DNA of 33,273 nt from Candidatus Bathyarchaeia archaeon (GTDB lineage Archaea > Thermoproteota > Bathyarchaeia > 40CM-2-53-6 > CALIRQ01): positions 1 to 33,273 of the forward strand of contig JAWBRV010000014.1 of assembly GCA_038843675.1 (NCBI GenBank), given 5' to 3'. This document shows positions 1 through 33,273 of this stretch, in pieces (the stretch's first letter is position 1; every line of letters begins with the position of its first letter). The notes under the pieces were generated by a model. The model saw only the letters and a program-made list of their open reading frames with translations, was not told the origin of the DNA and did not search any database. The translations under genes and the position numbers were made by a program.

Positions 1-536
1 ATGCGATATAGCATCTTATGCTCGAAGAATATGACTGGGTTATCGTCCCTTATCGAGGCCTTCAAAAGGCCCTTGGCATCGTAGGGCGTCGATGGGGCGA
101 CGACCTTGAGGCCTGGGACGTGGATGAACCAAGCATCGAGGCATTGCGAATGCTGAGCCGCCGTCCTCCTCCCGGCCCCCTGCGGGACCCTTATCGTTAT
201 CGGGACCTTTATCTTCCCGCCGAACATATAATGCATCTTTGCGGCTTGGTTCACTATCTGCTCCATGCATAGGGGCAGCAGATCGGCGAACATTATCTCC
301 GGGACCGGCCTCATGCCGACCGCCGCGGCCCCGACCGAGAGCCCTATTATCCCGAGCTCTGAGATAGGCGTATCCCTAACCCTTTCCTCACCGAACTCGG
401 CCAAGAGGCCCTTCGTGACGCCGAATATGCCGCCGAAGACGCCCACGTCCTCGCCCATTATGAAGACGCGCTCATCCCTCGCCATCTCCTCCCTAAGGGC
501 CTCGCGGATCGCCTCGGCGTAGGTTATCTCCCTCAA
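1..536 (-). CDS. 2-oxoacid dehydrogenase E1 component, beta subunit (partial, runs off the window)
   Basis: The beta subunit of the thiamine-diphosphate E1 enzyme of a pyruvate or branched-chain 2-oxoacid dehydrogenase complex acts with the alpha subunit encoded just upstream. About 178 residues are visible. The reading frame begins [19 protein letters not shown], continues through FIMGEDVG and [11 protein letters not shown], then [28 protein letters not shown] and [14 protein letters not shown], all hallmarks of this family. The frame is open to the edge, so the C-terminal half lies outside. A TTG at 536 is the only sensible start because an in-frame TGA lies six codons upstream. The gene begins about 15 nt after the alpha stop, so the two are one operon. 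Substrate specificity cannot be read from the sequence. Confidence 0.93.
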
Positions 537-551
537 CTCCCCAAACCCCCA

Positions 552-1520
552 TCAGGCGTATACGTCCTCGAGGGCGCTTTCGAGCGGCGGGAGCGGGCTC
601 GCCATCGCATATTCAACCGCCTCCTCGATCGCCCTCACGACCTCCTCCTCGATCCCCTTCGCGAGATCCTCGTTTAAAATGCCCATATGCATCAGCTTGA
701 CCTTGAAGCCCTCTATGGGGCACCTCGCAGCCCATAGCTCCATCTCCTCCCTGCTCCTATAGGTCGTTCCCCTCCCCGGATCGCCCTCGTGATGGCCCCT
801 GAAGCGATAGGTCTTGCATTCCAATAGGCTCGGCCCATCGCCCCTCCTGGCCCTTGAAACGGCCCTTTTCGCGGCCTCGTATACGGCCAAAACATCTTGG
901 CCATCCACGACCTCGCCCGGCATCCCATAGGCCGATGCCCTATCGGCTATGTTTGCGACGGACGTCGACTTCTTGGTTGGCGTTGAGATCGCGTACATAT
1001 TATGCTCGCAAACGAAGACCACCGGCAACTTCCATATTGAGGCGAAGTTCAGGCCCTCGTGGAAAGAGCCGCCGTTTGAGGCCCCATCCCCGAAGAAGCA
1101 TAGGACCACCCTATCCTGCTTCATCATTTTGATGCCCAAGGCGGCCCCGGCGGCTATGGGTATGTTGGAGCCAACTATCCCGTTGGCCCCAAGGATTCCC
1201 CTGTCGAAATCGCATATATGCATCGAGCCCCCCTTCCCCTTGCAATAGCCCGTGTATCGCCCGAGCAGCTCCGCCATCATGGGCTTGAGGTCGCAGCCCT
1301 TGGCTATGCAATGGCCGTGGCCCCTATGGGTGCTGGTTATAAGGTCATCGGCCCTCAGGGCCGAGCAGGCGCCCACGGCGACGGCCTCCTCCCCAACGTA
1401 TAGATGGGCTAGGCCAGGGAATACGCCCCTAGCGTTCAATTCCGCGACCTTCTCCTCGAAGCGCCTTATGGTGAGCATCTTCCTATACATCTCAAGGAGC
1501 TTATCCCTCTCCAGATCCAA
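552..1520 (-). CDS. 2-oxoacid dehydrogenase E1 component, alpha subunit
   Basis: The thiamine-diphosphate-binding alpha subunit of a 2-oxoacid dehydrogenase E1 heterotetramer carries out oxidative decarboxylation of pyruvate or a branched-chain 2-oxoacid. The 322-residue protein shows the family order: HLYVGEEAVAVG near the N terminus, THRGHGHCIAKG, GKGGSMHI, then the cofactor motif GDGASNGGSFHEGLNFAS and HNMYAIS, ending with the phosphorylation-loop region YRFRGHHEGDP. The frame is open further upstream, but similarity begins at LDLERDKLLEMYRKML. TTG at 1520 is preceded by a G6 Shine-Dalgarno-like run and lies about 35-40 nt from a TATA box, so that start is chosen. The beta subunit follows directly. 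Whether the complex uses pyruvate or another acid is undecided. Confidence 0.93.
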   Translation of the reverse strand: MDLERDKLLEMYRKMLTIRRFEEKVAELNARGVFPGLAHLYVGEEAVAVGACSALRADDLITSTHRGHGHCIAKGCDLKPMMAELLGRYTGYCKGKGGSMHICDFDRGILGANGIVGSNIPIAAGAALGIKMMKQDRVVLCFFGDGASNGGSFHEGLNFASIWKLPVVFVCEHNMYAISTPTKKSTSVANIADRASAYGMPGEVVDGQDVLAVYEAAKRAVSRARRGDGPSLLECKTYRFRGHHEGDPGRGTTYRSREEMELWAARCPIEGFKVKLMHMGILNEDLAKGIEEEVVRAIEEAVEYAMASPLPPLESALEDVYA

Positions 1521-1552
1521 TAATAACCCCCCATTTATGACCCAAGGTTCTG

Positions 1553-1565
1553 GCTTATAAAAATG
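1553..1565 (-). promoter_or_regulatory. TATA-box promoter for the E1 alpha-beta operon
   Basis: On the minus strand the sequence TTTTTATAAG lies about 35-40 nt before the TTG start of E1 alpha. This spacing fits an archaeal TATA box with a short leader carrying the G-rich Shine-Dalgarno sequence. Confidence 0.55.
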
Positions 1566-1588
1566 CGGGATCTTTTCACATGTATCAT

Positions 1589-1594
1589 AAAAAA
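1589..1594 (-). terminator. T-run terminator after the symporter gene
   Basis: Reading the minus strand, the symporter stop is followed within about 20 nt by a pyrimidine tract, CCCCCTCCTTTTTT. A T6 run directly after a stop codon is a typical intrinsic archaeal termination signal. It would separate the symporter from the E1 operon promoter just downstream. Confidence 0.4.
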
Positions 1595-1609
1595 GGAGGG
1601 GGTTGTGGA

Positions 1610-3289
1610 TTATGCGAAACGGAATTTGTAAAAGCCTATCAAGGCCAAGATTATGGCGAATATCCACATGGCGACGTTCCATATCCAAAGCGCAATTCCT
1701 TCGAAGAGATAGAGCAATGGGCCTGCGTGAAGGAACATATATATCATAACCAATATAGCGAAGGCCCATCCCTTGCTCGTTTTTGGAAGAAGGCCAATGG
1801 ATGGCAAGCCAAATTCCTTGGACAAGAATCCGTGGAATTTTTCAACCTTATCAGCAGATGGCGGTTTAGTCGTATAAGATGCGATTATGCAAACGATTAT
1901 ATTTGTTATTAGCCCCCAGCCCGCAGAGTGTATTCCGAACGGGTATCTCCATACCCAGTAGGTAAGGTTGACAGCAATTATGCCGGCAAGTAACCCGAGG
2001 CCAGCTCCTAGCTTGGTGATTCTGGAGGCCCTAGTTATAGCGAAGAGGATTGGGATCATTTGCGTCCCATGTGCTACTCCCAACGCGCCAAGGAAAGTTA
2101 TCAGCTCATATAGCCCCCTAATGAACACCATGGATATGGAAAGCAATAACATTAACAATATTATCATTCTGGAGATAAATATTTGCTTCTCGTCGGGAAG
2201 ACTCTTCTTATATATGGGAGAAATTATATCTCTCACGAATATCCCACTCGTTTGTAGTAAGTTCATATCGGCGGTGGAGTTCATAGCAGCAAGCGTGGCG
2301 ACTCCAAATAAAGCCGCTATGAATGCGGGAGCGAGCGTGGTTATTGCCACGAGAGGCAATCTGTCAGGGCTCGGTAGCTTTGGGAACAAGAGCCTTCCCC
2401 CAGTTCCTATTATTGGATAACCAATGAAAAATAGGAATGAGGCAACAATTATCATTAGAAGGCCAACTACTCGGATTGCCCTCGGATCTCTTGATCCGGC
2501 GTAGATCATACTTACTTGTGGCGATGTATATATCCCAAGATTCGCGAAGGCCATTGTTATTATATATGGGACCCCGAACAATACCATTCCAGGCGGGACC
2601 TTGAAATAACTTGATGGTAGCTCTGATAGTGCTCTAATCCATAATACATTAATCCCTCCAACGGCCCAGAGGATAGCAACCATCACTATGGCCACTCCCA
2701 AAATCAGGAGGATTCCTTGAATGACGTCCGTCCAAACCGTGGACCTAAACCCTCCAGCGATGACGTAATAAGCCACTATTATTGCCATAAGTATTGCCCC
2801 CGCCTCTGGATAAATCAGTCCGCCGCTGAAGTGCTGAAAGATAATTGCTCCGCCAACAAGCTGGATCGTTACATATCCAACGGCGAATAGAACTGCACAA
2901 ATCCCTATAAGCACCCTTATCCATTTGGATTCAAAATAGTCCTCCGCCATTTCCCCGATTGTGACGAACCGATATTTATGCGATAGTAGCCATAATGGCT
3001 TATAAAATAGCATCAATGGAAAGAGAACTTGAATGGTCATATGGACGAGATAACAGGTATATGATAGACCATAGGTATACTGCCCCCCAGGGTGCCCTAG
3101 CATCGTCCAAGCGCTCAGCATAGTAGCCATGCCAGCGATGCCAACTACAACTGGTCCAAGAGTTCCACCGGCGAGAAAATACTCCATAGCCGTTGGCGTC
3201 GTCCTCTTGTATCCAAGATATCCCAAATATGCCAGAATTCCCCAATAGATTATCGCGCCCACAATAAAGCTGATAGCTAGCTCCTCCAT
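1610..3289 (-). CDS. SSS-family sodium:solute symporter
   Basis: A polytopic membrane carrier of about 559 residues with some 13-14 hydrophobic segments. It resembles the sodium:solute symporter family: an N-terminal segment followed by MEYFLAGGTLGPVVVGIAG, the SAWTMLGHPG turn, IVAYYVIAGGFRSTVWTDVIQG in the middle (the classic GG-W-D-Q signature), and ATLAAMNSTADMNLLQTS later. The substrate cannot be told; neighbouring 2-oxoacid dehydrogenase genes make a carboxylate or amino acid plausible, but that is inference. ATG at 3289 is preferred over an upstream TTG because AGGAGG sits about 9 nt before it. Base composition is visibly more AT-rich and ATT/ATA-rich than the flanking genes, suggesting acquisition from another genome. 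Confidence 0.92.
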   Translation of the reverse strand: MEELAISFIVGAIIYWGILAYLGYLGYKRTTPTAMEYFLAGGTLGPVVVGIAGMATMLSAWTMLGHPGGQYTYGLSYTCYLVHMTIQVLFPLMLFYKPLWLLSHKYRFVTIGEMAEDYFESKWIRVLIGICAVLFAVGYVTIQLVGGAIIFQHFSGGLIYPEAGAILMAIIVAYYVIAGGFRSTVWTDVIQGILLILGVAIVMVAILWAVGGINVLWIRALSELPSSYFKVPPGMVLFGVPYIITMAFANLGIYTSPQVSMIYAGSRDPRAIRVVGLLMIIVASFLFFIGYPIIGTGGRLLFPKLPSPDRLPLVAITTLAPAFIAALFGVATLAAMNSTADMNLLQTSGIFVRDIISPIYKKSLPDEKQIFISRMIILLMLLLSISMVFIRGLYELITFLGALGVAHGTQMIPILFAITRASRITKLGAGLGLLAGIIAVNLTYWVWRYPFGIHSAGWGLITNIIVCIIASYTTKPPSADKVEKFHGFLSKEFGLPSIGLLPKTSKGWAFAILVMIYMFLHAGPLLYLFEGIALWIWNVAMWIFAIILALIGFYKFRFA

Positions 3290-3342
3290 TTTCCCCAACC
3301 TCCTTTTTGCCTTTCAGGAGGCGGATCGGTATAGAAGTTTTG

Positions 3343-3356
3343 GTCTTAAAAAAATT
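3343..3356 (-). promoter_or_regulatory. TATA-like promoter for the symporter
   Basis: The minus strand reads AATTTTTTTAAGACC about 60 nt before the start codon. A TATA-like element here predicts a transcript start near 3320 and a leader of about 30 nt containing AGGAGG. Confidence 0.4.
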
Positions 3357-3526
3357 ACGCTAGCGGGTTACGGACGGTTGTATAGACTCGAAGCAGATTT
3401 CGGCCCCCATTAAATGGTTGTCGAGGGGCATCTGAATAAGCTTTTAAGGAAACAACGTTTTGAAAGTTCTTCCAGAGTAACTGAGCGGTGCCTCACTACG
3501 CTTACCCTACTCCAAAATCCAAGTCA

Positions 3527-4251
3527 CTAAAAGCTATTTGATCTTCCTAAGCCCCTCGATGGCTTGGCCGTCCCGGCGATGCAATGGTCGATGCCCCCGA
3601 CGATGTGGGAAATTTTATGAATCGGAACGCTCACAATCAATTCCCCGGGATCATATCCCTTGATCCTCCTAGCGGTTATATCGCCCAAGGAGACGTTGAT
3701 GCTTCCCGTCATTAGGGGATACGTGATAGCGCTCCAGCATAGGGAGCCGCCGAGGTTCGCCTTGGGCAATGAACCATCATCGAAGCCGGCCAAGGCCACG
3801 ATCCGGCAGGCTTGCTCGGGGTTGCATGGGAACAGAACCAGTCCGGTTTCGATTCGATCCTTTCCAATGGGGAGAAAACCACGAACTTGGCCAGCCCGAA
3901 GGGCGGCGGCGCCTCCCTCCTCATCCCTTGGATCATTCGCCTAGCAACGGTCAAGGAGGAGAATAACCTTTCTTCATATGCTAAGAAAGCCTCCAATCCC
4001 TCGCGCGGGGGCCCCAACCCCAAGTGGTAGATTCCCCCCTTGCATCCGCAATTATCGCTGGCCAAGTTGATCGCCTCCCCATCCCTAGCGGCCAAGATCG
4101 CCCCACAAGCGCGATAGATGCCGCCGCTCGCGCCCGGGGCCGGCGTATTGGAATATGCGATAGCCACCGGGCTGCCCCTAAGACCTAGGACCTCCTTCAA
4201 CCTTTGGGAGCACGATGCCCAATCCAGCTCCGGATCCATGCCCTTTCCCAT
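3527..4251 (-). pseudogene. DUF169-family protein (COG2043), interrupted by one frameshift
   Basis: DUF169 proteins are about 240-residue archaeal and bacterial proteins of unknown biochemical role, often near redox genes. The N-terminal part begins MGKGMDPELDWASCSQRL and runs through GSPVAIAYS, CGAILAARDGEAI, NCGCKGGIYHLGL and KFVVFSPLERI. After roughly 3850-3862 the similarity jumps to the -1 frame, which reads ETGLVLFPCNPEQACRIVAL, then GGSLCWSAITYPLMTGSINVSLG, and ends near 3527. One missing base around 3856, after codons RIE, restores a single full-length protein. No homopolymer sits there, so a real mutation is as likely as a sequencing error. It starts 36 nt after the flavin reductase-like gene and is probably cotranscribed with it. 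Confidence 0.75.
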
Positions 4252-4287
4252 AGGATGAATCGCTCCCCTTGGATAAAAAGGGCCGGT

Positions 4288-4830
4288 TCATCCCCCGCCG
4301 TGCCGGGGCCAAGATGGCCCGAACCTTATGCCGTATACCCTCCTCGGGAAATCGCCCTGCGCGTACTCTACCCTCCTCTCCCCCCTCGCGACCGCCTCAT
4401 CCGCATACGCCTCCACAACCTCCCCCACGAACAGAACCTTGTCACCCACCTCGATCTCCCGCTTGACCTCGCACTCCATATGGGCGACGCATTCCTCTAT
4501 GATCGGAGCCCTCACCCTCCGCGCCGGCTTGGGCGTCAACCCGGTTTCCCTGAATTTATCGACCCTCGATCCCGAGTGGGATCCGCAGTAGTATATCTTC
4601 GGCCCCAGATCCTTCGTCGGCACGTTTACGACGAACTCCCCAAAGCTCGATATCAATCCCCGCGAATAGGCCCCCTTCCCTATCGCGCAGGCCACCAGCG
4701 GGGGCTCCCTTGATACGGGCATGCAGAAGCTGATCGCTATTATGTTCGACCTCCCCCTCCAATCCCCGCAGGTTATCAGGAAGTGTCTCATCGGCCACAT
4801 AAATTCCAAATATTCCACATCGACCTTCAT
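4288..4830 (-). CDS. Flavin reductase-like FMN-binding split-barrel protein
   Basis: About 180 residues with the flavin-reductase-like fold seen in the DIM6/NTAB family. The protein reads GDWRGRSNIIAISFCMPVSR (the N-I-I-A-I strand and following loop), PPLVACAIGKGAYSRGLI, FVVNVPTKDLG, then CGSHSGSRVDKFRETGLTP and ECVAHMECEV. These proteins bind FMN and reduce flavin or act as flavin-dependent oxidoreductases; the partner is unknown. The frame is open back to 4902, but that start would overlap the divergent isomerase gene. ATG at 4830 lies downstream of a TATA-like element near 4866, so it is chosen. The DUF169 gene follows on the same strand. Confidence 0.82.
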   Translation of the reverse strand: MKVDVEYLEFMWPMRHFLITCGDWRGRSNIIAISFCMPVSREPPLVACAIGKGAYSRGLISSFGEFVVNVPTKDLGPKIYYCGSHSGSRVDKFRETGLTPKPARRVRAPIIEECVAHMECEVKREIEVGDKVLFVGEVVEAYADEAVARGERRVEYAQGDFPRRVYGIRFGPSWPRHGGG

Positions 4831-4861
4831 AACGTCCGCCGATGGCGAAATGGCATCCGGG

Positions 4862-4880
4862 CCATAAAACCTTATTTCGG
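4862..4880. promoter_or_regulatory. Divergent promoter region between the flavin reductase and isomerase genes
   Basis: The 70-nt gap holds an AT-rich patch, CATAAAACCTTATTT, that can act as TATA element in both directions: about 35-40 nt before ATG 4830 on the minus strand and about 30 nt before ATG 4901 on the plus strand. Confidence 0.4.
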
Positions 4881-4900
4881 TCCCCGGCATCCCTAGGGGC

Positions 4901-5695
4901 ATGCGCTATGGCGCCATGAATTTCCCAGCGCGCCCTGTCTTGGCCGAGCTCGAGGCCATCGGGAGGATGGGGTTCGATTTCATAGAGCTTACGATGGATC
5001 CCCCGGAGGCTACCCCGGAGAAGCTATTGGCAAATCGCGAACCGATATCGGATGCTCTTTCGGCCCATGGGATGGATGCGATCGCGCATCTGCCCTGCTT
5101 CGTCAGGACCGCGGACCTCTACGATTCCATAAGGCTCGCTTCGAGGATGGAGGTTTTCAAGGCCATCGATGCGTTGCCGGAGCTTGGCATAAGGATCGCC
5201 AACCTCCATCCGAGCTATATCCCAAGGATGGTGAGGCATATGGGCGATCACGGCCTCCGACTCGGCATGGATTTCCTAAGGGAGGTGCTCGAGAGGGCCG
5301 AGGAGAAGGGGATCGATATAACCATCGAGAACATGTGCCCCTCGGACGGATGGCTATCCGAACCTGAGGAGTTCGAGGAGGTCCTCAGGGCCTTCCCCAG
5401 AGCGGGGTTCACATTAGATTTGGGCCATGCCAACCTATTGGCGCCGAGGAACAGATCGATCGAGTTCCTGAGGCGCTTCGGGGGGAGGCTCCGTCATTTG
5501 CACGTCCACGACAACTTCGGCCTATCGGATGAGCATTTGCCGCCGCTCTGCGGGAACATCGACTTCGCCGGAATATTCTCGGCAATAAAGCGATCCGGGT
5601 ACGATGGGACGATGACCTTGGAGGTATTCTCCAAGGATAGGGATTACCTTAGGATCGCGCTGGAGAAGGCAAAGGGGCTTTGGGGATCCGCCTGA
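4901..5695 (+). CDS. Sugar phosphate isomerase/epimerase-like TIM-barrel protein
   Basis: A 264-residue xylose-isomerase-like TIM barrel of the AP endonuclease 2 / IolE type. Metal-ligand strands are visible in order: IDITIENMCP (Glu), FTLDLGHANL (Asp and His), LRHLHVHDNFG (His-x-His-Asp) and MTLEVF (Glu). The N terminus MRYGAMNFPARPVLAELEAI and FDFIELTMDPPEA are typical of archaeal members. The family isomerises sugars or inositol derivatives, and some members are endonucleases; the substrate here is unknown. ATG at 4901 has TAGGGG a few nt upstream and is divergent from the flavin reductase gene. Confidence 0.88.
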   Translation: MRYGAMNFPARPVLAELEAIGRMGFDFIELTMDPPEATPEKLLANREPISDALSAHGMDAIAHLPCFVRTADLYDSIRLASRMEVFKAIDALPELGIRIANLHPSYIPRMVRHMGDHGLRLGMDFLREVLERAEEKGIDITIENMCPSDGWLSEPEEFEEVLRAFPRAGFTLDLGHANLLAPRNRSIEFLRRFGGRLRHLHVHDNFGLSDEHLPPLCGNIDFAGIFSAIKRSGYDGTMTLEVFSKDRDYLRIALEKAKGLWGSA

Positions 5696-5720
5696 GGGCC
5701 TCCGGAGGCATTTCGAAACC

Positions 5721-5730
5721 GTTTTTTATT
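5721..5730 (+). promoter_or_regulatory. TATA-like element before the HD-domain gene
   Basis: The sequence GTTTTTTATTCG lies about 30 nt before TTG 5756. The T6 run could also end transcription of the isomerase gene, whose stop is 25 nt upstream. Confidence 0.4.
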
Positions 5731-5755
5731 CGCTGCGGAGCAACATGTATGGCGC

Positions 5756-6310
5756 TTGGCCTTGCTGACCCGGGGGGAAGCCATCCGGATCCTAGAGGAG
5801 AACGTTAGGAGGAGGAACATATTCCTCCACATGCTGGCCGTCGAGGCCATAATGAGGGGCTTGGCGAGGAGGCTGGGCGGCGATGAGGAGCTCTGGGGCT
5901 TAACGGGGCTGCTCCACGACGTGGACTTCGATAGGACCGCTGAGGATTTCGAGCGCCATGGGCTGGAGGCCGCGTCCATATTGGGGGATTCCGTCCCAAG
6001 GGAGGTCCTCGATGCCATAAGGGCCCATAACTCCAAGATCGGGGAGCCGAGGACCCCGATGGAGAATGCCCTCGTCGCCAGCGATGCCGCATCGGGCTTG
6101 ATAATAGCCTGCGCCTTGGTGATGCCCTCGAAGAGGCTCGAGGAGGTTACCCTCGAGGGCCTGATAAGGAAGTTCAAGGACAAGGACTTCGCTAGGGGAG
6201 CCGATAGGGGGAGGATATTGTTCTGCGAAAGGCTCGGGCTATCGAGGGACGAGTTCCTGAGGATCGCCCTCGATTCCCTCAAATCCATCGCTCCATCCCT
6301 AGGGCTTTGA
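5756..6310 (+). CDS. HD-domain (HDIG-type) phosphohydrolase
   Basis: A 184-residue HD-superfamily protein. The metal-binding set is complete: His in IFLHMLAVEAIMRGLA, the His-Asp pair in GLLHDVDFDRT, His in FERHGLEAASIL, His in AIRAHNSK, and Asp in ALVASDAASG. HD proteins hydrolyse nucleotides, cyclic nucleotides or other phosphate esters; short HDIG proteins of this size are common in thermophiles, with unproven substrates. TTG at 5756 sits the expected distance behind a TATA element, implying a leaderless or very short-leader mRNA. The nearby ATG at 5745 is out of frame. The next gene is on the opposite strand. Confidence 0.87.
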   Translation: MALLTRGEAIRILEENVRRRNIFLHMLAVEAIMRGLARRLGGDEELWGLTGLLHDVDFDRTAEDFERHGLEAASILGDSVPREVLDAIRAHNSKIGEPRTPMENALVASDAASGLIIACALVMPSKRLEEVTLEGLIRKFKDKDFARGADRGRILFCERLGLSRDEFLRIALDSLKSIAPSLGL

Positions 6311-6363
6311 GCCGGGCCCAATGAGGGGGATGGGGCCTTTGGATCCGGGGGCCCGGACGGCCC

Positions 6364-6744
6364 CTAAAGGAGCTTCGGCAGGATCGCCGCGCCTATGGCC
6401 AACCCTATGGCGGAGAGCACCAAGAGGATTACGACCAGTATAACGACCGCCACGATCGATATGAGCAGCGCCCTGAGCCAACCGGTATCGAAGAAGTGCC
6501 TTATCAACGCCAACCAGACGAAGACGATTATGACGAACCTGATCAGGCCCGGGACGCCACCGAGGAAAATCGATAGAACGGCGTTGATCAGGGTCCCGAT
6601 GAGGACTATGAAAATGGCGTCGGTGAACTTCGCCTTCTCCTTCCCGACCAATGCTCGCCCCGCTATCCAGAGGGCGGGGGATACCACTATTATGCCCGCG
6701 ATCGAGCCGATCAATGCGGCCGCCAAAGAGCTCATCAAGCTCAT
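6364..6744 (-). CDS. Small polytopic membrane protein of unknown function
   Basis: A 126-residue, strongly hydrophobic protein with about four membrane segments: ALIGSIAGIIVVSPALWIAG, the AIFIVLIGTLINAVLSIFLG region, LIRFVIIVFVWLALI, and the VAVVILVVILLVLSAIGLAI region. No catalytic motif is visible and I do not recognise a named family. A TATA box (TTTTTATACG) lies at about 6773-6782 on the minus strand, roughly 30 nt before ATG 6744. The gene is divergent from the two-domain winged-helix protein at 6912. Confidence 0.75.
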   Translation of the reverse strand: MSLMSSLAAALIGSIAGIIVVSPALWIAGRALVGKEKAKFTDAIFIVLIGTLINAVLSIFLGGVPGLIRFVIIVFVWLALIRHFFDTGWLRALLISIVAVVILVVILLVLSAIGLAIGAAILPKLL

Positions 6745-6911
6745 CGCTCATCAACATCGATAAAGCGCCCCGGCGTATAAAAAGGATTGGAGGGTCCCGG
6801 GGCGGGCAAGGGGCTCCCCATTTGGAAAGGGTTTTTATCGATGGCACAGGGCCCCCCTATGGGGCCCAAGGGAGCGCGGGCCCGCGGGGCGTTCCGCCCA
6901 AGGCGATTCGC

Positions 6912-7397
6912 ATGGGCGATGGCGGCGGTTTGAGGTTCAGGATAAGGAGGGGCGACCTCGAAGTGGAGCTCGAGGGCGATTTCGAATACGTTAGGGGGAA
7001 GTTCGAGGATTTGCTGGAGAAGATGGTGGTTCAAATCTCGGGGCCTAGGCCCGAGGGGCCCCAAGCGGCCCTCCCATTGGAGCTCAGCGGCATAGTGGAG
7101 CTCGGCCAAGACGGGAGGCCGAGGCTCACGGTGCCGGTCGAGAACCTAACGGCCAAGGAGGCCATAGCCCTCCTCCTTTACTCCATCCATCCCAGCCGCT
7201 TGTCGGATGAGGATTTGAGCTCGATCCTATCCTCCAGCTGGAAGACGACGGGGACAGACGCCGTTAGGGCTAGGGCAAGCGAGCTCAGGAGGGAGGGGAG
7301 GCTGGTGGCCGAAAGGGGCGAATATTGCCTATCCGGCGCCGGCCTCCAATGGGTGAGGAACGAGATAATACCAAGGCTTAAGGGGCCGCCCCCTTGA
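6912..7397 (+). CDS. Two-domain protein with C-terminal winged helix (paralogue A)
   Basis: A 161-residue protein sharing its layout with the two genes at 7894 and 8409. It has an N-terminal beta-rich segment (LRFRIRRGDLEVELEGDFEY), a middle part with PRLTVPVENLTAKEAIALLL, and a C-terminal helix-turn-helix-like part, RARASELRREGRLVAERGEY, ending GLQWVRNEIIPRL. The matching order of segments suggests duplication and divergence. A transcriptional or scaffold role is inference; no named family was recognised. ATG at 6912 has AAGGCG about 8 nt upstream; the long open frame before it is GC-rich and lacks similarity. Its 3' end overlaps the convergent winged-helix gene by 20 nt. Confidence 0.75.
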   Translation: MGDGGGLRFRIRRGDLEVELEGDFEYVRGKFEDLLEKMVVQISGPRPEGPQAALPLELSGIVELGQDGRPRLTVPVENLTAKEAIALLLYSIHPSRLSDEDLSSILSSSWKTTGTDAVRARASELRREGRLVAERGEYCLSGAGLQWVRNEIIPRLKGPPP

Positions 7398-7629
7398 GCC
7401 ATTCCAGCCTCCTTTTGCCCTTATCCGTTATGGAATATCGATAAAGCCCTTGGCGCCTCCGCCTAGAAAGGAGGCCCTGCCTATAATACCTCAGGACCGC
7501 CATTTGAATGGCCTTCTCGGAGATCTCAACGCCCTCGCCCCTGAGGCGCTCCAGCAGGCCCAAGCTGGTCTCCTCCCCGCGCTCCGATAGGATCCTGAGG
7601 ATGGCCTCCTTGAGCTTATTGTATTTCAA
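7378..7629 (-). CDS. Small winged-helix DNA-binding protein
   Basis: An 83-residue protein that is essentially one winged-helix domain: KYNKLKEAILRILSERGEE (helix 1), SLGLLERLRGEGVEISEKAI (helices 2-3), MAVLRYYRQGLLSRRRRQ (recognition helix and wing) and YRYSITDKGKRRLEWL. It resembles small PadR-like or ArsR-like archaeal regulators, but the exact family is not certain. TTG at 7629 follows GGGG a few bases upstream. A palindrome between its TATA box and start suggests self-repression. The 3' end overlaps the convergent gene at 6912. Confidence 0.8.
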   Translation of the reverse strand: MKYNKLKEAILRILSERGEETSLGLLERLRGEGVEISEKAIQMAVLRYYRQGLLSRRRRQGLYRYSITDKGKRRLEWLKGAAP

Positions 7630-7638
7630 CCCCGGATA

Positions 7639-7672
7639 CGGGATTCAATCCCGGCGGCTTAAATATAATTTT
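7639..7672 (-). promoter_or_regulatory. TATA box plus palindromic candidate operator of the winged-helix gene
   Basis: On the minus strand AATTATATTTAAG (near 7660-7672) is a TATA box. Between it and the TTG start lies the perfect 7-1-7 palindrome CGGGATTCAATCCCG (7639-7653), around the predicted transcript start. That is where archaeal repressors commonly bind. Confidence 0.5.
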
Positions 7673-7680
7673 TAGGGACT

Positions 7681-7860
7681 TTTTGCGATTATTTAACCAA
7701 TTTCAGGCCGTTCATAGATTAGAGGTTTAGTAACATCTTGATTTTACATCGTTTCTTTAATCCATTATTTTTGGAAACAGTTTCGCAAGATGTCTCATTC
7801 TTTATTTGGCTAGATGTTACTTATGTTGAGTGGGACGTTATGAGAAAATTATAAATATGA
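7681..7860. repeat. AT-rich gap with repeated ACATCT/AGATGT motifs in inverted orientation
   Basis: The gap between the winged-helix gene and the next paralogue is AT-rich. AGTAACATCT (7729-7738) is inverted as AGATGTTACT (7812-7821), and ACATCTTG (7733-7740) recurs as CAAGATGT (7786-7793). No ORF was found in the gap. The TATA box of the downstream gene (ATTATAAATA) is near 7847-7856. Confidence 0.4.
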
Positions 7861-7893
7861 CCTCCGCCCTCCCTGTATTGAAAAGTGTGGGGG

Positions 7894-8403
7894 ATGGGCG
7901 AAGAAGGCTGGGTAGAGGTGACGGTCAGGTACAAGGGCTTGGAGAAGACCGTCAGGGGGGATCCGAACGCGGTGGTGAGCGAGTTGATGGCATTCTTCGC
8001 GAACGCGATGCCGGGCTTGGAGGTCATATCGAGGATATCGCTCTCGGTGGATATGGAGGGGCTCCTGAGGGATTGCGAAGGCGTCATAGCCCTAACGCCG
8101 GAGGGGCTCGTGATAACGGCCCCCGTGGATTTCCTGCCGGACAGGGAGCTGATACTATTCCATTTGGCCCTAGCCAAGATCGCCCACTCCCTCGGGAAGG
8201 CGGAGGGATCCTCCCTGACGTCGAGCGAATTGGCCAACAGGGTCAAGCGGAGCCCCGGGACTATAGCGGGGAGGGTGAGCGAGCTCTGCTCCGAGGGGTT
8301 CGCCGAGAGGGTGGGGAAGGGGGAGTACAGGGCGACGACCTACGGCCTCGATCATTTCAGGAGGGCCATATTGCCAAAGGTGAAGCAGAGGACGGAGGGC
8401 TGA
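7894..8403 (+). CDS. Two-domain protein with C-terminal winged helix (paralogue B)
   Basis: A 169-residue relative of the genes at 6912 and 8409. The N-terminal strand pair WVEVTVRYKGLEKTVRGDP is followed by a helical part, the hinge GVIALTPEGLVITAPVDFLP, then DRELILFHLALAKIAHSLG. The C-terminal winged helix is SSELANRVKRSPGTIAGRVS and ELCSEGFAERVGKGEYRATT. The last part matches DNA-binding helix-turn-helix domains; the N-terminal domain is not assigned. A GTG at 7885 is possible, but ATG 7894 with the preceding G5 run is preferred. The next paralogue starts 5 nt after its stop, so both are likely cotranscribed. Confidence 0.78.
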   Translation: MGEEGWVEVTVRYKGLEKTVRGDPNAVVSELMAFFANAMPGLEVISRISLSVDMEGLLRDCEGVIALTPEGLVITAPVDFLPDRELILFHLALAKIAHSLGKAEGSSLTSSELANRVKRSPGTIAGRVSELCSEGFAERVGKGEYRATTYGLDHFRRAILPKVKQRTEG

Positions 8404-8408
8404 GCAAG

Positions 8409-8906
8409 TTGGAGGGCGATGGCACATTGAAAGTGACGATCGAGTGGAGGGGGATGCGCCACGAGGCGGAGGGCGATGTGGACGAGGTCGTGAGGGAAAT
8501 CCTCAAGTTCCTCCAAAGCGCCTGCCCGACCTATGAATTGGCCTCGAGGCTCCTCTTCGCCCCGGATTATGTACAGCTGATGGATTCGCTCTCCAAGTTC
8601 CTGAACATAACGCAGGATGGGGAGATGGTCCTGCTCAAATCCTATATGCCCGCTGATCAATCCATGGGCCTGGTCCTTCTATGCGCCCATATACTCTCGA
8701 AGATCGGCAGGAGGGAGGATGACGAGATGTCGATAGAGGAGCTTAAGAAGCTGACCGGGAAATCCGAGAAGACCGTCAGGAATACTCTGACCCAGATGAC
8801 CAAGGATGGCACCGTGGAGCGGACGGGTAGGGGCAGCTATAGGATAACGAACTTGGGGATGATGCGAATGAGGGAGATGCTGGAATCGAGCTCGGAGGGG
8901 ATGTGA
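8409..8906 (+). CDS. Two-domain protein with C-terminal winged helix (paralogue C)
   Basis: A 165-residue relative of the gene just upstream. It opens with LKVTIEWRGMRHEAEGDVDE and VVREILKFLQSACPTYELAS, then KFLNITQDGEMVLLK and an amphipathic helix LVLLCAHILSKIG. It ends with a winged helix: MSIEELKKLTGKSEKTVRN, TLTQMTKDGTVERTGRGSYR. TTG at 8409 has GGAGGG about 9 nt upstream inside the end of the previous gene. Strand order and wing motif (G-R/K-G-x-Y-R) match paralogue B closely and A more loosely. The partners and DNA targets are unknown. Confidence 0.78.
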   Translation: MEGDGTLKVTIEWRGMRHEAEGDVDEVVREILKFLQSACPTYELASRLLFAPDYVQLMDSLSKFLNITQDGEMVLLKSYMPADQSMGLVLLCAHILSKIGRREDDEMSIEELKKLTGKSEKTVRNTLTQMTKDGTVERTGRGSYRITNLGMMRMREMLESSSEGM

Positions 8907-8991
8907 AGCGGGAGGGGTTTAGGGGCCTTGGGGATGCGCCGATTGGAAGGCGCGGCGGCGGGAGTTTAAGGCTCCCGGGAGGGGGAATGGA

Positions 8992-10068
8992 ATGGTCCAC
9001 CGCGCCCAAGCTATAGTGGGCAATGGGGAAATAAGTAATTTACTGTTGAGGGGGCCGAGGGCCTCCATACCGGAGGCCCTCATGAGGCTCAGCTTCGATA
9101 GCTTGGAGCGGCTACCGCCCATAAGGGGGCTCCTCGGGGAGGGCTTGGAGCCGATCGAGGAACCGCCATTGGAGCTGAGGGCCCCGGAGGCCCCGATGGA
9201 GCCCATCAGGATCGCCCCGAGGGAATGCGATTCACCGATAGCGGCCATCGACGTTTCCGTTTCGAAGATTGGGGAGACTAGGGAGGGCATCGTGGTGGCC
9301 CTCAGGGGAGTCGCCGTATGGAGGGCCGGCGCCTCCTATCGCTATATCAGGTACGGCCCGCTCCCGTTCCATATAGCCGAGGGGGGCTCGATCGCGGGCC
9401 TTATGGAGCCGGAGGGGGACGATTGCCCGGCGCTCCAATCCGGCTTGATCCAGATAGCGACCCGATTGAGGAATCTGATGGAGCGTTGGCTTCAGGAATC
9501 GATCTGCGCCTCCTTTAGGGATTCCATCATACTCTTCGATGGCTCGCTAACGGCCGGGACCCCGGATAACCCGGCCGGGGCGCTGGGGAGGATCTTGAGG
9601 AAGGCTAGGGATAATGGGAACTCTGTCTTGGCCTTCTCGAAGGCCACGAAGCTCGCATACGATGGCCGGAGCGTCCTAGAGCTGGCCAAGGGGGCGGAGC
9701 CGCCCTATGTGATCGATATAGATGAGCTCATCTCCAAGTGCTTCCCCTCCCACCCCATAAAGCTGCTCGGCAGGGTCTTCATCTCGAGGCTCTCCCGGGA
9801 TGGCCCAGCATTCAGGCTCGATGTGGATAGGGGGATCGGCCTAGAGGGCGCCCTCGAGGCGATCTCCAAGCTTTTGGGCTCCGATATAGCGAGCGCTGGA
9901 TATCCGGAATGCCTGAAGCTGGCCCATATTTTGAGCTCATTCACCTCCAATGAGGTCGTTGGGATCCAAAGGTTCCTCTCGGGCTTCAAGGGGATCCAAT
10001 TGATCCAAAGGCCGAACCTGAGGAGGATCCTCTTCGGCCCCTTCGGGGGCTGGAGCGGGGCGGCCTGA
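8992..10068 (+). CDS. nurA: NurA-family 5'-3' nuclease
   Basis: NurA is the nuclease partner of the HerA helicase in archaeal DNA double-strand break end resection. The 358-residue protein has the two expected acidic motifs: IAAIDVSVSK (around residues 84-93, with DVS where DGS is common) and SIILFDGSLTAGTPDN in the middle. Further family blocks include AFSKATKLAYDGRS and the basic C terminus. A TATA-like GAGTTTAAGG at 8962-8971, enclosed by a GGGAG/CTCCC hairpin, is about 25 nt before ATG 8992, giving an almost leaderless mRNA. HerA begins one base after the NurA stop. rad50 and mre11, often next door, are absent here. Confidence 0.92.
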   Translation: MVHRAQAIVGNGEISNLLLRGPRASIPEALMRLSFDSLERLPPIRGLLGEGLEPIEEPPLELRAPEAPMEPIRIAPRECDSPIAAIDVSVSKIGETREGIVVALRGVAVWRAGASYRYIRYGPLPFHIAEGGSIAGLMEPEGDDCPALQSGLIQIATRLRNLMERWLQESICASFRDSIILFDGSLTAGTPDNPAGALGRILRKARDNGNSVLAFSKATKLAYDGRSVLELAKGAEPPYVIDIDELISKCFPSHPIKLLGRVFISRLSRDGPAFRLDVDRGIGLEGALEAISKLLGSDIASAGYPECLKLAHILSSFTSNEVVGIQRFLSGFKGIQLIQRPNLRRILFGPFGGWSGAA

Positions 10069-10069
10069 T

Positions 10070-11503
10070 ATGAGGTTCTACAAAAAGGAGGGCAACACGG
10101 CGCACGTGATCGCCTTCCCGGATGAGGAGGTTGAGAGGGGCGATTACCTGCTCATAGAGGATCGGGCGAGCAGGAGGGGCTTGATCGCACAGGTCATAGA
10201 CGTGCAATTCGTGAACCTACCGGGCGTTCTGGAGGATCTGTTGAGGGATACGATGACCGAGGCGTCGATAGAGGGGGAGGACGAGGACCCATTCGGGGTT
10301 TCCTCGCAAGTGGCCTGCCTGAAGGACGCGAGGCTATTGGTTTGCAAGATAAGGGGGGCGATCGATGGCGGGGAGCTCTTGGCCCATGCGCCTTGGCTTC
10401 CCTCAAGGATCGGGTCCAGCGTTAGGAAGCTCTCCATTGAGGACCTGATCCGGGACGGCAGCCCCAAGAGGCCCATAAGGCTTGGGAGGACGAAGTCCGG
10501 GAGGGAGGTCGTGATAGACGCCAAGGGATTGGATGGGAAGCTGAACATAATAATGGGGAGGAAGGGCACCGGGAAATCGCATTTCTCGAAATTGCTCCTC
10601 CTGAACCTGACGAGATACGGGGCCCCTTGCTTGGTCTTGGATATAAACGGGGAATACGTAAATTTAGGCAAGGATTGGGATGGCCGCCCGAACGAGTTCA
10701 GCGATCGAATAATGGTCCTAAGGCCGGGGATCCATAAGTTCGATATCAAGGGGGTAGGGCTGAAGGCCATGATGGATATATTGCTCCACGCCCTCGACCT
10801 GCCGCCGACATCGGCGAAGGTCTTCGCAAATATGTGGAAGGAGCTGGCGCTTCGGAACGCCCTCAGCCTAAGCTCGATAGGGACGGCCATCCAATGCTGG
10901 AGTTGTCACGAGAGCGTTAGGGAGGCCCTCGCCTCCCGATATCATGCCCTAGTTGAATCGGACGTATTCGAGGACGAGGGGGGAATGGACTTCGGTGAGG
11001 TGGCGAAATGGCTCCAAGGCGGGAACTCCGTCGTGGTAAACATGAGGAACAAATCCTCCTTGGTCCGGAGGATCTTGGTCGAGCTCTTCCTCGGGAAGCT
11101 GACGGAGCTTTTATCCAACCACGCCCTGAGGGCCATATTCCTATTCGCTGAGGAAGCGCACTTATACTTGGGGAATACCTATTGGGATGACGTCGTGACG
11201 AGGATGAGGCATTTGGGCATATTCGCCACCTTCATAACCAACCAGCCCGAAACCATAAGGGAGGGGATCTATAGGCAGGCGGATAACATATTCCTATTCA
11301 ACTTCGCCAACGACCACGACCTAGACTTCGTCTCCAAGACGGCGAAGCTGGATGCGGAGAGCGTCAAGCTCCTCGTGAGCGGGCTCCCAGAAAGGCATTG
11401 CCTATCGATCGGGGAAGCCGTGAGGAACTTCCCGCTGATCTTCGAGGTGGATAGGCTATCGGCCGATACGCTGGGCCAAACGAGGTACTTCTTCAACGAT
11501 TGA
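10070..11503 (+). CDS. herA: HerA bipolar DNA helicase/translocase
   Basis: HerA is a hexameric FtsK-like ATPase that works with NurA to generate 3' single strands for recombination. The 477-residue protein has an N-terminal HAS-barrel-like region (about 1-130). It then has Walker A IIMGRKGTGKSHFSK near residues 161-174, Walker B AIFLFAEEAHLYLG around 358-368, the sensor stretch ATFITNQPE, and the arginine-finger region IYRQADNIFLFNF. Length is normal for the family and no lesion is visible. It is separated from nurA by a single base. The stop codon overlaps a possible TTG start of the next gene, so the three genes are tightly coupled. Confidence 0.94.
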   Translation: MRFYKKEGNTAHVIAFPDEEVERGDYLLIEDRASRRGLIAQVIDVQFVNLPGVLEDLLRDTMTEASIEGEDEDPFGVSSQVACLKDARLLVCKIRGAIDGGELLAHAPWLPSRIGSSVRKLSIEDLIRDGSPKRPIRLGRTKSGREVVIDAKGLDGKLNIIMGRKGTGKSHFSKLLLLNLTRYGAPCLVLDINGEYVNLGKDWDGRPNEFSDRIMVLRPGIHKFDIKGVGLKAMMDILLHALDLPPTSAKVFANMWKELALRNALSLSSIGTAIQCWSCHESVREALASRYHALVESDVFEDEGGMDFGEVAKWLQGGNSVVVNMRNKSSLVRRILVELFLGKLTELLSNHALRAIFLFAEEAHLYLGNTYWDDVVTRMRHLGIFATFITNQPETIREGIYRQADNIFLFNFANDHDLDFVSKTAKLDAESVKLLVSGLPERHCLSIGEAVRNFPLIFEVDRLSADTLGQTRYFFND

Positions 11504-11526
11504 GTTTGGCCGAGAGAGGGTCGCCC

Positions 11527-12351
11527 ATGATGGATGAAAGGGGGGCGCGGAGGGCCGCTCGGGTGGAGGGGGCGGAATGGGAGGCGCGATCCATCAGATC
11601 ACTGCACTTCAGGGATCCGCTCCTCTCGAAGGCCCTCCCGGGCCAATTCGCGATGGTATGGATCCCGGGGGTGGATGAGGTACCGATGAGCATCTCCAAG
11701 ATTGGACCCGGGGATTCGGCCTCGATAACCGTTAAGGGCGTTGGGGAAGCTACGCGCGCCCTGCTGGGGATGGGCATCGGGGATCGCATCTGGGTGAGGG
11801 GCCCCTATGGGACCCATTATAAGTTCGAGGCGTTCGAGAGGCCCCTGCTGGTGGCTGGCGGCGTTGGGGCCGCATCCCTATTGCCCCTCGCCGAGGCCAT
11901 GGAGGCGGCGGGCGCGACCCAGACATTGATCATCGGGGGCAAATCGATTGAGGAGATCCCGCTCCTGCGCAGGGCCAGGGCATTGGAGGCCTCTGGGGGC
12001 TTGAGGCTAGTCTTGGCGACGGAGGATGGCTCGCGCGGGGAGAGGGGATTGGCATCTGAGGTGGCGGAGCGCTTGCTTAGGGCCGAAGATTACGATTCGA
12101 TGTTCGCCTGCGGTCCGGAGCCGATGATCCTAGCCCTGATGGCGATCGCGGGGCGAAGGGGGATCCCCTTCCAAGCCAGCCTCGAGAGGCTTATGAAATG
12201 CGGCGTGGGCGTATGCGGAAGCTGCTGCATAAATGGCTTAAGGGTATGCAAGGATGGCCCCGTCTTCGAAATGGAGAGGCTCAAGGGGCTCGAGGACCTC
12301 GGGAGGGTCAAGCTGGATGAGAGCGGCAGGAGGGTGCCGCTCGATGCCTGA
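11527..12351 (+). CDS. pyrK: PyrK-like dihydroorotate dehydrogenase electron-transfer subunit (FAD/[2Fe-2S])
   Basis: PyrK passes electrons between dihydroorotate dehydrogenase and NAD in pyrimidine synthesis. About 274 residues show an FAD-binding barrel (PGQFAMVWIPGVDEVPMSIS, where x-P-M-S-I-S is the flavin motif), GDRIWVRGPYG, a Rossmann-type NAD site (PLLVAGGVGAASLLPLA), FACGPEPMI, and a C-terminal iron-sulfur motif MKCGVGVCGSCC followed by VCKDGPVF. The last motif is characteristic of PyrK. No pyrD lies in the window, so another oxidoreductase partner is possible. ATG at 11527 follows AGAGGG; an upstream TTG at 11500 overlapping the herA stop is an alternative. The gene overlaps the next by 8 nt. 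Confidence 0.87.
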   Translation: MMDERGARRAARVEGAEWEARSIRSLHFRDPLLSKALPGQFAMVWIPGVDEVPMSISKIGPGDSASITVKGVGEATRALLGMGIGDRIWVRGPYGTHYKFEAFERPLLVAGGVGAASLLPLAEAMEAAGATQTLIIGGKSIEEIPLLRRARALEASGGLRLVLATEDGSRGERGLASEVAERLLRAEDYDSMFACGPEPMILALMAIAGRRGIPFQASLERLMKCGVGVCGSCCINGLRVCKDGPVFEMERLKGLEDLGRVKLDESGRRVPLDA

Positions 12352-12925
12352 GGGGATTGATTGCGCCGTGGATGCCCCGGAGAAGGCTTTTGAGGCATCA
12401 GGCGCGAATGCCGAACGCGCCTCGGAAGCGGTCAAGCGGCTTTACATGGAGCTCGTTAAGGAATACGCCTCGATGCTGAAGGATTTGCTGGGGAATAGGC
12501 TCCGCTCCGTTTGCCTATTCGGGAGCGTCGCTAGGGGGGACTTTGAAGTGGGGAGCGATGTGGATCTTTTGATCGTTGTGGAGGGCCTCCCGGAGGACGT
12601 TGGGAACAGACACTCCATGTTTAGGGATTTGAGGACGAGGATCGCCTCCAGTAAGGCCGCTCGGGGGATTAGGGAGCTAGGCTATTCCGCCGCCGCATCG
12701 GAGATCTATCTAACGCCCGAGGAGGTGGAGAAGCATCCGCCCATAATGCTCGACATCGTCGAGGATGGCATCATCATTTACGATAGTGACGGTTTCTTGA
12801 GGAAGGTATTAGAGGACATCAGGGCCAAGCTCCGGGAGCTGGGGGCCCGCAGGATGAGGATCGGCAAGGGCTGGTATTGGGTTTTGAAGCCTGATGCTAA
12901 GCTGGGCGAGGAGATAAGGGTTTGA
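12344..12925 (+). CDS. MNT-type minimal nucleotidyltransferase
   Basis: A 193-residue nucleotidyltransferase-fold protein of the MNT family, commonly the partner of a HEPN protein. The fold signature CLFGSVARGDFEVGSDVDLL (about residues 57-76) contains Gly-Ser and the two metal-binding aspartates (SDVDLL). In characterised MNT-HEPN modules the MNT protein can be an antitoxin that adenylylates the HEPN toxin; this role is inferred here. ATG at 12344 has AGGAGG about 10 nt upstream and overlaps the pyrK end. The HEPN gene starts inside its stop codon, so the pair is translationally coupled. It is longer than minimal MNT proteins, with extra C-terminal residues including KGWYWVLKPD. Confidence 0.88.
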   Translation: MPEGIDCAVDAPEKAFEASGANAERASEAVKRLYMELVKEYASMLKDLLGNRLRSVCLFGSVARGDFEVGSDVDLLIVVEGLPEDVGNRHSMFRDLRTRIASSKAARGIRELGYSAAASEIYLTPEEVEKHPPIMLDIVEDGIIIYDSDGFLRKVLEDIRAKLRELGARRMRIGKGWYWVLKPDAKLGEEIRV

Positions 12926-13347
12926 TGAATAAAGAAATGGCCAAGGATTATCTCGAGAGGTCGCTCAGATGCTTGGAGGAGGCGGAGATGGCCTTCGCCA
13001 AGGGCGACTACGCCGGAACCGTTAGGCGGGGCCAAGAGGCTTTCGAGCTATGCCTGAAGGCATTGTTGAGGGCGATGGGCATAGAATATCCCAAGGAGCA
13101 CGACGTGAGCGATGTCTTGGAGGCGGAGAGGCATCGGCTTCCGGATCGGTTGCTCGGGGCTCTGGAGGAGATGAAGGCCCTCAGCAGGGAGTTGGCATCG
13201 CTGCGCGGCCCGGCCCTATATGGCTATGAAAGGGAAGGGATACCGGCCAGCAAGGCCTTCAAGCGCGATTACGCGAGCTCGGTCCTCGAGAAGGTAAGGG
13301 GGCACGTGGGCGCCATAAGGGATTTGCTGGCGCCCATCCTCCGATAA
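12925..13347 (+). CDS. HEPN-domain protein, partner of the MNT nucleotidyltransferase
   Basis: A 140-residue all-helical HEPN protein. The helices MAKDYLERSLRCLEEAEMAF, YAGTVRRGQEAFELCLKALL and the loop YPKEHDVSDVL fit the fold. A C-terminal LRGPALYGYEREGIPASKAF matches archaeal HEPN proteins. The RNase motif R-x4-6-H of many HEPN toxins is not evident, so catalytic activity is uncertain. ATG at 12925 shares a base with the upstream TGA. The pair may form a toxin-antitoxin module, or a regulatory complex within the nurA-herA operon. Confidence 0.85.
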   Translation: MNKEMAKDYLERSLRCLEEAEMAFAKGDYAGTVRRGQEAFELCLKALLRAMGIEYPKEHDVSDVLEAERHRLPDRLLGALEEMKALSRELASLRGPALYGYEREGIPASKAFKRDYASSVLEKVRGHVGAIRDLLAPILR

Positions 13348-13400
13348 TGGCCTAACTTGAGCGCCCTCCAATCGGATCTCGGGGCCGCGCTATGGGAAAA

Positions 13401-13412
13401 CAATTATTAATA
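13401..13412 (+). promoter_or_regulatory. TATA-box promoter for rps30e
   Basis: CAATTATTAATAG lies about 40 nt before the inferred start of rps30e, which predicts a transcript start near 13430 and a short leader carrying GGTGGTGA. A second AT-rich patch (GATTAAAAT, about 13420-13428) is an alternative. Confidence 0.45.
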
Positions 13413-13445
13413 GCCGGCGATTAAAATCCTATAGGGTGGTGAACC

Positions 13446-13613
13446 ATTCCGACCCATGGCTCCATAACCAAGGCCGGCAAGGTTAGGTCTCAAACGCCGA
13501 AGATCCAAGGGCGCGAGAGGAGGTCCCCCATCCCGAGGATCAGGGTCAGGTCCCTAGCTAGGAAGAGGCTGATCCTCGGGAGGAAGCCGGGCCAGAACTG
13601 GGGGGCCGTCTAG
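13446..13613 (+). CDS. rps30e: Small-subunit ribosomal protein S30e, apparently starting with ATT
   Basis: A 55-residue basic protein of the archaeal/eukaryotic 40S-like subunit. The frame reads PTHGSITKAGKVRSQTPKI and then RSPIPRIRVRSLARKRLILG, ending GRKPGQNWGAV, an unmistakable S30e. Homologues begin Met-Pro-Thr-His-Gly; here the codon before Pro is ATT. An in-frame TGA lies two codons upstream, and no ATG, GTG or TTG exists between that stop and the conserved residues. GGTGGTGA sits just before the ATT with plausible Shine-Dalgarno spacing. So either ATT is the start codon or the base is an error. The stop overlaps the convergent DUF763 gene end by 4 nt. Confidence 0.9.
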   Translation: MPTHGSITKAGKVRSQTPKIQGRERRSPIPRIRVRSLARKRLILGRKPGQNWGAV

Positions 13614-14734
13614 CCCCTTCGGCGCCCTTGGTTAGCGGAGGCCCCAAGCCTCCTCAGCGCGCTCATCTTCTCCCCATCCCCGAGCCTCGATTCCTCTATG
13701 GCTTTCTTCAGGAAGCTTATGGCCTCGTCCATGGCCCCCCTATCGACCGGGAAAGGAACGCCGTCCTTCCCACCAAAGGCGAATGAGAATTTGGCCGGGT
13801 CCCTCCAGCTCGGCGCCGCGCCGTAGATCAGCTCGGCTATGAGGGCCAATCCCCTGATGGTGGAGGGCCCGATCCCCCTTATGGCCAGCAATTCCTCGTA
13901 ATCCCTCGGTTGGATCTCATAGGCGATCTCGAGTGCCCTCCAATCCATCCGCCTCGGGACCCTATATTCCATGGGGGCCGGGCCGGGCCCGCCTTCGATC
14001 CACCCATCCATCTTGGCCTGGACTCGCGAGGGGATCGATGCCAAAAGCCTCGATATCCTCCTCGCCCCCTCCTTGGATAGATCGCATGAAACCCTCCTAG
14101 CCTCCTCGCTGGACTTGGCCGTCATGTCCAAGACCCTATCGTGGAGGATCTGCGCGGCGATACCTCTATGGGGTTCCCGGACGAAGCTGGTCAAGCCATC
14201 TGAGATCCAATGGTACCTCCTCGCCATCCTCGTGGCCGGGTTCATGCCCTGCTGGACGATTGCCCAACCCCCGTCCTCGCCCACGAACAGCGAGTGATGG
14301 TATAGGACATATCCGGCTTGTATGGCCGCGTTATCGACCTTCGCCGCCATCCTGCTGGCGTATTTGAGGCGCTCGACTTCCTCGTCCGATATGCCCATGG
14401 CCGGGCCGAGGGCATCCAATTCCCCCGGCGCCCCCCTCGCATGCCTTCCCTTCCCGCCGACGACCTTGACGCCCGCATCGATCGAATTTAGGGCCGCTTT
14501 CAGGGCGTAGCAGGTGGTCGTCGTGGATCCGCTGCTGTCCCAATCGAAGCCGAGCGCGTTCGAGCAGGCTTGGAAGAAGAGCGGGTCGGATAGCCGGCGG
14601 AGTATCTCCCGGCTGCCGTATTCATCGTATATGGCTTGGAAGATGCCCTTGGCCAGCGCTACCATACGGACCAATAGCCAGCCCGGGGCCTCCCCCCAAT
14701 GGAGCCTAAGCTCCGCCAAGCCCGCCCGCTTCAT
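13610..14734 (-). CDS. DUF763-family protein (COG1415) with helix-hairpin-helix motif
   Basis: A 374-residue DUF763 protein, a family of unknown function conserved mainly in thermophiles and often suspected of nucleic-acid processing. Recognisable blocks are MKRAGLAELRLHWGEAPGWL, LSDPLFFQACSNALGFDWDS, SGSTTTTCYALKAAL, VVGGKGRHARG, and near the C terminus a helix-hairpin-helix motif LLAIRGIGPSTIRGLALIAE. Other conserved pieces are QGMNPATRMARRYHW and HRGIAAQ. The length is normal and no lesion is seen. ATG at 14734 follows a TATA box (AAATATAAAAG) by about 35-40 nt. The gene converges on rps30e. Confidence 0.9.
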   Translation of the reverse strand: MKRAGLAELRLHWGEAPGWLLVRMVALAKGIFQAIYDEYGSREILRRLSDPLFFQACSNALGFDWDSSGSTTTTCYALKAALNSIDAGVKVVGGKGRHARGAPGELDALGPAMGISDEEVERLKYASRMAAKVDNAAIQAGYVLYHHSLFVGEDGGWAIVQQGMNPATRMARRYHWISDGLTSFVREPHRGIAAQILHDRVLDMTAKSSEEARRVSCDLSKEGARRISRLLASIPSRVQAKMDGWIEGGPGPAPMEYRVPRRMDWRALEIAYEIQPRDYEELLAIRGIGPSTIRGLALIAELIYGAAPSWRDPAKFSFAFGGKDGVPFPVDRGAMDEAISFLKKAIEESRLGDGEKMSALRRLGASANQGRRRG

Positions 14735-14768
14735 GGCCAGCGCTTCGGGCCAATTTCAGCGATGGGCC

Positions 14769-14780
14769 CTTTTATATTTG
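14769..14780. promoter_or_regulatory. Bidirectional TATA element between DUF763 and the UPF0175 remnant
   Basis: CTTTTATATTTG reads as a TATA box on both strands. It is about 35-40 nt from ATG 14734 on the minus strand and about 25-30 nt from TTG 14805 on the plus strand. Confidence 0.45.
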
Positions 14781-14804
14781 TCATCGAAGAATTGACAAAA
14801 TGAT

Positions 14805-15038
14805 TTGGCCAAGCTTTACGGCGAGGGCTCGATGACCTTGGAGAGGGCCGCGATGGAGGCCGGCGTATCCGTGAGGGAGATGATGGAGCATTTGAAGCGG
14901 GGGAGGGTGCCCGCCCAATACGATATCGAGGACCTAGATATGGGGCCTTCTAGGGAGGATGGGGAGGTAAAACTGGGAGCTAGGTTTTCTTCAATAACTC
15001 CAACATCTCGCCCACGGTTACTATTCTTATTCCTTTAA
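14805..15038 (+). CDS. UPF0175-like antitoxin remnant
   Basis: The first 50 residues, LAKLYGEGSMTLERAAMEAG then VSVREMMEHLKRGRVPAQYD and IEDL, match the helix-turn-helix core of UPF0175 proteins, small antitoxins usually encoded just before a PIN toxin. The usual longer N-terminal part is missing, and after IEDL the sequence loses similarity and runs 59 nt into the convergent PIN gene. No partner toxin follows on this strand. The TTG start fits the TATA box at 14769, so the short gene may still be transcribed. It is probably a degraded antitoxin; the C-terminal extension is doubtful. Confidence 0.55.
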   Translation: MAKLYGEGSMTLERAAMEAGVSVREMMEHLKRGRVPAQYDIEDLDMGPSREDGEVKLGARFSSITPTSRPRLLFLFL

Positions 15039-15396
15039 ATTCCTTAAGGGACAGCAGATGTCCATCTCCGGAAACTACATACTCAGCTTTACCCTCGAGA
15101 GCCGTTTCAACGAAGACGTTATCCTTTGGATCGATCGTAAGTTGGTCAAGCTTGGTCCCGGGCTTCACCAATATCGATCTCGAATATAAGAGCCTCCTGA
15201 ACCTTCGAAGCTTGGGAGCGGTGATGTATCTCCTCATTTTTGGGCGCTCCATAACCTCGTCAAATTCCTTCAGTATTTCTGGCGATAGTATGAGCGTAAT
15301 CTCCCCTCGTATCGCTTTTCTCAATAGATCTCTAGGATTGCCCTTCTTAATGAGGCTCGATATCAATACGTTCGTGTCGAAAACGACCTTCGTCAT
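14980..15396 (-). CDS. PIN-domain ribonuclease toxin (COG1569-like)
   Basis: A 138-residue PIN-fold RNase, the likely toxin of a type II toxin-antitoxin pair. Acidic active-site residues are visible: Asp in VVFDTNVLISSL, Glu in LSPEILKEFDEV, Asp in DPKDNVFVETAL and Asp in VVSGDGHLLSL. It begins two bases after the stop of the AbrB-type gene, with AAGGCGTAGGT as Shine-Dalgarno region, so translation is coupled. The pair is more AT-rich than its surroundings, which suggests it was acquired as a unit. Confidence 0.9.
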   Translation of the reverse strand: MTKVVFDTNVLISSLIKKGNPRDLLRKAIRGEITLILSPEILKEFDEVMERPKMRRYITAPKLRRFRRLLYSRSILVKPGTKLDQLTIDPKDNVFVETALEGKAEYVVSGDGHLLSLKEFKGIRIVTVGEMLELLKKT

Positions 15397-15398
15397 AC

Positions 15399-15686
15399 CT
15401 ACGCCTTTCTTCTCGTCCTTCTATGCCCCTCTATCTCCTCTTGGATTTCTTCCCACGTAAGTTCCCCGTATTTATCTATCCTCTCATTAACCTCCCTGTA
15501 TATATCCCTAAGCTCTTTCTCGATGTCCGGCACCTCCAATTTCTTCATGATGATCGCGCCCCGGTAGCTGTAGGCTAGAAGTTTGCTCTTCGGCTTGATC
15601 CCAAGCCTCTCTCGGATGCGCTGCGGGATCACGATCTGGCCCTTGCTGCTGACGACTATCACATCGGGCTCCTCACGTCCCGCCAT
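15399..15686 (-). CDS. AbrB/SpoVT-type antitoxin
   Basis: About 95 residues. The N-terminal swapped-hairpin DNA-binding domain is clear: VIVVSSKGQIVIPQRIRERL then GIKPKSKLLAYSYRGAIIMK. The charged C-terminal helix (VPDIEKELRDIYREVNERI) would bind the toxin. ATG at 15686 is preferred; GTG at 15695 is possible. A TATA box (TTTTTAAG) is about 35 nt upstream. Antitoxins of this kind usually repress their own promoter, and a tandem 8-bp repeat lies between the TATA box and start. Confidence 0.88.
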   Translation of the reverse strand: MAGREEPDVIVVSSKGQIVIPQRIRERLGIKPKSKLLAYSYRGAIIMKKLEVPDIEKELRDIYREVNERIDKYGELTWEEIQEEIEGHRRTRRKA

Positions 15687-15703
15687 GCCTTCCACACAAA
15701 TTT

Positions 15704-15728
15704 TTCTTACTTTCTTACTTAAAAACCT
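15704..15728 (-). promoter_or_regulatory. Promoter with tandem 8-bp repeat before the AbrB/PIN pair
   Basis: On the plus strand TTCTTACT occurs twice back to back (15704-15711 and 15712-15719), directly next to the TATA box at about 15719-15728 (TTTTTAAG on the minus strand). The position suits a binding site for the AbrB-type antitoxin. Confidence 0.4.
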
Positions 15729-15893
15729 TTTAGAACGGATTGCCAGAAATGGGTGGGGCGCACGCCCATTCGCCGTTCCCGGTTAACGCGAGCGGATCCG
15801 GTCGCGAGATCGGGCGATTCCCAAGCCCCTCCACCGATTTATAAGGTTCCTGCTCAAATCCCATCAAGGGCTTCGGGGCCCCAGCGATCCACG

Positions 15894-17468
15894 ATGCCGG
15901 ACGCCCGCCCAATTGAGCTCGATGCCATCAATAGGATAATCGGGGAGGCATTGGCGAGCGAAGCCCCCATCCAGGATGTCAAGCTTAGGGTTTCCAAGGA
16001 GCTCGGCCTAGCGAGGGTGCCGAGGAACTCCGATATATTGCGGCTCGCCCCGCCCGGACTCAGGGATGTGCTCGCCGATAGGATGGCATTGAAGAGGACG
16101 AGGAGCCTATCGGGCGTCAACGTAGTGGCCGTCATGTCGAAGCCATGGCCATGCCCCCATGGTAGGTGCGCCTATTGCCCCTCCGTCCCCGGCGTCCCGA
16201 TGAGCTATACGGGCAGGGAGCCGTCGTCGATGAGGGGCCTCCAAAGCGGCTTCGATCCATTCGAGCAGGTCCGCAATAGGATCGAGCAGCTGGAGCGGAT
16301 CGGCCATAGGGTTGGGAAGGTGGAGCTCATAATCCAAGGCGGGACGTTCCCGGCGATGCCGAGGGATTATCAGGAGCGCTTCGTTAAGGATTGCCTCGAC
16401 GCCATAATCGGCTCGAAGTCCGGGTCCCTCGAGGAGGCGAAGGCGAGGGCGGAGACGGCCCCGATAAGGAACGTGGGCCTAACGGTCGAAACGAGGCCCG
16501 ATTGGGCGAGGGAGGAGGATGTGGATTGGATGCTCCACTTGGGCGTTACTAGGGTGGAGCTGGGGATTCAAACGCTCTTCGACGATATCTACGAGCTGGT
16601 GGGGCGGGGGCATAGGGTCGAGGACGTCGTCGAGGCGATGAGGATCCTCAAGGATTCGGGCATGAAGGTCGTCGCCCATATGATGCCCGGCCTCCCGGGA
16701 TCGAGTTTCGAAAGGGATTTGGAGGCCTTCCGGATGCTCTTCGATGATCCCAGGTTCAGGCCCGATATGCTCAAGATATACCCAACCCTTGTGCTCGAGG
16801 GGACCGAGCTATACGAGCTGTGGAGGAGGGGCGAGTATAGGCCCTTGACGACCGAGGAGGCGATCGAGTTAATAGCGAAGGTCAAGGAGGCGATCCCGCG
16901 CTACGTAAGGATAATGAGGGTCCAAAGGGATATACCATCCCATTTGATAATCGCCGGCGTCAAGAAAAGCAACCTGCGCCAGCTCGTCCTCGAAAGGCTG
17001 AGGGCGGAGGGAAAGCGTTGCGGATGCATAAGGTGCCGGGAGGTCGGGCTGAGGGGCATCGAGGCCGATCCCGGCTCGGCCGAGATTTCGGCACTCAAAT
17101 ATGAGGCATCGGGGGGGATGGAGGTCTTCATATCGGCCGAGCTGCCGAGGGAGGATGCGCTCATAGGTTGCTTGAGGCTGAGGATCCCATCGGAGAGGGC
17201 CCATAGGAGGGAGATCGCCTCCAAGAGGAGCGCGATCATAAGGGAGCTTCACGTCTACGGTCCCGCCCTGCCCGTCGGCGGAAGAGGGGAGGGCGCTTGG
17301 CAGCATAGGGGGTTCGGGAGCAAGCTCGTCGCCGAGGCGGAGAGGATCGCCTCCGAGGAGTTCGATGCCGAGAAAATGCTCGTGACGAGCGCCTTGGGCA
17401 CCAAGGCTTATTACAAAAGGCTCGGCTACGATTACGATGGGCCATATATGGCGAAGGAATTGGGTTGA
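15894..17468 (+). CDS. elp3: Elp3 radical-SAM/GNAT tRNA U34 carboxymethylating enzyme
   Basis: Archaeal Elp3 adds the carboxymethyl group to wobble uridine 34 of tRNAs using S-adenosylmethionine and acetyl-CoA. The 524-residue protein has the radical SAM cysteines in PWPCPHGRCAYCPSVPG (C87, C92, C95), then VELIIQGGTFPAMP, VGLTVETRPDWA and RVELGIQTLFDDIYELVGRG. It has MMPGLPGS in the barrel and a C-terminal acetyltransferase domain with GAWQHRGFGSKLVAEAERIA and YYKRLGYDYDGPYM. ATG at 15894 starts the conserved protein; a TATA box (ATTTATAAGG) lies about 50 nt before it. gatD follows after 6 nt. Confidence 0.95.
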   Translation: MPDARPIELDAINRIIGEALASEAPIQDVKLRVSKELGLARVPRNSDILRLAPPGLRDVLADRMALKRTRSLSGVNVVAVMSKPWPCPHGRCAYCPSVPGVPMSYTGREPSSMRGLQSGFDPFEQVRNRIEQLERIGHRVGKVELIIQGGTFPAMPRDYQERFVKDCLDAIIGSKSGSLEEAKARAETAPIRNVGLTVETRPDWAREEDVDWMLHLGVTRVELGIQTLFDDIYELVGRGHRVEDVVEAMRILKDSGMKVVAHMMPGLPGSSFERDLEAFRMLFDDPRFRPDMLKIYPTLVLEGTELYELWRRGEYRPLTTEEAIELIAKVKEAIPRYVRIMRVQRDIPSHLIIAGVKKSNLRQLVLERLRAEGKRCGCIRCREVGLRGIEADPGSAEISALKYEASGGMEVFISAELPREDALIGCLRLRIPSERAHRREIASKRSAIIRELHVYGPALPVGGRGEGAWQHRGFGSKLVAEAERIASEEFDAEKMLVTSALGTKAYYKRLGYDYDGPYMAKELG

Positions 17469-17474
17469 TCCGGG

Positions 17475-18800
17475 ATGGCCGAGGATTTGGCCGGATACGC
17501 CGGGATGGCATTGGAGGCGCTCCGAAGGGCCGGGGCAAGGCCCGGCGATAGGATCGGCATAAGGCTGGCCGAGGAGTCCTATGAGGGCATATTGATCCCT
17601 AGGCCCGGCTTCGGCGATGCGGAATCCATTGTCATCAAGCTCCCGAACGGTTATAACATAGGGATAAGGGCCAAGCCCGGGATCGAGGTCGAGGTCCTCG
17701 AAAGGGGGGAGAGGCCGGGCTATAGGAGGGTCCCGATCCCGCCCTTGGGCGAGGGCCTCCCGAGGATAGCCCTCCTCGGGACCGGGGGGACGATAGCGAG
17801 CAGGGTTGATTATAGGACCGGGGCGGTTGAGCCGGCCCTATCGGCCGAGGATCTTTACGCGGCCGTCCCCGAACTCTCGGGGCTCGCCAAGATAGAGGCG
17901 GAGGTCCTCTTCAGCGAGTTCAGCGAGAACCTCGAGGCCCGCCATTGGAGGGAGATGGCCATTGGGGCCGCGAGGAAGTTGGAATCGGGCGCCGAAGGCG
18001 TCGTGATAGCCCATGGTACCGATACCATGGGCTATTCCGCGGCGGCTCTGAGCTTCGCCCTAATGGGGCTCTCGGCGCCCATAATCCTCGTCGGGGCCCA
18101 GAGATCCTCCGATAGGCCCAGCTCGGACGCGGCCACGAACCTCTTGGGGGCCGCCCTATTGGCATCGAGGGGACCGTTCGCGGAGGTCGCGGTGGCTATG
18201 CATGAGGACATATCGGATCTATCCATAGTGGCCCATAGGGGCGTCAGGGTTAGGAAGTGCCACACGAGCCGCAGGGACGCCTTCAAGTCGATAAACTCCC
18301 AACCCTTGGCTAGGTGCGACCTCCGGTCCAAGCGCATCGAGATGCTGACGAGCGATTATAGGGGGAGGGGAAATGGGGCCCTGGAGTTGAGGCCGGATTT
18401 CGATGAGAGGGTCCTTTTGCTCAAATACTTCCCGAGCATGGATCCATCGATCATCGATTGGGCCGTAGATTCCGGATATAGGGGATTGGTGATCGAGGGG
18501 ACGGGATTGGGCCACGTGGCCAAGAAGTTCAGCGGCTCGATAAGGAGGGCGACCGAGGAGGGGATGGTCGTTTGCATGGCGTCCCAATGCCTTTGGGGAA
18601 GGGTCAACATGAACGTCTACTCCACGGGACGCGATCTCTTGGCCGCGGGCGCGATCCCGCTGGGCGATATGCTGCCCGAAACGGCCCTCGTGAAGCTCAT
18701 GTGGGCCCTTGGGCAAACCCGGGACCCGGGGGAGGTCAAGGCGATTATGCTCTCGAACTTGGCGGGCGAGATATCGGAGAGGACCCCCTATTTTGGGTGA
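17475..18800 (+). CDS. gatD: Glutamyl-tRNA(Gln) amidotransferase subunit D (asparaginase-like)
   Basis: GatD releases ammonia from an amide donor for GatE, which converts Glu-tRNA(Gln) to Gln-tRNA(Gln). The 441-residue protein has an N-terminal beta domain (about 1-90) and then the type I asparaginase fold. Nucleophile loop ALLGTGGTIASRVDYRTG (Thr103/Thr106 region) and the second motif VVIAHGTDTMGYSAAAL (Thr182, Asp183) are intact. KCHTSRRDAFKSINSQPLA is also typical. ATG at 17475 follows the elp3 stop by 6 nt and gatE follows by 6 nt, so elp3-gatD-gatE form one operon. Confidence 0.96.
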   Translation: MAEDLAGYAGMALEALRRAGARPGDRIGIRLAEESYEGILIPRPGFGDAESIVIKLPNGYNIGIRAKPGIEVEVLERGERPGYRRVPIPPLGEGLPRIALLGTGGTIASRVDYRTGAVEPALSAEDLYAAVPELSGLAKIEAEVLFSEFSENLEARHWREMAIGAARKLESGAEGVVIAHGTDTMGYSAAALSFALMGLSAPIILVGAQRSSDRPSSDAATNLLGAALLASRGPFAEVAVAMHEDISDLSIVAHRGVRVRKCHTSRRDAFKSINSQPLARCDLRSKRIEMLTSDYRGRGNGALELRPDFDERVLLLKYFPSMDPSIIDWAVDSGYRGLVIEGTGLGHVAKKFSGSIRRATEEGMVVCMASQCLWGRVNMNVYSTGRDLLAAGAIPLGDMLPETALVKLMWALGQTRDPGEVKAIMLSNLAGEISERTPYFG

Positions 18801-18806
18801 AGGGCC

Positions 18807-20684
18807 TTGGGGATCGATTATGAAGCCCTTGGGCTGAGGGTTGGGCTGGAGATACATAGGCAATTGGACACGGCGCATAAGCTCTTCTGCGATTGTCCAA
18901 CGAGGCTATCTGGGCGCGGGGCCGAGGTGGAGTTCGCGAGGAGCCTCAGGCCAACCCAAAGCGAGTTGGGGGAGGTGGACCCGGCGGCGCTTTACGAGTT
19001 CAGGAAGGGCAGGATGGCGCTCTACGAGGCCGATCGGGAAACCTCTTGCCTCGTCGAAATGGATGAGGAGCCGCCCCATTCGCTGAACCAAGAGGCGGTC
19101 GAGATAGCCTTGGCGGTGGCCCTCAGGCTCGGCTCGAGGCCCGTCGATGAGATCCACGTCATGAGGAAGGTCGTCATAGACGGATCCAATACGACGGGGT
19201 TCCAAAGGACATGCGCCGTGGCATTGGGGGGAAGCTTGGAGGTCGGCGGGAGGACGATCCCGATCCAGCAGATATGCCTCGAGGAGGATGCCGCTAGGAA
19301 GGTCGGCGATAGGGGCGATGGGCCGGCCTTCGCGATCGATAGGCTTGGGATACCGCTGATAGAGATCTCGACCGCCCCGGCCATAGGATCGCCTAGGGAG
19401 GCGAGAGATGTGGCGGAGCGGATAGGCTTGATCCTCAAATCGACCGGGAGGGTGAAGAGGGGGATCGGGACGATTCGCCAAGACCTGAATATATCCATAT
19501 CCGGCGGGGGATTGGTGGAGGTTAAGGGGGTCCAAGAATTGGGCCTTTTGGACAAGGTGGTGGAGTTCGAGGCCCTGAGGATGGCCGGGCTGATGGGGAT
19601 AAGGGATGAGTTGCGGAGGAGGGGCCTCGGGCCCGATCTCCTATCCGACGGCCCGATTGACGTTTCCGATGCCTTCCGAATGACCGCCTCGAAGCTCGTG
19701 AGGAAGGCCTTGGAGCGGGGCGGGACCGTATTGGCGCTGAGGCTGGCGGGGTTCTCCGGCCTCTTGGGAAGGGAATTGGCCCCAAACTTCCGGTTCGGGA
19801 CGGAGCTTGCCCATAGGGCCGTTGTTTGGGGCGGGGTCGGCGGGTTATTCCATACGGACGAATTGCCGGGCTACGGGATCTCTGCCGAGGAGGTTACGGA
19901 GGTTAAGCGGCTCGTAGGCGCGGGGGATATGGACGCTGTCGTCCTCGTGGCCGATGAAAGGGATAGGGCGGAGAAGGCGCTGATGGCGGTCCTCGAAAGG
20001 GCGAAGGAGGCCTTCCATGGCCCACCATCCGAGACGAGGGCGGCTAACCCCGATGGGACGACCCGATATATGAGGCCGAGGCCCGGCTCGGCGAGGATGT
20101 ATCCGGAAACCGACGTGCCCCCTTTCCCGATCTCCGAGGAGCTCTTGGAGCGCGCCCGGGCATCCCTGCCGCCCACGCCCGAGGAGCGGCTCAAGGCCCT
20201 GATGGAGGCGTATGGCCTCAACGAGAAGTTGGCCCGCCAGCTCCTCGATTCCGAATATTTGAGCCTCTTCGAAGAGGCGGTCGCTTCAGGGGCCCAGCCG
20301 ACCTTCGCGGCGACGTTGATAACGGAGACGATGAAGGCCTTGGAGAGGAGGGGCGTCCCGATCGGCGCCATACCGGATTCGAGGATCCTGGAGCTCTTCA
20401 GGGCGATAGCGGAGGGGACCACGGCCAAGGAATCGGCCGAGACGCTGCTCGAGGCCGCGTCGAAGGAGCCCGGGAAGCCGATCGATCGGCTGATATCCGA
20501 GCTGGGCTTGGGGATGATGGGCGAGGGGGAGGTGAGGCGGAGGATCGACGAAATACTCGAGCGGGATCCCGAGCTCCGGAGGGCCCCCTTCGGGAAGCTC
20601 ATGGGCATCGCCATGAGCGAGCTCAGGGGAAGGGCCGATGCCAAGCTCGTATCGAGGATATTGAGGGAAAAGATCGGGGATTGA
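18807..20684 (+). CDS. gatE: Glutamyl-tRNA(Gln) amidotransferase subunit E (GatB-like, archaeal)
   Basis: GatE activates the gamma-carboxyl of Glu on tRNA(Gln) with ATP and amidates it with ammonia from GatD. The 625-residue protein shows GLEIHRQLDTAHKLFCDCP at the N terminus, VEMDEEPPHSLNQEAVEIAL, DGSNTTGFQRTCAVALGG, IPLIEISTAPAI and IRQDLNISISGGGLVEVKG. The GatE-specific insertion domain carries RFGTELAHRAV, and a C-terminal tail domain follows. TTG at 18807 has GGTGAAGG just upstream. GatDE is the archaeal route to Gln-tRNA. The gene looks intact. Confidence 0.96.
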   Translation: MGIDYEALGLRVGLEIHRQLDTAHKLFCDCPTRLSGRGAEVEFARSLRPTQSELGEVDPAALYEFRKGRMALYEADRETSCLVEMDEEPPHSLNQEAVEIALAVALRLGSRPVDEIHVMRKVVIDGSNTTGFQRTCAVALGGSLEVGGRTIPIQQICLEEDAARKVGDRGDGPAFAIDRLGIPLIEISTAPAIGSPREARDVAERIGLILKSTGRVKRGIGTIRQDLNISISGGGLVEVKGVQELGLLDKVVEFEALRMAGLMGIRDELRRRGLGPDLLSDGPIDVSDAFRMTASKLVRKALERGGTVLALRLAGFSGLLGRELAPNFRFGTELAHRAVVWGGVGGLFHTDELPGYGISAEEVTEVKRLVGAGDMDAVVLVADERDRAEKALMAVLERAKEAFHGPPSETRAANPDGTTRYMRPRPGSARMYPETDVPPFPISEELLERARASLPPTPEERLKALMEAYGLNEKLARQLLDSEYLSLFEEAVASGAQPTFAATLITETMKALERRGVPIGAIPDSRILELFRAIAEGTTAKESAETLLEAASKEPGKPIDRLISELGLGMMGEGEVRRRIDEILERDPELRRAPFGKLMGIAMSELRGRADAKLVSRILREKIGD

Positions 20685-20705
20685 GGGCGGAACTGGCTCG
20701 AGGCC

Positions 20706-20984
20706 CTATCCCCAAATCACCTCTTCGTCCTTCATGATATTGAAGCCGTTGGCGCTCAGCCTTTCCACATCGAGGGATAGATAGGGCGTCAGGGCCGATT
20801 CATGGCCTAGGAACTCGAACGGGCCGCCGCATAGGCTGCATACCTTATTCGCCATGGCCTCGTGGACCAAGGGGGCGTAGTTGGAGTTTGCGATGATCGC
20901 GACCCCGATTTGGGAGCCGCTCGGATGGTTGGCGAAGTTCGCGCATCTGAAGAGGAGCCAGAGGCTCCACCTCTCCTCCGCCAT
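20706..20984 (-). CDS. Conserved hypothetical small protein with one CxxC motif
   Basis: A 92-residue protein beginning MAEERWSLWLLFRCANFANH. It contains a single CSLCGG motif that could bind a metal when dimerised or serve as a redox pair, and it ends in SLDVERLSANGFNIMKDEEV. I recognise no family. A TATA-like ATTTTAAAC about 25 nt before ATG 20984 gives a leaderless arrangement, and the protein composition is globular, so it is probably real. It is divergent from the gene at 21101 and converges on gatE. Confidence 0.65.
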   Translation of the reverse strand: MAEERWSLWLLFRCANFANHPSGSQIGVAIIANSNYAPLVHEAMANKVCSLCGGPFEFLGHESALTPYLSLDVERLSANGFNIMKDEEVIWG

Positions 20985-21100
20985 CGGGATGCGCCTCGGG
21001 TTTAAAATCGCCCGTCGCTTAATAACGGTTGCGGGCTCGGAACGGAAATCGTTAAAACGGCGCGGGTTTCAATAATGGGAGGGAATGGGGTGAGGGCCGA

Positions 21101-21418
21101 ATGCCGGAGGAGATCAAATACATACAGCTGAAATCCCTCGAGGATTTGGTGAAGATCGTCGTCGCCTCGCCCATGGCCTTCATCCAACATTACTTCGATG
21201 GGAGCGCCCATTTCTACTTCATCAACGTGCTCTTCGCTGGAGGGGGAACGCTAATATATTTCTTCAAGGCCAAGGAAGGAGTGGATAAGAAGTACATAAT
21301 CTTCGATTCCATCAGGGGAAGGATCCTATTCAGCGATTCGATAAGCACGGATGCGAACGCTAGGACGATACCGTTGATCGATGTCGAAAGGCAAAACGTG
21401 CTCCCGGAGGGCCTCTAG
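21101..21418 (+). CDS. Conserved hypothetical protein (105 aa)
   Basis: A 105-residue protein, MPEEIKYIQLKSLEDLVKIV..., with mixed alpha/beta character and several aromatic strands (FYFINVLFAGGGTLIYFF, KKYIIFDSIRGRILF). No catalytic motif or named family is recognised. ATG at 21101 is preceded by GAGGGCCG; the leader holds two TATA-like patches (GTTAAAACG near 21051). It lies just before the NAC gene, but an own promoter separates the two. Confidence 0.7.
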   Translation: MPEEIKYIQLKSLEDLVKIVVASPMAFIQHYFDGSAHFYFINVLFAGGGTLIYFFKAKEGVDKKYIIFDSIRGRILFSDSISTDANARTIPLIDVERQNVLPEGL

Positions 21419-21505
21419 GGGCGATCCCGAGATCTGGGATTGGGATAATTTTTTAACCCCTCCGCCCGAGGATTGCCCGAGGTTGGGGCGTTGGGCTTCA
21501 GGCGC

Positions 21506-21880
21506 ATGAGGGGGGTCCCGAGCGGCAGGGAGGCCCTGAGGGCGCTCAAGCGGATGGGGATGCAATTCGATGAGCTCGAGGGCGTCAGCAGGGTCTCGAT
21601 AGAGCTGCCCGATAGGAGGATAATCATAGAAGGGCCGATCGTGGCCGCGATCACGATCCAAGGCCAGAGGATGTATCAGATCAGCGGCGGCATTGAGACG
21701 GAGGAGCCGATCGCGGCCGGAGCGCCCGAGGCGGCTCCGCCCATTAGGGATGAGGATGTGGAGCTTGTGGCGCAGCAGGCGGGCGTTGGGCCGGAGGAGG
21801 CGAGGAGGGCCTTGGAGGAATCGGGCGGGGATTTGGCGAAGGCCATAATCTCCCTCAAGGGGGGTAGGGGCGCCACATGA
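21506..21880 (+). CDS. nac: Nascent polypeptide-associated complex protein (archaeal NAC alpha)
   Basis: Archaeal NAC forms a homodimer at the ribosome exit tunnel and contacts nascent chains. The 124-residue protein has an N-terminal basic region GREALRALKRMGMQFDELEG, the NAC beta-barrel (VSRVSIELPDRRIIIEGP, VAAITIQGQRMYQISGG) and a C-terminal UBA domain (DEDVELVAQQAGVGPEEARR and ALEESGGDLAKAIISL). ATG 21506 aligns best with the usual NAC start; TTG 21491 with a better Shine-Dalgarno is an alternative. A TATA-like ATTTTTTAAC is at about 21448-21457. Confidence 0.92.
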   Translation: MRGVPSGREALRALKRMGMQFDELEGVSRVSIELPDRRIIIEGPIVAAITIQGQRMYQISGGIETEEPIAAGAPEAAPPIRDEDVELVAQQAGVGPEEARRALEESGGDLAKAIISLKGGRGAT

Positions 21881-21948
21881 GGCCCGGTTCGGATCGGTTT
21901 ATCGGATCCCCCATGCGGAGGGGATCGATGCCGTGGAGGGGTTGATCG

Positions 21949-22179
21949 ATGCGCGCTGAATACGGGCCCATGGCGTGGCTCGGGATCGCGTTGATCGCCA
22001 TCGGCGCGGCCCTGCTATTGATCCCCCATTTGGCCGAGAGGATGCCGGAGCTCGAGAGGCTCCCGCCGATCCTGTTCTACGTATATCGGCGCGGGGATTT
22101 CTATTTGGCGACTTCGCCGATCCTCATAGCCATCTCCCTGCTCGCCCTCCTAGCCATCCTATTTGCGAGGAGGGCTTAG
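21949..22179 (+). CDS. Small two-helix membrane protein
   Basis: A 76-residue protein with two hydrophobic segments, MAWLGIALIAIGAALLLIP and SPILIAISLLALLAILFA, joined by a charged loop (LAERMPELERL). The function is unknown. GGAGGGG about 9 nt before ATG 21949 and a TATA-like GGTTTATCGG near 21896 support expression. It sits alone between NAC and the convergent nitroreductase. Confidence 0.65.
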   Translation: MRAEYGPMAWLGIALIAIGAALLLIPHLAERMPELERLPPILFYVYRRGDFYLATSPILIAISLLALLAILFARRA

Positions 22180-22196
22180 CGGGCGGATCGGACCCC

Positions 22197-22733
22197 CTAA
22201 GCCCGCTCGGATCCGTATCGATCAAAATGGATGAGCTTCTCGAGCTTGATCCTCGGCGGGGGCCTCGGGCTCTCGGCCGGGAACCCTATAGGGATTATGG
22301 CTATGGGCCTGAGCCAAGGCGGGAGGCCCAAAACCTCGGCGACCTCCTCATCCCTATAGGCGCCGACCCAGCAGGCGCCCAAGCCCAAGGCATGGGCCGC
22401 CAATAGGATGTTCTCGACGGCCGCCGCCGCGTCCATTAGGCAATAGAAGTTCCTCCCCCTATCCCCATATCTGCCCGCGGACCTCTCCCTGTTGGCGCAT
22501 ACGACTATATCGACCGGCGCCTCCTCTATGAAGCCTTGGCCCAAGGCCGCGTCCGCCAAGCGGGCCTTCACCCCCGGGTCCCTCACTATTATGAAATCCC
22601 TCGCTTGGCGATTGCCCGCCGAGGGGGCCCATTGAGCCGCCTCGAGTATCTTCTCCAAGGCCGAATCCGGGATCGGGTCGGGCCTGAAGGCCCTGATGCT
22701 CCTCCTCCCCCTCATGGCCTCGAATAAGTCCAT
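22197..22733 (-). CDS. Nitroreductase-family FMN oxidoreductase
   Basis: A 178-residue FMN-dependent nitroreductase-fold enzyme. Family blocks are MDLFEAMRGRRSIRAF (phosphate-binding Arg-Arg-Ser), AAQWAPSAGNRQARDFIIV, VDIVVCANRERS, and MDAAAAVENILLAAHALGLG followed by ACWVGAYRDEEV and PIAIIPIGFP. It would reduce nitro compounds, quinones or flavins with NAD(P)H; the natural substrate is unknown. ATG at 22733 starts the conserved region; an upstream TTG at 22763, nearer the TATA box, is possible. Divergent from pncB. Confidence 0.92.
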   Translation of the reverse strand: MDLFEAMRGRRSIRAFRPDPIPDSALEKILEAAQWAPSAGNRQARDFIIVRDPGVKARLADAALGQGFIEEAPVDIVVCANRERSAGRYGDRGRNFYCLMDAAAAVENILLAAHALGLGACWVGAYRDEEVAEVLGLPPWLRPIAIIPIGFPAESPRPPPRIKLEKLIHFDRYGSERA

Positions 22734-22784
22734 GGGTAAGCGATGGCGGGCCTCGGTATTCAATCTTTCCGGCCCGGGCGGCCT

Positions 22785-22796
22785 AGGCTTATTAAG
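22785..22796. promoter_or_regulatory. Shared divergent TATA element for the nitroreductase and pncB
   Basis: AGGCTTATTAAGG is TATA-like on both strands, about 25 nt before TTG 22763 on the minus strand and about 40 nt before TTG 22834 on the plus strand. Both genes relate to nicotinamide nucleotides, so coregulation is possible. Confidence 0.4.
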
Positions 22797-22833
22797 GAAC
22801 TAGGCAATGGGCTAAGGCCCGGGGAGCGAGGGC

Positions 22834-24099
22834 TTGGGGATCGCCCTAAACACGGACCTTTACGAGCTTACGATGGCCCAGAGCTATTTGGAGAACGGCA
22901 AGACGGATGGGGCCGTATTCAGCCTATTCGTAAGGACCCTGCCGGCCAATAGGAACTTCTTGGTGGCGGCGGGCCTTCAAACGCTCGTTGAGAGGATAGG
23001 GGAGTTCAGGTTCTCCGGCGAGGATTTGGCCTATCTGGAGGGGCTCAAGAGGTTCTCGGCCGATTTCCTGGATTATTTGGAGCATTATAGGTTCCGGGGG
23101 AACCTATACGCCATCCCGGAGGGGAGGATCGCCTTCCAGAACGAGCCCTTGATCCAAGTGGAGGCGAGCCTGCCGGAGGCGCAGATATTGGAGACGATCG
23201 TAATCAATACGATACATTTCCAAACGGCGATCGCCTCCAAGGCGGCGCGGGCCTTCTTGGCGTCGGGGGGGAGGCGCCTCGTCGACTTCGGCCTGAGGAG
23301 GGCCCATGGGCTCGAGGCCGGGGCTTTGGCGGCTAGGGCGGCCTTCATAGCGGGCATCGGTGCTACATCGAATTTGGAGGCGGGGAGGAGGTTCGGGATA
23401 CCGGTCGTTGGGACGATGGCCCATTCCTACGTCATGGTCTTCGAGGAGGAGGCGGAGGCGTTCGAGGCTTTCGCGAGGAGCTTCCCCGATAACGCCATAT
23501 TCCTCATCGATACCTACGATACGCTCGCGGCGGCCGATAAGGTGGTCGAGCTGGCCAAGAGGGGCGTCCCCGCGATAGCCGTTAGGATAGATAGCGGGGA
23601 CCTGAACGCGCTGTCGAAGGAGGTCAGGGCGAAGCTCGATCGGGCGGGTCTGGGCCGAGTGAGGATCATCGCGAGTGGGGGATTGGATGAGCGGGATGTC
23701 GAGGCCTTGCTGCGCTCCGGGGCCCCGATAGATTCCTTCGCGATGGGGACGAAGACCGTCACTTCGGCGGATGCCCCCTACTTGGACATAGCCTATAAGC
23801 TGGTCGAGTATAAGGGCGAGCCGAAGTCAAAGGCCAGCCCCGGGAAGGCAACGTTCCCATACAAGCGCCAAGTCATCAGGCATTACAAGGGCGGATTAAT
23901 GGACCACGATGAGGTCGTCAGATATGATGAATGTCTGGAGGGGGGCCTAGTGGCGAAGGTCATGGAATCGGGCAAGGTCGTCTACGATTTCCCGAGCCTC
24001 GAGGCCTTGCATCGAACGTTCTTGGAGGATGCCGCCAAGCTGCCAAGGGCCTTGAGGGGATTGGGGAAGGCGGATTACGAGGTCGTGATAAGGCCCTAA
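22834..24099 (+). CDS. pncB: Nicotinate phosphoribosyltransferase
   Basis: This enzyme makes nicotinate mononucleotide from nicotinate and PRPP in NAD salvage. The 421-residue protein opens with ALNTDLYELTMAQSYLENGK, continues with TLPANRNFLVAAGLQTLVER, IETIVINTIHFQTAIASKAA-like text (ILETIVINTIHFQ), DFGLRRAHGLEAG, GTMAHSYVMVF, and IDTYDTLAAADKVVEL. It then has AVRIDSGDLNALSKEVR, IIASGGLDERDVEALL and GMGTKTVTS-like FAMGTKTVTSADAP, in family order. TTG at 22834 is preceded by GGGGAGCGAGGG. No lesion is visible. Confidence 0.94.
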   Translation: MGIALNTDLYELTMAQSYLENGKTDGAVFSLFVRTLPANRNFLVAAGLQTLVERIGEFRFSGEDLAYLEGLKRFSADFLDYLEHYRFRGNLYAIPEGRIAFQNEPLIQVEASLPEAQILETIVINTIHFQTAIASKAARAFLASGGRRLVDFGLRRAHGLEAGALAARAAFIAGIGATSNLEAGRRFGIPVVGTMAHSYVMVFEEEAEAFEAFARSFPDNAIFLIDTYDTLAAADKVVELAKRGVPAIAVRIDSGDLNALSKEVRAKLDRAGLGRVRIIASGGLDERDVEALLRSGAPIDSFAMGTKTVTSADAPYLDIAYKLVEYKGEPKSKASPGKATFPYKRQVIRHYKGGLMDHDEVVRYDECLEGGLVAKVMESGKVVYDFPSLEALHRTFLEDAAKLPRALRGLGKADYEVVIRP

Positions 24100-24153
24100 G
24101 GGATCCCCTCTTCAAATCCGATCCGCGCCCGCATGCATGGGGATGTTATTCAT

Positions 24154-24191
24154 TCCCACCATTTTTTTGGGGGAAAGCTTATATGGTGGGA
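24154..24191 (+). promoter_or_regulatory. Palindromic operator flanking the TATA box of the second AbrB/PIN pair
   Basis: TCCCACCAT (24154-24162) is inverted as ATGGTGGGA (24183-24191), a perfect 9-bp inverted repeat with a 20-nt spacer. The right arm overlaps the TATA element CTTATATGG (about 24179-24187), about 20-25 nt before TTG 24206. This fits an autorepression site for the AbrB-type protein encoded next. Confidence 0.5.
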
Positions 24192-24205
24192 GGTGGGAAA
24201 CAATT

Positions 24206-24478
24206 TTGGTGGTATCATTGAGCGAAGTGACCGTTAGGGTTGACGAAAAGGGGAGGATGGTCATACCAGCGGGCATAAGGGAGAAGCTCAACATAAAGAA
24301 GGTGGTGAAGCTCAGCATAAAGGGCGACGAAGTAGTCTTGAAGCCCGTGGAGGATCCCCTGAGGGCCTTGGAGGGGCTCGTCGAGAAGGGCACAACGGAC
24401 GTGGAGGAGGAGATCGGGAGGTTGCGGAGGGCGGCGGAGCGCGAGCTCGAAAGGGGGGCCCGATGCCGCCCATATTGA
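24206..24478 (+). CDS. AbrB/SpoVT-type antitoxin
   Basis: About 90 residues with the swapped-hairpin domain EVTVRVDEKGRMVIPAGIRE followed by KLNIKKVVKLSIKGDEVVLK. The C-terminal helical tail (LRALEGLVEKGTTDVEEEI, GRLRRAAERELERG) would hold the toxin. TTG at 24206 matches the TATA spacing of a leaderless mRNA; TTG at 24218 is an alternative. The 3' end overlaps the PIN gene by 16 nt. Confidence 0.87.
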   Translation: MVVSLSEVTVRVDEKGRMVIPAGIREKLNIKKVVKLSIKGDEVVLKPVEDPLRALEGLVEKGTTDVEEEIGRLRRAAERELERGARCRPY

Positions 24479-24885
24479 TAGAAACCGATATCCTATTGGC
24501 CCTGATTTCGGCTGGCGATAGGCATCACTCAGATGCGATAAGGCTCTTGGATGAGGCCGCCGGGGATATAAGGCTCTCCCCATACTCGATCATGGAATTG
24601 GATCTGCTCCTGAGGGCTGGGGAGATAATCGTCAAGGACATCCCGGCTTTTTATGAAGTCTTGGGCGAAGCATTGGAGTATAGGGGGATCGGCGCATTCC
24701 CGATCAAGCTGGCGTATCATCGCGAGGCCTTCAGGCTCAGAGGGGAGCATAAGGGCCTAACATACTTCGATAGCCTCCACGCGGCGGTCGGCATCGTCGA
24801 GGATATCGAGCTGGTGAGTTACGATAGAATATATGCAAGCGTTGCGGGTTTGAGGTATGGCCATCCGGACGCATGGCTTCGCTGA
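24463..24885 (+). CDS. PIN-domain ribonuclease toxin (VapC-like)
   Basis: A 140-residue PIN-fold protein with all acidic positions: Asp in LIETDILLALIS, Glu in YSIMELDLLLR, Asp in TYFDSLHAAVG and Asp in LVSYDRIYASV. Such proteins cleave tRNA, rRNA or mRNA when released from their antitoxin; the target here is unknown. ATG at 24463 lies inside the antitoxin gene with AAAGGGG upstream, so synthesis is coupled. The gene converges on the tRNA thiolase gene 18 nt downstream. Confidence 0.92.
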   Translation: MPPILIETDILLALISAGDRHHSDAIRLLDEAAGDIRLSPYSIMELDLLLRAGEIIVKDIPAFYEVLGEALEYRGIGAFPIKLAYHREAFRLRGEHKGLTYFDSLHAAVGIVEDIELVSYDRIYASVAGLRYGHPDAWLR

Positions 24886-24903
24886 GCGATCGCCCCTTGG
24901 CCC

Positions 24904-25842
24904 TCAATCGGCCGATCGGGCGTCCAAGGCCCCCTTGACGAGGGCTATGCGCTTGCAATAGGCGCATATATCGCCCTGCGATGGGAAGCCGCAAACGCGG
25001 CATTTCGAAAATTCGGGCTTGGGCCTCGATGCCTCTATCAGCGGCATCAGCTCCAAGAACCTGTTCAATAATTGATGCCTCAGCTGGGGGCTCGCCTCCG
25101 AGGCCGCCTCCAAGAGGCCCGCCATCCTCCTGACCTTGGCGCCCTTGGAGAAGGGGCAGCCCAGCTCCTTGAAGGGTATCCGCTCGTAAAGGCAATAGAG
25201 GAGATCCTCCCTTTCGGGGGATCGGATCAGGGGCTTTATCCTCGAGGCCATTCCATCGGCGAGCGGCGGGAGGACGGGCTTCAGCCTTACGAATTGGTCC
25301 CAATAGCCGAATAGGAAGTTGGAGAGCATTATCCCGACCATATCGTCCAAGTTATGGCCGGTGGCCAAGGCCTTGGCCCCGGCCCGCATGGCCATCTCCT
25401 CGAATATATGCCTCTTAATGGTCCCGCAGGCGGAGCAGAGCTTCCCCTTGAATTGGGTCCTTTGGAAATCCCCTATGCCCACGCCCAGCTCCCTCTTGAG
25501 GTCGAATACCCGCAGCTCAACGCCCAGCTCGCCCGCGAGGCGTTCGGCGATGGATTGGCAATGGGCCGAATATTCCGGTATGCCCAAGTTGGCGTGGAGG
25601 GCGATCAGATCCGCCCCCGGGAAGGCCCTTCGGAGCGCGTGGAGGAGGGCCCCGCTATCCTTCCCGCCCGAGATGGCGACAGCGACCCTATCGCCCTCCC
25701 GGAACATCCGGAACTCCTCGACCGTCCTCCCGACCCTAGCGACGAAGAAATCGGAGAAGCAACTTGGGCATAGGCGGAGCTTGGCGTAGGGGAGCTCGAC
25801 CTCGGCGGCGGCCGATCGGCATTTGCTGCAGGGCCTCGGCAT
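24904..25842 (-). CDS. TtuA/NcsA-family tRNA 2-thiolation protein
   Basis: A PP-loop ATPase that adenylates and thiolates a tRNA uridine (position 54 for TtuA, 34 for NcsA/Ncs6). About 312 residues. An N-terminal zinc knuckle (CSKCRSA ... CPSCF), the PP loop VAVAISGGKDSGALLHAL (residues 53-70), and FKGKLCSACGTIKRHIFEE with ALATGHNLDDM follow in order. RIPFKELGCPFSKGAKVRRM supplies the third catalytic Cys, and the C-terminal zinc ribbon is CRVCGFPSQGDICAYC. Which uridine is modified cannot be fixed by eye. ATG at 25842 begins the zinc knuckle; a TATA-like TTTTTATGG lies about 35 nt upstream. The frame is open back to 26037 but that part is non-homologous. Confidence 0.93.
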   Translation of the reverse strand: MPRPCSKCRSAAAEVELPYAKLRLCPSCFSDFFVARVGRTVEEFRMFREGDRVAVAISGGKDSGALLHALRRAFPGADLIALHANLGIPEYSAHCQSIAERLAGELGVELRVFDLKRELGVGIGDFQRTQFKGKLCSACGTIKRHIFEEMAMRAGAKALATGHNLDDMVGIMLSNFLFGYWDQFVRLKPVLPPLADGMASRIKPLIRSPEREDLLYCLYERIPFKELGCPFSKGAKVRRMAGLLEAASEASPQLRHQLLNRFLELMPLIEASRPKPEFSKCRVCGFPSQGDICAYCKRIALVKGALDARSAD

Positions 25843-25978
25843 GGCGCGGCGATCGATAGGGATCGCGGGCCATAAAAATCCTCGCCGCCCATGGCCGATC
25901 GATCCCGAGAGGCGATTGCCCATGCCTAAAAAGCCGTTGGGGCCCGCTGGCGATCCGGATGCGAAGTTGAGGACCCGC

Positions 25979-26122
25979 TCAAGGGCCCGAGCGAATACTC
26001 GAGGCGGCCTCGCCCAAATACCAGCCAACGGCCCCAACGATCAATACCAAGGCCAATGCCGCGAGGATATACATGCCCGATCTTATCAGGCCAAATATGA
26101 GCCGATCGATAGGATCGGACAT
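25979..26122 (-). CDS. Possible single-span small membrane protein
   Basis: A 47-residue reading frame, MSDPIDRLIFGLIRSG then MYILAALALVLIVGAVGWYL, ending in GEAASSIRSGP. One clear transmembrane helix with a short charged N terminus. GGTGA sits about 8 nt before ATG 26122. No promoter is evident and no family is recognised. It is the last host-like GC-rich reading frame before the CRISPR-associated block. Confidence 0.4.
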   Translation of the reverse strand: MSDPIDRLIFGLIRSGMYILAALALVLIVGAVGWYLGEAASSIRSGP

Positions 26123-26223
26123 GGGGGTTATCACCATGAGTGGCCCGGGCTCTCTAGGCCATGGGAGGAAGGATCCGGGCCCGCCGCTCCTCCAGCAGGG
26201 CTCCCCGTTCCATAGAGGCCATT

Positions 26224-26406
26224 GGGGAAATATTGATCCCAAAGGAGAGGAAGAGGGTGCGTGTTTCCCTAGATGAGGATGGTGAGAGGGAATTGCTCAA
26301 CGCTTTGAATGAAATAAAAGTGATAATTGGGTTGGAAAAACCTCCTGAGCCAAAGAGGATTCCGTTTTGCAGGAGGTGCGCTTATAGAGATTTTTGTTGG
26401 GTGTAG
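26224..26406 (+). pseudogene. cas4: cas4 fragment: only the C-terminal iron-sulfur end remains
   Basis: The frame reads GEILIPKERKRVRVSLDEDG, ERELLNALNEIKVIIG and ends PFCRRCAYRDFCWV. This matches the last ~60 residues of Cas4, including three of the cluster cysteines spaced C-x2-C-x5-C. The RecB-like nuclease motifs and the first cysteine, about 120 residues, are missing. Upstream of about 26220 the sequence is GC-rich and unrelated to Cas4, while downstream it is AT-rich, so a recombination junction lies there. A start at ATG 26161 is open in frame but adds only non-homologous residues. The split cas1 follows 3 nt after the stop. Confidence 0.8.
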
Positions 26407-26409
26407 GGC

Positions 26410-26745
26410 TTGAAAAAGAACATATTCATATTCAGCAGTGGTGAGCTGAAGAGAGAGGGCAATACGCTTTGCTTCATTAGTGGAGCGCTAAAGAAGTTCG
26501 TTCCGATATCGGAGGTTTCATCCATATTTATATTCGGCGAAACGACATTCAATAAGAGATTCTTGGAGTTCATCTCATCCAATGAGGTAACTTTACATGT
26601 CTTTAACTATTATGGCTATTACGTGGGGAGCTTTTATCCAAGGACCCACTACAATGCGGGCTACATGACGCTCAAGCAGTGTGAACACTATCTGGAAAAT
26701 TCAAAGAGGGTGGAGCTAGCACGGAAATTCGTTGAAGGGGGTTGA
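26410..26745 (+). CDS. cas1: Cas1 N-terminal part (separate ORF after frameshift)
   Basis: The first 111 residues of Cas1, the CRISPR spacer integrase: KKNIFIFSSGELKREGNTLC, then FVPISEVSSIFIFGETTFNK, VTLHVFNYYGYYVGSFYPR and EHYLENSKRVELARKFVEGG, then TGA. This covers the beta-sandwich domain and the first helix of the catalytic domain. The rest continues in the -1 frame. Adding one G to the G5 run at 26737-26741 would restore one protein of about 330 residues. TTG at 26410 is the only start that fits the conserved N terminus. It is unclear whether the protein is made as two pieces, by frameshifting, or not at all. Confidence 0.85.
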   Translation: MKKNIFIFSSGELKREGNTLCFISGALKKFVPISEVSSIFIFGETTFNKRFLEFISSNEVTLHVFNYYGYYVGSFYPRTHYNAGYMTLKQCEHYLENSKRVELARKFVEGG

Positions 26746-26750
26746 AAAAT

Positions 26751-27398
26751 ATGCTCAAGAATTTAATGTACTACAACAACAGAGGGGTAGAGCTATCTCA
26801 ATCTATGAGATTCTTAGGAGATTGTCTTGAAAAACTGGAGAGGGTTGAGAGGATCGATGAACTTATGGCCATAGAAGGAAATGCTAAAGAGGAGTACTAT
26901 ATCTCCTTTAACGAAATCCTCAAGGATGAAAGTTTCTCTTACAAGAGGAGGGAGAGGAGACCCCCGAAGAGCCGCTTGAACGCATTATTAAGCTTTGGCA
27001 ATAGCCTGATATATGTAACAATTCTTGGAGAGATTTATAAAACTCACCTAGATCCCCGCATCGGGTTTTTACATGCCTCCAATTTCAGGAAGTTCTCATT
27101 GAACCTAGATGTAGCCGAAATTTTTAAGCCAATAATAGTGGATAGGATTATATTTTCCCTTGTGAATAAGAGGATGCTTGATGACTCATGCTTTGCAAAG
27201 GAGTTGGAAGGAATCTATCTCAGCGAGAAGGGTAGGAGGATCTTCGTTCAAAAGTACGATGAAAAGCTTAAGCAGGTTGTTAGCTTTAAAAAAGGCAGGA
27301 GGTGCTCCTATCAAAGGCTCATTAGGCTAGAGCTTTATAAAATAGAGAGGCACCTAATCGGAGAACAGGAATATCAACCCTTTGTTTCTCAATGGTGA
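26751..27398 (+). CDS. cas1: Cas1 C-terminal catalytic part (separate ORF)
   Basis: About 215 residues carrying the whole metal site of Cas1: Glu in ELMAIEGNAKEEYY, His in DPRIGFLHASNFRKFSL and Glu in NLDVAEIFKPIIVDRI. RRPPKSRLNALLSFGNSLIY and RLIRLELYKIERHLIGEQ are also typical of archaeal type I Cas1. ATG at 26751 has the G5 run about 9 nt upstream as a possible Shine-Dalgarno site. A TTG at 26742 overlaps the previous stop and is an alternative start. The catalytic half could thus be translated separately, but it would lack the beta domain used for dimer and Cas2 contact. Confidence 0.85.
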   Translation: MLKNLMYYNNRGVELSQSMRFLGDCLEKLERVERIDELMAIEGNAKEEYYISFNEILKDESFSYKRRERRPPKSRLNALLSFGNSLIYVTILGEIYKTHLDPRIGFLHASNFRKFSLNLDVAEIFKPIIVDRIIFSLVNKRMLDDSCFAKELEGIYLSEKGRRIFVQKYDEKLKQVVSFKKGRRCSYQRLIRLELYKIERHLIGEQEYQPFVSQW

Positions 27399-27442
27399 GT
27401 AACCCATCCCGCTTTAGAATCAACTCATAGGGGGGACCTTTT

Positions 27443-27706
27443 ATCTACGTAATATTGGTGTATGATATAGGGGAGGAGCGTGTGAACAAAGTGCTTAAAA
27501 TATGTAGAAAATACCTGACGTGGGTTCAAAATTCAGTCTTTGAAGGTGACTTGACGGAGGCCAATTTCATGAGGTTGAAACATGAATTAGCGAAGGTGAT
27601 TGAGAAAGAAAGGGACTCAGTAACCTTTTATATTCTTAGGACGACTGCTTACATGAAGAGGGAAGTTCTTGGGACTGTAAAAGGGGAGCCCCTTAGTGTG
27701 CTATGA
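27443..27706 (+). CDS. cas2: Cas2 with no canonical start codon at its conserved N terminus
   Basis: Cas2 bridges two Cas1 dimers during spacer integration. The frame reads (ATC)-YVILVYDIGEERVNKVLKIC, RKYLTWVQNSVFEGDLTEAN and DSVTFYILRTTAYMKREVLG, a normal 87-residue Cas2. The Met expected before Tyr-Val-Ile is encoded ATC (27443-27445). Upstream in frame comes TAG at 27428, with no ATG, GTG or TTG between. A G6 run ends 7 nt before the ATC, ideal Shine-Dalgarno spacing. The first canonical start, TTG 27455, would remove most of strand beta-1. Either ATC is used, or the start has been lost by mutation. Confidence 0.88.
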   Translation: MYVILVYDIGEERVNKVLKICRKYLTWVQNSVFEGDLTEANFMRLKHELAKVIEKERDSVTFYILRTTAYMKREVLGTVKGEPLSVL

Positions 27707-27823
27707 CTGTCGATCTCCAATGTAAGAATGCTTGATTCCACATCGACGGAAAGGCTCCTATGAAAAAGCTTAGGAAAAGGCTTATTAGGAGAAAAGGAGC
27801 GAATTTTCGCCATATGCGCACGG
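27707..27823 (+). promoter_or_regulatory. CRISPR leader
   Basis: The 117 nt between cas2 and the first repeat are AT-rich and purine-rich with no ORF of note. GGCTTATTAGG (about 27777-27787) is TATA-like and predicts a transcript start about 15-20 nt before the first repeat. CTCCTA and TAGGAG flank this element in inverted orientation. The position, just upstream of the repeat 5' end, fits an archaeal leader. Confidence 0.55.
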
Positions 27824-27918
27824 GATCGTAGAATACCTATAAGGGCTTGAAACATCAGAAGGCGATATCCGCTTCCCTGTTTGAGCTTGATCGTAGAATA
27901 CCTATAAGGGCTTGAAAC
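27824..27918 (+). CRISPR. Two-repeat CRISPR mini-array with one 35-nt spacer
   Basis: Two identical 30-nt repeats lie at 27824-27853 and 27889-27918. They start GATCGTAGAATACC and end AAGGGCTTGAAAC, the TTGAAAC end being typical of archaeal type I/III repeats. The single spacer (27854-27888) is 35 nt, a normal length. Orientation matches the cas genes and leader. After the second repeat there is no further direct copy; instead an inverted copy of the repeat core follows. No interference genes lie in the window, so the array may serve complexes encoded elsewhere or be a relic. Confidence 0.9.
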
Positions 27919-27944
27919 CCACAAGCCCTTATAGGTATTGTGGG
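27897..27944. repeat. 18-bp perfect hairpin between the last CRISPR repeat and an inverted copy of its core
   Basis: AATACCTATAAGGGCTTG (27897-27914, inside repeat 2) is followed after 7 nt (AAACCCA) by its exact reverse complement at 27922-27939. A second nested pair, CCCACAA (27918-27924) and TTGTGGG (27938-27944), surrounds the inverted copy. The copy also lies where the glutamine synthetase fragment ends on the minus strand. Such a long perfect stem is unusual at an array end. Confidence 0.85.
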
Positions 27945-28320
27945 ATCTATTGAAGAAAGGAGGAAGTACTCCACTTCTGGAGTGAAATATCCCGTATAAC
28001 CCATTCCTTCCGCGGCTTTCATAGCATTTCTTGCAACATATCCTCTGGGACATACTTCGGAGGGCCCGCCGCCATAAGCCTCATGAACATCCCCTATGAC
28101 TATTGCACTTTTTGCTCTTCTCCGTTGGTCCATGGAATTATAGCCAAAGTTTTGGGTCGGGCATTAGCTTCATGTCCGACTCTTCAATGGACTTGAAGCC
28201 CCTTATGGAAGAACCCATCAAAACCTAAGCCTGCCGCGAAGGCGTTGCCCTCTATGTATTCTTTTGTGGGGACAACCACATCCTTGGCCCTCGACGGCGG
28301 CTCCCCCTTGGATCGGGCGT
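27945..28320 (-). pseudogene. glnA: Glutamine synthetase fragment, frameshifted and truncated
   Basis: Read on the minus strand with corrections, this encodes the N-terminal part of glutamine synthetase: VVVPTKEYIEGNAFAAGLGF then DGSSIRGFKSIEESDMKLMP, TLAIIPWTNGEEQKSAIVIG, DVHEAYGGGPSEVCPRGYVA and GYTGYFTPEVEYFLLSSID. Three indels break it: one extra T near 28212, one missing A in the run near 28150-28153, and one missing A near 28109-28113. Two of the three are in A runs. Only about 120 residues of an expected 440 or more remain, ending at the CRISPR hairpin. It cannot make an active enzyme. Whether the indels are natural or sequencing artefacts is open; the truncation is real in this assembly. 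Confidence 0.8.
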
Positions 28321-29093
28321 GGGCTATCCCGGGCGTATAGCCCCGACCCTCAGGTTCTCGTTTATGCCCATGCCCCTCCTGCAAACGGCGAAGCCCCCGT
28401 CCCGGTTGGCTATGACGGCTATATCCCCCTCGAGGAGGGTCAAGGGCGCCTTCGTCACTTGGGCCGCGCTGCTCGTCAAAACCTATGAACCTCAATTCCC
28501 CTATTTTCCCATTCAATCCCATGAGGGGCTCGTTCAGAGGTTTCCCCGCCTGGATCTGATTTTATTTGATTTTCCATTGATTTCTTTGATTTTTCTGGCC
28601 GAGATGGGGCCGGAAATGGGCTCCATTTGGCCGGAATTTGAAAAACTTGATTTATTTGATTTAATTCAAGATTTCAAAAGGGCCCTTTTCGAGACCCCTC
28701 CCCCCTATAGGGGGGTTCGGCGTTATAATCGCGCCGTTAAATGGTCCGGGATCGCCAATATATGCCTTGATCTATTCTATTCATTTCAAGCTTTTCCTTA
28801 TGCCCCTTGCCTTTCGCACCTTCCGGTGCAGAACGCCCGCGGGCATTATGGCCCCCGTAATCGATGCAAACCTTCCCCCCGATCTCATGCCTTCGGCTTC
28901 GAGCCAAGGAGGGGATGGCTTCCGGGTAGCCCAATGACCGCCGCAATCGTTGGTTCGGATGATTGCAGGTCGAACCCAATACGCCATCATTTGAAGGGCA
29001 TTGAGTGGATCCGGATTGGAAAACGACCGCCAACTTCCTTGGACTTGCCTATTTCGCAGATCTCGACGATGGGGCATTCTGGGCACTTAGGGC
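28321..29093. other. Gene-poor segment without a recognised gene
   Basis: No reading frame here has recognisable similarity. On the minus strand 28337-28486 there is an ORF-like piece with TLLEGDIAVIANRDGGFAV that may be another remnant. From about 28555 to 28690 the DNA is AT-rich with repeated TTTGATT words around a GC-rich insert holding GGCCGGAAATGG and CCATTTGGCCGG. Next to the PIN gene end, a minus-strand mini-ORF reads SPKCPECPIVEICEIG with cysteines spaced C-x2-C-x5-C, resembling an iron-sulfur loop. All could be debris of recombination. Confidence 0.5.
28700..28715. repeat. Perfect 16-bp palindrome CCCCCCTATAGGGGGG
   Basis: A C6-TATA-G6 palindrome stands between an AT-rich block and a TATA-like GTTATAATCG. 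It could form a cruciform or be a protein-binding site. It has no gene within 300 nt on either side that would explain it. Confidence 0.7.
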
Positions 29094-29549
29094 TCAAAGC
29101 CGCCTCAGCCCCGCCTCTATAAATTCATGATATCTCTCGACCTCGTCCCTTGGAAAGGGGTTGACCACTGTTATCTCCTTGGCCCTCGATAGCCCTTCGT
29201 CGAGCGAATATATTATCGAGGATCCCAAGCTCTTGGCGAGCGAGATGAGGCATCCGTCCCAAGCCTCCATGCCGTACGCCGAGGCGTAATCCAAACCATC
29301 CGCCGCTATCTCCGGCCTCATTTGGGGGTATAGGGCCGGCGAGCCGGACCTCAGGATCCCCTCGATGGCCTTCTTCGCCGCCACCCTGGGCACGCGGAGG
29401 TAGCGCGTGGCTATATGGTATGCCCCGATGACCGCGAACGTCGGCAATGCGATCCTCCTCCTTTGGAGCATCACCTCGGAGAGGAACTTCACGCTATGCT
29501 CCTTCAGGGGATTTTCGAAGCATACGGGCACGATTATGCCAACGTCCAC
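29094..29549 (-). CDS. PIN-domain ribonuclease toxin of the third AbrB/PIN pair
   Basis: About 151 residues, VVDVGIIVPVCFENPLKEHS then KFLSEVMLQRRRIALPTFAV, GMEAWDGCLISLAKSLGSS and IIYSLDEGLSRAKEITVVNP. It is PIN-like with Asp near the N terminus (VDVG), a middle acidic segment, AWDGCLISLA and YSLDEGL supplying later aspartates. GTG at 29549 lies 7 nt after the antitoxin stop and gives the usual N terminus; the frame is open back to 29591. The N-terminal Asp context (DVG rather than DTN) departs from the usual motif, so activity is uncertain. Confidence 0.8.
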   Translation of the reverse strand: MDVGIIVPVCFENPLKEHSVKFLSEVMLQRRRIALPTFAVIGAYHIATRYLRVPRVAAKKAIEGILRSGSPALYPQMRPEIAADGLDYASAYGMEAWDGCLISLAKSLGSSIIYSLDEGLSRAKEITVVNPFPRDEVERYHEFIEAGLRRL

Positions 29550-29556
29550 AACGCCA

Positions 29557-29844
29557 TCAGGATAGGCCGAGCTTCCTCCTCGCGTATTCAAGGCTCATCC
29601 ACTTCCAGCCTTCCTCGGGCCCCTCGGCGAAGGCCTCCGCCTTGAGCGAAAGGGCCATGTCGGCCCATTCCCGAACCCTCTCCTCGAGTCCCTTTGGGGC
29701 GGGCTCGAGGATCACCCGCGATCCATCGAGCCTGATGGTCATATGCCCCCCTTCCCTTAGGCCCAAGGCCTCCCGGATGCGGAAGGGCAGCACGAGCCTT
29801 CCCTGCTTGTCAATTGAAATGGATTCTTCCACGATGCTCACCAT
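29557..29844 (-). CDS. AbrB/SpoVT-type antitoxin of the third AbrB/PIN pair
   Basis: A 95-residue protein with the swapped-hairpin domain ESISIDKQGRLVLPFRIREA followed by LGLREGGHMTIRLDGSRVIL. A C-terminal toxin-binding tail (GLEERVREWADMALSLKAEA, WKWMSLEYARRKLGLS) follows. ATG at 29844 is at the predicted transcript start, so the mRNA is leaderless. The start codon lies inside a palindrome that also touches the TATA box. Confidence 0.88.
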   Translation of the reverse strand: MVSIVEESISIDKQGRLVLPFRIREALGLREGGHMTIRLDGSRVILEPAPKGLEERVREWADMALSLKAEAFAEGPEEGWKWMSLEYARRKLGLS

Positions 29845-29872
29845 ATGGCAATAATAATGCCATATATAAAAG
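29842..29872 (-). promoter_or_regulatory. Promoter-operator of the third AbrB/PIN pair
   Basis: ATATGGCA (29843-29850) is inverted as TGCCATAT (29858-29865) with a 7-nt centre. The TATA box on the minus strand, CTTTTATATATG (29861-29872), overlaps the upstream arm and the ATG overlaps the downstream arm. A protein bound here would block transcription, as expected for antitoxin autorepression. Confidence 0.6.
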
Positions 29873-30009
29873 CTTGATGCCCGCTAGGCGCTCTGGAAAG
29901 GGGCGCCGATATGGAGTTGTTGCCTCCCGGACCTTTGGGCCCGAGGGGGTTCGAAATCGCTTAAATCATGGCCCGAGGCGGATGGCAATGGGGCATCGGG
30001 GCGCCGGGG

Positions 30010-30699
30010 ATGGCCTCGCTCAAGGAGATCGTCGACGCCCACATGCGAATGGTCCCGGGGCTGGGGGAGCATTGCGATCGCTGCCTCAGGACGGAGAGGT
30101 GGGGCGGCAAAGTCGTTTCGATGATCGTCGATGCGGCCTTCACCTCGATAGGCCTGAACTATTTCACAGCCGTCGTCCCGAAGGTCGAGGAGTTCAATAG
30201 GAGTTTCGTGGAAACCGGGAGGATAAGGGATCTCAAGGGGCTGGCCGAGGCCGATTTGGATGAGCTGAGGGGGATATGGAGGAATGAGAGGTCTTGGGCC
30301 GTCGCCAAGGGTATCGCCTCCCACCTATCGGCTATGGGCGGGGGCGACAGGTCGGCCCTGAGGGCTTGGGCCAAGGATGCGCGCTTGGAGTGTTGGAGGG
30401 ATGACCCGATCGGGGGAATAAAGGGCGTCGGCCTAGTGACCTTCCAATACCTCAGGATGATGGGCGGCATCGATACAGTTATGCCCGATAAGATCGTGAA
30501 GAGGGTGATAAACGGGATCTTGGCCGAGGCGGGGCTGGAGCCGGAAGACGACGACGTTCGATTCATCAGGAGGGCCGAAGAGGTCGCCTCGGCGTGCGGA
30601 TATAGGCCCATAGAGCTTTGTTGGATGACTTGGCTGATACAGCCCGAGGGGAAGAGGATGAGGATGGAGAAATACGCGGGCTTGCTTTCGAAGATTTGA
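30010..30699 (+). CDS. Helix-hairpin-helix/DNA-glycosylase-like protein of unknown activity
   Basis: About 229 residues, MASLKEIVDAHMRMVPGLGE then HCDRCLRTERWGGKVVSMIV. A helix-hairpin-helix-like stretch DPIGGIKGVGLVTFQYLRMM is followed by GGIDTVMPDKIVKRVI, similar in layout to the HhH-GPD glycosylase core with its Asp. The C terminus is GYRPIELCWMTWLIQPEGK. The iron-sulfur cluster of endonuclease III is absent. DNA repair or binding is likely but not proven. The frame allows ATG 29968, but the TATA-like GCTTAAATC at 29958-29966 is too close to it, so ATG 30010 is chosen. Confidence 0.72.
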   Translation: MASLKEIVDAHMRMVPGLGEHCDRCLRTERWGGKVVSMIVDAAFTSIGLNYFTAVVPKVEEFNRSFVETGRIRDLKGLAEADLDELRGIWRNERSWAVAKGIASHLSAMGGGDRSALRAWAKDARLECWRDDPIGGIKGVGLVTFQYLRMMGGIDTVMPDKIVKRVINGILAEAGLEPEDDDVRFIRRAEEVASACGYRPIELCWMTWLIQPEGKRMRMEKYAGLLSKI

Positions 30700-30916
30700 A
30701 GGATCCCAAACCCCGGATGTCCGCGCCGATTGGGAAATTGAAATTTTATATCCGCTCCCGGGACAATATCCGATCGGGATCGGGATGAGGGAACCGCCCA
30801 TCGCTCGGCATCGATCTTCTCAGAACCCCCATTTGGGCGATCGCTTCAAGGGCCGGAGCCAGATCGGGCCCCTCCCGCGCCCAGTAGCAATCGCCGCCTC
30901 AATTCGGTGAGCTGGG

Positions 30917-31789
30917 ATGTGGAATGCCCTCAAGGCGATGTGGAATATATCCAGGGCAGCTTGGAATATGTCCAAGGAAAGGGCCAAGCAACTCGAGGAG
31001 CTGGAGGCGATAGGGAGGAATTACAAGCTTCCGTTTTCAAATGATCCGAGGCATTTCTTGGATAAACTCCCGGTTTGGTCCTTTTCTAATATACCGGGAT
31101 ACTCCTTGGACCAATTGCCGATCTGGCCGAAGGAGAGGGACGTGATCGAGGGTTGGAGGAGCGGCCGGGAGGCGATCGTCCATAGGAATGTGATCATATA
31201 TGGTGCGCCCGGCCCCGATTTGGCCGAGGCGGCGAGGGCATTGGCCATTTTGGTGAGCTGCCTTTATGGCTTCGGCTTGGGATCCGGCGCCCTCTTCATC
31301 AGGGCCGGCGGGGACCTCCATGCCATTTTGAGCGCGCTCGAGGAAGCGCCGAGATATCCCCTCTGCTTCCTATTCGTTGGCGATGCTGCCCATATGCAAT
31401 TCGCCGAGGGGGAAATAACGGGCTTTTTCGATCAAATCCCCATCCGCTTGGAGAGGAAGGGGCAGAGGGCCGGGTTCGTGGTAATGATCTTCGCGACCCA
31501 TGGGATCGGGGATTGGCTGAAGGAGCCCTTGATGGGCCTCGCCGACCTATATCTGATCAATTCCGTCCCGAGGGACGAGGATGAGCTTAGCGCGGCCAAA
31601 TGGCTGGTCGGGGGCGATGAGCTAATAAGGGCATTATCGATCATAAAGGCGCATTCACATCGATGCCCGATCGCGAGGACTGCCTCGATAGCCATAATCC
31701 CCCATAGGAGCGTCCTATGCGCCATCCCATACCTGAGGGGCCTCAGCGACCTCCTCCACGAAATCGCGGTGGAGCGGGGCAGCGGCTGA
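30917..31789 (+). CDS. Unknown protein with tryptophan heptad N terminus and degenerate P-loop-like region
   Basis: A 290-residue protein of no recognised family. Trp2, Trp9 and Trp16 lie exactly seven apart in MWNALKAMWNISRAAWNMSK, an amphipathic helix with a Trp stripe. Two short similar pieces follow, HFLDKLPVW (46-54) and YSLDQLPIW (62-70). Then NVIIYGAPGPDLAEAARALA (91-110) sits where an ATPase would have a Walker A, but the Gly-Lys-Thr is missing. YPLCFLFVGDAAHMQF resembles a Walker B strand, and MIFATHGIGDWL a sensor strand. It may be a non-hydrolysing relative of an AAA/STAND ATPase; that is inference. ATG 30917 follows GGTGA. Confidence 0.72.
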   Translation: MWNALKAMWNISRAAWNMSKERAKQLEELEAIGRNYKLPFSNDPRHFLDKLPVWSFSNIPGYSLDQLPIWPKERDVIEGWRSGREAIVHRNVIIYGAPGPDLAEAARALAILVSCLYGFGLGSGALFIRAGGDLHAILSALEEAPRYPLCFLFVGDAAHMQFAEGEITGFFDQIPIRLERKGQRAGFVVMIFATHGIGDWLKEPLMGLADLYLINSVPRDEDELSAAKWLVGGDELIRALSIIKAHSHRCPIARTASIAIIPHRSVLCAIPYLRGLSDLLHEIAVERGSG

Positions 31790-31866
31790 GGTTTGCCCGC
31801 GACTTGAATTCATCGATGTGAGCCGAAGGTTCCAAGCGGAATCCGAAACCTTTTTAAGGCGTTATG

Positions 31867-31876
31867 GCTTAAAAAG
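31867..31876 (+). promoter_or_regulatory. TATA-like element before the mechanosensitive-channel-like gene
   Basis: GCTTAAAAAG lies about 30 nt before TTG 31906; a second similar patch, CTTTTTAAGG, is 17 nt further upstream. GCGAGG supplies a Shine-Dalgarno-like sequence. Confidence 0.45.
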
Positions 31877-31905
31877 AGTCGAAAAGGATTATTGGGCGAG
31901 GAATC

Positions 31906-32751
31906 TTGGTAGATATTGCCCAAGTATTGGGTAATATGCTCGGGAGCATAATCTCCGCGATACCATCCGTCATCGCCGCCATAATAGTGATCCTGATAGG
32001 ATATGGTGTGGGCACGGTCGTCGGGAAGGCCGTCGATAAAATAATAGAGGGGGCCGGCATAGAGAGGGCGTTCGATAGGAGCAGGGCCGGCAAGGCTTTC
32101 AGGGATGCGGGCCTGGATTTCTCCACATTCATCGGGAGCCTATTGAAGGCCTTCGTGGTGGTTCTATCGCTGATCCTGGCCATACAGATATTGAGCGCCA
32201 CCGGGGAGCTCGGGCTATTCGGAACCTATTTGGGGATGGTGGCCGAATACCTGCCCCGGATCCTGGGAGGGGTTATCCTCCTCGTCTTCGGGATAGTTTT
32301 CGTGGATTTCTTGGCATCGTTCGTCGGGAAGATGATAGCCCCGATGTTCCCGGAGGAGAAATCCGAGATCGCCGATATGCTGAAGAACCTCCTCCTGATA
32401 GGCCTCGTGGCCTTCGTGATAATGGTTGCCTTGGACATAATGCGCCTATGGGGCAACATGGTCTATCCGCTCATATTGGGGTTCGTCGTCATAGGGGCCG
32501 GGATAGCGCTGACGGATGGCCTCGTCAAATCCATCACCGATGACCACCCGGAGTTCAGGGACGTCGCCGGGTACGCGAAGTTCGTCCTCTACGCCATATT
32601 CCTGCTCATAGGATCCAGCGCGATATTCGCGGAGTTCAGCGGGATAACGGCCATAGTGGCCAATATCTCGTGGGCCTTCGCGATAGCCTTCGCCGCCATG
32701 ATGGCGCCGATCGTATACGCGATATTCAAGAGGATGAGGGCGTCCCAGTGA
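31906..32751 (+). CDS. Mechanosensitive ion channel-like membrane protein (TM-helix repeat type)
   Basis: A 281-residue integral membrane protein similar to the conserved TM-helix proteins related to small-conductance mechanosensitive channels. It begins with a repeat unit: IPSVIAAIIVILIGYGVG then TVVGKAVDKIIEGAGIERAF and FSTFIGSLLKAFVVVLSLIL. The pattern recurs in YLPRILGGVILLVFGIVFVD and FLASFVGKMIAPMF. About 6-7 membrane spans are visible. The C-terminal cytoplasmic MscS vestibule is lacking, so a channel role is uncertain. TTG at 31906 is the start that precedes the first helix. Confidence 0.85.
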   Translation: MVDIAQVLGNMLGSIISAIPSVIAAIIVILIGYGVGTVVGKAVDKIIEGAGIERAFDRSRAGKAFRDAGLDFSTFIGSLLKAFVVVLSLILAIQILSATGELGLFGTYLGMVAEYLPRILGGVILLVFGIVFVDFLASFVGKMIAPMFPEEKSEIADMLKNLLLIGLVAFVIMVALDIMRLWGNMVYPLILGFVVIGAGIALTDGLVKSITDDHPEFRDVAGYAKFVLYAIFLLIGSSAIFAEFSGITAIVANISWAFAIAFAAMMAPIVYAIFKRMRASQ

Positions 32752-32790
32752 GCGCATTCGGATCGATCCGCTCCCCCCCTTATTTTAGAT

Positions 32791-32832
32791 TCGGGAGCCC
32801 ATCCCCTCAAAGCGCCGGAAGCTCCCGATTTT
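32791..32832 (+). terminator. Hairpin followed by T4 after the membrane protein gene
   Basis: TCGGGAGC (32791-32798) pairs with GCTCCCGA (32821-32828) across a 22-nt loop, followed by TTTT. It lies 40 nt after the stop. It may end transcription, although archaea depend more on T runs than on hairpins. Confidence 0.4.
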
Positions 32833-33273
32833 CGGCCACAACTTTTGGAGGATGTCTGGGAGTCCTCTCGGCCAATCGGCATGGGATCTGATGTCGAGAA
32901 AATCCCCTGGGGCCCAATTATTTCGAAGTCCGCGAATGCGCCTCCGCAACTTCGCTCGAAAGGATGCGTGGGCATTTCCAATATCTTTAGAAATAAACTT
33001 CCGGACCCGTTCCAATATTAAAAGTCGCAACTCGTCCCGATTTCGACAGAATCCCTCAAAATCTCCCATAGCAAATCGGGCTGATCTTCACCCTTTCCCG
33101 ATTCTTTCGGATCTTGTTCCTTTCCTCGCTTTATCGTTAAAACGATCGTTTCCAACTCGATTGACCCCTTCCCCGGCCGCCTATTAAGCATTTCTCAATT
33201 TTCGGCCAAACGCTTTAAAGGGCTAGGCCAGCGCGATTGACACAAGATGCAAAATTAATTAAGATATGCGATG
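32833..33273. other. Segment without a confident gene
   Basis: About 440 nt before the window end hold no recognised gene. A minus-strand ORF (32785-33069) of 94 residues uses CGA and CGG for arginine rather than the AGG used elsewhere, so it is doubtful. A perfect palindrome AAACGATCGTTT lies at 33140-33151 next to a TATA-like TTTTAACG on the minus strand. The last bases contain AATTAATTAAG, which may be a promoter for a gene beyond the edge. Confidence 0.4.

Follow-up and report, generated by a model that had tools for sequence, protein, structure and literature searches.

Why is the cas1 gene of this archaeal CRISPR locus cut in two at a run of five G residues, with a stop codon and possible restart codons beside the cut? 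The window, the 33,273-nucleotide stretch of DNA analyzed here, is an entire contig of a 1.36-Mb Candidatus Bathyarchaeia genome that is 97.7% complete (about 2% is missing by the completeness estimate). The first cas1 ORF (26410-26745, + strand; 111 aa from a TTG start) encodes the N-terminal domain and the first part of the inter-domain helix. The second (26742-27398, + strand) lies in the -1 frame relative to the first and encodes the C-terminal helical catalytic domain. It spans 218 aa from a TTG (26742-26744) that overlaps the TGA stop of the first ORF (26743-26745), and an ATG at 26751-26753 is also available as a start. A scripted coordinate check and reading of the sequence place the G run at 26737-26741 on the + strand, directly 5′ of the stop. 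Nine nucleotides separate it from the ATG, for which it forms part of a Shine-Dalgarno (SD)-like sequence.

Profile searches identify what was broken. TIGR03641 (cas1_HMARI, type I-B) is the best match of both ORFs, with the first aligned to positions 1-108 of the 324-position model (E = 2e-38) and the second to positions 111-324 (E = 1.9e-83). Both parts belong to the Cas1 of the I-B family, with scores of 132.5 and 280.5 bits that are each below the full-length cut-off of 304.1. Because the two parts cover the model almost without a gap, they represent a single Cas1 broken in two. The second part has relatives of known structure in PDB entries 4xtk, 4wj0, and 2yzs. The coordinates, ORFs, and TIGR03641 matches bear out an earlier note on this DNA, which had described a cas1 split at the G run with stop and restart codons.

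In our interpretation, the locus is the 3′ remnant of a type I-B CRISPR-Cas operon in decay, with the split among its lesions, and we assign this reading a probability of about 0.72. Natural decay was among the options listed in the earlier note, and it is the best supported of them, by several lesions in the locus and by relatives in which this locus has decayed independently. Relatives here are the best 80 of 416 confirmed loci from one scan. Cas1 is open in one frame across the site in 77 of the 80 and is split at the site in none, so the check that the earlier note had named, the same split in related genomes, came back negative. The three exceptions are a locus cut by a contig end (L021), a gene fusion described below (L009), and a Cas1 without an N-terminus (L026). 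The last is from a Freyarchaeota MAG (L026 1-416), lacks the first ~60 residues, and has no Cas1 match in another frame upstream.

The reference for the undamaged state is locus L008 (genome G134; CALJDG010000003.1), which is arranged cas6-cas8b-cas7-cas5-cas3-cas4-cas1-cas2 and is accompanied by 16 repeats. The window resembles this intact type I-B locus in the order cas4-cas1-cas2-array, in the Cas1b family, and in the repeat core GAATACCTATAAGGG-TTGAAAC. Unlike L008, it lacks cas6, cas8b, cas7, cas5, cas3, and most of cas4, its cas1 is split, its cas2 start position reads ATC, and it has one spacer in place of a 16-repeat array.

The gene upstream of cas1 is truncated. The cas4 remnant (26212-26406, + strand) retains just the C-terminal third, which follows about 17 unrelated codons in the same frame, and the nuclease core is absent. 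It aligns to positions 95-160 of the 160 in PF01930 (E = 9.4e-19) and, below the cut-off, to positions 119-179 of the 180 in TIGR00372. The L008 Cas4 matches the window at 26215-26400 only. A search of the upstream DNA in other frames for the missing part of cas4 returned scattered weak matches and no consistent remnant. Among the 69 relatives in which cas4 was measured, 66 encode proteins of 163-202 aa and the other three encode proteins of 110, 143, and 143 aa. Ten of the other 11 relatives have no cas4 match and one has cas4 on the other strand. Because cas4 was not found near these 10 of the 80 relatives, damage to cas4 would not by itself establish decay.

The gene downstream of cas1 has an altered start. 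The cas2 ORF (27443-27706, + strand) matches PF09827 (E = 5.1e-23), and its expected start codon position (27443-27445) reads ATC. This position is ATG, GTG, or TTG in 70 of 74 relatives (61, 5, and 4, respectively); the rest comprise one ATT (L041), one AAT, and two unaligned sequences. The first in-frame TTG is at 27455, and a start there loses four residues of the first strand. The SD score is 17.0 before the ATC versus 5 before this TTG. Translation of cas2 might start at the ATC, and the relative L041 has ATT at this position. With cas1 split, cas4 reduced to its C-terminal third, and ATC at the start position of cas2, the window does not contain a complete Cas1, Cas2, and Cas4 adaptation module. 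The damage to cas4 and cas2 and the two-repeat array are absent from the earlier note.

A CRISPR mini-array adjoins cas2 (27824-27918, + strand). It consists of two identical 30-nt repeats (27824-27853 and 27889-27918) and one 35-nt spacer, and a genome-wide search with a 26-nt core of the repeat, allowing up to three mismatches, found no other copy. The interval between cas2 and the array (27707-27823, + strand) is a probable leader that aligns weakly with the corresponding interval in L008 and L009.

The interference machinery is missing. The window has no match to five L008 proteins (the products of cas6, cas8b, cas7, cas5, and cas3). Cas7 (TIGR01875, Csh2), Cas6, and Cas10 were not found in the 97.7% complete genome, and the Csh2 and Cas6 models did match in the intact relative G134. 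A Cas3-core model gave three matches in the genome, all below the cut-off, and similar ones occur in both same-genus genomes. The genome-wide effector search covered Cas7 (two models), Cas6, Cas10, and Cas3, and the search with Cas5 and Cas8b was confined to the window. The two cas1 parts are the sole PF01867 matches in the genome, and no further Cas1 was found. The locus thus combines lesions in cas4, cas1, and cas2, each of which would be expected to inactivate, and relatives that retain an intact Cas1.

The following course of decay would account for this arrangement. A deletion or rearrangement would have taken everything upstream of mid-cas4, including the genes for interference and the nuclease core of Cas4. 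The cas2 start codon would have been lost, cas1 would have been split by a frame shift of one base at the G run, and the array would have been reduced to one spacer. The products would be an N-terminal fragment and possibly a restarted C-terminal fragment, neither of which is expected to be a working integrase. The remnant would sit as a low-GC island in the Bathyarchaeia genome. The GC content of the cas stretch is 0.416 versus 0.571 for the window, and the GC3 of the cas genes is 0.48-0.56 versus 0.77-0.80 in seven other genes. We infer the order in which these events took place, that the island was acquired, and that the frame shift exists in living cells and not just in the assembly. The same-genus genome G001 shares DNA with the window to ~25878. 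Beyond this point the two diverge, with a single 127-nt match near 28.6 kb as the exception, and the sister genome therefore offers no clean empty site.

The age of the damage was gauged from conserved alignment columns, counted across those relatives whose coverage was 80% or more (77 for the first cas1 ORF, 80 for the second, 71 for Cas2, and 69 for cas4; L087 was excluded from the Cas2 count on account of a stop). Changes affect 2 of 66 conserved columns in the second cas1 ORF, and 16 of the 80 relatives have as many. None of the 25 columns in Cas2 and none of the 8 in the cas4 remnant are changed, and these three counts are unremarkable among the relatives. The first cas1 ORF has 4 of 31 columns changed, a count above that of any of its 77 relatives (L008 has 3). 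With most conserved residues retained, the decay looks recent; the less likely reading of these counts is that the proteins are still in use. The little decay at the protein level is a point against the remnant interpretation, the first cas1 ORF excepted.

Decay of the same locus is seen elsewhere in the class. The second cas1 ORF has a match in 65 of the 256 genomes of the class. At least 50% identity over its whole length is reached only in G000, G167, G134, and G025, and G026 contributes short pieces. Among these five, only G134 has an intact locus. Locus L009 of genome G167 (Candidatus Bathyarchaeota QZM_A2_bin_23) resembles the window in retaining cas1-cas2 and two repeats. It has no cas4 match, and no type I-B gene was among the ORFs tested upstream. 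The damage differs from that in the window: an in-frame fusion (7620-8651) joins Cas6 residues 23-109 to Cas1 residues 59-330, without Cas1 residues 1-58 (L008 numbering), and the Cas6 model match in the fusion is 29 bits, below the cut-off. The fusion is followed by a cas2 that, unlike that of the window, starts with ATG, and by the two-repeat array.

Two further genomes carry other forms of damage. In G025 (L127 8113-9900), cas4 and cas1 each lie in two frames and cas2 is cut short, and no array of this repeat kind was found near the locus. The first G025 cas4 piece was detected by a tblastn match alone (E = 4e-6), the family scan having given none. In G026 (L126 8393-8643), Cas1 survives only as C-terminal pieces, which occupy two frames; the opposite strand carries a piece of Cas5 of 26 residues (E = 2.8e-6). 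A lone repeat copy is found in the same-genus genome G002 (L147 1764-1791, C4) beside an array with an unrelated repeat. Because the damage differs from case to case, this type I-B locus was probably lost repeatedly within the class. An additional, more distantly related Cas1 is encoded in each of G167, G025, and G026; Cas10 is over the cut-off in G167 and weaker in G025, and Cas6 is over the cut-off in G026 and G001. Another system could therefore back up the lost locus in those genomes. None of these possible back-up systems was found in the window's genome among the families searched.

A decayed CRISPR locus is ordinary by itself. The value of this one is comparative, in that the type I-B lineage occurs within a single archaeal class in several states of loss that are independent of one another: a full operon with 16 repeats, a Cas6-Cas1 fusion with two repeats, a split cas1 with one spacer, genes with frame shifts but no such array, small fragments, and a lone repeat. 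For annotation, such a locus should not be counted as an active adaptation module. Parts of one study report arrays and cas3 genes with no complete system detected in a Bathyarchaeia MAG (DRVA), and mini-arrays, Cas2-like genes, and Cas4 genes in viruses (PMC10848311). The locus in the window is not described in those parts. Nor was it found among the literature matches listed for split, frameshifted, or pseudogene cas1, Bathyarchaeia CRISPR, CRISPR loss, and Cas1 domains; the split-cas1 matches listed concern engineered Cas12/Cas13 or other matters.

In the alternative that survives best, the G run was misread in sequencing or assembly, or represents a minority variant among the strains, and cas1 is intact in a locus that is otherwise reduced. 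The position of the split at a homopolymer in a MAG and the good conservation of the Cas1 residues speak for it, as does a second frame-shifted gene on the contig. This gene, encoding a DUF169 protein (PF02596; 3527-4251, - strand), is split between two frames near 3840, where there is no long homopolymer. A pair of frame shifts within 33 kb is consistent both with the decay of dispensable genes and with the error reading. The quality of G/C runs was assessed in 12 genes common to the window and G001, a stretch that does not reach the DUF169 gene. These controls were hand-picked as real genes with a G001 homologue covering them in one frame, and five two-frame ORFs (four from G001 and one from the window) were left out as antisense or run-on ORFs on visual inspection. 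The 12,726 coding bases contain 60 G/C runs of at least five and no frame breaks, which indicates that such runs are generally well assembled and that errors of this kind are uncommon here, although zero in 60 is still compatible with an error rate of up to ~5% per run. The damage to cas4 and cas2 does not consist of homopolymer indels. We consider an artefact unlikely, and a G-run error, even if real, would not restore the locus.

A two-piece Cas1 would require coupled restart at the ATG at 26751 and assembly of the two fragments into a working integrase. The overlap of stop and start within cas1 fits such a protein, and so does the strength of the restart signal. An SD-like duplex score of 18.5 before this ATG is reached by only 4 of the 303 internal ATGs in 14 window genes, this one included, and by 6 of 1173 ATGs on both strands. 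The SD-like match that had been proposed for this ATG is thus better than chance. Among the best 80 of 416 loci, 32 have an ATG at the homologous codon and none has an SD score as high at the homologous place. Thus, the strength of the SD is particular to the window sequence, and the idea that the restart signal is a mere by-product of the conserved peptide is supported only in part, by the shared ATG. Judged from the sequence, restart at the ATG in the cell is plausible; usefulness does not follow from it.

The distribution of catalytic residues is also compatible with a functional second piece. An E, an H, and a D/E are the residues that we take to be catalytic in Cas1, and the corresponding invariant columns E157, H223, and D235/E238 (L008 numbering; alignment of 21 relatives) all fall within the part encoded by the second ORF, as the earlier note had claimed. 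The conserved columns of this part are mostly kept. Set against these points is the location of the cut. In the predicted structure of the L008 Cas1, a relative and not the window's own protein (pTM 0.89, mean pLDDT 88.9; the input alignment comprised 21 of the 80 loci), residue 112 marks the position of the break, mid-way in a 30-residue helix (98-127). A cut inside this helix and the absence of a split at this site in every one of the 80 relatives are at odds with a conserved division between domains, and the proposal that the signals are arranged for coupling does not hold as a conserved design. The damage to cas4 and cas2, the single spacer, and the effector families that were searched for and not found in the genome also argue against a working integrase. 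A functional two-piece Cas1 is therefore very improbable.

A related idea is that the cas1-cas2-mini-array unit has been retained and domesticated for DNA integration, its Cas1 being in two pieces or remodelled at the N-terminus, with restart at the ATG at 26751. The window and G167 arrive by different damage at a similar endpoint, a locus without I-B interference genes but with Cas2 and two repeats enclosing one spacer, and the N-terminal domain of Cas1 is altered or detached in both. G167 is not free of CRISPR effectors because another Cas1 and Cas10 are present there. We regard domestication as highly doubtful. Programmed -1 frameshifting on the G run to yield full-length Cas1, suggested by the G run that precedes the stop and by the uninterrupted frame beyond, is rejected as the least credible reading because canonical slippery heptamers follow the rule X XXY YYZ and none occurs at the G run, no stimulatory RNA structure was found downstream in a pseudoknot-free fold test of 26745-26825 (-13.1 kcal/mol, z = -0.47, with folds as good in 62 of 200 shuffled sequences), and neither a stop at the site nor a G run followed by a stop occurs in any of the best 80 of 416 loci, though runs of five or six G lie nearby in five of the 80.

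The remnant was also considered as a possible viral acquisition, and this origin was rejected. In the PHROGs collection, the cas1 parts match two families labelled "unknown function" and cas2 matches none. The six neighbouring ORFs yield only an antitoxin-type match and an unknown-function match, both to 29560-29844. Neither the repeat core nor the first 24 nt of the spacer has an exact match in viral contigs.

The 3′ end of the mini-array has one additional feature. An inverted copy of the repeat (27922-27947, - strand; 26 nt, 88%) starts 3 nt after the second repeat. Together they form a hairpin of 18 unbroken pairs with 7 nt between the arms and a fold z-score of -7.8, and the inverted copy is possibly a third repeat that has been turned round, or a terminator.
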